Of a DNA stretch of 64,000 nucleotides, positions 1 through 64,000 are shown one piece after another. Within the stretch, counting starts at the first letter, position 1. Every line of letters starts with the position of its first letter. This DNA comes from Sphingomonas sp. SUN019 (GTDB lineage: Bacteria; Pseudomonadota; Alphaproteobacteria; Sphingomonadales; Sphingomonadaceae), in NCBI RefSeq assembly GCF_024758705.1, contig NZ_CP096971.1:2943501-3007500 (forward strand), given 5' to 3'. The notes beneath the pieces are model-generated. The model was not told where the DNA came from. It worked only from the letters and a program-made list of their open reading frames with translations, and ran no database searches. The position numbers and the translations under genes were made by a program.

Positions 1-1720
<1,720 letters not shown>

Positions 1721-1723
1721 ACT

Positions 1724-1852
1724 TCAGCGAAAGTCGATCCGGTCCATGTCGCGCAGCATCTCGAGCAACTCGTGCGTGCGGTCGAGCGCATCGGATGGCG
1801 TGGCCAGCAGCAGAGGACGCCGGTCGAACAGGCGTTTCAGAAATGCGATCAT
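1724..1852 (-). CDS. small hypothetical protein, 42 aa
   Basis: A short frame starts with ATG at 1852, preceded on the minus strand by GGGAGA, and ends 4 bases from the stop of the convergent ABC-F gene. The peptide begins MIAFLKRLFDRR and ends in an acidic/hydrophobic stretch that could form an amphipathic helix. I recognise no family. Support is only the ribosome binding site and the fact that the frame fills the gap; it could be chance. Confidence 0.4.
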   Translation of the reverse strand: MIAFLKRLFDRRPLLLATPSDALDRTHELLEMLRDMDRIDFR

Positions 1853-1982
1853 CGGCTGTCTCCCATGATTGGTTCAAGCTGCGACGCCGATGACCGGAAT
1901 AAACCGTTATCCTTAATGAAATACGAAAATTACGTAATTCATGATGACGACTGTACGGCGGGGGTCACCCCGAGCTCGCAAG

Positions 1983-3074
1983 TCAGCTCGCTTGTGCGAG
2001 TGCGACGTACCGTTTTATATGATGGTCCGCCGCGCCGAACTGTTGTTCGATCACGGTCGCGCGTTTGAAATAGTGGCCGACCGCCAGTTCGTCGGTCATG
2101 CCCATCGCGCCATGCAGTTGCACCGCATTCTGTCCGACGAAGCGGATGCCGTCGGATACGGTCGCCTTCGCCGCTGCGATTGCGCGGGTGCGTGTGGTGG
2201 CGTCGACGTTGAGGTTGAGCGTCGCCAGATATGCCGCGGATGTGGCTTGCTCGACCGCCATAAACATATCGACCATGCGGTGCTGGAGCGCCTGGAAGCT
2301 GGATAACGGCTGACCGAACTGCTTGCGCTCCTTGGTGTAGGCGACCGTGTCGGCGAGCATCCGTTTCATCACCCCCGCCGCCTCTGCGCACAGCGCGGCG
2401 ATCGCCTCATCGCGGACCTGCTCGAGCAGCGGCAGCGCGCCGCCGTCATCACCGAGCAGGACGGCGCGAACGTTGTGGAGGGTCACATCGGCCGCCGGAC
2501 GATCGTCGATCAGGCGATAGTCGTGGCGCGTCAGCCCAGTCGCGTCGCGGTCGGCGAGAAAGAGCGACAGCCCGTCGGCAGTGCGCGCGGTGATCAGCAA
2601 ATGGTCTGCGGCAGGCGCGCCGACGATCACCGCCTTCGTGCCGTTCAATACCCACCCATTACCGTCCGCTGCGGCGGTCGTCGTGACGGCTTCGAGCGCA
2701 TGACGGCCCCCGGCCTCGAACGCGGCCAGCGCGACCGTTGCTTCGCCATTCACGATCTTCGCCAGCAGCGACGCGGCACGTTCGCCCGGCAAGCGTTTCA
2801 GCAGCCCGCCCGCGATCACGACGGTTTCCAGATACGGCGCGGTCACCAACGCCTCGCCCAGCGCCTCCATCACGATCATCGTCTCGACCGCGCCGCCGCC
2901 GAACCCGCCAGCGGATTCGGGCAGCGCCGCGCCGAGGATGCCGAGCCGGACAGCAAAATCGCGCCACATCGCCACATCGTCGCGCTTCCGTTTCGGGTCG
3001 AACGGATGGTCCGCGAGATAGCGTGTCACGCTGTCGCGCAGCATGGCCTGTTCGTCGCTCAGGCTGAAATCCAT
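1983..3074 (-). CDS. acyl-CoA dehydrogenase family protein (small-subunit type)
   Basis: This 363-residue protein has the acyl-CoA dehydrogenase fold: a helical N-terminal domain (MDFSLSDEQAML), a beta middle domain, and a C-terminal helical domain with YTKERKQFGQPL and AVQLHGAMGMTDE. It resembles the small subunits of two-subunit dehydrogenases such as pimeloyl-CoA dehydrogenase. Where single-chain enzymes carry the catalytic Glu in a YEGT motif, this protein reads FGAADHH near its end. It therefore probably lacks its own catalytic base and needs a partner. No partner lies next to it: the neighbours are a tiny ORF and the emrB transporter gene. FAD-dependent oxidation of an acyl-CoA is the family reaction; the substrate is unknown. 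Confidence 0.85.
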   Translation of the reverse strand: MDFSLSDEQAMLRDSVTRYLADHPFDPKRKRDDVAMWRDFAVRLGILGAALPESAGGFGGGAVETMIVMEALGEALVTAPYLETVVIAGGLLKRLPGERAASLLAKIVNGEATVALAAFEAGGRHALEAVTTTAAADGNGWVLNGTKAVIVGAPAADHLLITARTADGLSLFLADRDATGLTRHDYRLIDDRPAADVTLHNVRAVLLGDDGGALPLLEQVRDEAIAALCAEAAGVMKRMLADTVAYTKERKQFGQPLSSFQALQHRMVDMFMAVEQATSAAYLATLNLNVDATTRTRAIAAAKATVSDGIRFVGQNAVQLHGAMGMTDELAVGHYFKRATVIEQQFGAADHHIKRYVALAQAS

Positions 3075-3144
3075 CGCCGCTCTCCCCGCCCGGTTAAGCC
3101 GGGTCGCTTAAACGGCTATGCGAGCGGACCCGGCCTCGCGCAAG

Positions 3145-4707
3145 TCAGTCCGCCGCGATTGGTGCGCCCGACGGGGAGGGGCGGCGACAGACCCAGACCA
3201 GCGGAATCAGTGCAACGCACAGCCATGCCGAGAGCCGGAACAGATCGGTCGAGGCGAGCAGATATGCCTGCCCCACCATCTGCCGCGTGATCGCCCCCGC
3301 CGCCTGCGTCGCGGTCAGCCCGAACGACTGGAGCGTGTCGGCCGCCATCTGATATGGCGCGCCCGATCCGACCGCCTCGGCCAGCCGCGACTGGTGGATC
3401 GCCTCGCGCCGGTCCCAGCCGGTGGTGATCAGCGACGCGGCGAACGATCCCGCGGTGATCCGCGCGAAATTGGCGATGCCGGTCGCCGACGGCAGGCGTT
3501 CGGGCGGGATTCGATCGAGCGAGATCGTGAGCATGGCGAGGAAAAAGGTGCTCATCGCGATGCTCTGCACCAGCATCGGCCACAGGAAATCGGTGAAGCT
3601 GGCGGTGGTCGTCAAATTCGATCGCATCCAGTAGCTCGTCGCAAAGCTGACGAAGGCGACGGTCGCCAGGATGCGGGCGTCGATCCGCCCGGACAGCCGC
3701 GCGACCAGCGGCGTCAGCGCAACCGCCAGGATGCCGCTGGGCATCGCGACCAGCCCGGCCCATGTCGCATTGTAGCCAAGCTGCGTCTGCAGCCACAACG
3801 GCAGCAGCAGGATGTTGGCGAAAAACACCGCGTAACCGAGGCAGAAGGCGAGGTTGCCGATCAGGAAATTTCGCTGTTTGAAAAGGGTCAGATCGACGAT
3901 CGGATGCGCATCGGTCAGCTCCCAGATCAGCCAAGCGACGCACCCGATCGCGGCGATCACCGCCAGTGCGACCATCGCGGGGTTAGCGAACCAGTCGGCG
4001 TTCTTGCCGAGGTCTAGCATGATCTGCAGCGCCCCGACCCACAGGATCAGCAGCCCCAGCCCAACGGTATCGATCGGCAGCTTCGCGGTCGGCGTTTCGC
4101 GGCTGCGCAGATTGGTCCAGCAGATCAGCGCGGCGAAGATGCCGAACGGCACATTGATCAGGAAAATCCAGCTCCAGTGATAATTGTCGGAGATCACGCC
4201 GCCCAGCACCGGCCCCATGATCGGTCCGACCAGCGTGGTCATCGACCAGATGCCGATCGCGGTCGATCGTTTGGCCACCGGAAAGACCGAGATCAGCAGC
4301 GCCTGGCTGCCCGGCATCATCGGCCCCGCGACCGCGCCTTGCAGGATGCGGAAGGCGATCAGCGAAGGGAGGTTCCACGCGATGCCGCACAGGAACGATG
4401 CGATCGTGAACAGCATCAGCGAGGTGCAGAAGACGCGCACCACGCCGAACCGTCGCATCAGCCAGCCGGTCAGCGGCACGGAGATTCCATTGGCGACCGC
4501 GAAGGCGGTGATGATCCAGGTCGAATTGTCCGACGACACGCCCAGATTGCCGGCGATCGTCGGCAGCGACACGTTCGCGATCGTCGTATCGAGCACCATC
4601 ATGAACGTGCCGAGCGCGAGCGCGAACGCGACGAGCGCGAGGCGGGCGCCGGTCAGCGGGCCGGTGCCCGATGCTCCATTGGACGCTGGAACAGCGGCGG
4701 ACGCCAC
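3145..4707 (-). CDS. emrB: DHA2-family drug:H+ antiporter, EmrB-like
   Basis: The protein is 520 residues with about 14 hydrophobic segments, the usual size for EmrB/QacA transporters. It carries the early motif LDTTIANVSLPTIA of the DHA2 family and a loop motif GWLMRRFG between segments 2 and 3. The start is GTG at 4707, immediately after the TAA of emrA (4708-4710). It is the last gene of a marR-nodT-emrA-emrB operon and would be the inner-membrane pump of a tripartite efflux complex. Substrates cannot be read from the sequence. Confidence 0.93.
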   Translation of the reverse strand: MASAAVPASNGASGTGPLTGARLALVAFALALGTFMMVLDTTIANVSLPTIAGNLGVSSDNSTWIITAFAVANGISVPLTGWLMRRFGVVRVFCTSLMLFTIASFLCGIAWNLPSLIAFRILQGAVAGPMMPGSQALLISVFPVAKRSTAIGIWSMTTLVGPIMGPVLGGVISDNYHWSWIFLINVPFGIFAALICWTNLRSRETPTAKLPIDTVGLGLLILWVGALQIMLDLGKNADWFANPAMVALAVIAAIGCVAWLIWELTDAHPIVDLTLFKQRNFLIGNLAFCLGYAVFFANILLLPLWLQTQLGYNATWAGLVAMPSGILAVALTPLVARLSGRIDARILATVAFVSFATSYWMRSNLTTTASFTDFLWPMLVQSIAMSTFFLAMLTISLDRIPPERLPSATGIANFARITAGSFAASLITTGWDRREAIHQSRLAEAVGSGAPYQMAADTLQSFGLTATQAAGAITRQMVGQAYLLASTDLFRLSAWLCVALIPLVWVCRRPSPSGAPIAAD

Positions 4708-5892
4708 TTAGCGGTTCGCTGCGATGATCTGGCGGATGCGGGCTTCGACTTCGGGGTCCGACGTATCGGTGTTTCCACGGTATGGCGTCGTCGCCGGGCT
4801 GGCGAGGCGTGGGCCGGACCGGGTCGACGTGTCCACGGTCGCTGCAACCGACAGGCCGACGCGCAATGGGTTGGCCATCAGCTCCTGCGGATCGAGCGCG
4901 ATGCGGACGGGGACGCGCTGGACGATCTTGATCCAGTTGCCGCTGGCGTTCTGCGGCGGGAGCAATGCGAAGGCGTTGCCGCTGCCCGCCGCCAGGCCGA
5001 CGACGCGGCCGTGATAGACCACGTCGTCGCCGTACATGTCGGCCACCACGGTCGCGGGCTGGCCGATGCGGACGTCCTTCAACTGCGTCTCGCGGAAATT
5101 CGCGTCGACCCACAGGCGCGTCATCGGGACGATCGCCATGAGTGGGGCGCCTGCCGCGATCTGTTGGCCGACCTGCACCGTGCGCTGCGCGATCACGCCA
5201 TCGATCGGGGCGGTGACGTGCATGTGGCTGCGCGCGATCGCGGCGCGGCGATAGGCGGCGATCGCGGTCATCACCGCGGGGTTGGTGGAGACGCTGGTGC
5301 CCGAGACGGTGCTGCGGGTCTGCGCCTGCTGGCTTTCGGCGAGGCGCAGCGCGGCGCGTGCGACGGTGACCTGATCGGCGGCGTGCGCGAGTTCCTCGCC
5401 CGACACCGCGCCCTCGGCCGCAGCGCCGCGGCGGCGGGTGTAGTCGGCCTGCGCGGCGGCCAATTGCGCGCGCGCCTGCCCCAGCGCTGCGCCGCTTTCG
5501 TTGACGCGGGAGAAGTCGGCGCGCGTGCTGCGGACGGCGCGCGCCAGGTCAGCTTCGGCCGCAGCCAGGTTCACGTCGGCGGTCAGCGGATCGAGATCGA
5601 TCAGCGGCTGGCCCGCCGTCACGCTCTGCGTATTGTCGGCGTGGAGCCGCAGTACGTTGCCGGGATCACGCGCGGTGATCGCGACGACATCGCCCGCGAC
5701 ATAAGCGTCGTCGGTTTCCTCCTGCGGCGCGGCGAGCAGGAAATGGAACACCGCCCAGACTATCGCGCCGATCAGCACCACGACGCCGAGGATCAGCAAG
5801 AGGCGCTTGCGGAGTGCAGGATTGCCGCGCTGCTGGCCCGGTGCAGCGGTTCGCGCGGTCATGTCGCGATCCTTGACCGTCATATCGTTCAT
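4708..5892 (-). CDS. emrA: HlyD-family periplasmic adaptor of the Emr pump
   Basis: The 394-residue protein has a cytoplasmic N-terminus with basic residues, one membrane segment at about residues 31-52 (LLLILGVVVLIGAIVWAVF), and then a biotinyl/lipoyl-like half (VVAITARDPGNVLRL) separated by an Ala-rich coiled coil from the second half (APIDGVIAQRTVQVGQ). This is the EmrA/HlyD order. It would bridge EmrB and the outer-membrane channel. Its start overlaps the stop of the upstream channel gene by 4 bp (ATGA), which supports translational coupling. Confidence 0.93.
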   Translation of the reverse strand: MNDMTVKDRDMTARTAAPGQQRGNPALRKRLLLILGVVVLIGAIVWAVFHFLLAAPQEETDDAYVAGDVVAITARDPGNVLRLHADNTQSVTAGQPLIDLDPLTADVNLAAAEADLARAVRSTRADFSRVNESGAALGQARAQLAAAQADYTRRRGAAAEGAVSGEELAHAADQVTVARAALRLAESQQAQTRSTVSGTSVSTNPAVMTAIAAYRRAAIARSHMHVTAPIDGVIAQRTVQVGQQIAAGAPLMAIVPMTRLWVDANFRETQLKDVRIGQPATVVADMYGDDVVYHGRVVGLAAGSGNAFALLPPQNASGNWIKIVQRVPVRIALDPQELMANPLRVGLSVAATVDTSTRSGPRLASPATTPYRGNTDTSDPEVEARIRQIIAANR

Positions 5893-7292
5893 GGCGTGAG
5901 GTTCCGGGAGGGATCGAAGCCGCCGCCGAGCGCGACCGCGAGGGCAGCGCGGCGCGACAGCGCGTCGGTGGCGAGGTTGGCGGCGGCCTGTTCGGCCTCC
6001 AGCTGGCGCACGTCGTTGTCGATCCCGGCGAGCCGCGAATCGAGTCCGCTGGAGACGCGCACCGCGTTGAGGCGCGCGGTTTCGGCGTAGCCGCGTACGA
6101 CGTCTGCCTGCCGCGCGCGTTCGGCGTCTGTCGCGCCGATCTGAGCGACGGCATCTGCGGCTTCACGCACTGCGCCCACCACGATGCGGTTATAGTCGGC
6201 GATGGCGAGGTCGAGCGCGGCGTCCGCCCCCGCAAGGTCGGCCTTCAACCGCCCGCCGTCGAAGATCGGCAGATGGATCGCCGCGCCGGAACCGGCGGTA
6301 CCGGCGTTGATGTCGAACAGATTTTGCAGGCCTACCGCCTGCAACCCCACGAGCGCGGTCAGGTTGATGTTGGGATAGAAAGCCCGCCGCGCGACCTGCC
6401 GTCCCGCCGCTGCCGCAGCGATCCGCGCCTGCGCCGCGGCGATATCGGCGCGGCGTGAGAGCAGGTCGGCGGGGATCGTGGCGGGCAGCGCCAGCGCGGG
6501 TGCAGCGCTCAGATCGGTCGCGCCGATCGTCGCGGGATAGTCCGCACCGCGCCCGGCAAGCGCGGCGAGCGCATTGGCCGCGAGCGACCTTGCGGCCTCA
6601 GCGCGCACCAGGGCGACGCGCGCCTGCGCCACCAATGTGCCCGCCGCCTGCACATCCAGCTTGCTGGCCAGCCGGTTGCGCAGGCGCACATCGACCAGCC
6701 GCGCGGAGCGCTGGCGCGTGGCGATCGTACGCGTGGCGATCGCGCCTTGGCGTTCGGCGCGCGCGAGTTCGGCATAGGTCTGGACGACCGACCCGGCGAG
6801 CATCAGCCGCGCCGCCGCCGCATCCAGCCGCGCCGCATCGACCGATGCCCGCGCGCCCTCGATCGCGGCCTTCTGCCGCCCGAACAGGTCGAGGTTCCAG
6901 TTGAGTCCGGCCTGGAGATTGCCCTGCGACCGGACCGTGCCGCGGAACGGCGGCGGGATGGTCGATTCGCCGCTCAGGCGCGAAATCTGCGCATTACCGT
7001 CGAACGCGACCTGCGGCGCATCTTCCGAATCGCGCGCGGCCAGCGTCGCCTGCGCCTGACGCACGCGCGCCAATGCGGCGTCGAGCGTCGGGCTGCCGGA
7101 CAGCGCGTCCGCGACGATGCGGTCGAGTTGCGGATCGCCGAACGCGCGCCACCAGGTCGCATCGATCGCGGGGGCGGGGGGACCGTTCAGCCCGAGATCG
7201 GCCGGCGCGCGCGGCGTCACCGCGGGGCGCGTGTCGGGCGGTGTGCAGCCGGCGACCAGCAGCACGGCGATGAACGGTGCGAGACGGCGCAT
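5889..7292 (-). CDS. outer-membrane efflux lipoprotein, NodT/TolC family
   Basis: A 467-residue protein begins with a lipoprotein signal (LLVAGC, Cys at residue 16) and contains the internally repeated Ala-rich helical segments of outer-membrane efflux factors, including LNWNLDLFGRQ and the second-repeat counterpart IHLPIFDGGRLKADL. It is the expected channel for the EmrAB pump encoded immediately downstream. The start codon shares one base with the marR stop (TGATG), so marR, nodT, emrA and emrB are almost certainly one transcript. Confidence 0.93.
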   Translation of the reverse strand: MRRLAPFIAVLLVAGCTPPDTRPAVTPRAPADLGLNGPPAPAIDATWWRAFGDPQLDRIVADALSGSPTLDAALARVRQAQATLAARDSEDAPQVAFDGNAQISRLSGESTIPPPFRGTVRSQGNLQAGLNWNLDLFGRQKAAIEGARASVDAARLDAAAARLMLAGSVVQTYAELARAERQGAIATRTIATRQRSARLVDVRLRNRLASKLDVQAAGTLVAQARVALVRAEAARSLAANALAALAGRGADYPATIGATDLSAAPALALPATIPADLLSRRADIAAAQARIAAAAAGRQVARRAFYPNINLTALVGLQAVGLQNLFDINAGTAGSGAAIHLPIFDGGRLKADLAGADAALDLAIADYNRIVVGAVREAADAVAQIGATDAERARQADVVRGYAETARLNAVRVSSGLDSRLAGIDNDVRQLEAEQAAANLATDALSRRAALAVALGGGFDPSRNLTP

Positions 7293-7744
7293 CAGGTCTT
7301 CGCCTCCAGCGAGGTGCGGAGTTTGTGCAAGGTGACGAGCAACGCCTTCACCTCATCCTCGCTCCAGTCGGCGAGCCACTCGTTCCAGCATTCGATCACC
7401 TGCCGCCGCGCATGCATCGCCACCTCGAGCCCGGCCTCGGTCAGCGACAGTTTGACCAGCCGCCGGTCGCCGTCGCCGCGGGTCCGCTGAACCCAGCCGC
7501 GCGCCTCCATCGTGTCGATCAGCCGCGTCATCGCGCCCTTGTCGTGCGCCAGGCTGCGCGCGAGCGCCGCGCCGGTGTCGCCGAACCCGAAGTGGATCGA
7601 CACCAGCGCCATCCATTGCGTAGCAGTCAGGCCCTCTTCGGCGAAGACGCGGTCGATCCCGGCGATGCTGAGTTGATTGATGACGCGGACGAGATACCCC
7701 GGTGACGTGTCGGGAAAGAAGTTGGACTCGTCGAAATGCGCCAT
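7292..7744 (-). CDS. MarR-family transcriptional regulator of the efflux operon
   Basis: The 150-residue winged-helix protein shows the MarR features: LTATQWMALVSIHF, LAHDKGAMTRLIDTMEARGWVQR as the recognition helix and wing approach, and DGDRRLVKLSLTEAG in the wing. (Segments quoted separately.) It is the first gene of the operon with nodT, emrA and emrB, which suggests an autoregulated, ligand-released repressor. A perfect palindrome just upstream of its start codon could be its operator. Its ligand is unknown. Confidence 0.92.
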   Translation of the reverse strand: MAHFDESNFFPDTSPGYLVRVINQLSIAGIDRVFAEEGLTATQWMALVSIHFGFGDTGAALARSLAHDKGAMTRLIDTMEARGWVQRTRGDGDRRLVKLSLTEAGLEVAMHARRQVIECWNEWLADWSEDEVKALLVTLHKLRTSLEAKT

Positions 7745-7747
7745 GTC

Positions 7748-7761
7748 GTTGCCTTGGCAAC
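7748..7761. promoter_or_regulatory. palindrome GTTGCC-TT-GGCAAC, candidate MarR operator
   Basis: A perfect 6-2-6 inverted repeat lies 3 bases upstream of the marR start codon, in the 118-bp divergent gap to the M16 protease gene. A TTGACG hexamer (minus strand, 7779-7774) lies just upstream of it. Binding here would block marR-nodT-emrAB. Placement and symmetry are seen; the regulator assignment is inference. Confidence 0.45.
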
Positions 7762-7862
7762 CATTCTGCGGGCCGTCAAGTTTATGTGTCTGAACGTTGC
7801 CCGCTTTACGCCGTGTGCGTTGACGCTAAGCTGCGCGCCAATTGTTTCAGGAGTATTCCCCC

Positions 7863-10676
7863 TTGCGTGTGCTGACCCTCTCCGGCGCGGCCGTGATCGC
7901 GCTGGCCGCTCCTGCGTTCGCGCAAGTCCCCGCGCCAAAGCCCGCGCCGGTCGCCGATCTCGTCCGCGCGGTGGACATTCCATATGAGCAATTCACGCTG
8001 AAGAATGGCTTGCGCGTGGTCGTCCATACCGACCGGAAGGCGCCGGTGGTTGGGCTCAGCATATGGTACGATGTCGGATCAAAGCACGAACCGAAGGGCA
8101 AGACCGGCTTCGCGCACCTATTCGAACATCTGATGTTCAACGGCAGCGAGAATGCGCCGGGCGATTTCTTCGAACCGCTGAAACAGGTCGGCGCGACCGA
8201 TTTGAACGGCACGACATATTTCGATCGCACCAACTATTTCGAGACCGTGCCGACCGCGGCGCTGGACCGGGCGCTTTTCCTGGAAAGCGACCGGATGGGG
8301 TATCTGACCGGCGCGATCACGCAGGGCGTGCTGGATGAGCAGCGCGGCGTCGTCCAGAACGAGAAGCGCGAAGGGGACAATCAGCCGTACGGGCTGATCG
8401 AATACAAGTTGATCGAAGGGCTGTTCCCGGCCGGCCATCCATATGGCCACACCACGATCGGTTCGATGGCGGATCTGGATGCGGCGAGCCTGGGCGACGT
8501 GAAATCGTGGTTCAAGGATCATTACGGGCCGAACAATGCCGTGCTGGTGCTGGCGGGCGATATCGACGTTCCGACCGCGAAGCGACTGACCGAGAAGTAT
8601 TTCGGCGCGATCCCGGCGGGGCCGAAAAGCGTGCGGCCGACCGTATCGGTGCCGACGCTGGCTGCGCCAAAATCCGAGGTGATGAAGGACCGCGTCGCCG
8701 CGCCGCTGATCGTCAAAAGTTGGGCGGTGCCGGGGCTGAACGACAGGGATGCGGTGCCGCTGGACGTCGCGGCGTCCGTGCTGGGCGGCCTCGCCAGTTC
8801 ACGGCTCGACAATATCCTGGTCAAGCGCGAGAAACTGGCGGTGCAGGTGGGGGCCAGCAATAGCGACTATGCGCAGGTCGGGACATTCGACGTGCAGGCG
8901 GTGGTTCGGCCCGGCGTCGATCCCGCACTGGTGGCGAAGCGGCTGGATGCGATCATCGCCGATTTCGTGAAGACCGGGCCGACCGCGGACGAGGTCGCGC
9001 GGGTCGTCACCTCCAATGTGTCGCGGCGCATCGGCGGGCTGGAATCGGTCGGCGGATCGAACGGCAAGGCGGTCGCGCTGGCCGAGGGCGCGCTGTATTC
9101 GGACGATCCGGGCTTCTACAAGAAGCGGTTGGCGCTCCTCGCCGCGCAAACGCCCGCGACCGTGAAGGCGGCGATGGGGAAGTGGCTGACGCGACCCGCC
9201 TATACCCTGACGGTCGTGCAGGGTGAGCGCGACAAGTACGACGAGGCGATCGCACCGCCGCCCGCCAAGGTGGTCGAAGCGCCGCCCGCGCCGGTGAAGG
9301 GCACGCGCGGCGCGATGCCGGGCGTCGGCGAGGTCGCGGGGCTGACCTTCCCGAAGGTCGAGCGGACGAAATTGTCGAACGGCGTCGAGCTGATCTATGC
9401 GCAGCGCACGACGGTGCCCATCACGCAGGGGGTGCTGAGCTTCGATGCGGGCGTGGCGGCGGACGTGGCCGACACGCTCGGGACCGAGCAACTGACGCGG
9501 GCGATGATCGACGAGGGGACGGCGAAGCTCGATTCGATCCAGCTGGCGGAGGCGAAGGAGCGGCTGGGGCTCGACATCTCCACGGGATCGACGCCCGATC
9601 GCACGACGCTCAGCTTCCGCAGCCCCAGCGCCAATCTGACGCCGTCGCTGGCGATCTTCGCCGACATCGCGCGCAACCCGGCATTCCCGGAAAGCGAGCT
9701 GGCGCGGGTCAAGAACCAGCAACTGACGCAGATCGCGCAGGAGATGACCAGTCCCGAGGGCCTGGCGCAGCGCGTGCTGCCGCCGATCCTGTACGGTGCG
9801 GGCAATCCCTATGCGAAATCGCGCGGCAGCGGCGATGCGGCGGCGGTCGAGCGGCTGACGCGCGCCGATCTGGTCGCGTTCCAGCAGGCATGGCTGCGGC
9901 CCGACAAGGCGAAGGTGTTCGTCGTCAGCGATCGTCCGCTGGCCGAGGTGAAGGCGGCGCTCGACACGGCGTTTGCGGGCTGGACCGCGAGCGGTGCGGC
10001 GGGGACGAAGGTGTTCCGCACCGATCGCAGCCTGCCCGCGCCGCGGATATTGCTGATCGACCGGCCGGATTCGCCGCAGTCGCTCGTGTCGGGGGGACTG
10101 CGCACGGGGCTGGTCGGGACCGATGAACTGCTGCCGCAGATCACGGTCAACGATGCGCTGGGCGGCGATTTCCTCGGGCGGATCAACATGGACCTGCGCG
10201 AGACGAAACATTGGTCGTACGGCGCCTATGGCAGCTTCTATCGCAACGCCTTCGGCGCGCCCTATGTCATCAACGCGCCGGTGCAGGCCGACAAGACCGG
10301 CGCGTCGATCGCCGCGATCCGGCAGGACGTGAAGGATTTCGTGACGGCGAAGCCGCTGACGCAAGCCGAGTTCGACCGCACGATCACGGGCGCGACTCGG
10401 TCGCTGTCGGGGGATTTCGAAACCTCGGGCGACGTGCTGGGCGCGATGCAGCGCAACGACCTGTACCAGCGCGCGGACGATTATTATGCGACGATCACGC
10501 AGAAATACCGTGCGCTGACCCGCGATCAGCTTGACGCTGCGGCACGCGCGACTTTTGCGCCGGATCGGTTTGTGTGGGTGGTCGTTGGCGATGCGAAGAC
10601 CGTCCGGCCGCAGCTTGACAGCATTGGCCTGCCGGTCGAGGTCATGCCGGCAGCGTCCGTGGCGGACGCGAGATAG
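7863..10676 (+). CDS. secreted M16-family zinc protease (pitrilysin/insulinase type)
   Basis: I chose the TTG at 7863 as start because AGGAG lies 9 bases upstream and the resulting protein opens with a clean signal peptide ending in AAPAFAQ. The 937-residue chain has two M16 repeats. The first carries the inverted zinc motif HLFEH (about residues 85-89) and the distal acidic ligand region EKREGDNQPYG. The second repeat lacks HxxEH, as is usual for the inactive half of these clamshell proteases. It is periplasmic or outer-membrane associated. A small hypothetical gene follows after 9 bp and is probably co-transcribed. Its peptide substrates are not known. Confidence 0.93.
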   Translation: MRVLTLSGAAVIALAAPAFAQVPAPKPAPVADLVRAVDIPYEQFTLKNGLRVVVHTDRKAPVVGLSIWYDVGSKHEPKGKTGFAHLFEHLMFNGSENAPGDFFEPLKQVGATDLNGTTYFDRTNYFETVPTAALDRALFLESDRMGYLTGAITQGVLDEQRGVVQNEKREGDNQPYGLIEYKLIEGLFPAGHPYGHTTIGSMADLDAASLGDVKSWFKDHYGPNNAVLVLAGDIDVPTAKRLTEKYFGAIPAGPKSVRPTVSVPTLAAPKSEVMKDRVAAPLIVKSWAVPGLNDRDAVPLDVAASVLGGLASSRLDNILVKREKLAVQVGASNSDYAQVGTFDVQAVVRPGVDPALVAKRLDAIIADFVKTGPTADEVARVVTSNVSRRIGGLESVGGSNGKAVALAEGALYSDDPGFYKKRLALLAAQTPATVKAAMGKWLTRPAYTLTVVQGERDKYDEAIAPPPAKVVEAPPAPVKGTRGAMPGVGEVAGLTFPKVERTKLSNGVELIYAQRTTVPITQGVLSFDAGVAADVADTLGTEQLTRAMIDEGTAKLDSIQLAEAKERLGLDISTGSTPDRTTLSFRSPSANLTPSLAIFADIARNPAFPESELARVKNQQLTQIAQEMTSPEGLAQRVLPPILYGAGNPYAKSRGSGDAAAVERLTRADLVAFQQAWLRPDKAKVFVVSDRPLAEVKAALDTAFAGWTASGAAGTKVFRTDRSLPAPRILLIDRPDSPQSLVSGGLRTGLVGTDELLPQITVNDALGGDFLGRINMDLRETKHWSYGAYGSFYRNAFGAPYVINAPVQADKTGASIAAIRQDVKDFVTAKPLTQAEFDRTITGATRSLSGDFETSGDVLGAMQRNDLYQRADDYYATITQKYRALTRDQLDAAARATFAPDRFVWVVVGDAKTVRPQLDSIGLPVEVMPAASVADAR

Positions 10677-10685
10677 GAGAGATCG

Positions 10686-10982
10686 ATGTCCGTTGATGGC
10701 ACCTACGACGTGATCGTGAAATCGCCGCTGGGCGACCAGAAATCGACGCTGACCGTGAAAAGCGACGGCGCGACCTTCACCGGCACCAATTCGGGCGCGA
10801 TGGGGTCCAACGACGTGTCCGGCACCGTCGACGGCGATACGCTGGCGTGGAAGCAGGAAATGACCGTGCCGATGCCGATGACGCTCGACATGACCGCCAC
10901 GGTCGATGGCGATACGGTGACGGGCACCGTGGGCGCGGGGGCGTTCGGGAGTTTTCCGATGTTGGGCACGAGAACCGCGTAG
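10686..10982 (+). CDS. hypothetical small beta-rich protein, 98 aa
   Basis: An ATG frame with GGAGAGATCG just upstream begins 9 bp after the M16 stop. The protein alternates Thr/Val/Asp/Gly in a repeating pattern (VDGDTLAWK and later VDGDTVTGT), suggesting a small beta-barrel or beta-sandwich. It has no signal peptide or membrane segment. I do not recognise a family with known function. Its position suggests co-expression with the protease. Confidence 0.8.
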   Translation: MSVDGTYDVIVKSPLGDQKSTLTVKSDGATFTGTNSGAMGSNDVSGTVDGDTLAWKQEMTVPMPMTLDMTATVDGDTVTGTVGAGAFGSFPMLGTRTA

Positions 10983-11081
10983 CCCGGCTACGCGGGCGGT
11001 CCGCGCAGCGGACGTGCCCGACCGGCCAGCGCCGCACGGCGGCGACTGACGACACGGGGCTTTGCCCCGTGTCGATCCGGG
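10983..11081. repeat. cluster of hairpins between convergent genes
   Basis: The 99-bp convergent gap before purK contains a perfect 10-bp stem with a TTT loop at 11051-11073 (GACACGGGGC / GCCCCGTGTC) and smaller stems upstream (GTCCGC-GCA-GCGGAC). There is no T-tract, so it is not a classical intrinsic terminator, but it may act as a bidirectional transcription barrier. Confidence 0.5.
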
Positions 11082-12145
11082 CTACCGCCGCAACCGGGTC
11101 ACATGCCCCATCTTGCGGCCCGCGCGCGCCTCGCGCTTCCCATACAGGTGCAGATGCGCGCCGGGTTCGGCCAGTACGTCGGGCCAGCGTTCCCAATCGT
11201 CGCCGATCAGATTCTCCATCTCGACCTGCGCCGCGGTCAGCGCGGTGTCCCCCAGCGGAAGCCCGCAGATCGCGCGGATGTGGTTTTCGAATTGCGAGGT
11301 GACCGCGCCCTCGATCGTCCAATGCCCCGAATTATGTACCCGCGGCGCCATTTCGTTGAACACCGGACCGTCGGGCGTGGCGAAGAACTCGCACGTCAGC
11401 ACCCCGACATGCCCGAGCGCATCGGCGATCCGCCCGGTCAGTGCCGCCGCCTGCGTCCAATGCTGCGCGATCTCGGCCGGAGCGGGCAGCGTGGAGCGCG
11501 ACAGGATCGCGTCGTGGTGCTCGTTCCACGGCGGCGGGTAACTGACCATCCGGCCGTCGACGTCGCGAACGAGGACGATGGAAAATTCGTGCGTGAAATC
11601 GACGAACGCCTCCAGCACCGCGGGGCCTTGGATCGCGTCCCACGCGGCGTCGGCGTCGTCTGGCGCTTGGAGGCGCACCTGGCCCTTGCCGTCATAGCCC
11701 ATCCGCGTCGTCTTCAGGACCGCTGGCGTGCCGACGCTCGCAATCGCGTCGTCGAGTTCTTGACGTGTCGCCACCGCGGCCCAGCGTGCGGGGGTGCCGC
11801 CGACCTGTTCGACGAAGCGCTTTTCCCCAACGCGTTCCTGCGCAATCTTCAGACTGGCGGGGGAGGGATGGACCGGCACGCGTGCGGCGAGCCATTCGAC
11901 CGGCGCGACGTCGATATTCTCGAATTCGTACGTCACCACGTCGCACTGAGCGGCGAAATCGGCGAGCACGATGCGGTTGTGATAATCCGCGCGGGTTAGC
12001 GACGACGCGGTCTGCGCCGCCACGCTTTCACTGTCGGGCGCGAGGACGTGGGTGCGATACCCAAGTTGCGCCGCGGCCGACGCGAGCATCCGCCCGAGCT
12101 GCCCCCCGCCGAGGATGCCGATCGTGCTGCCGGGGGGGAGGGGAG

Positions 12146-12149
<4 letters not shown>
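11082..12149 (-). CDS. purK: N5-carboxyaminoimidazole ribonucleotide synthase
   Basis: The 355-residue ATP-grasp protein opens with [14 protein letters not shown], typical of PurK, and contains [10 protein letters not shown] and the later [14 protein letters not shown]. It makes N5-CAIR from AIR, ATP and bicarbonate in de novo purine synthesis. It overlaps purE by 4 bp, giving the usual purE-purK operon. Length is normal. Confidence 0.97.
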
Positions 12150-12622
<473 letters not shown>

Positions 12623-12727
12623 TTCCGGCGGTTAGCGAGCGCAAGGGCGGGAGGCAACTGCGGTTGCGCGGGGCGCGCCGCCGCGCCACACGCGGCAGCG
12701 CATTGGTCGATCGGGGGAGGCGGCGGG

Positions 12728-13330
12728 GTGAGCGGGTTCGATCTGGTGTTTGCGTTCGTCAGCCTGTTGCTGGGGCTGGCGATAACCGAGGTATTAAGCG
12801 GCTTTTCGCGCACGCTCGCCTATCGCCGTAACGCCCGCGACGAGGCGCGGCCCGGCTGGCTGACCCCGCTTCTCGGCCTGTTCGTCGTGCTCGACCTGAC
12901 CAGCTTCTGGCTGCTTGCGTTCGATTTCCGCAACCAGTTGCAGGCCAATTTCCTGACCTTGTTCGGAATCCTGACGATCTGCGGCACTTATTATATGGTC
13001 GCGACATTGGTCTTTCCGGCGGAGCCCGGCGAGTGGCGCGATCTCGACGATTTCTACGATCGCCAGCACCGGCTGGTGATCGGCGGCGTGCTGGCCGCCA
13101 ATCTGATGCAGATCGCAGGGCAGATCGCGGTCGAGAATCTGATCCCCGACCCGGTCGATTCCGCGCCGATGAGCGACGCTGCGGCTATCCTCGCGGGAGT
13201 ATCCGGAATCGGCATCCTGGCGCTGCTGATCGCATTGTTGTTCATCGCGCGGCGGCGGTTGAACATCGCGATGCTGATGACGGCCAACCTCCTGCTTCTG
13301 ATCAGCAGCAGCGCCGACGTCCTGCTCTGA
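12728..13330 (+). CDS. hypothetical integral membrane protein, 200 aa
   Basis: I chose GTG at 12728 because GGAGG lies 7 bases upstream and the protein then begins in a hydrophobic segment (FDLVFAFVSLLLGLAITEVL). About six hydrophobic stretches alternate with short loops, one containing the acidic patch EWRDLDDFYDRQH. I recognise no characterised family. It is divergent from purE and its stop is 4 bp from the gpmA stop, so it is probably a single-gene unit. Confidence 0.75.
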   Translation: MSGFDLVFAFVSLLLGLAITEVLSGFSRTLAYRRNARDEARPGWLTPLLGLFVVLDLTSFWLLAFDFRNQLQANFLTLFGILTICGTYYMVATLVFPAEPGEWRDLDDFYDRQHRLVIGGVLAANLMQIAGQIAVENLIPDPVDSAPMSDAAAILAGVSGIGILALLIALLFIARRRLNIAMLMTANLLLLISSSADVLL

Positions 13331-13334
13331 GCGC

Positions 13335-14021
13335 CTATCGTTCGTTCAGATAATAGCGATCGGTCGCATTCAACGCGTCGTCGAGTTCGTACACGATCGG
13401 CTGCCCGGTCGGGATTTCCAACGACGTGATCTCGTCGTCCGGAATGTTCGACAGATGCTTCACCAGCGCGCGGAGCGAATTGCCGTGGGCGCTGATCAGG
13501 ACGCGCTGACCATCCTGCAGCGCGGGCGCGATGCGATCGTTCCAATAAGGCAGGACGCGCGCGATCGTGTCCTTCAGGCTTTCGGTCTGCGGGATGGCGA
13601 TCCCGGCATAGCGGCGGTCGTTCGACAGGTCGAAATCGCTGCCCGTTTCCATCGCGGGGGGCGGGATGTCGAAGCTGCGACGCCAGACATGGACCTGCTC
13701 GTCGCCATGCTTCGCCGCGGTTTCGGCTTTGTCGAGCCCGGTCAGCCCGCCATAATGCCGCTCGTTCAATCGCCAATGCTTTTCGGTCGGCAGCCACAGC
13801 CGCCCCATCGCCTCCAGTGCCAGATTGAGCGTCTTGATCGCGCGCGTCTGGAGACTGGTGAAGGTCAGGTCGAAATCGAGGCCCTTCGCCGCCATCAACT
13901 CCCCCGCCGCCTTCGCCTCGGCCACGCCCTTTTCGGTCACGTCGACGTCCCACCAGCCGGTGAAGCGGTTTTCGAGGTTCCACGACGACTGGCCGTGGCG
14001 GATCAGGACGAGGGTTGGCAT
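13335..14021 (-). CDS. gpmA: 2,3-bisphosphoglycerate-dependent phosphoglycerate mutase
   Basis: The 228-residue protein carries the histidine phosphatase motif [10 protein letters not shown] with the phospho-acceptor His9, [25 protein letters not shown] and [11 protein letters not shown]. It interconverts 3- and 2-phosphoglycerate in glycolysis/gluconeogenesis. It begins directly after the GNAT gene, as the last gene of a four-gene operon. Confidence 0.97.
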
Positions 14022-14486
14022 TCAATTTCCTTCGAGGTCGAACGACATGAACTGGTTGAAATCGGTCGCGACATAGTCGCCGAACGGCGGGCACGCGACG
14101 AAGCCGTGATTGCGATACAGCGCAAGCGCGGGTTCGAACGGTGCGCCAGAGCCGGTTTCGAGGCTCAGGCGGCGAAGTCCGCTTCGCTTGGCGGTCACGA
14201 CAATATGCGCCAGCATCGTGCGGGCATGGCCCTCGCCGAGCCGGGCGGGGATCGTGCGCATCGACTTGATCTCGCCAAGTTCGGCATCGTGCCGCCGCAG
14301 CGCGCCCATCGCGACGAGCGCCTCGCCATCCCACAAGGTGAAGAACGTCACGTCCGCCGCCTGCAACCCCGACAGATCGAGGAAATGGCATTTGTCGACC
14401 GGCGAATTCGCGAGCATCCCGTCGGCATGGAGCGTGAGCAGCGCAACGACCTGCGGATCGTCGAAGATGCCCTCGCGCATCTCCAT
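14022..14486 (-). CDS. GNAT-family N-acetyltransferase
   Basis: I place the start at ATG 14486, which overlaps the stop of the M14 peptidase gene by one base (TGATG); this gives 154 residues. The acetyl-CoA loop is visible as IPARLGEGHARTMLAHI, followed by LSLETGSGAPFEPALALYRNHGF in two parts, the typical GNAT motifs A and B. The family transfers an acetyl group to an amine; the substrate is unknown. It is co-transcribed with the peptidase upstream and gpmA downstream. Confidence 0.88.
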   Translation of the reverse strand: MEMREGIFDDPQVVALLTLHADGMLANSPVDKCHFLDLSGLQAADVTFFTLWDGEALVAMGALRRHDAELGEIKSMRTIPARLGEGHARTMLAHIVVTAKRSGLRRLSLETGSGAPFEPALALYRNHGFVACPPFGDYVATDFNQFMSFDLEGN

Positions 14487-15595
14487 CAGATGACGTCCAT
14501 CATCCCGTCGAGCGTTTCGAGACACGCGACCGCCAGCTTCGCCGATCGCTCGCCCGACCAGCCATGTTCGGCGTCGGGGTTGGGATCGTGGTCCTTGAAC
14601 GGCATCTCCAGCGTCACCGACACCGCGCCGAAGCGTTCGGCAAGCTGGTTGGTCGACATCGACAGGTTCGCGCGGCCAGGGGCGGATTTCTGATAGCCCT
14701 TCTCGGTCTGGAAATCGGGCGTACGCTCGGCAAGGCGGCGGCCGAACTCATAGAATTTCTCGCCGTGCACGTCGGTCCACGACGGGACGCCCTCGAACCC
14801 GGCGATGAAGTTCGCCGCGATCGCCTCGTCGCCGTGGACGTCGATCGCGAAATCGACCCCGGTTTCGTCCATCGCGGCCAGCACGCACTTCACCTCGGGG
14901 CTGCGTTCGTCGCTCGGCGAATGCCATTCGCGGTTGAGGTTCACGCCCGCGGCGTTGGTGCGCAAATGCCCGCGGCGCGTGCCGTCGGGGTTCATGTTGG
15001 GAACGATGTGAACCGTCGCCTTCGCCAGCAATCCTGCCGCCGCGTCGCTGGTCAGCCAGTCGAGTGCGCCATCCATCCAATATTCGGCCATCGATTCGCC
15101 GGGATGCTGGCGCGCGTAGAGCCACACCTGCTTCTTGCCGCTGCCGATACGCAGGTAATCGATCGGCTGACCGTCCAGACTGAGGCCCAGCTCGCGGTGT
15201 TCGACGCCCGGCTTCAGCGCCGTGCGCGCGATCAGATCGGCGTGCATCTCCATCGTGTACGGCGCGAAATAGGCGAACCACACCAGGTCGCTGTCGCCCG
15301 GCCAGTCGAACTCCAGCACCTCGCCTTCGTATCGCGTCTCGATCATCCGCCACGCCTGCCGATCGGTCGAGGCGCGCGCCTTGTAGCCGGGCCAGCCAAG
15401 CGGATAGGCCGATTTGCCCGCGTTCAGGATGCGGAAGGTCAGCCTACGCCCCGCCGCGCCCGCGACGCGGAAATAGAACCATTGGTAGAAATCGCTCTGG
15501 TGATCGGGGACGATCTCCAGGTTCACGATGTCGCCGTCGATGCCGATGACGCGGATGTTGCCGCCGTCGAAAGCGGCGTTGATCGATAGGGTCAT
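14486..15595 (-). CDS. M14-family zinc carboxypeptidase, cytosolic carboxypeptidase-like
   Basis: The 369-residue protein has an N-terminal beta domain (about residues 1-120) of the kind found in cytosolic carboxypeptidases, then the catalytic domain. Zinc ligands are visible as His164/Glu167 in RQHPGES and the third His in DVHGDEA. The region NPDGTRRGHLRTNAAGVNLNR is the substrate-binding stretch. There is no signal peptide, so it should be cytoplasmic. It overlaps the DUF4136 gene by 4 bp and the GNAT gene by 1 bp. Bacterial substrates of this group are poorly defined. Confidence 0.92.
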   Translation of the reverse strand: MTLSINAAFDGGNIRVIGIDGDIVNLEIVPDHQSDFYQWFYFRVAGAAGRRLTFRILNAGKSAYPLGWPGYKARASTDRQAWRMIETRYEGEVLEFDWPGDSDLVWFAYFAPYTMEMHADLIARTALKPGVEHRELGLSLDGQPIDYLRIGSGKKQVWLYARQHPGESMAEYWMDGALDWLTSDAAAGLLAKATVHIVPNMNPDGTRRGHLRTNAAGVNLNREWHSPSDERSPEVKCVLAAMDETGVDFAIDVHGDEAIAANFIAGFEGVPSWTDVHGEKFYEFGRRLAERTPDFQTEKGYQKSAPGRANLSMSTNQLAERFGAVSVTLEMPFKDHDPNPDAEHGWSGERSAKLAVACLETLDGMMDVI

Positions 15596-16188
15596 TTCAC
15601 CTCAATAGTGCGCCCGGACTCGCCGGGGAAGTCCGCGAACAAGGCCGCCGCCAGCCGCGCCGCGACCGAATCGGGATCGGCGTCGGGCGCGCCGGCGTCG
15701 GTCAGCGAGCGCGCTTCGCCCTCCCATTTCGCGTCCGCGCCCTGCCGGATTCGGACCGACAGGTTCGTCGCGATCCCGTCGCGTCCGCGGCTGCTGCCCA
15801 GCGGAAAGCCGATCCCGCCGCCCAGCCCAACGCCGCCACCGCCGCGTCCACCGCTGAAGCCCCCGCCGCCAAGGCCGATCGTCACCGGTGAACGGCGCGG
15901 GGCGAGCGGTTGGAGCGAGCGGGTGTAACCCACCGTCGCGGTGAATTGCGGCGTCGCGCCTGCAGGGGCAGGCGTGTAGCCGAGCCGCGCCAGTTCGCGC
16001 TCGACCGCCGCGGCATAGCTGCGGAAGGCGACGCCCTCCTCGTTCGGCGGGGCCTCGACCCGGATCGTGCCGCGCGCCGCCATCGGATCATAGTGGAAGC
16101 GCGTCGCCTGCACCGGAAAGCGCGACGGGCCGGTGGCGCACGCCGACAGCGCCGCCGCCAGCAATCCGATCGATAGTACCTTACGCAT
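15592..16188 (-). CDS. DUF4136-type lipoprotein
   Basis: I chose ATG 16188, preceded by AGAGG 9-10 bases upstream, which gives a lipoprotein signal with lipobox LSAC. The mature part has an N-terminal beta region ([17 protein letters not shown]), a Gly-rich middle ([17 protein letters not shown]) and a C-terminal helix ending in FADFPGESG, the DUF4136 pattern. It is predicted to be membrane anchored in the periplasm, of unknown role. It is the first gene of the operon with the M14 peptidase, GNAT and gpmA. Confidence 0.85.
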
Positions 16189-16323
16189 CACCCGCAACCT
16201 CTTCGCTGTTCACGTGACCGAACGCACCGCGTGCGCGCCGGGTCCGGCTTGACTTGGAACCGCCCTGACACTAACCGCCGCGTCTTTCCAGATCACCTGA
16301 AACACGAAGAAGCGAATCCCCTC

Positions 16324-16449
16324 ATGAAGATCCGCAACAGCCTCAAGTCGCTCAAGGACCGGCATCGCGACAACCGCGTGATCCGCCGTCGCGGTCGCAC
16401 CTACGTCATCAACAAGACGAATCGCCGGTTCAAGGCGCGCCAGGGCTGA
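16324..16449 (+). CDS. rpmJ: 50S ribosomal protein L36
   Basis: The 41-residue, highly basic protein begins [11 protein letters not shown] and ends NRRFKARQG, the longer alphaproteobacterial L36 form without the zinc cysteines. It is isolated from other ribosomal genes, as usual for this form. A TTGACT element in the 120 bp upstream may be part of its promoter. Confidence 0.95.
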
Positions 16450-16454
16450 TTGTT

Positions 16455-17162
16455 ATGGGCGGCACCGGCCCGCTCCCCCTCCCGACCACCCATTCAGGAT
16501 ATTCTGTGGGCGGTCGGGAGGGGGAGCGGGCCGGTGCCGCGACCAAGACAATTGCTTCGGCCGCTGTCGTTTTCGACATCGGCAACGTCCTCTACGATTG
16601 GGATCCGCGGATCCTGTACGAGCGCCTCATCCCCGATGGTGAGGCGCTCGACGCGTTCCTGCGCGACGTTTGCACGCGCGAATGGCATTTCCAGCATGAT
16701 TTGGGACGGCCCTTTGCGGAGACATCGGCCGAGCTGAGCGCCGAATATCCCGAACACGCCGACCTCATCGCCGCCTGGGGTCCATGTTTCTCGGAACAGA
16801 TACCGGGACCGATGCCGGGGATGCCCGCGCTGGTCGACGAACTGCACGCGAGCGGCGTGCCGCTGTACGCGATCACCAATTTCTCGGGCGAGTTCTTCGC
16901 CCCGTTCCGCGCGCAGGAAGCGGCGTTCTTCGGTCGCTTCCGCGACATCGTGGTGTCGGGCGACGAACAGGTGGTGAAACCCGACCCCGCCATCTACCGC
17001 CTTGCGCTGGAGCGCTTCGGGCTGGAGCCGCGGCAGGCGGTGTTCGTCGACGACCGGCAGGAGAATGTCGACGGTGCGGATGCGGTGGGGATGACCGGTA
17101 TACGCTTTGTCGATGCCGCGACGTTGCGTGCGCGCTTTGTTGAATTGGGACTGCTTGAGTAG
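16455..17162 (+). CDS. HAD-family hydrolase, start uncertain because of an inverted repeat
   Basis: The catalytic part starts at AAVVFDIGNVLYDWDP, with the nucleophile Asp of motif I, followed by ITNFSGEFF (motif II), KPDPAIYRLALERF (motif III Lys) and VFVDDRQENVDGA (motif IV). This is a subfamily I HAD phosphatase. The in-frame ATG at 16455 would give 235 residues, but the first ~29 are encoded by a palindromic repeat (16459-16540) and look like low-complexity sequence. Alternative starts are GTG 16506, still inside the repeat, or an unrecognised non-ATG codon near 16550. The substrate is unknown. It lies 5 bp after rpmJ. Confidence 0.88.
   Translation: MGGTGPLPLPTTHSGYSVGGREGERAGAATKTIASAAVVFDIGNVLYDWDPRILYERLIPDGEALDAFLRDVCTREWHFQHDLGRPFAETSAELSAEYPEHADLIAAWGPCFSEQIPGPMPGMPALVDELHASGVPLYAITNFSGEFFAPFRAQEAAFFGRFRDIVVSGDEQVVKPDPAIYRLALERFGLEPRQAVFVDDRQENVDGADAVGMTGIRFVDAATLRARFVELGLLE
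16459..16540. repeat. 29-bp perfect inverted repeat at the HAD gene start
   Basis: Left arm 16459-16487 and right arm 16512-16540 are exact reverse complements (GCGGCACCGGCCCGCTCCCC... and its mirror). The 24-base centre holds further pairing (CCCA/TGGG and CAGGATATTCTG). As RNA it would fold into one very stable hairpin. It resembles the short palindromic repeats scattered through sphingomonad genomes. It overlaps the annotated 5' coding region of the HAD gene. Confidence 0.85.
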
Positions 17163-17174
17163 CGTTGGCGGATC

Positions 17175-17191
17175 GTGTACACGGTGTCCAC
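17175..17191. promoter_or_regulatory. GTGTACAC / GTGTCCAC repeat, candidate toxin-antitoxin operator
   Basis: The 8-bp palindrome GTGTACAC is followed after one base by a second copy with one mismatch (GTGTCCAC). The pair sits directly before the AAGGAG ribosome binding site of the antitoxin gene. Phd-type antitoxins repress their own operon from such sites. The assignment is by position only. Confidence 0.4.
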
Positions 17192-17204
17192 AAGGAGCCG
17201 TCCC

Positions 17205-17498
17205 ATGGAATTGTCCGTCCGCGAGGCCCGTGCGCAATTCGCCACCGCGCTAGCCGCCGCCGAACGCGGCGAACGCGTGACCATCACCAAGAATGGCAAG
17301 CCGGTTGCTGAGATCGGTCCGCCGCAGGTGCGCAAAGGCGGGATCGACTGGACGAAGGCCGCGCAAACGCGCGCCCGCCTTGGGATCAAGCCGCCTGCCT
17401 ATCCGCTTGACGAAGAATGGCGTCGCGCGTTCGACGACCCGGCGTTTTCCCGCGAGGCGCTGGGGCTCGATGACGATTGGGAGCCGTATCGCGGGTGA
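17205..17498 (+). CDS. Phd/YefM-family antitoxin
   Basis: ATG 17205 has AAGGAG 7 bases upstream. The 97-residue protein has the Phd N-terminus (MELSVREARAQFATALAAAERGE, quoted in part: VREARAQF, ERGERVTITKNGKPVAEIGP), which dimerises and binds DNA. The C-terminal half, ending WRRAFDDPAFSREALGLDDDW, is acidic and would wrap the toxin. Its stop overlaps the toxin start by 4 bp (GTGA), the classic coupled arrangement. Confidence 0.92.
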   Translation: MELSVREARAQFATALAAAERGERVTITKNGKPVAEIGPPQVRKGGIDWTKAAQTRARLGIKPPAYPLDEEWRRAFDDPAFSREALGLDDDWEPYRG

Positions 17499-17890
17499 GG
17501 TTGCTGCTCGACACCCATATTGCGGTCTGGCTGGCGACGGATGAGCTTTTGCTAACGGCCCGCGAACGCGCGCTGTTTGTCGATCCGTCGGTCGACCTTG
17601 TTCTTTCGGTGATTTCGATCTGGGAAGTTCGGACAAAGGCGATGGCGGAGGCGCGGCGGGGACGCACCGACCTGGCGATCGGGCCCGTCGCGCTAACCGC
17701 CTTTTACGAGGCGCAGAATGTCGAAATCGCGTCTTTGCACCCGCTGGACTGCACGACAGTTCTGGAAGCGCCATTGGTCCACAACGATCCTTTCGACGAG
17801 ATGCTGCTAGTCCATGCGCAGCGGCTGCGCGCCCGGCTGGTTACGCGTGACGACAAGCTATTCAGTCACCCGCTCGCGTATCAGCCGTAA
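17495..17890 (+). CDS. PIN-domain toxin, VapC family
   Basis: The start is GTG 17495, overlapping the antitoxin stop; 131 residues result. PIN-domain acidic residues are visible: LLLDTHIAVWL (Asp6), ISIWEVRTKA, HNDPFDEMLL and LVTRDDKLF. VapC toxins are Mg-dependent RNases. The last 10 bases overlap the end of pyk on the other strand. The gene looks intact. Confidence 0.92.
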   Translation: MRLLLDTHIAVWLATDELLLTARERALFVDPSVDLVLSVISIWEVRTKAMAEARRGRTDLAIGPVALTAFYEAQNVEIASLHPLDCTTVLEAPLVHNDPFDEMLLVHAQRLRARLVTRDDKLFSHPLAYQP

Positions 17891-19335
17891 CCCTTCAACT
17901 CGTCGCCGACGATGCGCACCACATGCAGGACGTTGGTCGAACCCGGCGTCTTGAACGGCACGCCCGCCATGATGACCACGCGGTCGCCCGCTTCGACGAT
18001 GCGGTGGCGCAGCGCCATGCGTTTGGCCTTCGCGACCATGTCCTCGAACGAATCGACGTCGCGCGTATGGACCGCGTGCGTGCCCCACAGGATGCCAAGG
18101 CGGCGCGCTGTGTCGATCTTCGGCGTCAGCACCAGCAGCGGCACCGACGGGCGTTCGCGCGCGATGCGGCGCGCGGTGGAGCCGCTGGTGGTGAAGCAGA
18201 TGATCGCCTTTGCCGACACGGTCGCGGCGATGTTCTTCGCGGCTTCGGCCAGCGCGTCGGCGGTGGTCGGGTCCGGGCGCGTGACGGTGAAGTGGATGCG
18301 GTCGCCGTGCATCGGATCGCGTTCCACCGCTTCGCCGATCGCGTTCATCATCGCGACCGATTCGACCGGCCAGTCGCCCGCCGCGCTTTCCGCCGACAGC
18401 ATGATCGCATCCGCGCCGTCATAGACCGCGGTCGCCACGTCGGACACTTCTGCGCGGGTCGGCGAGGGCGACTTGATCATCGATTCGAGCATCTGCGTCG
18501 CGACGATCACCGGGCGACCGAGGCGGCGGGCGGTTTCGACGATGCGCTTCTGCAGCGGCGGCACCGATTGCGGGGGGAGTTCGACGCCCAAATCGCCGCG
18601 CGCGACCATCACGCCGTCGCACGCCTCGACGATCTCCTCCAGCCGTTCGATCGCGGCGGGCTTCTCGATCTTGGCGAGCAGCGCCGCCCGGCCGCCGATG
18701 AGCAGCCGCGCCTCGGCCAGATCCTCGGGCCGCTGCACGAACGACAAAGCGATCCAGTCGACCCCCTGATCGACCGCGAACGCCAGGTCGCTGCGGTCCT
18801 TTTCGGTCAGCGCGGCCATCGGCAGGATGACGTCGGGGACGTTCAGCCCCTTGTTGTCGGACAGCGCCCCGCCGACCTCGACCTGCGTGACGATGCGGTC
18901 GGCGTCATGCTCCATCACGCGCAGCACCAGCTTCCCGTCGTCGAGCAGCAGCCGCGCACCGGGTTCGATCGCGGCGAAGATCTCGCGGTGCGGCAGCTCG
19001 ACCCGCGTGGCGTCGCCCGGCGTCTTGTCGCGGTCCAGTGTGAAGGCCGCCCCGGTCACCAGCATCGTCCGTCCGCCATCGAACTTCCCGACGCGCAATT
19101 TTGGCCCCTGCAGATCGGCCAGGATCGTCGACGGACGTCCGAGGCTCTTCTCCAGCGCACGGATCGCCTGGATCACCGCGACCTTCGATTGCTGGTCGCC
19201 GTGGCTCATGTTGACGCGGAACGCGTCCGCGCCCGCCTCGAACAGCGTCTCGATCATCTCGGGCGTGCTGCTCGCCGGACCCAGCGTCGCGAGCACACGC
19301 ACCTTGCGCGAGCGGGGACTGATGGCCTTCGTCAT
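17881..19335 (-). CDS. pyk: pyruvate kinase
   Basis: The 484-residue protein opens with KVRVLATLGPASS and contains FRVNMSHGD, IEKPAAIERL, MVARGDLGVELP and ATQMLESMIKSPSPTRAEV, all diagnostic. It converts phosphoenolpyruvate and ADP to pyruvate and ATP. The C-terminal regulatory domain (residues ~350-484) is complete. It is transcribed alone, convergent with the toxin gene. Confidence 0.97.
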   Translation of the reverse strand: MTKAISPRSRKVRVLATLGPASSTPEMIETLFEAGADAFRVNMSHGDQQSKVAVIQAIRALEKSLGRPSTILADLQGPKLRVGKFDGGRTMLVTGAAFTLDRDKTPGDATRVELPHREIFAAIEPGARLLLDDGKLVLRVMEHDADRIVTQVEVGGALSDNKGLNVPDVILPMAALTEKDRSDLAFAVDQGVDWIALSFVQRPEDLAEARLLIGGRAALLAKIEKPAAIERLEEIVEACDGVMVARGDLGVELPPQSVPPLQKRIVETARRLGRPVIVATQMLESMIKSPSPTRAEVSDVATAVYDGADAIMLSAESAAGDWPVESVAMMNAIGEAVERDPMHGDRIHFTVTRPDPTTADALAEAAKNIAATVSAKAIICFTTSGSTARRIARERPSVPLLVLTPKIDTARRLGILWGTHAVHTRDVDSFEDMVAKAKRMALRHRIVEAGDRVVIMAGVPFKTPGSTNVLHVVRIVGDELKGYG

Positions 19336-19408
19336 GTAAACGGTTCCTCGGGCGTTGCCGCGGTGGCCATAGCCGCTATCTGACCTCGATCAACCTTGGA
19401 GCGAAGAA

Positions 19409-19699
19409 ATGGACCCGATCGATACGCTGGACGACGCAACCGCCGCCGCCGCTTTTCGCCGTCTGGTGCGGCATCTGCGCCACCGTGAGGACGCGCAGAA
19501 CGTCGATCTGATGGGGCTGGCGGGGTTCTGCCGCAACTGCCTGTCGGACTGGATCGGCGAGGCGGGCGCCCTGGACAAGGATGCCGCGCGCGAGGCGATC
19601 TACGGGATGCCGTATGCCGAGTGGAAGACGCATCATCAGGGCGAGGCGACGCCGGAGCAGCTTGCGCGCATGGCGGAGAGCGTGAAGAAGAACGCCTGA
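19409..19699 (+). CDS. DUF1244-domain protein
   Basis: The 96-residue protein carries the family core FCRNCLSDWIGEA and YGMPYAEWKTHHQGEAT, with two Cys in CRNC. It is a small helical cytoplasmic protein of unknown function, conserved in proteobacteria. TTGGAG lies 8-9 bases before the ATG. It ends 17 bp before the amidohydrolase gene, so the two may be co-transcribed. Confidence 0.93.
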   Translation: MDPIDTLDDATAAAAFRRLVRHLRHREDAQNVDLMGLAGFCRNCLSDWIGEAGALDKDAAREAIYGMPYAEWKTHHQGEATPEQLARMAESVKKNA

Positions 19700-19716
19700 T
19701 AACAAAGGGGGTATCA

Positions 19717-21045
19717 ATGGTTCGATCGGTCATTGCGGCGCTTTCGCTGGGCGTCGCAGCCCCGCTACTCGCACAGGCGCAGCAGCCCTTAACGGCGGCG
19801 GGCAAGGTCACCTTCATTCATGCAGGCGCATTGCTCGACCGGCCGGGTCAAACGGCACGGGGGCCAAGCACGATCGTCGTGCGCGACGGAAAGGTCGCCG
19901 AGATTCGGGACGGCCTGGTCCCGGCCGAAGCGGGCGCGGCATTGGTCGACCTGTCGAAGAAATTCGTTCTGCCCGGCCTGATCGACCTGCACGTCCACCT
20001 GCTCGGCATCGGCGGCGATCCGATGCGCGCGCGGCTGACCGCGCTGAATAACGAACAGGCCGATGACGTGCTGTACGGTGCGGGCAATGCGCGCGCGACG
20101 CTGATGGCCGGGTTCACGACGGTGCGTGATCTGGGCGGGGAGCCGCGCGGCATCCGCGCGCTGCGCGACGCGATCGAGCGCGGCGACGTCGACGGTCCGA
20201 CGATCGTCAATGCGGGCACCGCGATTTCGGTGACCGGCGGGCATGGCGATCCGCTGAATGGCCTGGCCGAACCCTATGCCCATGCCGTCGCGGCGACGGT
20301 CGAGAACACCTGCGACGGACCCGATGATTGCCGGCGCGCGGTGCGGCGGCAGGTCGGACTCGGCGCGCAGGTCATCAAATTCACCGCCACTGGCGGCGTG
20401 CTGTCGAACGTCTCGGGCGGTCTCGGCCGCGCCTTCACGCCCGAGGAGATGCGCGCGATCGTGACGACCGCGCACGAACTGGGCCGCAAGGTCGCCGCGC
20501 ACAGCCACGCCGCGGAGGGCACGAAGGCGGCGCTGGAGGCCGGGACCGACACGATCGAACACGGCAGCTTCCTGGACGACGAGACGATCGCCTTGTTCAA
20601 AAAGACTGGCGCGTATCTGGTTCCGACCGAGATGGCGCCCGTCGCCGCGCTGGCGCAGGCGCGCGCGGGGGCGCTGCCGCCCGCGACGATCCCGAAGGCC
20701 GAGGCCGCAGCCGCAGCGATGCAGGCGAGCCACCGCAAGGCCTATCGCGCGGGTGTGAAGATCGCGTTCGGCACCGACACCGGCGTGTCGAAGCACGGCC
20801 GCAACGCCGAGGAATTCGCGTTGCTGGTCAACGTCGTCGGGATGACCCCGGCGGAAACGATCCGCGCCGCGACCGTCGTCGCGGCCGACGTGCTGGGGCA
20901 GGAGGCGACGGTCGGCACGATCGCACCGGGCAAGGCGGCCGACATCATCGCGGTCGACGGATCGCCGCTGGAGGACGTGGAGCGGTTGAAAAAGGTGTCG
21001 TTCGTCATGCATCGGGGGCAGATCGCCAAACCGCTCACCGAGTAA
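19717..21045 (+). CDS. secreted metal-dependent amidohydrolase
   Basis: I chose ATG 19717 because AAAGGGG precedes it and the protein opens with a signal peptide ending in LLAQAQQ. Amidohydrolase landmarks follow: the HxH metal site in LIDLHVHL, the Lys region QVIKFTATGG, HSHAAEGTKAAL, IEHGSFLDDE and the Asp in FGTDTGVSKHG. It matches the Xaa-Pro dipeptidase/imidazolonepropionase-like group and is probably periplasmic, acting on peptides or cyclic amides. The exact substrate is unknown. 442 residues is a normal length. Confidence 0.93.
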   Translation: MVRSVIAALSLGVAAPLLAQAQQPLTAAGKVTFIHAGALLDRPGQTARGPSTIVVRDGKVAEIRDGLVPAEAGAALVDLSKKFVLPGLIDLHVHLLGIGGDPMRARLTALNNEQADDVLYGAGNARATLMAGFTTVRDLGGEPRGIRALRDAIERGDVDGPTIVNAGTAISVTGGHGDPLNGLAEPYAHAVAATVENTCDGPDDCRRAVRRQVGLGAQVIKFTATGGVLSNVSGGLGRAFTPEEMRAIVTTAHELGRKVAAHSHAAEGTKAALEAGTDTIEHGSFLDDETIALFKKTGAYLVPTEMAPVAALAQARAGALPPATIPKAEAAAAAMQASHRKAYRAGVKIAFGTDTGVSKHGRNAEEFALLVNVVGMTPAETIRAATVVAADVLGQEATVGTIAPGKAADIIAVDGSPLEDVERLKKVSFVMHRGQIAKPLTE

Positions 21046-21105
21046 CGCTTGAGCGGCGCGTGACGCTGGCTTAGACGCGCCGCCGCACCCTACAGGGTCA
21101 ATCCA

Positions 21106-21150
21106 GCCGCTCGCCCGGCGCACAACGCACCGGGCGCAAGCGGCGCATTT
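21106..21150 (+). terminator. intrinsic terminator after the amidohydrolase gene
   Basis: Stem arms at 21106-21118 (GCCGCTCGCCCGG) and 21130-21144 pair over 13 bp with a 2-base bulge around an 11-base loop, and are followed by GCATTTTA. The T-run is short. It sits between the amidohydrolase stop and gapR, so it may also form part of the gapR leader. Confidence 0.55.
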
Positions 21151-21165
21151 TACGGGGACGGGATC

Positions 21166-21432
21166 ATGGCCGAGGAACGGCAAGAAGGCATGGGCGGCGG
21201 ACACGTCGCGGCGGATGAACTGCGGCTGCTGATCGAGCGCGCGGAACGGCTGGAAGAAGAGAAAAAGGGCATCGCCGACGACATCAAGGATGTGATGGGC
21301 GAAGCGAAATCGCGTGGCTACGATCCCAAGGCGATCCGCAAGATCCTGTCGATCCGCAAGAAGAAGAAGGAAGAATATCAGGAGGAGGAAGCGATCCTGG
21401 AGACGTATATGCAGGCGTTGGGGATGATCTGA
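21166..21432 (+). CDS. gapR: DUF2312 nucleoid-associated protein GapR
   Basis: The 88-residue protein is highly charged and helical, with the core [25 protein letters not shown] and [15 protein letters not shown], which is the DUF2312/GapR signature. In Caulobacter, GapR binds overtwisted AT-rich DNA ahead of polymerases and supports gyrase and topoisomerase IV. Length and motifs match, so the same role is expected here. Confidence 0.93.
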
Positions 21433-21484
21433 GGTTTCTACTCCGGTGCGCTAAAGTCGAAGCCGATCAGGTGTGCACGCTCGT

Positions 21485-21659
21485 AAATCCTCCCCTGCAA
21501 GGGGAGGTGGCAGCGCGAAGCGCTGACGGAGGGGAGTGGCGGGTCGGATTGCCCCCGGCAATCCTCAAACGCGCGGGGCGCGTTTGATCCGACACTCCCT
21601 CTCGATAGCGCGATACCCCTCCGGCGATACGCGCCACCTCCCCTTGCAGGGGAAGATTT
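21485..21659. repeat. composite inverted-repeat element, ~175 bp
   Basis: Outer arms 21485-21511 and 21633-21659 are 27-bp inverted repeats with one mismatch (core TCCCCTGCAAGGGGAGGTGGC). Inside lies a perfect 10-bp hairpin at 21565-21587 (TCAAACGCGC-GGG-GCGCGTTTGA) and a further imperfect pair (GGGAGTGGCGGGTCGGAT / ATCCGACACTCCC). No reading frame or transposase is present; it resembles a non-autonomous palindromic repeat. It occupies most of the 312-bp gap between gapR and the TonB receptor gene; the rest holds nothing I can name. Confidence 0.85.
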
Positions 21660-21744
21660 TGATTTGACCGAAACTGATCGCGCTAGAGTCTAATTCACAT
21701 CGCGGCCGAACCCGATCGGGTTCGGCCGGATCGACGGATACACC

Positions 21745-24276
21745 CTAGAACTTCGCCCCCGCCCGAATGCCGATCGTGCGCGGCTGGATCGGCAAGATGT
21801 AGATGCGCTGGTCGCACGCGCCGCATTGCTGGAATCGCGTCAACTGCCCGCGTTCGTCCCAGATGTTCTGGACGAACGCCTCCAGGTTGAAATTGGTGAA
21901 TTCCACCCCGATCGACGCATTGGCGCTGGTATATTGTTTGAGCCGCCCCAGTGCCGCGGCTTTTTCAACGCGGATATCGGACGACGCCGAGCTCTGGTGC
22001 GCGACCAAGCCCTGGACATAGCCGCGCGCGGTGCCGATCGGGACGGTGTAGCGCGCAGTGCCGTTGATCTTGAACCGCGGGGTGATCGGAAGACGCGTGC
22101 CTTCGGGAGCGAGCAGATCACCTGCGCCCGGGCGGCCGCAGACGTCTTGTTCGCACAGACCCTGACGTGTCTTCGCATCGGTATAAGAGCCAGATGCGGT
22201 CAGCGTCAGTGGGCCGACCCCCAAATTGGCGTCCATTTCGATCCCGCGAATCCGCGCGTTCGGGCCGTTCTGGATGACGGTGAAGCTGTTCTCGCCCAGG
22301 AACGAGAATTGGAAGGCGTCCCAGGCCTGTTGATAGACCGCGCCGTTGAACCGCAGCTTGCCGTCCAGCAACGTCGTCTTCCAGCCGATTTCATAGTTGG
22401 TCAGGAAATCCGCGTCATACGCCGCAACGTCGGCGCGGCGGTTGATCCCGCCCGGCCGGAAACCGCGTGACCACGTACCGTAAAGCAGGACGTCCTCGAC
22501 CGGTTTCCAGGTGATGTTCGCGCGATAAGTGACGCCTTGGCCCTGTGTCCGGACGGGCACGATTTTATTGCCCGCCAATGTCCCAAGATTGGTGCAGGGA
22601 CTGCCCGAAACTGCGGGCGGCAGCAGCGTCAGAGAACTGCTGTAGGTGTCGGTATCCCGGTCATACAGGCGTTCTAACGCCGTGGTGTAGCATTGCGCGA
22701 CCCCGGTGCGATTGCTGCCCGCGGCATTCGGCGGCGAATCGGAAAATCCGTTGCCCGGATTACGCCCGAACCCGAAGAAGCCGATCAGCGAATTGTCGTA
22801 GATATACGCGCGCCCGCCGCCGGTGACGGTCAGCGTCGGGGTCAGGTCGAAGCTCGCCTCCCCGAACATCGCATAATCCTTGTCGACGCGCTTCTGCTGC
22901 GTCAGCCACAGCGTGCCGGGAAAACCGTTGACCGACACGTTCGGCCCCAGGTTTGGGATCTGGTAATCCTGATGGATCAGGTTCGACTGGCGCTGATAGA
23001 ATGCGCCCGCGACGACCCGGAATGGCTGGTCCTGCGGCGACGCGACGCGCAGTTCCTGGCTCAGCTTGCGGAAGTGATCGGTCGAAAGAACGTTCTGGCG
23101 CGGGTCGATCGTGTTGCCGGCCGCGTCCTGATAATAGAAATAGCCCGCCAGCCCGCCGACCGATGAATAGAGCGAATCATAGGCTTCGGAATAATCGGTA
23201 TAGTCGCTCGATTGTGCGGCCTTGCGATCTAGATACGCACCGGCATAGGTGACGTCCCAATTGCCCAATTGCCCCTCGATCGTCAGCGCGCCCTGGATGA
23301 AGCGATCGCGCCGATATTCGGGGTAGAAGCGCTGCACCTGCAGATCGCCGACCAGCGGATCGAAGGCGTAGCTGCCGTTGCTGCGCGTATCCTGATAAAG
23401 AACGGTCGGGGTGACGGTCCACGTATCGTCGAGATCGATCTTCAGCGCGGCGCGCCCACCCCAGATTTCGGTGTCGTTGTAATCCTTCTCGACGAACTGG
23501 TCGTTGTTCACCGTGATCCCGCCGGGCTGGGGCAGGAAGCTGCGCGTCCCCGGCACATTGTCGATGAAGCCCGCGTCACGCTGATAGAAACCGACCACGC
23601 GCAGCGCCACGCGGTCGCTGAAAGGCGTGTTGATCATGCCCTCGATCTTGCCGCCCATCCCGCCCTTGCGGACGGTGTTCAGCTCGCCGTCGACGCGGCC
23701 GTAGAAGCCCGCGGTATCGGGCTTGTTGGTGATGATGCGGATCGTGCCCGCCTGGCTCGACGCGCCATACAACGTGCCCTGCGGCCCAGCGAGGCTTTCG
23801 ATGCGCGCGATGTCGTAGATGTGGACATCCAGCGTGCCGCCGATCGTCGTGACCGGCTGTTCGTCGAGATAGCTGCCGACCGAGGGAAGCGAGCCTGAAT
23901 GGTTGCCGTCACCGCCGCTCGCGACGCCGCGCATATAGACCGTCGTGACGCCGGGCTGCGCGGTCTGGAACGCGACCGAGGGCAAAAGCTGCGTATATTG
24001 GTTGAAGTTCGAGATGTTGAGCTGATCGAGTTTCCGCGTGCCGATCGCCTGGATGCTGATCGGCACGTCCTGCACGTTCTCCTCGCGCTTCTGCGCGGTC
24101 ACGACGATGTCGTCGCGGTCGTCGGGAAGCGCGTTGGTCTGTTCGGCGGGGGGCCGTTCGGCGGATGGGGGTGTTTCGGCGGTCTGAGCATAGGACGGCG
24201 CGGCTAGCGTCGTCGTCGCGAGCAGAGTGGCCGCAAGTGTCCGACGGTACGAATTGGTCACGCGAACATTCCCCAT
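21745..24276 (-). CDS. TonB-dependent outer-membrane receptor
   Basis: I place the start at ATG 24276 (MGNVRVTNSYRRT), which gives a signal peptide ending APSYAQ and 843 residues. A TonB-box-like DDIVVTAQKRE is followed by the plug domain (VPISIQAIGTRKL, YMRGVASGGDG, GPQGTLYGASSQAGTI) and a long beta-barrel ending in the aromatic residue of RAGAKF. Sphingomonads use such receptors for siderophores, sugars and plant compounds. No biosynthetic or transport partner gene is adjacent, so the ligand cannot be guessed. There is no N-terminal signalling extension. Confidence 0.94.
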   Translation of the reverse strand: MGNVRVTNSYRRTLAATLLATTTLAAPSYAQTAETPPSAERPPAEQTNALPDDRDDIVVTAQKREENVQDVPISIQAIGTRKLDQLNISNFNQYTQLLPSVAFQTAQPGVTTVYMRGVASGGDGNHSGSLPSVGSYLDEQPVTTIGGTLDVHIYDIARIESLAGPQGTLYGASSQAGTIRIITNKPDTAGFYGRVDGELNTVRKGGMGGKIEGMINTPFSDRVALRVVGFYQRDAGFIDNVPGTRSFLPQPGGITVNNDQFVEKDYNDTEIWGGRAALKIDLDDTWTVTPTVLYQDTRSNGSYAFDPLVGDLQVQRFYPEYRRDRFIQGALTIEGQLGNWDVTYAGAYLDRKAAQSSDYTDYSEAYDSLYSSVGGLAGYFYYQDAAGNTIDPRQNVLSTDHFRKLSQELRVASPQDQPFRVVAGAFYQRQSNLIHQDYQIPNLGPNVSVNGFPGTLWLTQQKRVDKDYAMFGEASFDLTPTLTVTGGGRAYIYDNSLIGFFGFGRNPGNGFSDSPPNAAGSNRTGVAQCYTTALERLYDRDTDTYSSSLTLLPPAVSGSPCTNLGTLAGNKIVPVRTQGQGVTYRANITWKPVEDVLLYGTWSRGFRPGGINRRADVAAYDADFLTNYEIGWKTTLLDGKLRFNGAVYQQAWDAFQFSFLGENSFTVIQNGPNARIRGIEMDANLGVGPLTLTASGSYTDAKTRQGLCEQDVCGRPGAGDLLAPEGTRLPITPRFKINGTARYTVPIGTARGYVQGLVAHQSSASSDIRVEKAAALGRLKQYTSANASIGVEFTNFNLEAFVQNIWDERGQLTRFQQCGACDQRIYILPIQPRTIGIRAGAKF

Positions 24277-24394
24277 ATGATCGATCGTTTCGTGAACGTG
24301 ATGGTGCGCGCAACGCACGTCAATCAAGGCCGGAGCAGGTCGGGATTTTGCGGTGCAGCGTGACAGAATTGCAACGCTTGCGTGACGATCTGTT

Positions 24395-25981
24395 TCAGGC
24401 GGAGAAGGGGGCGTCCGGATAGGCGGCGATCAGGTCTTCGCCTAACGCGATGCGCAGCGGCGCGAGGTGCGGTTCGAACGCACGCCACGCGTCCAGACCT
24501 TCGCGTGAGATCGGCCGCCGCACCTGTTCCGAACTGGCGGTGCGGATCGCGCGGTCGGTTTCGTGAAAGGCGAGGCAGGCGGGTTCGAAGTCCAACCCGC
24601 ACGCGGCCAGCAGCGCGCGGACCTGCGTTTCGGTATCCTCCACCAACGCCTCATGAATCACGCGGTGAACGCGGCCCGGCAGCACGCGGTCAAGATGCGC
24701 GGAAAGGCGGACGTAATCGCGATAATAGCGCCCCATGTCGTCGAGCGAGTAACTGAACCCCTGCCCGCGCGCGAAATGCTGTTTGAAATTGGAAAAGCAG
24801 CAGGCGATCGGATCGCGCCGCGCGTCGACGATCGTCGCATTCGGCAGGATCAGGTGGATCAGCGACAAATGCGCCCAGTTGTTGGGCAGCTTGTCGACGA
24901 AATAGGGCCGGTCGGTCTTTCGCTGCACCGCGGCGCGGCCGAGATATTCTTCGCCCAGCGCGCGCAGGCGATCGGGCGAAACGCTGGCGAGGCCGTTCGG
25001 ATAGTCGTCGGTCCGGCGCGCGATCAGCGGCAGGTCGGGAAGTTCTGTGGTGCCCTCGACCTGGCTGTGGCTGGCGAGGATTTGTTCGATCAGCGTCGAT
25101 CCCGCGCGCGGCATCCCGAGGACGAAGATCGGGTCGGAAACGGGGCAGCCCTGCCCGGCGCGCGCGGTGAAGAAATCGGGGGACGCGAGCGCGATGCTGC
25201 AATCGACGAAGGCCGTGGTTTCGCCCGCGTCATAGGCCAGACTCTTGCGGCGGAGTTCGTTGCCCGCGACGTAATGCGCGAAGGCGTCGTCGGCGTAGGC
25301 ACGGTCCTCGAACGCTTTTCCCAGCGCGAAATCGAGGTGGAAGCGGTCTTCGTCGCCGATCGCCGGGTCGGCGAGCGCGGCCTCCATCGCGGCGATGTCG
25401 CCCTCGTCGAAGCGCACGGTCTTCAGGTTGGCAAGACTCCACCACGCCTCGCCCAGATCAGGTTTCAGCGCCAGCGCACGGCGATAGGCGGCGACGCCGT
25501 CGACCTGCCGCCCGACCGTCTTCAGGACGTGACCGTAGCTCATCCAGACCTTCGGCTGCTGCGGCGCATCGGCCAGCACGCGTTCGTACAGCCCGATCGC
25601 CCCCTCGAACCCGCCGAGCCGGCCGAGCGCGGCGGCCTTCAGGTTGGCGTGGCCGACGTGGTCCGGCTCGTTCAACGCGTCGAGTTCCGCGATCGCCTCC
25701 GCCGGGCGATTCTGCCGGTACAGGACGAGCGCGAGATTCGCGCGCGCCGCGGTGAAACCGGGGGCGATCTCCAGCGCGCGGCGCAGCAACGCCTCGCTGT
25801 CGCGGTTGCGCCCGATCCGTCCGGCAAGCTCGGCCAGCATGCGGATTGCTCGCGCGTCGAACGGGTTCTGCTTCAGATACGCCTTCAGCCCGCGTTCGGC
25901 GTCGGGCAACCGATTGTCGTGGAGCGCCAGCGCGGCATCCATCAGCGCGGTCGGCCAGCGGGGGGCGGGGGCGGTGGCCAT
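24395..25981 (-). CDS. TPR-repeat sulfotransferase family protein
   Basis: The start ATG 25981 gives 528 residues. The N-terminal ~250 residues are tetratricopeptide repeats (ALLRRALEIAPGFTAARANL, AAYRRALALKPDLGEAWWSL). The C-terminal half has the PAPS-binding 5' loop (VLGMPRAGSTLIEQIL) and the 3'-phosphate region (RRDPIACCFSNFKQHF). It should transfer sulfate from PAPS to a carbohydrate, lipid or protein tyrosine; the acceptor is unknown. It is divergent from the APC permease with 75 bp between starts. Confidence 0.9.
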   Translation of the reverse strand: MATAPAPRWPTALMDAALALHDNRLPDAERGLKAYLKQNPFDARAIRMLAELAGRIGRNRDSEALLRRALEIAPGFTAARANLALVLYRQNRPAEAIAELDALNEPDHVGHANLKAAALGRLGGFEGAIGLYERVLADAPQQPKVWMSYGHVLKTVGRQVDGVAAYRRALALKPDLGEAWWSLANLKTVRFDEGDIAAMEAALADPAIGDEDRFHLDFALGKAFEDRAYADDAFAHYVAGNELRRKSLAYDAGETTAFVDCSIALASPDFFTARAGQGCPVSDPIFVLGMPRAGSTLIEQILASHSQVEGTTELPDLPLIARRTDDYPNGLASVSPDRLRALGEEYLGRAAVQRKTDRPYFVDKLPNNWAHLSLIHLILPNATIVDARRDPIACCFSNFKQHFARGQGFSYSLDDMGRYYRDYVRLSAHLDRVLPGRVHRVIHEALVEDTETQVRALLAACGLDFEPACLAFHETDRAIRTASSEQVRRPISREGLDAWRAFEPHLAPLRIALGEDLIAAYPDAPFSA

Positions 25982-26056
25982 CGCGCGCAGAAACCATGTG
26001 GCGCGGATCGGATCAAGCGGGCAAGGGGCGACCAACGCCAACGGGGTGGAGTGAAG

Positions 26057-27340
26057 GTGGCAGGCGCAAAGACAGGGCAATTGGGTTTCTGGACCGCGCT
26101 CGCGCTGGTCGTGGGGAACATGATCGGGTCGGGCATCTATCTGTTGCCGGCGACGCTCGCGCCGCTGGGAGCCAACGCGCTGATCGGGTGGGGCGTGACA
26201 ATCGCGGGGGCGATGTGTCTGGCGTTCGTGTTCGCGCGGCTGTCGGCGAAGCTGCCGCTGGCGGGCGGGCCCTATGCCTATGCCAATGCCGCGTTCGGGG
26301 CGACGACCGGGTTCTTCGTCGCGTGGAGTTACTGGGTGCTGGTGTGGGCGGGGAACGGCGCGATCGCGATCGCGGTCGTCAGCGCGCTCAGCCTGGTGTT
26401 CCCCGTGATAGGCAGCGGAATTGCATCGGCAGCCTCGGCGCTGGCGATCGTGTGGCTGCTGGTGGTGATCAACATTCGCGGCGTCGCGCTCGCCGGGCGG
26501 GTGCAAGTGGTGACTACGGTGCTGAAGCTGGTGCCGTTGGCGGGGGTGATCCTGCTCGCGGCCTGGCTGTTGCTCCGCGATGGGACCGCCGCAGTGGCGC
26601 CCGCCACGCCGGTGCCGCTGGGCGCGGGGGCGATCGCGGGGGCGGCGGCGCTGACCTTCTGGGGTTTTCTTGGCGTCGAATCGGCGACTGTTCCGGCGGA
26701 CAAGGTGGCGAACGCGGCCAGCGTCGTGCCGCGCGTGACGCTGATCGGCACCGCGCTGACCGGGGTGGTCTATTTCTGCGTCGCCGCCGCGGTCGCGTTG
26801 CTGATGCCAGCGGACGTCACCGCAACGTCGCCCGCGCCGGTCGCGGCGTTCCTCGGCGCGACGCTGGGAACCGGCATGGCGGAGGTGGTGGCGTTGTTCG
26901 CGGCGATCAGCGCGTTCGGGGCGCTCAACGGCTTCATCTTGCTGCAGGGCGAAATGCCGTGGGCGATGGCGCGCGGCGGGGTGTTCCCCGCGTGGTTCGG
27001 GAAGGAAAGCCGCCGCGGCACCCCGGCGCGCGCGCATCTGGTGTCGGGCGTGCTGGTCAGCGTGGTGATGCTGCTGAACTATACCGGCAGCACCGGGCAA
27101 TTGTTTCAGGATGTCGCGACGATTTCGCTCGCCGCAGGAATGGCCGCGTATCTGGCGAGCGCGCTGGCGGCGATCCGCCTATTGCCGGGGGATCGGCCGC
27201 TGGTGGTGGCGTCGGTCGTCGCGGCTGGATTCGTGCTGTGGATGGTGTGGGGGCTGGGGCTGAAGGCGGATTTGTGGGGGCTGGGGCTGATGCTGCTGGG
27301 GTTGCCGGTATATCTGTGGGTGAGAAAGGGTAAGCCTTGA
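26057..27340 (+). CDS. APC-superfamily amino acid permease/antiporter
   Basis: GTG 26057 is preceded by GGAG. The 427-residue protein has about 12 hydrophobic segments and the first-helix motif VGNMIGSGIYLLP, the glycine-rich substrate/ion-binding break found in AdiC-like antiporters. LTFWGFLGVESATVP matches the sixth helix of that group. It would exchange or import amino acids or polyamines. Its stop overlaps the following gene by 4 bp. Confidence 0.9.
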   Translation: MAGAKTGQLGFWTALALVVGNMIGSGIYLLPATLAPLGANALIGWGVTIAGAMCLAFVFARLSAKLPLAGGPYAYANAAFGATTGFFVAWSYWVLVWAGNGAIAIAVVSALSLVFPVIGSGIASAASALAIVWLLVVINIRGVALAGRVQVVTTVLKLVPLAGVILLAAWLLLRDGTAAVAPATPVPLGAGAIAGAAALTFWGFLGVESATVPADKVANAASVVPRVTLIGTALTGVVYFCVAAAVALLMPADVTATSPAPVAAFLGATLGTGMAEVVALFAAISAFGALNGFILLQGEMPWAMARGGVFPAWFGKESRRGTPARAHLVSGVLVSVVMLLNYTGSTGQLFQDVATISLAAGMAAYLASALAAIRLLPGDRPLVVASVVAAGFVLWMVWGLGLKADLWGLGLMLLGLPVYLWVRKGKP

Positions 27341-27969
27341 GCGCCAACGACGATTGGTTCAGACGGCCATGCTTGTCAGATGAGGACAGGCAGGAGTTCG
27401 AGCGGCGCTTGCAACGTGCGCGCTCGTCGCGCCCAGAATATATGCGCATTCAGGCAGGTGCCTTATATGCCACAGGCGCTTACGATCTCTCGTTGAAGAT
27501 GATCGATCGGACAATCGCCGATTACCCGGCTCATTTGCCCGCTTGGTTGCTGGAACAGAAGGCAGATTGTTTGCGGTCACTCGGCGAAATCGATCCGGCG
27601 CTAGACACCTACGCGAGCAGCCTTGATCGTGTGCGGGTAGATCCTGGCCTTCGGGGAAACGCACATTTCAGCTTCGCCGAGCTGGTCTGGTGTAGGAGAA
27701 TGCTAAGTCGTTATGAGGATGCGCTGACTGGATTAGCGGATTTCTGGGATTGTAACCCAATCTTTCCAATGAACGAGTTCAAACAGTTCGGTTTGAATGC
27801 CCTGCTACTCGAAGGGCTTGGATCCAAAGACGAAGCGATGCCATCCGCTCGGCGTGCGTTAGCAGCAGCGGCGAAAACACGATCGCAAGCAACCAAACAT
27901 CACTCACTTGGCCTCGTGCTGGATAGCAATGCGGAAATACGTCGCGCTTTGGAAAACCTCGTCAACTGA
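27337..27969 (+). CDS. hypothetical TPR-like protein, 210 aa
   Basis: The start TTG overlaps the permease stop (TTGA). Helical pairs with TPR spacing are visible, such as AGALYATGAYDLSLKMIDR and LRSLGEIDPALDTYASSL. No signal peptide or enzymatic motif is seen. Base composition is clearly less GC-rich than the neighbouring genes (many A/T third positions), suggesting recent arrival or relaxed constraint. Function unknown. Confidence 0.75.
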   Translation: MSANDDWFRRPCLSDEDRQEFERRLQRARSSRPEYMRIQAGALYATGAYDLSLKMIDRTIADYPAHLPAWLLEQKADCLRSLGEIDPALDTYASSLDRVRVDPGLRGNAHFSFAELVWCRRMLSRYEDALTGLADFWDCNPIFPMNEFKQFGLNALLLEGLGSKDEAMPSARRALAAAAKTRSQATKHHSLGLVLDSNAEIRRALENLVN

Positions 27970-28061
27970 CGACCGTCGGTCGGCAAAAATGGACGCCCGA
28001 GTCATATCCCCGAGCCATGTTCGAATCGACTATGAGTCGCTTTCCGGGAAAGGGCTAGTTG

Positions 28062-29669
28062 TTATCCCAACATCCGCCCCACGAAGCTCCGGTCGCGCAA
28101 AATCTCGTGCGCGGCATTGTGGCCCGGTGCGCCGGTGACCCCGCCGCCGGGGTGGGTGCCCGCGCCGCACATGTAGAGGCCCTTGATCGGGGCGCGGTAG
28201 TCGCCGTGGCCTAGCGTCGGGCGCGCGGCCCATAACTGGTCGAGCGTCATGTGGCCGTGCATGATATCGCCGCCGATCAGCCCGAATTTCCGCTCCAGAT
28301 CGAGCGGGGAGTGGATCTGGCGCGCGATGATCGAGCCCTTGAAATTGGGCGCGTGCTTCGTGACGGTGTCGACGATCAGGTCGGCGGCGGCTTCGCGTTC
28401 GTCGTCCCAGTTGCGGCCGTCGGGCAGGACCGGCGCGAATTGCTGGCAGAACAGGCTGGCGATGTGCTGGCCGGACGGGGCGAGCGTATCGTCGACCGAC
28501 GTTGGGAGTTTCATCTCGACGATCGGTTGCTTCGACCAGCCGAACGCCTTCGCATCGGTGAACGCCTGATCCATGTAGTCGAGCGTGGGCGAGATGATGA
28601 TGCCCGCGGTGTGGTGTTCGGCCTTTTCCTTGCCCGGCAGGACGGTGAAATCGGGCAGTTCGCTAAGCGCGACGTTCATCCGGAACGTGCCCGATCCCGC
28701 CTTGAAGTTGTCCATCCGTCGCGCGAAGTCGGGCGTCATGTCTGCGCGGTCGATGAGTTCGCGGAATAGGAGCGCCGGGCCTGCGTTCGACGCGACGATG
28801 CCAGCCGCGATCTCCTCGTCGCTTTCCAGCCGCACGCCCGCGACCTTGCCGCCGTCGACCAGCACCTTGGCGACCGGCGCTTCGAGGCTGATCTCGACGC
28901 CCGCCTCGACGCACGCCTCTGCCATGTACTGCGTGATCGCGCCCATGCCGCCGACGCTGTGTCCCCACATCCCCATCTTGCCGTTCACCTCGCCGAAGAC
29001 GTGGTGGAGCAGGACGTAAGCGCTGCCGGGTGTGTCGGGGCTGGCGTAATTGCCGACCACCGCGTCGAAGCCGAACGCGGCCTTGACGTGTTCGTTCTCA
29101 TACCAGCTGTCGAGAAAGCTGCGCGCCGATTTGACGAACAGGTCCATCACGTCGCGCTGCGCCTCGATGTCCATGCCCGCCAGGCGCTTGCCCTGCGTGG
29201 CGGCGGCGATCAGCGCGCGGACGCCGCCGCCCGCATTGGGCGGGGTTTTCAGCGCGAGGTCGCGGAGCACTTGCGCGACGCGTTCGAGCGCTTCTTCGTA
29301 TTTGGGGAAGGTTTCGGCGTCCTTCTTGCTGAAGCGCGCGAATTCCGCCTGCGTGCGGGCGGTGCCGCCGCCGAGCTTCAGGTAGCCGTCCTCGTGTGGG
29401 AAGAAATTGCTGATCGTGCGTTCTATGATCCGCCAGCCGCGCTCGTGCAGGCGCATGTCCTTTATGACTTTCGGCCGCAGCAGGCTGACGGTGTAGCTGG
29501 CGGTGGAATTGCGGAAGCCGGGGTGAAATTCCTCGGTCACCGCCGCGCCGCCGACGATGTGGCGGCGTTCGAGCACGCGAACCTTCAGCCCAGCGCGGGC
29601 GAGGTAGAAGGCGCAGACCAGGCCGTTGTGCCCGCCGCCGATGATGAGTGCGTCGTAGGATTTGGTCAT
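28062..29669 (-). CDS. FAD-dependent oxidoreductase, phytoene-desaturase/PYROXD2-like
   Basis: ATG 29669 gives 535 residues beginning with the dinucleotide-binding motif LIIGGGHNGLVCAFYLARAG and the acidic end of strand 2 (VLERRHIVGG). The C-terminus has the FAD-contacting stretch GLYMCGAGTHPGGGVTGAPG, typical of carotenoid-desaturase-like amine oxidases. It follows the Rieske oxygenase gene on the same strand with ~100 bp between them, and both may answer to the divergent TetR regulator. Substrate unknown. Confidence 0.9.
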   Translation of the reverse strand: MTKSYDALIIGGGHNGLVCAFYLARAGLKVRVLERRHIVGGAAVTEEFHPGFRNSTASYTVSLLRPKVIKDMRLHERGWRIIERTISNFFPHEDGYLKLGGGTARTQAEFARFSKKDAETFPKYEEALERVAQVLRDLALKTPPNAGGGVRALIAAATQGKRLAGMDIEAQRDVMDLFVKSARSFLDSWYENEHVKAAFGFDAVVGNYASPDTPGSAYVLLHHVFGEVNGKMGMWGHSVGGMGAITQYMAEACVEAGVEISLEAPVAKVLVDGGKVAGVRLESDEEIAAGIVASNAGPALLFRELIDRADMTPDFARRMDNFKAGSGTFRMNVALSELPDFTVLPGKEKAEHHTAGIIISPTLDYMDQAFTDAKAFGWSKQPIVEMKLPTSVDDTLAPSGQHIASLFCQQFAPVLPDGRNWDDEREAAADLIVDTVTKHAPNFKGSIIARQIHSPLDLERKFGLIGGDIMHGHMTLDQLWAARPTLGHGDYRAPIKGLYMCGAGTHPGGGVTGAPGHNAAHEILRDRSFVGRMLG

Positions 29670-29679
29670 CGTACAAACA

Positions 29680-29751
29680 TCCGTTCGTGCTGAGCGAAGT
29701 CGAAGCACATGGTTTGCCGCATAGCCTTCGACTTCGCTCAGGCCGAACGGA
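29680..29751. repeat. 26-bp imperfect inverted repeat
   Basis: Arms 29680-29705 and 29726-29751 match over 26 bp with two mismatches; the inner 16 bp (CTGAGCGAAGTCGAAG / CTTCGACTTCGCTCAG) are perfect. It sits between the Rieske and FAD-oxidoreductase genes and could act as an mRNA-stabilising hairpin. The sequence is of the kind found repeatedly in sphingomonad intergenic regions. Confidence 0.85.
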
Positions 29752-29769
29752 GGTGGGGTTGTTGGTCGA

Positions 29770-30948
29770 TCAAGCGGCCCGCGGCCGCCTGCTCCACCCC
29801 GGCACCGGCGCGCGGTGCTGCCGCGCTTCGGGAATCGCCTCGCGGATTTTCTTCGCGAACGACCGCAGGCACACCTCGCTCGCGCCGATCGGACCGGCGG
29901 TATAGCTGGAAGAGGCCATCCCATGCTGGACGCGTTCGATCAGCCAAGTGTCCTCCGCGTTGACCGTCCGGTTGATGCGCCAGTTGGCGTAGCGGACCAG
30001 CTTCATCTCCCTGCGGTCGTCCGGAATCGCGAACGCCATCTCGCGCAGCAGCGACGTCGTCGGTGTCAGCGGCAGCCATTGCATGAAGTCGATCTGGTCG
30101 GCGTAAAGGTCGAACGCCATGTTCGGCCAGAGCTTGTAATATAGCCACAGCCGCTGGTTCTCGTCCGGCAGATGCGCCGCGCGCGGCAGGTGCTTTTGAT
30201 AGAAGCGCTCGGACACATTGTCGGACGGACGATCGACCAGCCGCCCGCTCATCTTGTCGACATACGGCTGCGCCTCGATCGCGTAACTCTTGCCGAACAA
30301 CCGCGACAGGCCATCGTGCGCTACGGGTATGTGGAGGTTGTCGGAATAATTGTCGCCGACGTTTTTCCAGTTCACCTGCCGCTCGCGCGTGCGGACGGTG
30401 CTGATCGTGCTCATGTCCTCGAAGCGATACGGCGCGATTTCGTCGGCGTAGGGGGCCATCATCTGCGTGACGGACGGTCCACCCTGATCTTCCAGCCGGA
30501 CGAAGACGAAGCCGTTCCAAGTTTCGGTCTCGACCGGCACCAAGCCCGTCGCGGCCATGTCGAGCGCGGGATAGTCGCGGCGCATCGGCACGCCGGTCAG
30601 CCGCCCGTCGAGGTCGTAGGTCCAGGCGTGGTATGGACAGACGAGTTTCTTCGCGCAGCCCGCATCGCCCTCGACCAGCCGCATCGCGCGGTGGCGGCAG
30701 ACGTTGTGGAACGCGCGAATGTCGCGATCCTCGCCGCGGACGACGACGATGTTCTCGCCGAGATACGCGATTGTGCGCCAGTCGCCGGGATTAGCCAGGT
30801 CGCTGACGTGGCAGACGATCTGCCATGACGGGCGAATGATGCGCTGTGTCTCGACCTCGAAATACTCCGGGTCTGTGTAGAGCCAGCCGGGGAGACTCCA
30901 GTCGGCGTCCGGATCGGGGGCTGACAGGTCCGCGTAACGATGCGCCAT
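29770..30948 (-). CDS. Rieske non-heme iron oxygenase, alpha subunit
   Basis: ATG 30948 with GGGAGG upstream gives 392 residues. The Rieske cluster ligands are Cys84/His86 (CRHRA) and Cys104/His107 (CPYHAW). The catalytic iron site appears as DNLHIPVAH, with His206, His211 and bridging Asp203, matching the DxxHxxxxH pattern. It is therefore a complete oxygenase, needing an external reductase that is not adjacent. The family hydroxylates aromatics or demethylates quaternary amines. The BetI-like regulator next door is weak support for a quaternary amine. Confidence 0.92.
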   Translation of the reverse strand: MAHRYADLSAPDPDADWSLPGWLYTDPEYFEVETQRIIRPSWQIVCHVSDLANPGDWRTIAYLGENIVVVRGEDRDIRAFHNVCRHRAMRLVEGDAGCAKKLVCPYHAWTYDLDGRLTGVPMRRDYPALDMAATGLVPVETETWNGFVFVRLEDQGGPSVTQMMAPYADEIAPYRFEDMSTISTVRTRERQVNWKNVGDNYSDNLHIPVAHDGLSRLFGKSYAIEAQPYVDKMSGRLVDRPSDNVSERFYQKHLPRAAHLPDENQRLWLYYKLWPNMAFDLYADQIDFMQWLPLTPTTSLLREMAFAIPDDRREMKLVRYANWRINRTVNAEDTWLIERVQHGMASSSYTAGPIGASEVCLRSFAKKIREAIPEARQHRAPVPGWSRRPRAA

Positions 30949-30969
30949 GATGCCTCCCGTTGCTTGTTG

Positions 30970-30979
30970 TACGATCGTA
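30970..30979. promoter_or_regulatory. palindrome TACGATCGTA, candidate TetR operator
   Basis: A perfect 10-bp palindrome lies in the 46-bp divergent gap between the Rieske oxygenase and TetR genes, within TTGTACGATCGTATAA. One bound dimer could control both promoters. Assignment rests on position and symmetry. Confidence 0.5.
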
Positions 30980-30994
30980 TAATAAGGTTCGCCG

Positions 30995-31621
30995 ATGCAC
31001 AAGCCCGCATATTCCCGCGCCGAACCCGATGCGCGTCGCGCGAGCCTGATCGCGGCGACGAAGCGCATGCTGGCGCGCGGCGGCGCGGGGGCGGCGTCGG
31101 TGCGCGGGATCGCAGCGGAGGCGGGGGTGTCGCCGGGGCTGGTCGGGCATTATTTCGGCGGGGTCGATGCGTTGATCGCGGAAACCTATGCCGCGGTGGG
31201 GGCGGAGGTGCAGGCCGCGTTGGACGCGGCGGTCGCCGGGGCGGGGGATGATCCGCGTGCGCGGCTGTCGGCCTATGTCGGGGCGAGCTTCGTCCCGCCG
31301 ATCGCGGACCCGGCGTTGTTGGCGACATGGATCGCGTTCTGGAGTCTGGTCACCGCCAACCCGGAAATCGCGCGGCTGCATGACGAGGTTTATGCCGGGT
31401 ATCGGCGCGATCTGGAGGCGTTGCTTGCCGGTTGCGGGGTGTGTGAGGGCAAGCGGCGGCTGGCGGCGATTGCGGTGACCGCTCTGGTCGATGGGTTGTG
31501 GCTGGAATTGTGCCTGTCGCCGGGAACGTTCGCGGCGGATGAGGCGCGGGGGATCGCGGAGGCACAGATTGCGGCGATCCTAAATCCTCCCCGGCACGGG
31601 GAGGGGGACCGCGACGCGTAG
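30995..31621 (+). CDS. TetR-family regulator, BetI-like
   Basis: The N-terminal HTH is clear (SVRGIAAEAGVSPGLVGHYFGG). The rest (TWIAFWSLVTANPEIARLHDE, ALVDGLWLELCLSPGTF) matches the BetI-type C-terminal domain. Predicted length is 208 residues. The last ~12 codons (PPRHGEGDRDA) lie inside the intergenic repeat that starts at 31582, so the C-terminus has been extended or replaced by repeat sequence. It is divergent from the Rieske gene and probably represses it. Confidence 0.9.
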   Translation: MHKPAYSRAEPDARRASLIAATKRMLARGGAGAASVRGIAAEAGVSPGLVGHYFGGVDALIAETYAAVGAEVQAALDAAVAGAGDDPRARLSAYVGASFVPPIADPALLATWIAFWSLVTANPEIARLHDEVYAGYRRDLEALLAGCGVCEGKRRLAAIAVTALVDGLWLELCLSPGTFAADEARGIAEAQIAAILNPPRHGEGDRDA

Positions 31622-31718
31622 CGGCGTGGTGGAGGGGGCGGGCCGCGAGCGATCACCTCGCGGCCCGCCCCCTCCGTCAGGCCTTCGGCCTGCCACCTCC
31701 CCGTCCCGGGGAGGATTT
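31582..31718. repeat. composite inverted repeat overlapping the tetR 3' end
   Basis: Outer arms (AAATCCTCCCCGG... at 31582 and its mirror ending at 31718) match over 26 bp with two mismatches. An inner perfect 19-bp pair (GGAGGGGGCGGGCCGCGAG / mirror) forms a second stem. The outer core is related to the 21485-21659 element. It sits between tetR and the convergent M20 gene and supplies the tetR stop codon. Confidence 0.85.
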
Positions 31719-31719
31719 G

Positions 31720-33108
31720 TTACTTCGACAAATCGGTGATCAGCGACAAATAATACGTGACCGCCGGACCGATATTATTCACCGGCGTGCGTTCGTTCAG
31801 GCCGTGGCTGAAATCGTCCGAATCCTTGATGAACACCGGACTCGCGCCGTAGCTTGGCACGCCTTTCGATCGGAACCACATGCTGTCGCTCGCGCCCGAC
31901 GACTGGCTCGGGAAGACGGGCACGCCGGGATAGACTTTGCCCAGCGCCTTCTTCACCGCCGCGACGAAATCGGGGCGCATCGGGGAGGGGGCGTTGGGGA
32001 TCGATCCTTCGGTCACATCCTTGAACTGGACCGCGGGGTCGGCGACGACCTTTTGCAGTTCGGCCATGATCGCGGCGGGCTGATGGCCGGGGAAGATGCG
32101 GCAGTTGATGTTGGCGGTAGCGCGTTCCGGCAGCGCGTTCAGCCCGTGCCCGCCGTTGATCATCGTCGATACGCAGGTTGTGCCGATCTTGCCGATCGTC
32201 GAAGGATTTGCGGTCAGCGTCGTGATCGCGGCCTTGTCCGCCGGATTGGCGGCGAAAGCGCGCATCGCCGCGCCGGTCTCCTTATCCTCGTATTTCGCGG
32301 CCTCCACGAAATAGGCGCGGGTCAGGTCGCTGACCTCGGGCTTGAATTGATATTCGCCGATCTTCACCAGCGCGGCGGCGAGCTGGTTGATCGCGTTCAG
32401 CTTGCGCGGCGCGGAGGAATGCCCGCCGGGGTTGGTGACGGTCAGCTCGAAATCGGCGTAGGTTTTTTCGGCGCCGTTCCAAGTCCAATATTCGGGCTTG
32501 CCGGTCGCTTCGTTCAGCGACCCGCCGCCGCCGTCGATGTTCAGCACCAGTTCGGCGTTCTTCAATTGCTCGGCGATGATCGCGCTCGTCTTCATCGTCG
32601 TTTCCTCGTCGCCCGAAAATTCGAGGACGATGTCGCGGCGCGGTTTGTAGCCCTGCCGTTTCAGCTCGATCAGCGTGGCAATGACGATCGCGGCGTCCAG
32701 CTTCATGTCGGTCGCGCCGCGGCCGTAGAGATAGCCGTTCTCGACGACGGGCGTGAACGGGTCGCGCTGCCAGTCGGCGGGGTTGGCCGCGACGACGTCG
32801 ATATGGCCCGAGATGACGAGCGGCTTGGCGGCGGGCTCGCTGCCCTTCCAGCGCGCGATCATGTAGGCGGTGTTGTCGACCGGGGTGATCGTGACGTCGG
32901 CGTCGGCGAACCCGCCCGCGACCAGCACCTGTTTCAGATACGCCGCGAGTTGCGGGGTCTGTCCGCCGGGCGAATTGACGCTCTTGAATGCGATCGCACG
33001 CTTGGCGATGTCGAGCGCCTGCGCTTCGGCTTTCGGATTGGCGGGCGCGGCGTGCGCCGCGGTCGTCGAAAGAACCAGGATCGCCGCCGCCAGAGCCGGA
33101 TATTTCAT
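31720..33108 (-). CDS. secreted M20-family metallopeptidase
   Basis: The 462-residue protein starts with a signal peptide ending TTAAHAAP. Di-zinc site motifs are visible: VISGHIDVVAA (His and Asp), GRGATDMKLD (bridging Asp) and SGDEETT (catalytic Glu). The dimerisation domain follows (VTNPGGHSSAP). It probably trims peptides or acyl-amino acids in the periplasm. AGAGGG lies 6 bases upstream of the ATG. A strong terminator lies 53 bp upstream, so the gene either has its own promoter just before it or is subject to read-through control. Confidence 0.93.
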   Translation of the reverse strand: MKYPALAAAILVLSTTAAHAAPANPKAEAQALDIAKRAIAFKSVNSPGGQTPQLAAYLKQVLVAGGFADADVTITPVDNTAYMIARWKGSEPAAKPLVISGHIDVVAANPADWQRDPFTPVVENGYLYGRGATDMKLDAAIVIATLIELKRQGYKPRRDIVLEFSGDEETTMKTSAIIAEQLKNAELVLNIDGGGGSLNEATGKPEYWTWNGAEKTYADFELTVTNPGGHSSAPRKLNAINQLAAALVKIGEYQFKPEVSDLTRAYFVEAAKYEDKETGAAMRAFAANPADKAAITTLTANPSTIGKIGTTCVSTMINGGHGLNALPERATANINCRIFPGHQPAAIMAELQKVVADPAVQFKDVTEGSIPNAPSPMRPDFVAAVKKALGKVYPGVPVFPSQSSGASDSMWFRSKGVPSYGASPVFIKDSDDFSHGLNERTPVNNIGPAVTYYLSLITDLSK

Positions 33109-33160
33109 GTGTCACCCTCTATCGTTCGGGGTGACGTAGCGCGTGCTAGACATACCTCAC

Positions 33161-33206
33161 AAATGAAAAGAGGTTGCCGGGCGCCATCAGGCGACCCGGC
33201 AACCTC
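33161..33206 (-). terminator. intrinsic terminator upstream of the M20 peptidase gene
   Basis: On the minus strand a perfect 12-bp stem (GAGGTTGCCGGG / CCCGGCAACCTC, arms 33195-33206 and 33170-33181) encloses a smaller CGCC/GGCG stem and is followed by TTTTCATTT. It would end transcripts arriving from the region 33210-33400. Confidence 0.8.
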
Positions 33207-33318
33207 CAGACATGGTCAGCGGCCGGAGAGCTCCAGCCCGGAGGACCATGCGAGCCGCAAATCCTGTGAACCCAACCGTTGACTGGAGGAGGATACCCCC
33301 CGGCCGGGTCCGGCGGAT

Positions 33319-33375
33319 CTAGCGACGCGTCCCCCGAACGAACCGAACCGAACTCACTGCTGAACCATGAGACAT
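33319..33375 (-). CDS. 18-aa mini-ORF with full-length Shine-Dalgarno
   Basis: ATG 33375 begins the peptide MSHGSAVSSVRFVRGTRR and stops with TAG at 33319. Seven bases before the ATG, AAAGGAGGTGATCC (33390-33377) matches the complement of the 16S rRNA 3' tail over 14 bases, which is exceptional. The peptide is basic and has no run of a single amino acid, so a simple amino-acid attenuator is not indicated. Translation is strongly suggested; function is unknown. Confidence 0.4.
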   Translation of the reverse strand: MSHGSAVSSVRFVRGTRR

Positions 33376-33452
33376 CGGATCACCTCCTTTCGCTGTTTGA
33401 TACACTGCGTGACTGCCTGCCACGCCATCTATTTGAGTCATTCGAAAGCGCG

Positions 33453-33467
33453 ATACAAGTCTTGTAT
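33453..33467. promoter_or_regulatory. perfect palindrome ATACAAG-T-CTTGTAT
   Basis: A 7-1-7 inverted repeat lies 50 bp before the lipoprotein stop and ~65 bp upstream of the mini-ORF Shine-Dalgarno. It could be an operator for the minus-strand transcript. No regulator is assigned. Confidence 0.4.
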
Positions 33468-33516
33468 TGCGCCGCGTTTTCGACGATTCTCTTCCGCCGC
33501 CGCCCGACGCGCTGCG

Positions 33517-34041
33517 TCAGGCCCGGCAATCCTCCGTCACCCGCGCGATTTCGGCCCAGCTCGGCACGACCAGCGGCGGCGATCCCGCCTGTTCCACTAC
33601 GATCCGCCCACGGCTGAACGCCATCGCGTCGAGCAACGGATCGCGCACCGGCAGCGCTGTCGCGACATAAGGCAGTGCGCCGCCGGTCGGCTGGACCGGC
33701 AGTGCGCGCGTCGCGCTGGAGGTGCGGACAGTCAGCGCACCGGTGTCCGATCCGGCGCGCGAGAGATAGATGCGACGCTCGGCCATGTCACAGCGCAGAA
33801 CGAGGCGCGCGTCGGTATTCGCCTGCCCGAACATCGCCCGCGTGCCCCGCGCGTCGCGACCGTAGCTCCACGAGCCGGGCGTCAGCGGCCAGTCCTGCCA
33901 GTCGCTCGCCAGCGGTGCGGTGGTCGGCACCGGGGACGGCCGCTGGACGATCGGCGCGGGCGGCGGGGCCTGTTCGCGCGGCGGGGCGACGCACGCGGTG
34001 AGCGGGGCGAGCAGGGCGGAGATGAGTACAAGATGACGCAT
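33517..34041 (-). CDS. hypothetical lipoprotein, 174 aa
   Basis: ATG 34041 gives a lipoprotein signal MRHLVLISALLAPLTAC. A Pro-rich linker follows (PPREQAPPPAPIVQRPSP), then a beta-rich domain with WQDWPLTPGSWSYGRDARG and LVLRCDMAERRIYLSRAG. Many sphingomonads have such proteins of unknown function. It is divergent from the PRC-barrel operon. Confidence 0.8.
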   Translation of the reverse strand: MRHLVLISALLAPLTACVAPPREQAPPPAPIVQRPSPVPTTAPLASDWQDWPLTPGSWSYGRDARGTRAMFGQANTDARLVLRCDMAERRIYLSRAGSDTGALTVRTSSATRALPVQPTGGALPYVATALPVRDPLLDAMAFSRGRIVVEQAGSPPLVVPSWAEIARVTEDCRA

Positions 34042-34078
34042 CGCGCGACTATGCGGCACCAATCGTCCGCGCTCAACC

Positions 34079-34104
34079 GGAACCGCCGCGCCCCACGTCG
34101 GTTC
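34079..34104 (+). promoter_or_regulatory. candidate sigma-EcfG promoter of the PRC-barrel operon
   Basis: GGAAC (34079-34083) is followed after 17 bases by GTTC (34101-34104), 34 bp before the PRC-barrel start. The consensus for the alphaproteobacterial general stress sigma factor is GGAAC-N16/17-(C)GTT. The same spacing is seen before nepR in this window. Confidence 0.5.
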
Positions 34105-34137
34105 AGCCGCGTAACAACCTTATCCTGGGAGCCTTTC

Positions 34138-34509
34138 ATGGCCGAACCGAACACCGCCACCCTGCTGCTGATCCAGTCCAACGTCGCGACCACCGTCAAA
34201 GTCGAGAGCCGCGACGGCGACAATATCGGGACCGTCCACGCTTTTATGGTGCATAAAGCTACCGGCCGCGTGACTCACGCGGTCTTGTCGCTTGGCGGGT
34301 TCCTCGGGATGGGCAAAAGCTTCTATCCGCTGCCGTTCGAGCTGCTGAGTTTTGACGTCGTGCGCGACCTATACGTCGTCACGATCGACCGCCGTCTGCT
34401 GGAGGGCGGCCCGAGTTGGTCGAACAACGCGCCGGTCTTCGACCAGGCCTATGCCGACCGCGTCGCGAGCTATTACGGCGTCAGCGCCGCCGACGTTTCG
34501 TCCGACTGA
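34138..34509 (+). CDS. PRC-barrel domain protein
   Basis: The 123-residue protein has one PRC-barrel unit: VKVESRDGDNIGTVHAFMVHK, ATGRVTHAVLSLGGFLGMGKSF in two parts, then YPLPFELLSFD. Such proteins occur in ribosome maturation and photosynthetic complexes, and stand-alone copies are common among stress-induced alphaproteobacterial genes. GGGAG precedes the ATG. It leads an operon with DUF3597 and a 49-aa protein. Confidence 0.88.
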   Translation: MAEPNTATLLLIQSNVATTVKVESRDGDNIGTVHAFMVHKATGRVTHAVLSLGGFLGMGKSFYPLPFELLSFDVVRDLYVVTIDRRLLEGGPSWSNNAPVFDQAYADRVASYYGVSAADVSSD

Positions 34510-34531
34510 GCGATCACAGGAGAGTAAGGCC

Positions 34532-34978
34532 ATGAGTATCTTCAGCAAAATCAAGGATGCGATCTTCGGCGCGAACGGCCCGCTGGGCGGCCAGTTCAGC
34601 GGCAAGAAGGACGCGCCCGCCGCACCTGCGCCCGCCCCTATGCCGCGCGCGCAACCGACGCAGGCGGCGCCCGCTCCGGCGGCGCAGCCCAAGCCAGTTC
34701 CCGCCACGGCGGCGCAGCCGGTCGATGTCGAGGCGGTGCTGACCGGCATCGCGCAGAAGAAGGGCGGCCCGGAACTGAATTGGCGCACCTCGATCGTCGA
34801 TCTGATGAAGCTGCTCGACCTCGATTCGAGCCTCGCCAATCGCAAGGAACTCGCGACAGAGCTCGGCTACAGCGGCGACAAGGATGGCTCGGCCGAAATG
34901 AACATCTGGCTCCACAAGGCGGTGATGCGTGAGCTGGAAAAGAACGGCGGCGTGGTTCCCGCCGCGATGAAGGATTGA
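34532..34978 (+). CDS. DUF3597-domain protein
   Basis: ATG 34532 with AGGAG upstream gives 148 residues: an N-terminal helix (MSIFSKIKDAIFG), an Ala/Pro/Gln-rich linker (about residues 28-65), and the conserved C-terminal domain (NWRTSIVDLMKLLDLDSSL, ELATELGYSGDKDGSAEMN). It is a known domain of unknown function, cytoplasmic by sequence. It follows the PRC-barrel gene by 22 bp. Confidence 0.9.
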   Translation: MSIFSKIKDAIFGANGPLGGQFSGKKDAPAAPAPAPMPRAQPTQAAPAPAAQPKPVPATAAQPVDVEAVLTGIAQKKGGPELNWRTSIVDLMKLLDLDSSLANRKELATELGYSGDKDGSAEMNIWLHKAVMRELEKNGGVVPAAMKD

Positions 34979-34983
34979 TCGCA

Positions 34984-35133
34984 ATGGGCGACAATAAGGA
35001 ACGCGGGATCGAGAAAGCGGTCGAGGAACTGCTGACCGACCCCGACGCGCCCGAAAAGGGCAACACGACCCCACCACAGACGATCGATGCGGAACCAGCC
35101 GCGGATCGCGCACCGGGTTCGGACAAGAGTTAA
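34984..35133 (+). CDS. small hypothetical acidic protein, 49 aa
   Basis: ATG 34984 follows the DUF3597 stop by 5 bp. The peptide (MGDNKERGIEKAVEELL then a Pro/Asp-rich tail ending GSDKS) has one predicted amphipathic helix and a disordered tail. Its stop overlaps that of the convergent membrane-protein gene by 4 bp. Position and composition support a real third gene of the operon. No family recognised. Confidence 0.65.
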   Translation: MGDNKERGIEKAVEELLTDPDAPEKGNTTPPQTIDAEPAADRAPGSDKS

Positions 35134-35852
35134 CGCGCGCCGATCGACGCCGCAAACGCCTGCCACGCGGGCCAATGCGACACTGCGACGCGAAGCGGCT
35201 GGGTGGCCAGGAACAGGCCGCCCGCCGCGATCGTCGCGGGATGCAAACGCCCGCGCGTTCGCACATCGAAAATGACGAGTGCTGCGAGCAGAACATCGGT
35301 CAGCAGCATTCCGAAAACCGGCGGCGGTAGTTCGGTGCCGACCATCCGGCCGATCCGCGCTCCGGGCGTAATGATCAGCGCCGAGGTCGCGAGCAGCATG
35401 ATGCGCTTGTGGTGCTGGGGCTTGCGACGCCACGCCACGCCAGCCGCGCACAGGATGCCGAACGTCGACACCGCCATGAACGGAAAGATGATCGGCGGCG
35501 CACGGTGTCCGGGCAGTCCGTGGAGCGGCGCGGTCACGAGAGCCGTGATGAAGCCAAGCACGACCACCGCCACTGCCAGCACCGCTCCGAACACGCCGAT
35601 CCGCCGGTGGAGATCGATCCTCCGCGACACCACCAAGCCGGTCTGACCGGCGTGAAGGAGAATCCAGCCGGTGAATACCAGCCCATGCAGATGGACGATC
35701 GGCAACAGCGCCGGCGCGGCGGTGAAGCGCATGAAATAATAGGACGGCGCGAAACCGACAAACGTGATCGCAACCATCGCCAGCGCCATCCCGCCGAAAA
35801 AGCGATCTTCAGCGCCAATAGGCGCGGCGCGAACGGGCGCGAGCGTCGCCAT
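35130..35852 (-). CDS. conserved integral membrane protein with paired histidines
   Basis: I prefer ATG 35852 (240 residues) over GTG 35870, because a GGAGG lies upstream of the former. About seven hydrophobic segments carry conserved-looking His residues in PIVHLHGLVFTGW, RRIDLHRRIG and PQHHKRIML, a pattern that could bind heme or metal. I recall similar unnamed proteins in rhizobia and sphingomonads but no function. Confidence 0.75.
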   Translation of the reverse strand: MATLAPVRAAPIGAEDRFFGGMALAMVAITFVGFAPSYYFMRFTAAPALLPIVHLHGLVFTGWILLHAGQTGLVVSRRIDLHRRIGVFGAVLAVAVVVLGFITALVTAPLHGLPGHRAPPIIFPFMAVSTFGILCAAGVAWRRKPQHHKRIMLLATSALIITPGARIGRMVGTELPPPVFGMLLTDVLLAALVIFDVRTRGRLHPATIAAGGLFLATQPLRVAVSHWPAWQAFAASIGAR

Positions 35853-35937
35853 GCCGTCCTGATCCTCCACCGATCGGCGTTAGGATGACGCGATGGCGGC
35901 GGAAATTATAGGATGGAAGCGACGGTTGTCGCATCCG

Positions 35938-36258
35938 TCAGGCGGCGCGCGGAACGATCCGGTCCAGCGCGCCGTTCAGCGCGCGCCGCGCCTTTACGAT
36001 TTCATAGCGGTTCTGCAGGCGCAGGAAGAAGCCCTCCGACATCCGGAAATAGCGCGCAAGGCGCAGGTCCAACTCGGCGTCGACCGGACGAACGCCCTCG
36101 ACCACCGCAGCGATCCGCTCCGGCGATACGCCCACGTCACCGGCAAGCTGTTCGATCGTCGGCTCCTCCGGTTTGTGGAATTCGGTGACCAGCAGCTGAC
36201 CGGCGTGTTCGTTCTCGAGCCATTCCGGATAAGTGATAGTCGGTGATTTCGACGTCAT
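35938..36258 (-). CDS. HigA-like HTH regulator, solitary antitoxin homologue
   Basis: ATG 36258 with GGAGG five bases upstream gives 106 residues. The HTH (TIEQLAGDVGVSPERIAAVVEG) and the following DAELDLRLARYFRMSEGFFLRLQNRYEI match HigA-family antitoxins. The usual HigB toxin gene is absent: downstream is a 67-bp gap and upstream is uvrB. It may be an orphan antitoxin or a plain regulator. Confidence 0.85.
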   Translation of the reverse strand: MTSKSPTITYPEWLENEHAGQLLVTEFHKPEEPTIEQLAGDVGVSPERIAAVVEGVRPVDAELDLRLARYFRMSEGFFLRLQNRYEIVKARRALNGALDRIVPRAA

Positions 36259-36324
36259 ATGCGCCTCCGTCCTTCCAGACGAAGCATATGCGCCACTGCG
36301 CGTTAATCGAAAAGAATATGCGCG
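36257..36324. promoter_or_regulatory. three direct ATATGCGC repeats, candidate autoregulatory sites
   Basis: ATATGCGC occurs at 36257-36264, 36286-36293 and 36317-36324, spaced 29 and 31 bp, roughly three helical turns. The first overlaps the start codon of the HigA-like gene. The regular spacing suggests binding of its own product on one DNA face. Confidence 0.45.
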
Positions 36325-36364
36325 ATCGGTCGGAAGGGGGTGGAGGCGCAAGTTCATCACGGCA

Positions 36365-38566
<2,202 letters not shown>

Positions 38567-38631
38567 GCACGCAATATGGGCGTGAGGGACGCGGGGTGGA
38601 AGGTCTGCGCGGGCGTGCGTATGACGCGCGC

Positions 38632-39633
38632 ATGAAACCCGTGATCTTCGGCCTGTCCGGCCCCGTCATGACGCCGCAGGAACGCGCCTTCTTCGCCGAG
38701 GCGAAACCGGCGGGCTATATCTTCTTCAAGCGAAACGTCGTCGACCGGACGCAACTGCGTGCGCTGACCGCCTCGTTGCGTGAACTCGAAGACCGCGAGG
38801 ATGTAGCGATCCTGATCGATCAGGAGGGCGGGCGCGTCGCACGGATGGGACCGCCCGAATGGCCCGCCTTTCCCGCGGGTCCGGCGTTCGACGCGCTGTA
38901 CGAGATCGCGCCGATGTCGGGGATCGAGGCGGCGCGCGCCAATGCGACCGCGCTGGGGCTGATGCTGGCGGAGGTGGGGATCACCGTGAACTGCCTGCCG
39001 TTGCTCGACGTGGCGCGCGCCGACACGACCGACGCGATCAGCACCCGCGCTTACGGCCACGAACCGATGCGCGTCGCGGCGATGGGGCGCGCGACGCTGG
39101 AGGGGCTGGCCGCGGCGGGCGTCGTCGGGGTTATAAAGCATATGCCGGGGCACGGCCGAGCGGTGGTCGATACGCACCACCATCTGCCGACCGTGACCGC
39201 CTCCGACGTCGAACTGGAGGACGATCTCGCCCCGTTCCGCGCGCTGTCGGATGCGCCGATGGGGATGACCAGCCACATTGTGTTCGACGCCTGGGACCGC
39301 GAGCGCCCCGCGACCCTGTCGCCGATTGTGATCGAGGAAATCATCCGCGGCAGGATCGGGTTCGACGGGCTGCTGATGACCGACGACATCGACATGAAGG
39401 CGCTGTCGGGCACGGCGGGCGAGAAAGCGGCGGGCGCGATCGCGGCCGGGTGCGACGTGGTGCTCGATTGCTGGGCGCGGATGGACGAGATGGTCGAGAT
39501 CGCGGGACGGCTGGGCGAGATTTCCCCGCGGTCGCGCGAGCGGCTGGATGCGGCGATGGCGAGCGTGGGCGCGGGCGAGGGGGACTTTGCGGAAGCGGTG
39601 GTTAAGCGGGATGCGCTGTTGGCGCTGGTATGA
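38632..39633 (+). CDS. nagZ: beta-N-acetylhexosaminidase (glycoside hydrolase 3)
   Basis: ATG 38632 gives 333 residues. GH3 NagZ motifs: [13 protein letters not shown], the catalytic His loop [15 protein letters not shown], and the nucleophile region [12 protein letters not shown]. It removes GlcNAc from muropeptides in the cytoplasm during cell-wall recycling. In many alphaproteobacteria nagZ is next to scpA; here ~780 bp separate them. Confidence 0.96.
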
Positions 39634-39888
39634 CGGACGGCAGGTTTCGCTTAGAAGCGGTCGGGAGGCCATGTATTCGAAACGAAGGTTTTCGCGGAAG
39701 GTTAGGCTAAGGTTAGGCCAAGACGGCATTTCGGCATGCGTCAAAAGTCGCCATAAAGTCGCACCTGCGCACGTATCTGCACGCGGCGGTGGATCGTCGT
39801 CATCCAGCGATGAGAAACAGCCAGAAACCCCTAGCAGATCGGCATCATGTAGGAAAACGCGGATGGTGGCCCGAAAGGAGACGCCGGA

Positions 39889-40146
39889 ATGGACTGGCCG
39901 GCGCTGATTACGCCGCCGCTGATTTGGGCGACGGCGGTTTGGGTATCACCCTATTTGAAGACGCACAGGCCTACTCTCGCGGGAGTATTGGCATTGATCT
40001 CGAGCGCTTTGATGTTTGCGTCTCTTCGGCTGGACGACCCTGCTTTTCCGATCTTTCTGGGCATGTCGGGGGTAGCTTTGACGGGAATGTTCGGGGCATT
40101 GTTTTGGCCGACGACATCGGCAGGCACGAAGCAGAATGCTCGCTAA
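39889..40146 (+). CDS. small membrane protein in the nagZ-scpA gap
   Basis: AAAGGAG lies 8 bases before the ATG. The 85-residue protein has two or three hydrophobic segments (LIWATAVWVSPYL, LAGVLALISSALMFASL, MSGVALTGMFGALFW). No family recognised. The surrounding DNA is less GC-rich than the flanking genes. The 255 bp upstream hold only a 10-bp direct repeat (AAGGTTAGGC at 39698 and 39709). The 264 bp downstream hold no feature I can support. Confidence 0.6.
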   Translation: MDWPALITPPLIWATAVWVSPYLKTHRPTLAGVLALISSALMFASLRLDDPAFPIFLGMSGVALTGMFGALFWPTTSAGTKQNAR

Positions 40147-40410
40147 CCAGCGGATCGAGCTAAAAGCGGCCTGTCTGACCACCAATCCCGGCCATGTCCG
40201 CGCCAGACTGTCCTACATCGCCGCGATCTGTCAGCATGACGGGATGACCCGCCGTCGTGCCGACCCCATTTCGCCCGCCCCCTCGGCCCGGCCACGTCAC
40301 CCCGTCGGCGCACACAAAATCGTACCAGCGTCTCAACATTCTCAACATTCGCGGTCGCCGCGGCCCACGCGCGCCGGATCGACGACCCGCGAACCAAGGG
40401 CGCGCGCCGC

Positions 40411-41133
40411 GTGACCGACGACACGCTAACTCTCGATCTGGACGGCTGGGAAGGGCCGCTCGATCTCCTGCTGGCGCTCGCGCGGGCGCAGAAGGTCGAC
40501 CTGCGCGAGATTTCGATCCTCGCGCTGGTCGAGCAATATCTTGGCTACGTCGATCAGGCGCGCGCGTTGCGGCTGGAGCTGGCGGCGGACTATCTCGTGA
40601 TGGCGGCGTGGCTGGCGTATCTGAAATCGGCGCTGCTGCTACCGCGCGATCCCGAGGTCGAGCCGAGCCCCGAAGAACTAGCGCTGCGGCTGCAACTGCG
40701 GCTCGAACGGCTGAATGCGATGCGTGAGGCGGGGGCGCGGCTGATGGCGCGCGACCGGGTCGGGCGCGATGTGTTCAAGCGCGATGCGGCGGAGGGGCTG
40801 CGGACGGTGCGCAAGGCGCGCTGGCAGGCCGAAATCTACGATCTGATCGCGGCGTATGGCCGGATTTCGGCCCGCACGCGGCCGGTGATGCACGTCGTCG
40901 CCGATAGGCAGGTGATGACGCTGGAGGCGGCGATCGCGCGCGTTTCGGCGCTGATCGGTCAGGCGATCGAGTGGCGCACGATTGAGGCGTTCCTGCCCGA
41001 TGACGATGGTCCGCTCCGTAAATCGGCGCTGGCGTCCAGCTTCGTCGCCTCGCTTGAGCTGGCGCGGCAGGGGCGGGTCGAATTGCGCCAACACGCACCG
41101 TTCGCGCCGCTTTATCTGCGCGCGCCCGCATGA
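40411..41133 (+). CDS. scpA: segregation and condensation protein A
   Basis: GTG 40411 gives 240 residues with the ScpA N-terminal kleisin motif WEGPLDLLLALARAQKVDL and ILALVEQYLGYV, and a C-terminal winged helix. It bridges SMC heads with ScpB in chromosome condensation. It overlaps scpB by 4 bp. The ribosome binding site is weak (AAGGG 10 bases upstream). Confidence 0.95.
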   Translation: MTDDTLTLDLDGWEGPLDLLLALARAQKVDLREISILALVEQYLGYVDQARALRLELAADYLVMAAWLAYLKSALLLPRDPEVEPSPEELALRLQLRLERLNAMREAGARLMARDRVGRDVFKRDAAEGLRTVRKARWQAEIYDLIAAYGRISARTRPVMHVVADRQVMTLEAAIARVSALIGQAIEWRTIEAFLPDDDGPLRKSALASSFVASLELARQGRVELRQHAPFAPLYLRAPA

Positions 41134-41705
41134 CGCCGCCCGATGATCTGGCGCGCGCGGTGGAGGCGGTGCTGTTCGCCGCCGCCGAACCGCTGACGGT
41201 CGACACGATCGCGGCGCACACCGGCGCGGGCAACGTGCGCGCCGCGCTGGATAAGATCGCAGCCGATTATGCGGGGCGCGGGGTAAATCTGGTCGAGCGC
41301 GGCGGGCGCTGGCAGTTCCAGACCGCCGCCGACATGGCGCACCTGCTCCGTCGCGACCGCGAGGAGGCGCGCAAGCTCAGTCGCGCCGGGATCGAGACGC
41401 TGGCGATCGTAGCGTATCACGAACCCGTCACGCGCGCGGAGATCGAGGCGATTCGCGGGGTGCAGATATCCAAGGGCACGCTGGACGTGCTGATGGAGGC
41501 GAACTGGATTCGCCCCGCAGGACGGCGCGACATGCCGGGACGCCCGCTCACCTATGCGACGACGACCGAATTTCTCGTTCATTTCGGACTGGCGAGCCGT
41601 CGTGATCTGCCCGGTATCGACGACCTGTGCGCTGCGGGGCTGCTTGATCCGGTCGATCTCGCTTTCGATCAACTCACTGTAGAAAAGGAGGGAGAGGAAG
41701 ACTAG
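41130..41705 (+). CDS. scpB: segregation and condensation protein B
   Basis: The 191-residue protein consists of two winged-helix units with the typical AVEAVLFAAAEPLTVDTIA opening and ETLAIVAYHEPVTRAEIEAI followed by RGVQISKGTLDVLMEANW. It forms the ScpAB subcomplex of SMC condensin. ATG overlaps the scpA stop by 4 bp; tatA follows after 26 bp. Confidence 0.95.
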   Translation: MTPPDDLARAVEAVLFAAAEPLTVDTIAAHTGAGNVRAALDKIAADYAGRGVNLVERGGRWQFQTAADMAHLLRRDREEARKLSRAGIETLAIVAYHEPVTRAEIEAIRGVQISKGTLDVLMEANWIRPAGRRDMPGRPLTYATTTEFLVHFGLASRRDLPGIDDLCAAGLLDPVDLAFDQLTVEKEGEED

Positions 41706-41731
41706 ATAGAGCGGACTTCAGGAGATTACCC

Positions 41732-41974
41732 ATGGGCGGTTTCAGCCTTCCGCATATCCTCATTCTCGCGGTCGTCGCGATTCTGCTGCTCGGCGGCGGA
41801 CGTTTCTCGAGCATGATGGGCGACGTCGCAAAGGGCGTGAAGAACTTCAAGAAGGGCATGTCGGAGGAGGAGGAAGAGGCCGCCGCCGCCAAGCCCGCCA
41901 GCCGGATCGAGGCGCAGCAGGCAGCGCGTCCCGCCAGCGAAACCGTGATCCACGAAGAGAAGGCGCCGCGCTGA
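41732..41974 (+). CDS. tatA: Sec-independent translocase protein TatA
   Basis: The 80-residue protein has one N-terminal membrane helix (LPHILILAVVAILLLGGGRF), the hinge and an amphipathic helix with FKKGMSEEEEEA. It forms the protein-conducting oligomer for folded, twin-arginine substrates. It leads a tatABC operon. Confidence 0.96.
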   Translation: MGGFSLPHILILAVVAILLLGGGRFSSMMGDVAKGVKNFKKGMSEEEEEAAAAKPASRIEAQQAARPASETVIHEEKAPR

Positions 41975-42021
41975 TCCACGCGCGCTGATTCGCCGCGACC
42001 AACCCCGCGCGAAGGCCGTCG

Positions 42022-42468
42022 ATGCTTGATTTCAACCTGACCGAAATGGCGGTGGTCGCAGTCGTCGCACTGCTGGTCATCGGGCCGAAGGATCTGCCCA
42101 AGGCGCTGCGCGTCGCGGGATATTGGATCGGCAAGGCGCGCGGCGTCGCGCGTCAATTCCGCGCGGGCTTCGACGAAATGGTGCGCGAGGCCGAACTCGC
42201 CGAAATGGAAAAGAAGTGGCAGGAGGAAAACGAGCGGATCATGCGCGAACATAGCGCACCCGCAACTGCCACCGCCGCGCTGGCCGCACCGGTTCCGGCG
42301 GATGATCCGGCTCCCGTCGAGCCGGGCACGACGGCCATGGACGACGATCAGCCCCCATTGCCGTTGATGGTCGAACAGCCTTTGGTGCGACCTGCCGCTG
42401 ACGCATCGCCTTCGCGGGAAAGCGGTCCCGAACACTCTGATAAACCTTCGCACGGTGCGGCGTCGTGA
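42022..42468 (+). CDS. tatB: Sec-independent translocase protein TatB
   Basis: The 148-residue protein begins MLDFNLTEMAVVAVVALLVI and GPKDLPKALR, the TatB membrane helix with its Glu and the Gly-Pro hinge, followed by a long charged amphipathic helix and a Pro/Ala-rich tail. It forms the substrate receptor with TatC and overlaps tatC by 4 bp (GTGA). Confidence 0.96.
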   Translation: MLDFNLTEMAVVAVVALLVIGPKDLPKALRVAGYWIGKARGVARQFRAGFDEMVREAELAEMEKKWQEENERIMREHSAPATATAALAAPVPADDPAPVEPGTTAMDDDQPPLPLMVEQPLVRPAADASPSRESGPEHSDKPSHGAAS

Positions 42469-43235
42469 AGGATCTCGACGACACCCGCGCACCTTTGCTC
42501 GATCACCTGATCGAGCTTCGCCGTCGGCTGTTGTGGTGCGTCGGCTCGATCCTGCTGGCGTTTTTCGTCTGCTATTACTTCGCGGAAAATATCTTCGCGT
42601 TCCTTGTCCAGCCGCTGCTGGCGGTGGGGCAAAAGAAGCTGATCTATACGCAGATTTTCGAGGCGTTCTTCGTCCAGATCAAGGTCGCGTTCTTTGCCGC
42701 GATGATGCTGTCGTTCCCGGTAATCGCGAACCAATTGTGGCAGTTTATCGCGCCCGGCCTGTACCGGAAGGAAAAGCGCGCGCTGCTGCCGTTCATCCTG
42801 GCGACGCCGGTGCTGTTCGGCATGGGCGCATCGATGGCGTATTTCATCGCGGTGCCGATGGCGCTTCACTTCCTGCTCAGCTTTCAGGGCGACGTCGGGG
42901 GGATCAGTCAGGAGGCGCTGCCTGCGATCGGCAATTATCTGTCGTTCATCATGCAATTCCTGTTCGGCTTCGGGATCGCTTTCCTGCTGCCGGTCTTGCT
43001 GATGCTGCTGGAGCGCGCCGGGATCGTGACCCGCAAGCAACTGGTCGGCGCGCGGCGCTACGCGATCGTCGCCGCCTTCGCCATCGCGGCGGTGCTGACG
43101 CCCCCAGATGTCGGGTCGCAACTGCTGCTCGCGATACCTTTGTGCATTCTCTACGAATTCGCGCTGATCGCGATCTGGTTCACCGAACGCCGCCGCGCGC
43201 GTGAAGCTGAAGTTGCGCTAGAGCCCGGCGAATAG
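42465..43235 (+). CDS. tatC: Sec-independent translocase protein TatC
   Basis: The 256-residue protein starts with GTG and has six membrane segments. Family motifs include PLLDHLIELRRRLLWC, QLWQFIAPGLYRKEKR and FGFGIAFLLPVLLMLLERAG. It recognises twin-arginine signal peptides. End of the scpAB-tatABC run. Confidence 0.97.
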   Translation: MKDLDDTRAPLLDHLIELRRRLLWCVGSILLAFFVCYYFAENIFAFLVQPLLAVGQKKLIYTQIFEAFFVQIKVAFFAAMMLSFPVIANQLWQFIAPGLYRKEKRALLPFILATPVLFGMGASMAYFIAVPMALHFLLSFQGDVGGISQEALPAIGNYLSFIMQFLFGFGIAFLLPVLLMLLERAGIVTRKQLVGARRYAIVAAFAIAAVLTPPDVGSQLLLAIPLCILYEFALIAIWFTERRRAREAEVALEPGE

Positions 43236-43247
43236 TCGGCGCAAACG

Positions 43248-43281
43248 AAAAGGGCGGGCCAAGCTTTCGCTCGACCCGCCC
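43248..43281 (-). terminator. intrinsic terminator of the entericidin-like gene
   Basis: On the minus strand a ~13-bp stem GGGCGGGTCGAGC / GCTTGGCCCGCCC (with G-T wobbles) closes a GAAA tetraloop and is followed by TTTT. It lies 24 bp after the small lipoprotein stop. Confidence 0.8.
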
Positions 43282-43304
43282 CAGAAGCCGCAAAGGTGGG
43301 ACGA

Positions 43305-43430
43305 TCAGTCCGCAGCCTTCTCCACTGCTTGACCGGCCGACTGGACGTCCTTGCCGGCGCCTTCGACGGTGTTGCACGCCGACACGACGAGTGCGCTGGC
43401 GACGACGAGCATGGAAACGATCTTGCGCAT
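43305..43430 (-). CDS. entericidin-family small lipoprotein, 41 aa
   Basis: The peptide begins MRKIVSMLVVASALVVSAC (lipobox VSAC, Cys19) and continues NTVEGAGKDVQSAGQAVE, the conserved EcnA/EcnB mature sequence. Entericidins are tiny membrane-attached lipoproteins; in alphaproteobacteria they are frequent stress-regulon members. AAAGG lies 8 bases upstream of the ATG, and a GGAAC element lies ~62 bp upstream. Confidence 0.88.
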   Translation of the reverse strand: MRKIVSMLVVASALVVSACNTVEGAGKDVQSAGQAVEKAAD

Positions 43431-43471
43431 GAAATTTACCTTTCGAAACCGGGCATGACTGCCTCGGTGCA

Positions 43472-43496
43472 AATGCGCGTCCCGGAATATCGTTCC
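43472..43496 (-). promoter_or_regulatory. weak sigma-EcfG-like promoter before the entericidin gene
   Basis: Minus strand GGAAC (43496-43492), 16-base spacer, then CATT (43475-43472), one mismatch from CGTT. Transcription would start ~35 bp before the ATG. Plausible given the neighbouring stress locus. Confidence 0.35.
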
Positions 43497-43542
43497 GCAA
43501 CCGCTTCGATTTCACGTCGCGTCCGACATCCGTCAGGATTGC

Positions 43543-43642
43543 AAAAAATAAGACCCGGAAACGTCACCGGGGGGGAGGGTTGACGTTTCCGGGCCTATGA
43601 CTTGGATAGCGAGAGCGGGGGGGCATAATGTCGCTATCCGAA
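43543..43642 (-). ncRNA. candidate sigma-EcfG-dependent small RNA with C-rich loops
   Basis: Downstream of phyP on the same strand lie two hairpins. Hairpin 1 (43639-43604) has a perfect 9-bp stem GGATAGCGA/TCGCTATCC and an 18-base loop with seven consecutive C. Hairpin 2 (43593-43554) has a perfect 13-bp stem TGACGTTTCCGGG-type and a 14-base loop ACCCTCCCCCCCGG, followed by TCTTATTTTTT. A consensus stress promoter ends 7-9 bases before the first stem. The expected product is ~100 nt. C-rich loops suit pairing with G-rich Shine-Dalgarno regions. In role it may parallel the Caulobacter stress RNA GsrN, but sequence homology is not claimed. Confidence 0.65.
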
Positions 43643-43648
43643 CAGTAG

Positions 43649-43673
43649 AACGGACCTGTCGAATGTCGGTTCC
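43649..43673 (-). promoter_or_regulatory. consensus sigma-EcfG promoter downstream of phyP
   Basis: Minus strand GGAAC (43673-43669), spacer of exactly 16, then CGTT (43652-43649). This is a perfect match to the alphaproteobacterial EcfG consensus. No coding frame follows; the two hairpins of the candidate small RNA do. Confidence 0.7.
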
Positions 43674-43695
43674 ATCCAACGCAGAAAAAAATCGT

Positions 43696-45282
43696 CTAGT
43701 CGCGTCCGATCACCACAATCGCAATTTCATAGGCGCCAGAAAGCGGGTCGTGGTGCAAAGGCGAACGCAACTGGCGCGACAAACCCTCCATCACGCGTCC
43801 GTACCGCTGCGCCAAACCATCGCGCAGCGCTTCACCTTCGATCAGCGCCGGTGACGAGATGCGCAGGACGGCGCGATCTTCGGTCGCGCCTGGCTTCACC
43901 GACACGCGCATGTGCGCCGCGGCGTCGCAGCTCATCGCCAGTTCGATCGTCTCGGTAACGAGGAAGGCGATTGCCACTGCGGTATCCTGCGACACGAAAT
44001 AGGCGTCGACGTCGAGCATGATCGCGAGCCGGCTTCCTTCGGGAGCGGTGGCGCGGATGTTGGAGGCGAGTTCGCCGATGACGGATCGCAGGCCGAGGCC
44101 GCGATTGTCCTCCATCTCGGCGAAATGATTGCGGTGGACGACCGCGAGCGCATCGACGCGGCGCTGGATCGAGGCATAGGCCTGCAGCGCCTCGGGCGTC
44201 TTCGCGCTGCGGGCGTGAAGGTTGATCAGGCTGGAGATCACCTGCAGGTTATTCTTGACGCGGTGGTGGACCTCCCGCGTCAGTCGCGTCTGGCGTACAA
44301 GACCCTCCGCGAGCCCCGCCTCGTGGATCGCGACCGTTCGGGTCAACGCGCGAAAGGTGTCGGCCAGTTCGCGGATTTCCTGTGCCGGCAATCCGCGGAT
44401 CAGAGCGGCGTCGGCTTCGTCGCCCGGCGTGAACGCGGCGATCCCGGCGCGCAGGTGACGCAAGGGGCGGATCAGCAGCCGGTCCACGACAAACCACGAT
44501 ATCCCGGCCGCCGCCGCCCACATCAGGAACGGCAGCATCAGCGCGATCACCAGCGGAGACGTGATCGGCGCGGCGCGTACCTGCATATCCAGCACCAGAT
44601 CGGCGATGCCGAGTTCGATGCGGCTGGTTTCGCGCCGCTCCAGCGTGCTCATCCGGGGCAACGGTCGCAATATAAGCCCGTCGCCGTCACGCACCAACGT
44701 GGCGGCATAGGGCGAGGCGAAACCGCTGGGTTCACTCAACCGGGCGAGAAACGGGCCGGGGAAATAGGCCGCCGCCGAAACGGTGCGCGCCCGGCCGGCG
44801 ACTCCGAGCAGCAGGCCTTCGCCCGGAACGAGATGACCCGCAACGGCGGCTTCGCGCGCCGCTTGGGCGGTATCGGTCGCACCGGAGAAGGCGGCGCCGC
44901 ACACCGGGCGGCCAAGTCGATCGAAGATCGCAAAGCGCACGCCATTCGCCGCCTGCTGCGCGAAGACACCCTGCGCGCGCGCGCAACTCGGCGCATCGGC
45001 GGCGTCGCGCTCGAGTGCATCGACCGCAACGCGCAGCGCCGTCATGTCGCCGATCAGTTCGATCGCGATCGCCCGGCTGCTTTCCACCGCGGCGACGCGC
45101 AGGCGCGAACGCGTCTCTGTTTCGGCGATCTGGGTGGTTTTCAGGGTTGCGAAAATCGCGATTAACGCGAGCGGGAGCAGCGCTACTGAAAGGATAAGAA
45201 ACAGTTTCGCCCCGGTCGGCCAACGTGCGAGCGCGCTGGAGGGCGCCGTGCCGATCCGGGGATCGTCAGCTATCGGTTCCAT
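43696..45282 (-). CDS. phyP: PhyP-like sensor histidine kinase homologue of the stress response
   Basis: The 528-residue protein has two membrane segments (about residues 27-47 and 252-275) around a ~200-residue periplasmic domain, a HAMP-like linker, and a HisKA_2 dimerisation helix with TREVHHRVKNNLQVI (His339/His340). The ATP-binding half is degenerate: where active kinases carry the N-box (NALKHAF type) it reads VTETIELAMSCDA, and clear glycine boxes are missing. In Sphingomonas Fr1, PhyP in this position is a negative regulator of PhyR, probably a phosphatase, which fits a non-functional kinase domain. It follows nepR by 14 bp. Confidence 0.88.
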   Translation of the reverse strand: MEPIADDPRIGTAPSSALARWPTGAKLFLILSVALLPLALIAIFATLKTTQIAETETRSRLRVAAVESSRAIAIELIGDMTALRVAVDALERDAADAPSCARAQGVFAQQAANGVRFAIFDRLGRPVCGAAFSGATDTAQAAREAAVAGHLVPGEGLLLGVAGRARTVSAAAYFPGPFLARLSEPSGFASPYAATLVRDGDGLILRPLPRMSTLERRETSRIELGIADLVLDMQVRAAPITSPLVIALMLPFLMWAAAAGISWFVVDRLLIRPLRHLRAGIAAFTPGDEADAALIRGLPAQEIRELADTFRALTRTVAIHEAGLAEGLVRQTRLTREVHHRVKNNLQVISSLINLHARSAKTPEALQAYASIQRRVDALAVVHRNHFAEMEDNRGLGLRSVIGELASNIRATAPEGSRLAIMLDVDAYFVSQDTAVAIAFLVTETIELAMSCDAAAHMRVSVKPGATEDRAVLRISSPALIEGEALRDGLAQRYGRVMEGLSRQLRSPLHHDPLSGAYEIAIVVIGRD

Positions 45283-45296
45283 ATCGGACCGGGAAC

Positions 45297-45464
45297 TCAG
45301 TCCAGCTTGCCGAGCAGCGAAAGCATTTCGTCGGGAACCGCTTCTTCGATCGTCTTCTGATAGATCGAGCGCAGCGCCGACCCCATGTCACGATCCTTCG
45401 ATTGAACGGGCGGCACGCCCTTCTTTCGGTCCGACTTCTTTTCTTCGTGGCCCGAACTCAACAC
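45297..45464 (-). CDS. nepR: anti-sigma factor NepR
   Basis: GTG 45464 gives a 55-residue protein. The C-terminal helix SALRSIYQKTIEEAVPDEML matches the NepR core, which binds EcfG or the PhyR sigma-like domain. The basic N-terminus (KKSDRKKG) is expected to be disordered. The longer upstream extension of the frame has no NepR character. It is divergent from phyR and co-directional with phyP. Confidence 0.88.
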   Translation of the reverse strand: MLSSGHEEKKSDRKKGVPPVQSKDRDMGSALRSIYQKTIEEAVPDEMLSLLGKLD

Positions 45465-45562
45465 AAACCCCCCGGCGAAGCCCGGATCGTTGCCGGGCGG
45501 TCCCTGAATTCGCCCGGATACGGCCGGACTGCCCGCATGTGCAACATGCAAGCGAGACAATG

Positions 45563-45588
45563 AAACAAAAGAGCGTGTTGATGGTTCC
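45563..45588 (-). promoter_or_regulatory. sigma-EcfG-like promoter of nepR-phyP
   Basis: Minus strand GGAAC (45588-45584), 17-base spacer, GTTT (45566-45563); with spacer 16 the -10 reads TGTT. It lies ~100 bp before the nepR start and predicts feedback expression of the negative regulators by EcfG. No equivalent GGAAC element is visible on the phyR side of the gap. Confidence 0.55.
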
Positions 45589-45721
45589 ACTGTCCGGCGA
45601 GGAAATTCGTCGATCGCCGAATTGCGGTCGATCGTACGGGAAAATCGCCGAAAACGCATTGATAAGTCGGGGCCGGGCGCGCACATCGCGGCGGTATTCG
45701 AAAAGGGAGACATTTCGGCTC

Positions 45722-46519
45722 ATGTCGCTTGGACAACAACTCGCGCCTCACCTTCCGTTTCTGCGGCGCTACGGCCGTGCTCTCACTGGCAGTCAGTCCC
45801 ACGGCGACAAATATGTTCGCGCGACATTAGAAGCGATCGTCGCCGCGCCGGCGGAATTTCCGCGTGACGTCGATCCGCGGCTCGGCTTGTACCGTACGTT
45901 TCAGGCGATCTGGGCGTCGACCAACTTCGAGGACGATGCCGACGACGGCTTTGGCGACGATCAGGAATCGATCGCTCGGGCGCGCCTTTCCCGTATGACG
46001 CCGCTGTCGCGACAGGCGCTGCTACTGACCGCGATGGAAGGATTCACGCCGGAGGATACAGCCTATCTGATCGAGGTTGAGCCGGCCGAGGTCGAATCGC
46101 TCGTCGCCGACGCGCTATCGGAAATCGAGAACCAGACCCGCGCGCGCGTGCTGATCATCGAGGACGAGCCGATCATCGCGATGGACGTCGAGACGATCGT
46201 GCGCGATCTCGGCCACGAAGTGACCGGTGTAGCAGTGACTCGCGACGAAGCCGTCGCACTGGCGATGCAGGACCGGCCTGGTCTCGTTCTTGCCGACATC
46301 CAACTGGCTGACGACAGTTCGGGCATCGACGCGGTGAAGGACATTCTCGCCGAATTCCAAGTGCCGGTGATCTTCATCACCGCTTTCCCCGAACGCCTGC
46401 TGACCGGCGAACGTCCGGAACCGACGTTCCTGATCACGAAGCCGTTCCAGCGGTCGACCGTGAAGGCCGCGATCAGCCAGGCGCTGTTCTTCGATCAATC
46501 CACCGCCCCGGTCGAATAG
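45722..46519 (+). CDS. phyR: general stress response regulator PhyR
   Basis: ATG 45722 gives 265 residues. Residues ~1-130 are an ECF-sigma-like domain (LRRYGRALTGSQSHGDKYV, LSRMTPLSRQALLLTAMEGF), and residues ~140-260 a receiver domain with VLIIEDEPIIAMD, phospho-acceptor Asp192 (VLADIQLADD), ITAFPERL and KPFQ. When phosphorylated it mimics the sigma factor and sequesters NepR. Length and domain order are standard. Confidence 0.97.
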   Translation: MSLGQQLAPHLPFLRRYGRALTGSQSHGDKYVRATLEAIVAAPAEFPRDVDPRLGLYRTFQAIWASTNFEDDADDGFGDDQESIARARLSRMTPLSRQALLLTAMEGFTPEDTAYLIEVEPAEVESLVADALSEIENQTRARVLIIEDEPIIAMDVETIVRDLGHEVTGVAVTRDEAVALAMQDRPGLVLADIQLADDSSGIDAVKDILAEFQVPVIFITAFPERLLTGERPEPTFLITKPFQRSTVKAAISQALFFDQSTAPVE

Positions 46520-46581
46520 GAAACTGTTCAATTCGCGGGATCGATACGGACCCAAAACATTCTCTGGGGGGTTAAGCTTGC

Positions 46582-46725
46582 ATGGCTGACGACGAAAAAC
46601 AGGTTCATATCGATTCCGACGATGCGCGCGGCGGGGCGACCCCGCACATGACGCGCTATATCTTGGGGATCTCGCTCGTTCTGGTGGTTGCGATCTTCGC
46701 CTTCCTGATCTTCGCGCGGCAGTAA
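46582..46725 (+). CDS. small single-pass membrane protein between phyR and ecfG, 47 aa
   Basis: ATG 46582 begins MADDEKQVHIDSDDARGG, a polar N-terminus, followed by one membrane helix (ILGISLVLVVAIFAFLIF) and a short ARQ tail. GGGGG lies ~10 bases upstream. It sits 62 bp after phyR and 108 bp before ecfG, in the same direction. No known function; its place suggests it belongs to the stress locus. Confidence 0.7.
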   Translation: MADDEKQVHIDSDDARGGATPHMTRYILGISLVLVVAIFAFLIFARQ

Positions 46726-46833
46726 GTAGGCGACCCGTACATCGATGTATCGGCTGGCAAATGCGGCTGGCCGCACCTATCATGAGACTGGAGGTCGCGC
46801 CGCCATCGGCGCGACGGGGATGATCGAAGCGGC

Positions 46834-47478
46834 ATGACGCAAGCAGAAATGCGCGAAGACGACGACGCGGAAATCGCCGCGCCGGTCGAGCACGTCGCGC
46901 TATCCGATCCCGAGTTCAAGACGCAACTCGCGCAGGTGATTCCCCACCTGCGCGCGTTCGGCCGGTCGCTGTCCGGTAATCGCGATCTCGCCGACGATCT
47001 CGTGCAGGAAACGTTGTTGAAGGCGTGGGCCGCGCGCAAACGTTTTCAGGCCGGCACCAACATGCGGGCGTGGACATTTATCATTTTGCGTAACCTGTAT
47101 TTGTCCCAAATGCGCCGGTCACGCTTCAAAGGTGAGTGGGACGATCTGGTTGCCGATCGCTTGCTCGCGGCGCCGGCGAGCCAGGACAAGCATGTCGAAC
47201 TCGCCGACATGCAGCGCGCGTTGTTGCATTTGCCGCAGCCGCAGCGCGAAGCGTTGATCCTGGTTGGTGCGGGCGGGTTCGCTTACGAAGAAGCTGCCGA
47301 AATTTGCGGCGTGGCGGTAGGTACGATCAAAAGCCGCGTTGCACGCGGGCGAGTCGCGCTAGAGGCGTTGATGAGTGGTACCGACCTGACATCACGACGC
47401 GACCATCACAACGATTCGGGGATGACGACGCTGGACGAGATCATGGGCGAGGTCGACGAACTCAGCCGCGACCGCTGA
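46834..47478 (+). CDS. ecfG: general stress ECF sigma factor EcfG
   Basis: The 214-residue protein has region 2 (HLRAFGRSLSGNRDLADDLV, ETLLKAWAARKRF, MRAWTFIILRNLYL) and region 4 (LPQPQREALILVGAGGFAYE, EICGVAVGTIKSRVARGR), the EcfG (ECF15) pattern. NepR holds it inactive until PhyR is phosphorylated. No GGAAC element is seen directly upstream. Confidence 0.95.
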   Translation: MTQAEMREDDDAEIAAPVEHVALSDPEFKTQLAQVIPHLRAFGRSLSGNRDLADDLVQETLLKAWAARKRFQAGTNMRAWTFIILRNLYLSQMRRSRFKGEWDDLVADRLLAAPASQDKHVELADMQRALLHLPQPQREALILVGAGGFAYEEAAEICGVAVGTIKSRVARGRVALEALMSGTDLTSRRDHHNDSGMTTLDEIMGEVDELSRDR

Positions 47479-47483
47479 GTTCG

Positions 47484-47660
47484 TCAGTTTCGTTCGCGGC
47501 GGTCGATTGCGTCGAGCGAACGTTGCATATCGCTTGGCAGATCTGCCTCGTTAGCGAATGCCAGGCTCAACGTCAGACCGATCGCGTCGGTCGCACGTGG
47601 GCGGCGCACGACATATCCGCCATGCTGCTCCGTGTGTCCGAGTTGGTCCATCCGCGTCAT
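47484..47660 (-). CDS. small hypothetical protein, 58 aa
   Basis: A minus-strand frame starting at ATG 47660 (or ATG 47651) encodes MTRMDQLGHTEQHGGYVVRR and ends NRRERN-like (DAIDRRERN). It contains ATDAIGLTLSLAFANEADLP, which could form one helix. No good ribosome binding site is seen. It fills the gap between ecfG and glnE. Uncertain. Confidence 0.4.
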   Translation of the reverse strand: MTRMDQLGHTEQHGGYVVRRPRATDAIGLTLSLAFANEADLPSDMQRSLDAIDRRERN

Positions 47661-47734
47661 GATTGTAAAAACGACCGAGGCGGCGGTAAGTTTCGTCGGG
47701 TGACACAGTGCAGCAATGAACAGCCGATCGCGGC

Positions 47735-50407
47735 ATGACGGAAACAGTCGTTTTGGCGGCAATTACCGAAGCGGCAGGGCGTGCGCGCGGGCATTCGCCG
47801 TTCCTTTCAATGCTGTTGGATCGCGAGCCTGAAATTGCGGCTGAACTGGACGCCGGACGCTATGGCCGAACCTCACCGACCATGGATGCAACACAGTCCA
47901 TCGCCCGTTCTCTCCGCCTTGCGCGGCGTCGGCTGGCGCTGTCGGTGGCGGTCGGCGATCTGGCGGGATCGCTCGATCTGAGCGCGGTTACCGGCGCGCT
48001 GACCGACTTTGCCGACCAAGCGCTGGACGTCGCGATCCGTGCGGCGATCGAGGAGCGCACGCCGGGCGCGGAACCGCGCGGCTTCGTCGCGATCGCGCTG
48101 GGGAAGCAAGGCAGCCGCGAGCTGAACTATTCCTCCGATATCGATCCGATCCTGCTGTTCGATCCCGACACGCTGCCGACGCGTCCGCGTGAGGAGCCGA
48201 TCGAGGCCGCAGTCAGGATCGGCAAGCGCGTGGTCGAGCTGCTGCAGGCGCGCGACGGTGACGGCTATGTGCTGCGCGTCGATCTGCGCCTGCGCCCGAC
48301 GCCCGAGGCGACGCCGATCGCGCTGCCGGTCGAGGCAGCGATCACGTATTATGAATCGCAGGCGCTGCCGTGGGAACGCGCCGCCTTCATCCGCGCCCGC
48401 GCCTGCGCTGGCGACGTGGCGCTGGGCGAGCGTTTCCTGACCGCGATCCGCCCGTTCCTGTGGCGGCGCAGTCTCGATTTCGGTGCGATCGGGGAAATCG
48501 TCGCGATCACGCAGCGGATACGCGACCATCACGCGCAGGGGCAGGCGTTCGGCCCCGGATACGACCTGAAGCGCGGGCGCGGCGGCATCCGGGAGATCGA
48601 ATTCTTCGCGCAGATCCATCAATTGATCCACGGCGGCCGCGACGCGACGCTCCGCGTGCCTGATACGCGCGGCGCGCTGCGGGCGTTGGCGGCTGCGGGG
48701 CGGATCGATGCGAACGATGCAGCCGCGCTGGTCGAAGCCTATGAATTGCTGCGCACGATCGAGCACCGCGTTCAGATGATCGACGATCGGCAGACGCACC
48801 ATTTGCCGACCGGTGCGGCGCTCGACAATGTGGCGCAGCTTCATGGTCTGCAGGACGGCGCGGCGCTGCTGAAGTTGCTCGCACCGCACGTCGCGCGTGT
48901 AGCGGCAGTGTTTGACGGGCTCGCACCTGCAAGGGGCGATACGCTGTCAGTCGATGGCGATTGCCTGCGGCAACAGCTTGCCGCTGCGGGGCTCGACGAC
49001 AAGGCCGCGGCGCGGGTCGAGGCATGGCGTGCGGGTCGTTATCCCGCATTGCGCAGCGCTGCAGCGCAAGCCGCGCTGGAGGCGGTGCTGCCCAGCCTGA
49101 TCGCCGCGTTCGCCGAGGCTCCCGCACCCGATGCGGCGCTCATCCGGCTCGATACCCTGCTCGAGCGGCTGCCGAGCGCGATCAACATCTTCCGCCTGCT
49201 GGAGGCGCGGCCCGGTCTTGCGGCGCTGCTTGCGGCGTTGCTGAGCCACGCGCCGACGCTGGCCGACGAACTGGCGCGTCGCCCCGATCTGCTTGATGGA
49301 CTGATCGATGCCAGCGCGTTCGACGCGGTGGGATCGGTCGCCGAACTGGCGGACGAGATGCGGCGCGGGGAGCGCGGCGCGGACTATCAGGCGCGGCTCG
49401 ATCATGTGCGGCGCATCGTAGGCGACAAGAGGTTTGCGCTTGGGGCGCAGATCGTCGCCGGCGCGGCCGATCCGCTGGCGGTTTCGCATGGCTATTCGCG
49501 TGTGGCGGAGGCGGCGATCGAGGTGCTGGCCGCGGAGACCGTCGCGGAATTCACGCGCGCACACGGCCGTGTTCCGGACAGCGAATTTGTTATTCTGGCG
49601 CTCGGGCGGCTTGGGGGCGGGGCGCTGACGCACGCATCCGACCTCGACCTGATCTATCTTTTTACCGGTGATTTCTCGGCTGAATCCGATGGTGCGAAAC
49701 CACTTGGCGCGACGCTGTACTACAACCGGCTGGCGCAGCGCGTGACGGGCGCGTTGTCGGTCGCGACCGCGGCCGGGCCGCTCTATCCGATCGACACGCG
49801 GCTACGTCCTTCGGGTGCGCAAGGCCCGCTGGCGGTGACGTTCGACAGCTTCGCGCGCTATCAGCACGAAGAGGCGTGGACGTGGGAGCATATGGCGCTG
49901 ACGCGCGCTCGGCCGGTGTTCGGGTCGGAGACGGCGAGAGTTCAGGTTTGCGCCATCATCGCCGAGGTGCTGGCGGCTAACGGCGAACGTGATGTCATCG
50001 CCGACGCGGTCGCGATGCGTGCCGAGATGGCGGCGCACAAGCCGCCAGCGGGGCCGCTCGATGCGAAGCTGCTGCCAGGCGGGCTGGTCGATCTGGAGTT
50101 CGTCGTCCACGCGACGCAACTGTCGCGTCGCACCGGCTTCGATCCCGCGCTCGATCGCGCGATCGCCGCGTTGGGTGGTCTGCTGCCGCCGGGGATGGGC
50201 GCGGCGCACGATCTGCTGACACGTTTGCTCGTGACGCTTCGGCTCGTCGCGCCCGATGCGCAGGAACCCGCAGCCGATGCGACACGGGCGTTGATCGCGC
50301 GCGCGCTGGGGCTGGCGGATTGGGGCGCGGTGCTTGCGGGGTTTGCGTCGACGCGGCACGACGTGGCGGCGGCATGGAGGAAGTTGAGCGATGGATACGA
50401 TGCCTGA
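47735..50407 (+). CDS. glnE: bifunctional glutamine synthetase adenylyltransferase/deadenylase
   Basis: The 890-residue protein has two nucleotidyltransferase domains with the GlnE motifs: GKQGSRELNYSSDIDPILLF (deadenylase half, ~residue 125) and LGRLGGGALTHASDLDLIYL (adenylylase half, ~residue 625), each followed by a helical domain. It adjusts glutamine synthetase activity to nitrogen status. It overlaps bcp by 17 bp. Confidence 0.96.
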   Translation: MTETVVLAAITEAAGRARGHSPFLSMLLDREPEIAAELDAGRYGRTSPTMDATQSIARSLRLARRRLALSVAVGDLAGSLDLSAVTGALTDFADQALDVAIRAAIEERTPGAEPRGFVAIALGKQGSRELNYSSDIDPILLFDPDTLPTRPREEPIEAAVRIGKRVVELLQARDGDGYVLRVDLRLRPTPEATPIALPVEAAITYYESQALPWERAAFIRARACAGDVALGERFLTAIRPFLWRRSLDFGAIGEIVAITQRIRDHHAQGQAFGPGYDLKRGRGGIREIEFFAQIHQLIHGGRDATLRVPDTRGALRALAAAGRIDANDAAALVEAYELLRTIEHRVQMIDDRQTHHLPTGAALDNVAQLHGLQDGAALLKLLAPHVARVAAVFDGLAPARGDTLSVDGDCLRQQLAAAGLDDKAAARVEAWRAGRYPALRSAAAQAALEAVLPSLIAAFAEAPAPDAALIRLDTLLERLPSAINIFRLLEARPGLAALLAALLSHAPTLADELARRPDLLDGLIDASAFDAVGSVAELADEMRRGERGADYQARLDHVRRIVGDKRFALGAQIVAGAADPLAVSHGYSRVAEAAIEVLAAETVAEFTRAHGRVPDSEFVILALGRLGGGALTHASDLDLIYLFTGDFSAESDGAKPLGATLYYNRLAQRVTGALSVATAAGPLYPIDTRLRPSGAQGPLAVTFDSFARYQHEEAWTWEHMALTRARPVFGSETARVQVCAIIAEVLAANGERDVIADAVAMRAEMAAHKPPAGPLDAKLLPGGLVDLEFVVHATQLSRRTGFDPALDRAIAALGGLLPPGMGAAHDLLTRLLVTLRLVAPDAQEPAADATRALIARALGLADWGAVLAGFASTRHDVAAAWRKLSDGYDA

Positions 50408-50837
50408 CGTCACGCTGACCGGGGCCGATGGCGCGCCGCTGAAGCTGCGCGATCTGCCGCTGCCGCTGGTCGTTTATTTCTATCCGAAGGACGATACGTC
50501 GGGCTGCACGCGTGAGGCGCAGGATTTCTCTGCGCTGGCGGGCGATTTCGCCGCCGCGGGCGTGACGGTGCTCGGCGTGTCGAAGGACAGCCCGAAAAGC
50601 CACGCGAAGTTCGCGGCGAAATATGACCTGTCGGTGCCGCTGGGGAGCGACGAAGACGGCAGCGTTTGCGAGGCGTTCGGCGTGTGGGTCGAAAAATCGA
50701 TGTACGGCAAGAAATATATGGGGATCGAGCGTTCGACCTTCCTGTTTGACGGCGATGGCGCGCTGAAAAACGACTGGCGTAAGGTGAAAGTGCCGGGTCA
50801 CGCAGACGCCGTTCTGGCCGCCGCGAAAGCGCTTTGA
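50391..50837 (+). CDS. bcp: thioredoxin-dependent peroxiredoxin (BCP/PrxQ)
   Basis: ATG 50391, with GAGG upstream, lies inside the end of glnE; ATG 50400 is an alternative. The peroxidatic Cys is in DDTSGCTREAQDF. The resolving Cys usually five residues later (GCTxxxC) is replaced by Gln; another Cys lies in GSVCEAFGVW and might take its place. It reduces peroxides in the cytoplasm. The 247 bp downstream contain no feature I can name. Confidence 0.93.
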   Translation: MDTMPDVTLTGADGAPLKLRDLPLPLVVYFYPKDDTSGCTREAQDFSALAGDFAAAGVTVLGVSKDSPKSHAKFAAKYDLSVPLGSDEDGSVCEAFGVWVEKSMYGKKYMGIERSTFLFDGDGALKNDWRKVKVPGHADAVLAAAKAL

Positions 50838-51084
50838 ACGGCGCGAAATCACGCGCGCCGCGCCCTGATGGCCGTCATTTCCGCGGGTTGCAGGGCTTCG
50901 TTCCAACGCTTCGGCGCATGACTCTCCCGGTTTGACGCGAGACCGTCATGATGGACTTGCCTTGGGGCGTCCGGGCTGGTCAGTAACCATCGTCAGGGCG
51001 CGGGGGTCGCGATCCAGGCTATAGTTCGCGTTAGCGGACGGCGGGATCCCGTCGTTCGTTCGATAATTATCGCATCGGGGTTCG

Positions 51085-52281
51085 ATGACCAATTTGTCCA
51101 ACACGCCGGTCGCCCGTCTAACCGAGCGAGCACGTTCCATTTTCACCGCGCGTGATCTGATCTTCCATGATGGCCGTACCTTGCGGCGCTTTCGCGTCGG
51201 CGGCGCGGTTCAGGGCGTCACCGCCGGAACCGCCGCCGCGGTTCTGCTGCTCGCCGGCTATGGCGCGGCGCAGGCCTCGACCGAAGCCGCTACCGCCGCC
51301 GGTATCGTCGCCCCCGCCGTTTCCGAAGCGCGGCTGAAGCAGATGGAGCGCAAGGTCGCGTCGATGCAGGCGCGCGTCGCGACGATCCGCCAGACCGCGC
51401 AGGCGCATGCCGACCGCATCGAGCAGCGTCAGGCGCTGATCGCCGCCGCGATGACCGGCAAGGGCGATGCGAAGAAATTGGCGCTCGCGACGCTGGCGAT
51501 CGATCCCGTCGCCGACCGCGTCGCGGCACACGCGATTGCGCCGCTGAAGAAAGTCGAGGCGCGCCAGGTCGCGCTGGCCGCCGCCGCGGAAGAAATGCTC
51601 GATCGACGCTACGCGATGGCGACGAAGCAGATTCGCAAGCTCGGCCTCCGCCCCGACCGCGTCGTGCGTCGCCTGCCTGTGGGGGCGATGGGCGGTCCGC
51701 TGATCCCGGCGAGCAGCGCAGAGGCGACCGCCGATCTTTCCGCCGATCAGCAGTTCCGGTCGCTGTTCATGACCTGGAAGAAGCTCGATACGCTTGAACA
51801 GGGCGTAATCTCGATCCCATCGGTGCAGCCCGTCCAGCACCTGACCTTCACCAGCAATTTCGGCATCCGCAGCGATCCGTTCCGCGGCACAGCCGCGATG
51901 CATGCCGGCGTCGACATTCCTGGCCCTTCCGGCACGCCGATCTACGCCACTGCCGATGGCATCGTAAGCCACGCCGATCGTCAGGGCGGGTATGGCAACA
52001 TGATCGAGGTGAACCACGGCAAGGGGATTTCGACCCGCTACGGCCATCTGTCGAAGATCATGGTGACCGCCAACGGTCGCGTGCGTCGCGGGCAGATGAT
52101 CGGCCTGATGGGTTCGACCGGCCGCTCGACCGGCCCGCATCTTCATTACGAGGTCCGCATCGATGGCCATGCGGTCAATCCGGTGCCGTTCCTGACCACC
52201 GCCGACTATCTGCTGGCGTCGAAGGATCAGGCTGTCGGCCAGATTCCCGTCGCGGCCGGCGGACCCGCCGCCCAGGATTGA
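51085..52281 (+). CDS. M23-family peptidoglycan endopeptidase (LytM-type)
   Basis: The 398-residue protein has a cytoplasmic N-terminus, one membrane segment (VTAGTAAAVLLLAGYGAAQA), a coiled-coil region (~residues 85-200) and a C-terminal LytM domain. Zinc ligands are visible in HAGVDIPG and HLHYEVR, so it should be catalytically active (FGIRSDPF, YGNMIEVNHG). It cleaves peptide cross-bridges or acts with cell-division factors in the periplasm. Confidence 0.94.
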   Translation: MTNLSNTPVARLTERARSIFTARDLIFHDGRTLRRFRVGGAVQGVTAGTAAAVLLLAGYGAAQASTEAATAAGIVAPAVSEARLKQMERKVASMQARVATIRQTAQAHADRIEQRQALIAAAMTGKGDAKKLALATLAIDPVADRVAAHAIAPLKKVEARQVALAAAAEEMLDRRYAMATKQIRKLGLRPDRVVRRLPVGAMGGPLIPASSAEATADLSADQQFRSLFMTWKKLDTLEQGVISIPSVQPVQHLTFTSNFGIRSDPFRGTAAMHAGVDIPGPSGTPIYATADGIVSHADRQGGYGNMIEVNHGKGISTRYGHLSKIMVTANGRVRRGQMIGLMGSTGRSTGPHLHYEVRIDGHAVNPVPFLTTADYLLASKDQAVGQIPVAAGGPAAQD

Positions 52282-52324
52282 TCGTCCGGTTGCCGCGGCG
52301 CGGGCGAGGGCCTATCTCTGCGGC

Positions 52325-52663
52325 ATGGCGACATTAGCTACCGACATCGCGTTGACCTCCGCCGCCGCCGCGCGTGTCGCGACGATCGCGGCGAAACAAG
52401 GTAAACCCGCGATCCTGCGGCTGTCGGTCGAAGGCGGCGGCTGTTCGGGCTTCCAGTATAAATTCGGGTTCGCCGATGCGCCCGAGCCTGGCGACGCGAT
52501 CGCCGAAACCGACGGCGTGCGGCTGTTGGTCGACGACATGAGCCTCGATCTCGTCCGCGGGTGCGCGGTCGATTACGTGGAGTCGCTCGGCGGCGCGGCG
52601 TTCAAGGTTGAAAATCCCAATGCGGCCAGCGGCTGCGGTTGCGGGACTAGCTTCGCGGTGTGA
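52325..52663 (+). CDS. erpA: A-type iron-sulfur cluster insertion protein
   Basis: The 112-residue protein has the three conserved cysteines of A-type carriers: Cys40 in EGGGCSGFQYKF and Cys104/Cys106 in SGCGCGTSF. It delivers Fe-S clusters to apoproteins. ErpA versus IscA cannot be separated with certainty from sequence alone; there is no isc/suf cluster next to it, which favours ErpA. Confidence 0.92.
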   Translation: MATLATDIALTSAAAARVATIAAKQGKPAILRLSVEGGGCSGFQYKFGFADAPEPGDAIAETDGVRLLVDDMSLDLVRGCAVDYVESLGGAAFKVENPNAASGCGCGTSFAV

Positions 52664-52673
52664 TACCGCGCGC

Positions 52674-53444
52674 ATGAAAATCGTCACCTTCAACATCAAC
52701 GGCATCAAGGCTCGGCTTCCGCGTCTGCTGGAATATCTGGCCGAGCAGCAGCCCGACGTTGTGTGTCTGCAGGAATTGAAGACCAGCGACGAAACCTTTC
52801 CCGAGAACGATATTCGTGACGCGGGTTATGGTGTCGTGTGGCACGGGCAGAAGAGCTGGAACGGCGTCGCGGTGCTGGCGAAGGGCATCGACCCGGTCGA
52901 GCGCCTGCGCGGACTGGAAGGCGAGCCAGAGGACGAACACAGCCGTTACCTCGAATGCGACGTCGGCGGACTGGTGGTCGCGTCAATCTATCTGCCCAAT
53001 GGCAACCCCCGGCCGGGGCCGAAATTCGACTATAAGATTCGGTGGATCGATCGGCTCCGCGCGCGCGCGCAGGCGTTGCTGGCCGATGAAACGCTCGCGG
53101 TCCTGGCGGGCGATTACAACGTCATCCCGAACGACGATGACACCTATTCCGTGCGCGCGATGCAGGACGACGCGTTGATGCAGCCAGAAAGTCGTGCGGG
53201 GTATCGATCGCTCGTCACGCAGGGATGGACCGACGCGTTGCGCACCCGGCATCCGAATGGCGGCATGTGGACGTTCTGGGATTATCAGGCTGGCGCGTGG
53301 CAACGCGATGCGGGGTTTCGCATCGATCACCTGTTGCTCAGCCCGACTGCTGCGGACCGCCTGATCGATGCAGGCGTCGACAAGGAATATCGCGGGCGCG
53401 AGAAGGCGAGCGATCATGCGCCGACTTGGGTCACACTTCGGTAG
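52674..53444 (+). CDS. xthA: exodeoxyribonuclease III
   Basis: ATG 52674 gives 256 residues beginning MKIVTFNINGIKARL. Active-site motifs: VVCLQELK (Glu), SIYLPNG, AGDYNVIP (Asp/Asn), FWDYQAGAWQRD and ASDHAPTW (catalytic Asp-His). It is an AP endonuclease and 3'-5' exonuclease of base excision repair. It follows erpA by 10 bp. Confidence 0.96.
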   Translation: MKIVTFNINGIKARLPRLLEYLAEQQPDVVCLQELKTSDETFPENDIRDAGYGVVWHGQKSWNGVAVLAKGIDPVERLRGLEGEPEDEHSRYLECDVGGLVVASIYLPNGNPRPGPKFDYKIRWIDRLRARAQALLADETLAVLAGDYNVIPNDDDTYSVRAMQDDALMQPESRAGYRSLVTQGWTDALRTRHPNGGMWTFWDYQAGAWQRDAGFRIDHLLLSPTAADRLIDAGVDKEYRGREKASDHAPTWVTLR

Positions 53445-53641
53445 CGAGTTGCTTAGAACATTTTCTGGACGGATGGTGGATTACACTTGTAGTCGGTATA
53501 TCTGCCTAAGGTTTGGCACATCGCACCAGTCGATGAATTTGCTAAATATCTGAAAACTAAGTCTTTCAGTGTATGGCATGACTAATGCACTGACACGGTC
53601 AGCAGCAGATAGCGCTGCGGACTCGTGAAAGGATGCAAGTC

Positions 53642-53896
53642 ATGAAAACTCTCGTGATCGCCAGTGGTCTGGCGCTTTCGTGCGGCGTTGCGGCGGCACC
53701 CGCGATGGCCGAACCGGCGCGCGCGTCGGTAAACTCATCCGCCGCGTCGGGTACGACTGCGGCGTCCGGCGCGCAGAACGAAGCCCGGCGCTACTGCATC
53801 GTGGAGACGCCGACCGGTTCGCGGATCGAGCGGAAAGAATGCCGCACCCGCGCCGACTGGTTGAAGCAAGGCTTCGACCCGCTCGACCCCAAGTGA
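53642..53896 (+). CDS. small secreted protein, paralogue of the next gene, 84 aa
   Basis: ATG 53642 has AAGG 9 bases upstream. A signal peptide (LALSCGVAAAPAMAEPA) is followed by an Ser/Ala-rich linker and a C-terminal module RRYCIVETPTGSRIERKECR then TRADWLKQGFDPL. Two Cys about 14 residues apart could form a disulfide. The same module recurs in the next gene. The ~190 bp upstream are comparatively AT-rich and probably hold its promoter. Confidence 0.75.
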   Translation: MKTLVIASGLALSCGVAAAPAMAEPARASVNSSAASGTTAASGAQNEARRYCIVETPTGSRIERKECRTRADWLKQGFDPLDPK

Positions 53897-53951
53897 GCGC
53901 CAACCGCCGGCCCGGCGCAGCGCCGGGCCGGCGCGATCGAAGGAGGTTGCC

Positions 53952-54200
53952 ATGTTGATCCTTACCGCCGCTGCGCTGGTGTCCCTGTCGACCGGCGCGG
54001 CCGTGATCGACGCGGATGCGCGCGGGTCCGATCGTACCATGTTGACCATCGCGCTAACCGCGCCGGCACGCCCGCGACGCGTCCGCGCCGAGCGGCGCTA
54101 TTGTTTCGACGATCGGATGACCGATCCGGACAACCCTCGCCGTGTATGCAGAACGCTCGCCGATTGGCGAAAACTCGGACTGGAGCCGATCATCGGCTGA
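53952..54200 (+). CDS. small secreted protein, paralogue of the previous gene, 82 aa
   Basis: AAGGAGG lies 6 bases before the ATG. The N-terminus (MLILTAAALVSLSTGAAV) is a signal or anchor. The C-terminus RRYCFDDRMTDPDNPRRVCR then TLADWRKLGLEPI matches the preceding protein in YC...CRT.ADW.K.G..P. Tandem duplication is likely. Function unknown; periplasmic location expected. Confidence 0.75.
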   Translation: MLILTAAALVSLSTGAAVIDADARGSDRTMLTIALTAPARPRRVRAERRYCFDDRMTDPDNPRRVCRTLADWRKLGLEPIIG

Positions 54201-54203
54201 CGT

Positions 54204-55358
54204 TCAGAGCGTCTTTTCGTAGATCTGATACGTTTTGTTGATGTCGCACTGGATCGTCTCGGCGATCGATCGCATTCCCTGATTGTCGTCGAGGATCCAG
54301 CCGATCTCGCCGCGCACCGCGCCGTAGTTCTCGACCGCGGCGCGCCGGATATACTCGATCAGCATGAAGGCTAATTGGCTCGCCATGCGCGACGCCTGCA
54401 ATTCCTTGATGACCCCCATCAACGGCACGCGCACCGTTCGCACTTGCGGCGCACGCAGCCACCACAGCAGCCTCGCCCAGCCGAACGGGAACAAACTGCC
54501 ATTCAGCGGCTTGATCGCCTCGTTTAGATCAGGAAGCGTGATCATGAACGCGACCGGTCGGCCGTCTAGTTCGGCGATGCGGATCAAGTCGTTGAACACG
54601 ATCGGCTTCAACTTCACGCCGACATCGGCGATCTCGGGCGGGGTGAGGGGGACGAAGCCCCAATTGCCGGACCAGGCATCGTTCAGGATCGACAGGATGA
54701 TCGCTGCTTCCTGTTCGAATTTCGACTTGTCGACCCTGCGCACCACGATCCGTGGGTTCTTCTCACCTGACTGGATGATACGGTTCACGATCGGCGGGAA
54801 GGGTTTGGTGATATCCAGTTCATAAGTGAAAAGCTGCTTCACCGGCGCATAGCCGGCCGCCTCGATCCAGCCGCGGTACTCAGGTTTCGCGTGACCCATC
54901 ATCACGGTCGGCGCATGATCGAAGCCGTCGATCAGCAGGCCCGGCTCCTCCCACACCGACATGCTGATCGGACCGAGGACGCGTTTCATGCCCTGTTCGC
55001 GCAGCCATTCCTCTGCCGTGGCAATCAGCACGGCGAAGATGTCTTCGCTTTCGGCCTCCATCAGGCCCCATTGCCCGCAACCCGGCCCGAAACCCTGTTC
55101 GGCAGGCATCGTCAGCGCAAGGGTGTCGATATGCGCGGAGATTCGCCCGACGACGCGTCCGCCCTGCTCGCCCAGGAATAATTGCGCCGTCGCATGGCTG
55201 AACCAGCCATTCTTTTCGGGTGTAATAAGCCCGATCGCCTCGCCCTTCAGCGGCGGAATCCAATGCGGATCGTCGGCGTAGAGCCGGAAGGGAAGGTCGA
55301 CGAAGGCCTTGCGGTCGCGCTTCGTCAGGACGGGTCGGATCGTTAAGCTGCTGGCCAT
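54204..55358 (-). CDS. bcerS: YghO-like acyltransferase, probable bacterial ceramide synthase
   Basis: The 384-residue cytoplasmic protein has a GNAT-like fold: an N-terminal half with FVDLPFRLYADDPHWIPPL and GRISAHIDTLA, a middle with LGPISMSVWEEPGLLIDGF, and a C-terminal part with MITLPDLNEAIKPLNGSLFP. This matches the YghO family, which includes the Caulobacter N-acyltransferase needed for ceramide formation. Its location 5-8 kb from spt, acpR and cerR-like genes strengthens the assignment. It would attach a fatty acid to the amino group of the sphingoid base. Confidence 0.78.
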   Translation of the reverse strand: MASSLTIRPVLTKRDRKAFVDLPFRLYADDPHWIPPLKGEAIGLITPEKNGWFSHATAQLFLGEQGGRVVGRISAHIDTLALTMPAEQGFGPGCGQWGLMEAESEDIFAVLIATAEEWLREQGMKRVLGPISMSVWEEPGLLIDGFDHAPTVMMGHAKPEYRGWIEAAGYAPVKQLFTYELDITKPFPPIVNRIIQSGEKNPRIVVRRVDKSKFEQEAAIILSILNDAWSGNWGFVPLTPPEIADVGVKLKPIVFNDLIRIAELDGRPVAFMITLPDLNEAIKPLNGSLFPFGWARLLWWLRAPQVRTVRVPLMGVIKELQASRMASQLAFMLIEYIRRAAVENYGAVRGEIGWILDDNQGMRSIAETIQCDINKTYQIYEKTL

Positions 55359-55465
55359 CGCGGGCTTCCTAATCGGGGCATTCGATCATGGCGAGTGGCG
55401 TTCTGCATGGCGCGCATAGAGCAAGGGGTCTGTAAAGGTCACGCTGCCGCCATTATCTGCAGGCA

Positions 55466-56560
55466 ATGGACAGAGTTATGGATACCACGCTCACGTTCGA
55501 TCGACCGGCAGCCGCCCCTGCGACGCGTGCTGTGATCGCCGACGACCGGACGATGCTGCGTACGGCGGCGGAACTGACGCGCGAACTGAATGCGCCGCGG
55601 TCGGCGATTTACTGGGGCGACTTCATCGCGTCGGTCGTCGTCGGTTATGCCGGTCTGGTCACAGCGATCATGGTGGGGCCGACCGCGCTGGCGATCGGCG
55701 CGGGCGTCCTTGCGGTGCTGGGACTTTATCGCGCGCTCAGCTTCATCCACGAACTGACCCATATCAAGCATGCGTCGCTGCCCGGCTTTCGCACCGCGTG
55801 GAATGCGCTGATCGGCGTGCCGATGCTGGTGCCGTCGTTCATGTACGAAGGCGTCCACACCCTCCACCACGCGCGCACGCGATATGGCACGGCGGAAGAT
55901 CCCGAATATCTCCCGCTCGCGCTGATGAAGCCGTGGACGCTGCCGCTGTTCATCGTCGTGTCGGCGCTGGCCCCGATCGCGCTGATCTTCCGCTATGCTA
56001 TCCTGTCGCCGCTGTCGGCGATCATCCCGCCGCTGCGCCGCATCGTGGTCGAGCGTTATTCGGCGCTGGCGATCAACCCGTCGTTCCGCCGCCGGATGCC
56101 CGATGGCGATTTCAAGGCGCAATGGACCCGGATCGAGATCGCCGCGAGCATCTGGGCGATCGCGCTGATCGTGCTGGTCGCGACCGGTGTACTCCCGCTG
56201 CGTGCGTTCGCGATCCTGCTGGCGGTCGCGTCGGGCGTCGCGGTGCTCAATCAGGTCCGTACGCTCGTCGCGCATCTGTGGGAGAATGAGGGCGAGGCGA
56301 TGACCGTCACCGCGCAATATCTCGACACGGTCAACGTGCCGCCGCCGACTTTGCTGCCTGCGTTGTGGGCGCCGGTCGGGCTGCGGTATCACGCGCTGCA
56401 TCACCTGCTGCCGGGTTTGCCGTATCATGCGCTCGGCGAGGCGCACCGCCGCATTTCCGCCGCGCTCGAAAGGGAATCCCCTTATCACAAGGCAAGCTAT
56501 AAAGGCTTGCCGGGGCTGGTGTGGAAGATCGGGCGCAGCACGATGGTCCGCGCCAAATAG
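55466..56560 (+). CDS. membrane fatty-acid desaturase/hydroxylase family protein
   Basis: The 364-residue protein has four or more membrane segments and the three His boxes of di-iron lipid desaturases: HELTH, HTLHH and YHALHH. The start is ATG 55466 or ATG 55478; neither has a strong ribosome binding site. It could desaturate or hydroxylate an acyl or sphingoid chain. Being flanked by the ceramide-synthase-like gene and lptG, a sphingolipid substrate is attractive but unproven. Its stop is 1 bp from the lptG stop. Confidence 0.85.
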   Translation: MDRVMDTTLTFDRPAAAPATRAVIADDRTMLRTAAELTRELNAPRSAIYWGDFIASVVVGYAGLVTAIMVGPTALAIGAGVLAVLGLYRALSFIHELTHIKHASLPGFRTAWNALIGVPMLVPSFMYEGVHTLHHARTRYGTAEDPEYLPLALMKPWTLPLFIVVSALAPIALIFRYAILSPLSAIIPPLRRIVVERYSALAINPSFRRRMPDGDFKAQWTRIEIAASIWAIALIVLVATGVLPLRAFAILLAVASGVAVLNQVRTLVAHLWENEGEAMTVTAQYLDTVNVPPPTLLPALWAPVGLRYHALHHLLPGLPYHALGEAHRRISAALERESPYHKASYKGLPGLVWKIGRSTMVRAK

Positions 56561-56561
56561 A

Positions 56562-57653
56562 TCATTCCTCGCTGCGGATCAGGACCGCCTCGCCGATCAG
56601 CAGGAACAGCAGGAACGGCGCCCATGCGGCGAGAAACGGCGGATATGCGCCGAGATTGCCCATCGCGAGCGCGAAATTGTCCGCCACGAAATAGGCGAAG
56701 CCCAGCCCCATGCCGATGACGGCGCGGATAAACAGCTTCCCCGATCGCGCGATCCCGAATGCGGCGACCGCGCCGAGCAATGGCATCAGCACCGACGATA
56801 AAGGCGCGGACAATTTGTGCCACAACGCGCCCTCCATCGACTTGGTCGGCCGTCCGGCCTCCGACAGATCGGAGATGGCGGATTGGAGCGCGGTGAAGGA
56901 CAGGCCGTTCGGATCGACCGTCGCCAGCGTGAACTGATCGGGCGTGACGCCCTGTCCGACGGTCAGGTCGCCCAGCGCGGTGACCGTGCCGCGCGCCACG
57001 TCGAACCGTTTCGCCGGACCGATCCGCCAGCCGTCGCCGTCGCGGCGTCCGCGCGGCGCCGTGACGATCGTGCGCAGGATGCCGCCCTCGCGGTCGTACA
57101 AGGTTATCCCGCCCAGCTGCGCCGCATCGCCGCGCCCCCTGATCTGTGCGACCTGGATCAGATCGTCACCCGATCGCACCCACACGTTCGACCGGTCGCC
57201 GCGATCGATCGGCAGCGGGCCGTAGTTGACCTGCTGCCACTGCGCGAGCGTCGCGCTGGCGCGCGCGACGATCCGTTCGTTGAACCCGAAGCTGAGGATC
57301 GCAACGCCGAAACTCGCCACCAGCAGCGGGGCGAGCACCTGATGCGCCGATAAGCCCGATGCCTTTAACGCGACGATCTCGCTGTTCTGGTTCATCGTGA
57401 TCAGCGTCAGGATCGTCCCCAACAGCACCGAAAACGGGAACAGGAACGCGATCAGTTCGGGCGCGCGTAGCGACGCGTAGCGCCACACCTCGCCATCGCC
57501 ATTGCCGGGAACCGCCAGGATCTTGCCCGATTCACTCAGCAGGTTGAGCGCGAGCAGGACGATCATCAGCCCGGCGAGGATGCCGAACGTGCGGATCAGG
57601 AACATCCGGCCCATGTAGAAGGACACGGTGCGCGACGGAAAGAACGAGGTCAT
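56562..57653 (-). CDS. lptG: LPS-type lipid export permease LptG
   Basis: The 363-residue YjgP/YjgQ-family protein starts at MTSFFPSRTVSFYMGRMFLIR, with two N-terminal and four C-terminal membrane segments flanking a periplasmic beta-jellyroll domain (~residues 130-260). Family residues include LIAFLFPFSVLLGTILTL. With LptF and the LptB ATPase it extracts lipid from the inner membrane. Its start overlaps the lptF stop by 4 bp. Confidence 0.9.
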   Translation of the reverse strand: MTSFFPSRTVSFYMGRMFLIRTFGILAGLMIVLLALNLLSESGKILAVPGNGDGEVWRYASLRAPELIAFLFPFSVLLGTILTLITMNQNSEIVALKASGLSAHQVLAPLLVASFGVAILSFGFNERIVARASATLAQWQQVNYGPLPIDRGDRSNVWVRSGDDLIQVAQIRGRGDAAQLGGITLYDREGGILRTIVTAPRGRRDGDGWRIGPAKRFDVARGTVTALGDLTVGQGVTPDQFTLATVDPNGLSFTALQSAISDLSEAGRPTKSMEGALWHKLSAPLSSVLMPLLGAVAAFGIARSGKLFIRAVIGMGLGFAYFVADNFALAMGNLGAYPPFLAAWAPFLLFLLIGEAVLIRSEE

Positions 57654-58855
57654 GCCGCGACAAACTCCGCGCGCTTACGCCTGGCGCCCGGCAAATACCG
57701 CATGATCGCCGCCACCGCCTTGCCCGAAACACGCTCCAGCGCGCCGATCGGCTGGCCGCCGGGAACATAGGCAAGCGTGTAGAACATCCAGAACACCAAT
57801 CCGGCAAAGATCGCGAACGGCACCCACAGCGCGATGAACGGGTCGACGCGGCCCAGTTCGCCGAACGCCGCGGCATATTGATTCACCTTGTGATAGGTGA
57901 CGATCATCACGATCGACAGGAAGACGCCCAGCGCCGACGTCGATCGTTTGGGCGGCACGCCGAGCGCGACGCCCAACAGCGGCATCAGGAACATCGACGC
58001 GACTTCGGCCAGGCGGAAGTGGAATTCCGCCCGGCTGCTGTCGCGCGCCTGTTCGCTGCCTGCGGTCTTGCCGAGCACGGCCAGTTCGGGAAGCGTATAT
58101 TCCAGATTGCGCCCGCCGCGGACGCGGAAGCTTTCGAACTTCGGCAGATCGATCGGCAGGTCATGCGCGCTGAACGTCAGGACGCGGGGCACGCGGAACC
58201 CGGCGCGATCGTGGACCAAGGTACCGTTGGTCAGCCGGAAGATGATGACGTTGGGATCGTCGGTCGCCAGGAACTGTCCGCTGTCGGCGGTCACCGCCAG
58301 CTTGTCGCCCTTTGGCGTGTTCACCTCGACGAAGATGCCGGAAAGCTTTCGGCCCTTTTCGCGGCTTCGCTCGATCCTGAGCGTCATGCGGTCGCCGAGG
58401 TGGGTGAATTCGCCGACCTTGATCGACGCCCCCAATGCGCCGGTACGCAAGTCGAACCGCAATTGTTCGTACGCATAGCGCGCTTTTGGCTGGACGTAGC
58501 CGACGATCGCGATGTTGAGCGCGGCCAGCACCGCGGCATACATGAACGGCACGCGCAACAGCCGCCCATAACTCATCCCCACGCCGCGCATCACGTCCAG
58601 TTCGCTGGACGTGGCGAGGCGGCGAAAGGCGAGCAGGATGCCGAGCAGCAGGCCAATCGGAATGCCCAGGCCCAGATATTCGGGCAGCAGGTTCGCCAGC
58701 ATCTTCCACACCACGCTGATCGGCCCGCCCTGCGTGGCGACGAAATCGAACAACCGCAGCATCCGGTCGAGCACCAGCAGCATCGCCGCGATGACCAGCG
58801 TCGAGATGAGCGGCAGCGCGATCAGCCGGGCCATGTAGCGGTCGATCGATTTCAT
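57650..58855 (-). CDS. lptF: LPS-type lipid export permease LptF
   Basis: The 401-residue partner of LptG begins MKSIDRYMARLIALPLI and has the same six-segment layout with a jellyroll insert (~residues 130-270, GDRMTLRIERSREKGRKLSG). EYLGLGIPIGLLLGILLAF is the conserved second-helix region. It lies 86 bp downstream of the hybrid kinase gene on the same strand as spt. Confidence 0.9.
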   Translation of the reverse strand: MKSIDRYMARLIALPLISTLVIAAMLLVLDRMLRLFDFVATQGGPISVVWKMLANLLPEYLGLGIPIGLLLGILLAFRRLATSSELDVMRGVGMSYGRLLRVPFMYAAVLAALNIAIVGYVQPKARYAYEQLRFDLRTGALGASIKVGEFTHLGDRMTLRIERSREKGRKLSGIFVEVNTPKGDKLAVTADSGQFLATDDPNVIIFRLTNGTLVHDRAGFRVPRVLTFSAHDLPIDLPKFESFRVRGGRNLEYTLPELAVLGKTAGSEQARDSSRAEFHFRLAEVASMFLMPLLGVALGVPPKRSTSALGVFLSIVMIVTYHKVNQYAAAFGELGRVDPFIALWVPFAIFAGLVFWMFYTLAYVPGGQPIGALERVSGKAVAAIMRYLPGARRKRAEFVAA

Positions 58856-58941
58856 GAAGGCGGGCGATACTCGAAGCGCGCGAGGCGGGGTGCGACGGCT
58901 ATAGGCGTGCGTGCCGCTCGCGTCAGCCGAAATATCCCGCT

Positions 58942-60915
58942 TTATTCGGCCGCGATCTGCGCCGGGCCGACCGGCCGATCCTTCGCCATCGCCGCGTCGA
59001 TCGCGCGTTCCAGCCCGACGAGGGTGAACGGTTTGCGCAACACGTGCTGCCCGCCGAACGCATCGCCGTCACCCATCTCGCCCGCAAACCCGGTGACGAA
59101 AAGCACCGCGATATGCGCGTGTTCGGGACCGAGCGCGGCGATCATTTCCGGCCCCGTCTGCGTCGGCATCAGCACGTCGGACAGGATCAGATCGACGCCG
59201 CCATGTTCGGCCAGCAATTGCGGCGCGGCGAGCGGATCGTCGCACGGGATCGGATAGTGCCCGAGTTCCTCGAGTGCGCCGACCGACGCGGCCAGCACGC
59301 GCGGGTCGTCCTCCACCACCAGGATGGTCAGCGCCTCGCTCGCGGTGCTGGCGGGCGGCGCGATGTCGACCACGCGTGGCACAGCGGCTCCGCTTTGGTC
59401 ACGCGGCAGGTAGAGCGTGACGGTCGTGCCTTCATCCAGCAACGAATCGATCGCGATCTCGCCCTTCAACTGGCGTACGAAGGCGAATATCTGGCTCAGT
59501 CCAAGCCCCGTGCCCTGGCCGACCGACTTGGTGGTGAAGAACGGTTCGAACGCCCGTTCCACGATGTCGGGCGCCATGCCGCAACCGGTGTCGGTGACCG
59601 CGATCGTCAGATAGTCGCCCGCCGCGCAGGCACCGTGCGCATTGGCGGCCAGCGTCTGCGCGCGCGCCACGATGGTCAACGTCCCGCGCCCATCCATCGC
59701 ATCGCGCGCGTTGACCGCAAGGTTCAGGATCGTGTTTTCGAACTGGACGCGATCCGCGCGCACGCGCCAGCCGTCGCTCGCGTCCTCGATCTCGACCGTG
59801 ATCGCATCCCCCAGCGTGCGATCGAGCAGGTTCGACATGCCCGACAACAGCCCGCCCGCGTCGATCGGTTCGGGATTGATCGCGCCCTCGCGCGCGAAAG
59901 CGAGCAACTGGCGGGTCAATGCGGCCGCACGGGTCGCGCCTTCAGTCGCGCTGTCGAGATGTCGTGCGACGTCGCCGCCGTTCGCCAGATTGCGCTGCGC
60001 CAATTCGAGTCCGCCCAGCACGACCGCCAGCATATTGTTGAAATCGTGCGCGATGCCCCCGGTCAGCTGGCCCACCGCCTCCATCTTCTGCACCTGTCGC
60101 AGGCGCGCTTCCTGCTGGCGCAGTTCGGCGGTGGCGGCGTCGACCGCATCGGACAGTTCGTCGGCGCGTTCGCGTTCGCGGATCGCGTCGGCGCGCGCGA
60201 CGCCGCGCTGGGTCATTGCGCGAATCGTCAGCCAGCCGAGCGCGATCGCGCCGATCACCAGCAACGTGCCGAGCGCCGACAGCCAGCGTGCGGTGCGGCT
60301 GGATCGTTCGACCGACGCCATCGCCGCGGTCGTGCGGCGATCGAGCAAGGCACGTTCGGTCCGGATGATCTGGTCCAGCAGTTCGTTGATCTGCATCAGC
60401 GAAACCGCTTTGCGCGCCGCATAATAACGGGAAAGCGCCTGGTTGTTCTTGCCGTAATTGGTGCTGAGCGCGGTCAGCGACAATTCTGCCCCACGCGTTT
60501 CATAGGCGGCGCGCAAGCGCGCGATCCGCGCGGTTTGCGACGGGCTGTCGCGGGTCAACAGGTCGATGCGGTTGATCTGCTGACCCGCCAGACGCCATTC
60601 GTCGAAATACAACGTGCCCTGCTGCTTGTCGCCCGAGATGACGTAGCGGCCGAGCGACGCCTCCGACCGGGCGATCGCGCCCGACAGCGTGCGCGCCAGG
60701 ATCATCACGTCGTAGCTGTGCGATTGCAGGATCAGCGCGCGATCGCGCTGGCGGTTCACTTCACCCAGCGTCACGATCAGCCCCGCGACGGTCGCGACTC
60801 CCAACGCGCCCATCACGACCAGCATGATGGTGCGCCAGTTCGCCCTGATCGCGTCCAGACGCTCTATCCCACCCACAACGCGTGCATAACCGATCACGCG
60901 TGCGGTGAAAAGCAA
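58942..60915 (-). CDS. hybrid sensor histidine kinase with C-terminal receiver
   Basis: The protein (up to 657 residues) has a membrane segment (~30-50), a periplasmic four-helix CHASE3-like domain, a second segment (~210-230), a coiled coil, the HisKA motif GGIAHDFNNMLAVVLGGLEL, an ATPase domain (NLAVNARDAM, VTDTGCGMAPD, GQGTGLGLSQIF) and a receiver (VVEDDPRVLAAS, LILSDVLMPTQTG with the phospho-acceptor Asp). The start is uncertain: TTG 60915, GTG 60897 or GTG 60876. The first would lie 6 bp after the spt stop, suggesting co-transcription with sphingolipid genes. No cognate output regulator is adjacent. Confidence 0.9.
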   Translation of the reverse strand: MLFTARVIGYARVVGGIERLDAIRANWRTIMLVVMGALGVATVAGLIVTLGEVNRQRDRALILQSHSYDVMILARTLSGAIARSEASLGRYVISGDKQQGTLYFDEWRLAGQQINRIDLLTRDSPSQTARIARLRAAYETRGAELSLTALSTNYGKNNQALSRYYAARKAVSLMQINELLDQIIRTERALLDRRTTAAMASVERSSRTARWLSALGTLLVIGAIALGWLTIRAMTQRGVARADAIRERERADELSDAVDAATAELRQQEARLRQVQKMEAVGQLTGGIAHDFNNMLAVVLGGLELAQRNLANGGDVARHLDSATEGATRAAALTRQLLAFAREGAINPEPIDAGGLLSGMSNLLDRTLGDAITVEIEDASDGWRVRADRVQFENTILNLAVNARDAMDGRGTLTIVARAQTLAANAHGACAAGDYLTIAVTDTGCGMAPDIVERAFEPFFTTKSVGQGTGLGLSQIFAFVRQLKGEIAIDSLLDEGTTVTLYLPRDQSGAAVPRVVDIAPPASTASEALTILVVEDDPRVLAASVGALEELGHYPIPCDDPLAAPQLLAEHGGVDLILSDVLMPTQTGPEMIAALGPEHAHIAVLFVTGFAGEMGDGDAFGGQHVLRKPFTLVGLERAIDAAMAKDRPVGPAQIAAE

Positions 60916-60921
60916 CCCGTT

Positions 60922-62184
60922 CTAGGCGATTTCGCCCGTCGCACGCCCCGCTTCGGCGAACATTTCGATGACCTGGCGAATCTGTTCGGGCGTATGTTCG
61001 GCGCAGAGCGAACAGCGCAGCAGGAACGTGCCCGCCGGCGTCGCGGGCGGGCGCGCCATGTTGACGTACAAGCCGCCATCCAGCAGCGCCTGCCACATCA
61101 CCACCGCACGCTGCTGATCCTCCAGAATCACCGCGATGATCGCGCTTTCGGGCGTCTTCGTGCCCAGCTTGAAGCCGAGATCGGTCAGCCCCTTGTGCAA
61201 TGTCCGGCTGTTGTCCCACAGTCGCGCGCGCTTGTCGTGTGCGGTCATCAGCTTGCGGATCGACGTGGCGGCGGTCGCAACGACCGAGGGCGGCAGGCTG
61301 GCGGTGAAGATGTACGGGCGGCAGACGAAGCGCATGACCTCGAACGTCGGGTGGTTCGACACGCAGAAGCCGCCGACCGTGCCGACCGATTTGGAGAAGG
61401 TGCCGATGACGAAATCAACCTGCCCGTCCAGCCCTTGGTCCTCATACACGCCGCGTCCGTGTTCGCCGAAGAAGCCCATCGAATGCGCTTCGTCGACCAG
61501 CACCATCGCGCCATGCTTCTTGGCGACCGCGACCATTTCCTTCAGCGGGGCGATGTCGCCGAGCATCGAATAGACGCCCTCCAGCACCACCAGCTTGCCC
61601 GGCTCCTTCGGCAGGCGGCCGAGGCGCTTGTCGAGATCCTCGACCGAATTGTGGCGGAAGCGGACGATCTCGGCATCGCCCATCTTGCAGCCGTCGTAGA
61701 TCGACGCGTGGCTGTCGGCGTCGAGGATGATGTATTCGCCCTTGCCCGCGATCGCCGAGATGATCCCGAGGTTGGCCTGATAGCCGGTCGAGAACACGAT
61801 CGCGCCGGTCGTGCCGTAGAACTCGCGCAGCGCGGCCTCGGCCTCCATATGGTCGCGGAAGGTGCCGTTCAGCATCCGGCTGCCGTTGGTGCCGCTGCCG
61901 AACTTGTCGAGCGCATCCTTGCCCGCGGCGATGACGTCGGGGTCGAACGTCATGCCCATGTAATTGTAGGTGCCGAGCAGGATCGTCTCGCGCCCCTTGA
62001 TCGTCGCGATCGTCGGCGATTTCACTTCGTCCATCACGATCGCGAACGGATCGCGCACGCCGGTCGCCAGCAACGCCTCGCGCTCGGCGATCAGGTGGTC
62101 GAACTTGGAGAGAAGATTGTGTTCGGGCGCGATCGTGTCCGGCTCGATCGGCAGCGCGTGGGCGGCGGTGGCGGCTTCGGTCAT
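60922..62184 (-). CDS. spt: serine palmitoyltransferase
   Basis: The 420-residue PLP enzyme of the alpha-oxoamine synthase family matches the soluble sphingomonad enzyme in length and in key residues: Lys265 in GTFSKSVGTV forms the Schiff base, His159 in DADSHASIYDG stacks on PLP, and Asp231/His234 lie in DEAHSMGFFG. It condenses L-serine with a long-chain acyl thioester to 3-ketosphinganine, the first step of sphingolipid synthesis. The acyl carrier protein gene ends 4 bp upstream. Confidence 0.97.
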   Translation of the reverse strand: MTEAATAAHALPIEPDTIAPEHNLLSKFDHLIAEREALLATGVRDPFAIVMDEVKSPTIATIKGRETILLGTYNYMGMTFDPDVIAAGKDALDKFGSGTNGSRMLNGTFRDHMEAEAALREFYGTTGAIVFSTGYQANLGIISAIAGKGEYIILDADSHASIYDGCKMGDAEIVRFRHNSVEDLDKRLGRLPKEPGKLVVLEGVYSMLGDIAPLKEMVAVAKKHGAMVLVDEAHSMGFFGEHGRGVYEDQGLDGQVDFVIGTFSKSVGTVGGFCVSNHPTFEVMRFVCRPYIFTASLPPSVVATAATSIRKLMTAHDKRARLWDNSRTLHKGLTDLGFKLGTKTPESAIIAVILEDQQRAVVMWQALLDGGLYVNMARPPATPAGTFLLRCSLCAEHTPEQIRQVIEMFAEAGRATGEIA

Positions 62185-62188
62185 GCGC

Positions 62189-62431
62189 TCAGGCCTTCAG
62201 TCGCGCGACCGCGTCGACGAGCTGGCCGACGGTTTCAATTTCGGCCTGCATGTTCATCGTGATGATGATGTCGAATTCGTCCTCGATCGCAGCGACGAAG
62301 TCCATGACGGTCAAGGAGTCCCATTCCAGATCGCCCTGGAAGGTGGTCGCATCGGTGATCGCGACACCCTTCTTGTTGAACGGTTCGATCTGGGCCTTGA
62401 CGGTGTCGAAGATGGCGGCGCGGTCGCTCAT
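62189..62431 (-). CDS. acpR: acyl carrier protein dedicated to sphingolipid synthesis
   Basis: The 80-residue acidic protein has the phosphopantetheine site Ser39 in EWDSLTVMDF, with a helix pattern typical of ACPs but diverged from fatty-acid AcpP. It is 4 bp before spt, which suggests it delivers the acyl chain to serine palmitoyltransferase. Confidence 0.93.
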   Translation of the reverse strand: MSDRAAIFDTVKAQIEPFNKKGVAITDATTFQGDLEWDSLTVMDFVAAIEDEFDIIITMNMQAEIETVGQLVDAVARLKA

Positions 62432-62506
62432 GCGGGATCCCTATGACGATAAATGCCTGGTGTCGGCTGCGTGGTGACAGCCAAATGCGGCGGCTTTCCG
62501 GCGCGC

Positions 62507-63394
62507 TTATAGCAGCCGCTGGGCGCGATACCATGCGGCGGTCTCGGCGAGCCCTTTTGCGGTCGGGATGGAGGGCGTCCACAGGTGGGGCGGTGGGCGA
62601 CGGTCGGCGCGCGCGGTCCAGTCGGGGTGGCAGAGATAGCCGACGCGATCGGGGGTGAGTTTCGCGTTTGGTCCCCGGACCGCGCGGTCGAGTCTCGCGC
62701 CGAGGCGCAGGAGCGGGGCGGGGAGATGCATCGGCAGCACCTTTTGCCCTACCGCGACACCGATCGCGTGCGCGAGATCGGCGTGGGTCAATACCGCGCC
62801 GTCGTCGACCTCATAGATCGTCCGGTCGCCGGGCCGTCCGGCGAGCGTCACCAGCAGCCGGGCGAGATCGTCGACGTGGATCAGCGCGACCTTGCCCGGC
62901 GGGGGCAGGAAGGCGAGGCCGCGCTTCGCGAGGCGGAACATGTCGCGCAGTTCGGTGTCGCCGGGGCCATAGACGCCGGTCGGGCGGACGATCGTCCAGT
63001 CGGTGTCGCTCGCCTCGACGACGCGCTCCGCTTCGCGTTTGGACCGACCGTAGTCGGAAAGTTGCGGTTCGCGCGCCGACAGCGAGGAGACATGGACGAA
63101 GCGCTTGTTGGCCGCGGCGACGAGGATCGCGCGCGTGCCGTCGACGTTGCCCGCGACAAAGCCTGCGCGGTCGGCGGCGTTCACGACGCCCGCGATGTGG
63201 ATCACCGCGTCCGCGCCGTCGACGAGGCGGGCGAGGGCGGGGAGATCGTCGAGCGCGCCTTCGATCCAGGTGACGCCCGCGCGATCGGGCTGGGGGCGTC
63301 GGGTCAGCGCGCGGATGTGGTGCCCCGCGGAGAGTGCCCGGTCGATCGTGCGGCGGCCGACGAAGCCGGTGCCGCCGGTCAGCGCGAGGATCAC
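62507..63394 (-). CDS. cerR: NAD(P)-dependent epimerase/reductase, CerR-like
   Basis: The 295-residue extended short-chain dehydrogenase begins ILALTGGTGFVGRRTID (nucleotide-binding loop) and has the catalytic YGRSK with upstream HVSSLSARE and downstream RPTGVYGPGD. In Caulobacter a homologous gene beside spt is needed for reduction of the keto group during ceramide synthesis. The name rests on family plus context. Its start overlaps the proB stop by 4 bp. Confidence 0.85.
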   Translation of the reverse strand: MILALTGGTGFVGRRTIDRALSAGHHIRALTRRPQPDRAGVTWIEGALDDLPALARLVDGADAVIHIAGVVNAADRAGFVAGNVDGTRAILVAAANKRFVHVSSLSAREPQLSDYGRSKREAERVVEASDTDWTIVRPTGVYGPGDTELRDMFRLAKRGLAFLPPPGKVALIHVDDLARLLVTLAGRPGDRTIYEVDDGAVLTHADLAHAIGVAVGQKVLPMHLPAPLLRLGARLDRAVRGPNAKLTPDRVGYLCHPDWTARADRRPPPHLWTPSIPTAKGLAETAAWYRAQRLL

Positions 63395-64000
63395 AGCAGC
63401 GCCATGTGGTTGCGATGCACCAGCGCGGAGCGCGGCGCATAGCCGAGGATCGCGGCGTGATCCTCGCTGCGCCGTCCCAGCAGGCGCGCGGCGTCCGAAG
63501 CATCATATTCCGCCAGTCCGCGCGCGATCGGCCCGGATGGGCCGGCGATCGTCACCAGATCGCCCCGCGCAAACGATCCTTCGGCCCGGACGACCCCCGC
63601 CGCGAGCAGGCTGCGACCATCGGTCAGCGCCTTCGCCGCGCCCGCATCGACATGCAGCACGCCCTTTGCGGTCAGGCCGCCCGCCAGCCACGCCTTCCGC
63701 GCGGAAGCGGCACGTTCCGCGACGAACATCGTATGCCGCGCAGGCGTCGACAGCGGGCGATCGACGCGACCACTGGCGATGGCGAGATGTGCGCCCGCGG
63801 CGGTAGCGATACGCGCGGCGGCGATCTTCGACACCATCCCGCCCGATCCCATGCCCGATGCGGACCCGCCATCGGCCATCGCCTCGATTGCGCCATCGAT
63901 CCGATCGACGCGCGGAATGTGGACCGCTGCCGGATCGGCCGGGTTCCGATCATACAGCCCGTCGATGTCGGACAGCAGCAGCACGCCGTGCGCCCCCGCC
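63391..64000 (-). CDS. proB: glutamate 5-kinase, partial (N-terminus beyond window)
   Basis: The visible ~200 residues contain LLLSDIDGLYDRNP and GMGSGGMVSKIAAARIA of the amino-acid kinase domain, and a C-terminal PUA domain (VVRAEGSFARGDLVTI, RGLAEYDASDA). It phosphorylates glutamate in proline synthesis. The 5' end lies past base 64000. Overlap with the CerR-like gene suggests a shared transcript. Confidence 0.93.
   Translation of the reverse strand, partial: AGAHGVLLLSDIDGLYDRNPADPAAVHIPRVDRIDGAIEAMADGGSASGMGSGGMVSKIAAARIATAAGAHLAIASGRVDRPLSTPARHTMFVAERAASARKAWLAGGLTAKGVLHVDAGAAKALTDGRSLLAAGVVRAEGSFARGDLVTIAGPSGPIARGLAEYDASDAARLLGRRSEDHAAILGYAPRSALVHRNHMALL

Follow-up and report, generated by a model that had tools for sequence, protein, structure and literature searches.

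A probable EcfG-controlled small RNA with C-rich loops directly downstream of phyP in Sphingomonas sp. SUN019 and related genomes

What is encoded in the short interval that separates the histidine kinase gene of the general stress response locus from the entericidin-like gene in Sphingomonas sp. SUN019? The window considered in the current analysis is a 64,000-nucleotide stretch of this genome, and an earlier reading of its letters, made without database searches, had placed a small RNA (sRNA) controlled by the general-stress sigma factor EcfG at positions 43543-43673 of the minus strand. We identify this interval as probably the gene of a trans-acting sRNA of about 100 nt, which would be induced by EcfG and would act through C-rich loops pairing with G-tracts of mRNAs. 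On the nature of the object the sequence-only reading was correct, and it was very probably correct in placing it under EcfG.

The stress locus and the promoter of the RNA

The interval follows a phyP (phyT)-like gene (43696-45282, minus strand) encoding a kinase with HisKA_2 (6.6e-19) and HWE_HK (4.1e-8) domains, and 22 nt separate the stop codon of this gene from the -35 element of the putative sRNA promoter on the same strand. The kinase once named PhyP in S. melonis Fr1 is described as now being called PhyT (PMC6599016), and the kinase gene of the window appears to be its ortholog by domain and place. The nepR gene (45297-45464, minus strand; NepR, PF18557, 1.2e-6), which starts at GTG 45464 or TTG 45461, the phyR gene (45722-46519, plus strand; PhyR_sigma2 6.9e-26, Response_reg 1e-12) and ecfG, the gene of the general-stress sigma factor (46834-47478, plus strand; Sigma70_r4_2 3.2e-14, Sigma70_r2 1.7e-13), all lie less than 5 kb from the sRNA in the window, and this proximity is kept in relatives. 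Downstream of the sRNA, a 41-aa entericidin-like protein (PF08085, 4.1e-10) is encoded at 43305-43430 of the minus strand behind an EcfG-type promoter of its own, GGAAC-N16-CATT (43472-43496, minus strand). Of 90 loci, 84 carry a promoter of the form GGAAC-N16/17-NRTT before this gene, 80 of them with CATT as the -10 element, whereas the form turns up in 8 of 1800 shuffles; the entericidin-like gene adjoining the sRNA is likely a member of the EcfG regulon.

The promoter that had been read for the RNA itself, GGAAC-N16-CGTT (43649-43673, minus strand; -35 GGAAC at 43673-43669, CGTT at 43652-43649), is confirmed letter by letter and is unique within the 64-kb window on both strands. The pattern GGAAC-N16/17-CGTT followed by C7 within 5-40 nt occurs once in the window and in none of 200 dinucleotide-shuffled windows. 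Genome-wide, GGAAC-N15-19-CGTT has 139 sites against 104 for the reversed pattern; this motif alone is weak evidence for a promoter, and the case rests on conservation rather than on the motif. Among the matches listed, 117 of 119 loci carry the motif GGAAC-N16/17-NGTT at an almost constant distance, the spacer being N16 in 104, the -10 element CGTT in 106 and the distance to the hairpin 9 nt in 105. The remaining two of these 119 listed loci are readable as GGAAC-N16-CATT, a -10 form that is listed among the EcfG promoters of Sphingopyxis granuli (PMC7083833). Judged from the promoter, the RNA would start at about 43642. An A/T-rich stretch has also been observed upstream of the -35 element at 43685-43691 (minus strand), and many homologs carry an A/T-run such as AAATTTTTT about 10-25 nt before GGAAC, which is UP-element-like by appearance.

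Two hairpins and their conservation

The two hairpins and the U-rich terminator proposed earlier are borne out. Hairpin 1 (43604-43639, minus strand; stem GGATAGCGA / TCGCTATCC) begins 9 nt past the -10 element and has a C7-GCTC loop, a candidate 5' target-recognition loop in the predicted structure. Hairpin 2 (43551-43596, minus strand), with the loop ACCCTCCCCCCC, is the stem of an intrinsic terminator; the terminator hairpin with its CCCUCCCCCCC loop is followed by a T6 tract (43543-43548, minus strand) that ends at 43543, the predicted 3' end of the RNA of about 100 nt, and the loop, CCCTCCCCCCC, includes the anti-Shine-Dalgarno motif CCUCC. The predicted folding energy of the 103-nt strand is -44.5 kcal/mol; shuffled versions average -23 (z -7.1), and none of 200 reaches the value of the real sequence.

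Two statements on the loops held in part. Both C7 runs had been described as open, which agrees with the prediction for hairpin 2, where the whole C7 is unpaired (probability 0.98-1); in hairpin 1, cross-loop pairing is predicted for the first C and the G preceding it (unpaired probability 0.13-0.17), and the remaining six C's are unpaired (0.98-1). Complementarity of the loops to the Shine-Dalgarno sequence applies to loop 2, in which CCUCC lies within the pyrimidine run in 101 of 120 loci among the matches listed; loop 1 of the window is instead C7-GCUC without CCUCC, and fits G-tracts. Loop 1 of some divergent members, for example L170 and L176, does contain CCUCC.

Among 30 homologs from the family Sphingomonadaceae, 96.8% of the cells are paired and 13 pairs show two-sided changes; such changes occupy 54 cells, where shuffles give 16.7 and none of 500 reaches 54. 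Hairpin 2 covaries already among these close relatives and hairpin 1 is near-invariant in the 30; the covariation of hairpin 1 was settled by adding the divergent loci L162-L177. The resulting alignment of 66 sequences, made up of 50 loci hand-picked for spread and these divergent loci, has 96.6% of its cells paired, and 190 two-sided-change cells against 41 in shuffles and 18-41 with slid partners, a count that leans towards the model since the alignment was fitted to it. Two-sided changes are found in all 9 pairs of hairpin 1, which is paired in 99.2% of its cells, and in 15 of the 16 pairs of hairpin 2. The C's of loop 1 are conserved at 94-100% while the stems change, as is the GCUC after them (94-97%), and in L170 and L176 the stem of hairpin 1 is mostly replaced with the C-rich loop kept. 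C-rich loops are present in all 16 divergent members, loop 1 of L167 having C4 only, and the folds of four divergent members score z -6.7 to -9.7. Conservation of stems and promoter in relatives had been named beforehand as one of the points on which the proposal could fall; the near-fixed promoter of the listed loci, the covariation of both hairpins and a kept synteny with phyP are what has been found.

Distribution and genomic context of the family

A blastn search with 141 nt identified the RNA in 80 of 298 family genomes and 28 of 96 genera. The covariance search that had been suggested as a check extends this representation: R1, a covariance model made from the 30 best loci, matches 123 of the 298 Sphingomonadaceae genomes and 45 of the 96 genera at E <= 0.01, the weakest matches (E about 1e-6 and above) being doubtful. 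With the wider model R2, 130 of 396 genomes of the order are matched at E <= 0.001, the weakest again doubtful. They include 45 genomes of the genus of the window (a partial match in G836), and at least one genome of this genus, G823, has no R2 match; G754 is an order-level match outside the family (E 4e-4). An exact 22-nt core is found at 120 loci or more in named genome records, and 80 record titles among the matches listed include Sphingomonas, Stakelama, Hephaestia, Sphingosinicella, Sphingomicrobium, Sphingorhabdus and Parasphingopyxis as well as unresolved or uncultured bins.

The order kept in the 80 loci is phyP, RNA, entericidin and tatC, the last on the opposite strand. Among the matches listed, phyP precedes the RNA in the same orientation in 73 of these loci, tatC is downstream in 69 and entericidin is present in 63, the counts covering 80 of the at least 120 loci, several of them limited by the 8-kb span. 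Twenty weaker family matches were also fetched, of which 16 (L162-L177) were kept and four (L178-L181) were dropped when a pattern search gave no promoter. L178 still has tatC in its surroundings and may be a genuine member that has diverged; L167, which was retained, has no strict GGAAC promoter. L170, L172 and L173 have the promoter and both loops with none of the searched neighbours within about 5 kb, L172 is the second copy in its genome, and L174 and L175 both come from the same genome. By sequence, the family thus has paralogs, divergent second or relocated copies with an EcfG-type promoter (L172, L174/L175, L170, L173).

In a set of 385 genomes of the class that includes a few of the family, R1 matched seven genomes outside the family (best E 0.003), and R2 matched 18 (best E 3.8e-6 for L282, others 0.004 or worse). 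The promoter is absent in all 17 class-level matches read of these 18 (G300 was left out), of which L293 is cut by a contig end, with its promoter possibly read at a wrong offset; the R1 class matches G433, G510, G516 and G595 lie outside the set read for the promoter. L282, which comes from another family, shows two hairpins (about 1501-1605) with the loops C7 and CCUCCCCC, no GGAAC and no match to stress-locus proteins in its 3 kb, and is perhaps a related RNA under other control. Searches of Rfam 15 gave nothing over the RNA at E up to 1 (window positions 43000-44200; loci L001, L003, L009 and L021) and no match at gathering in the whole window; sX6 and BjrC68 scored weakly on other stretches, below gathering, and were set aside.

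These data also bear on two simpler explanations of the interval. The structure could be the terminator or 3' UTR of phyP only, with an insulating role before entericidin and a decorative GGAAC; hairpin 2 with T6 is indeed a good intrinsic terminator right after phyP. Such a role does not account for hairpin 1 and its loop being better conserved than the terminator stem, for the promoter at its near-fixed distance in nearly all of the listed loci, or for the retention of promoter and both loops in L170, L172 and L173 away from the searched neighbours, and we regard it as very improbable. A short peptide in place of an RNA is harder still to credit: a 20-codon frame from ATG 43626 does span both loops, but it is broken among relatives by single-base length changes in the C-runs and spacers, roughly two thirds of the 66 sequences have T in place of the A of this ATG, and the stems covary as RNA.

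The nepR leader as a candidate target

We propose that the sRNA of about 100 nt would be induced by EcfG as one part of the general stress response, and that the C-rich loops of both hairpins would bind G-tracts close to the start codons of numerous mRNAs and alter how these are translated. Hairpin 2 would double as transcription terminator and could stop read-through from phyP; some phyP transcripts may read into the sRNA. Among the candidate targets considered, the most conserved is the ribosome-binding site of nepR, a G-tract; this gene of the anti-sigma factor lies two genes upstream of the sRNA. If the sRNA blocks nepR translation, the brake would be delayed and the response prolonged. 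That an EcfG-induced sRNA silences nepR in this manner is a tentative proposal that we hold as possible rather than probable. The sigma factor would then make both the brake and the RNA that restrains it, and the general stress switch of Sphingomonas and relatives would contain a conserved post-transcriptional loop.

The tract is GGGGGG at 45468-45473 (minus strand), a candidate target of both C-rich loops, and nepR is preceded by an EcfG-type promoter, GGAAC-N16-TGTT (45564-45588, minus strand), which in the form GGAAC-N16/17-NRTT is found in 85 of 88 loci, the window included, against 43 of 1760 shuffles. GGGGG stands 3-16 nt before an in-frame start of nepR in 69 of 88 loci, and GGGG in 86. 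The nine neighbouring genes have GGGGG in 0-23% of loci (PhyP 1/89, PhyR 3/86, the 47-aa ORF 17/74, EcfG 10/80, TatC 2/95, Ecn 1/91, TatA 0/89, TatB 0/93, GlnE 1/48), so that among the ten genes compared nepR alone regularly carries the tract; nepR has more candidate starts, and its rate per start is still 0.29 against 0-0.15. Within 130 nt upstream of the nepR core, GGGGG occurs in 71 of 88 loci against 30.7 expected from dinucleotide shuffles; the same count gives 40 of 86 against 23.9 for PhyR, a mild enrichment, and 17 of 80 against 12.6 for EcfG. The 20 nt preceding the nepR tract are only 33% identical between loci.

Pairing of the loops with G-rich leaders, which had been put forward as a prediction to be run, came out in favour of nepR. 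Its G-tract is complementary to the loops, with predicted duplexes of -19 to -21 kcal/mol in the window. Among the ten genes compared, the predicted loop-1 duplex of nepR is the most stable: its median is -16.3 kcal/mol, with 95% at or under -12, and the medians of the other nine are -5.7 to -12.1. The score takes the lowest value from up to six starts of each gene and favours genes with many starts, such as nepR. In 30 other family genomes, of which 27 have no match to either model and three (G032, G037, G069) a doubtful one, nepR carries G5 in four and G4 in six; the R2 sample may miss some of these genomes. This contrast may amount to one event because it follows clades, the two nepR sets being different clades with different forms of nepR as judged by NepR scores, so that P values calculated for it are too favourable. 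Two nepR leaders were read from divergent carriers of the RNA, that of L164 with GGGG and that of L165 without GGGG in the stretch shown.

AGGGGGA before nepR may be a mere ribosome-binding site. The nepR tract could be a variant site tuned for low translation from GTG or TTG, with the RNA acting on other mRNAs, and we give this explanation an even chance: the tract lies 4-11 nt before GTG/TTG starts with a preceding A in 51 of 69, and the contrast with the RNA-less genomes is confounded by clade. It has to be set against the rarity of such tracts in genes of the same locus, against the predicted loop-1 duplex, strongest for nepR by a score that favours genes with many starts, and against the EcfG-type promoters of both nepR and the sRNA. 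Alternatively, by analogy with the alpha-r14 and CcsR/cuckoo RNAs, the C-rich loops might block many ribosome-binding sites under stress as a general anti-Shine-Dalgarno repressor without any special role for nepR. The frequent CCUCC in loop 2 of the listed loci and the C-rich loops of the 16 divergent members (just C4 in loop 1 of L167) agree with this, as do the alpha-r14 RNAs, described with CCUCCUCCC in unpaired regions (PMC10746234). Yet CCUCCUCCC is found in none of 120 loci among the matches listed and is absent from the window, and CCUCC is lacking in loop 1 of the window, which is the better conserved of the two. Moreover GGAG-type sites are kept by PhyR (84/84), Ecn (85/86) and TatA (88/88) whereas nepR keeps its G-tract, which suggests selectivity, and we consider a general repressor of this kind somewhat unlikely.

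Other targets have been considered. The katG gene of the same genome has no G5 around its start, and among 30 katG loci (including this genome and 13 others with an R1 match at E <= 1e-7) L190 alone has G5 clearly in the leader, four further loci having it elsewhere within the 290 nt examined; the G5 counts do not support katG as a conserved target of the kind known for GsrN. Full-length complements of loop 1 (GCGGGGGGGC) number eight in the genome against 12 for the reversed pattern, one of them being the locus itself and the other seven lying inside long forward frames, among the forward frames examined. Full complements are thus uninformative, and pairing would rest on short G-tracts. G6 before RTG occurs 332 times genome-wide against 211 for the reversed pattern (1.6x), a list too noisy for naming targets.

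Relation to known small RNAs

EcfG is alphaproteobacterial, CcsR and the cuckoo RNAs share a C-rich anti-Shine-Dalgarno motif, and sX13 of Xanthomonas is not known to be EcfG-controlled. The closest likeness is to GsrN (ccna_R0081) of Caulobacter crescentus, described as a sigma-T-dependent RNA of about 100 nt that pairs with G-rich leaders of mRNAs through a C-rich loop in its 5' part (PMC5869019). The homologs predicted for it usually lie close to the stress locus, with C. crescentus as an exception (PMC5869019). In the same report GsrN pulled down nepR-sigT mRNA with stress transcription unchanged, and the predicted contact with the co-purifying nepR mRNA is GGGGGGCG (PMC5869019). That paper states no apparent gsrN-like gene in Erythrobacter litoralis, and 'sphingo' is absent from its text (PMC5869019). 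The sRNA of the window resembles GsrN in its general-stress-sigma promoter motif, predicted length of about 100 nt, exposed C-rich 5' loop, intrinsic terminator and proximity to the stress locus. The likeness is one of description, no promoter-bearing covariance match having been found outside the family among the class matches read, and the katG leader pairing of GsrN is not conserved in the window family. GsrN is further marked by processing to a stable 5' isoform, stabilisation by Hfq and a role in stress survival, and an hfq gene is present in the genome of the window.

ReC64 of Rhizobium etli, an EcfG-dependent stress-response sRNA that is alike by description, is located downstream of the kinase gene tcrY and is mainly EcfG1-dependent; unlike that of the present family, its conservation is reported for R. 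etli CIAT 652 and R. leguminosarum (PMC3892343). The alpha-r14 RNAs such as NfeR1 are described as hairpins in which an unpaired C-rich anti-Shine-Dalgarno motif is conserved and the stems differ (PMC10746234, PMC10253847). The alpha-r14, cuckoo and CcsR group differs from the window family by the motif CCUCCUCCC, which the listed loci lack, and CcsR also by a promoter described as RpoHI/RpoHII-type. The C-rich loops of sX13 are described as acting on G-rich motifs near starts, and translation of pilH as depending on a 5G motif where the ribosome binds (PMC3771888). This offers an analogy to the loops and G motifs considered here, with the difference that sX13 has three C-rich hairpin loops and belongs to other bacteria (PMC3771888). 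SuhB of Sphingopyxis granuli, an sRNA from the same order as the organism of the window, is Hfq-dependent; it is set apart from the RNA of the window by its published description alone, a length of 61 nt and a rise at high growth rate (PMC6563040).

An EcfG-controlled sRNA at the stress locus is a known kind in Caulobacteraceae and rhizobia (PMC5869019, PMC3892343), and the Sphingomonadaceae family is the new part. In the open-access literature, most subscription papers lying outside this scope, no report of the family or of the nepR lead was found and no paper contains both 'sphingomon...' and 'GsrN'; a word search found no sRNA in the main text of PMC6599016 and none except a reference to SuhB in that of PMC7083833. 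The RNAs with C-rich loops probably controlled by EcfG would thereby be extended to Sphingomonadaceae, in which the general stress response is being dissected, and a covariance model of the sRNA is provided together with its conserved synteny. Feedback on nepR by such RNAs is a question raised by the Caulobacter pull-down, and it is directly testable here.

Two further observations concern the genome. An Hfq gene is encoded in it, with two tandem Hfq matches in a 190-aa open frame (G000:C1:278946-279377, locus L298). Between phyR and ecfG (46582-46725, plus strand) lies an ORF for a conserved 47-aa protein with no Pfam match, single-pass membrane by eye and present in 51 of 80 loci; its leader in the window contains GGGGGG, and a box TACGGA(C/G)CCAAAACG is often found upstream of it.
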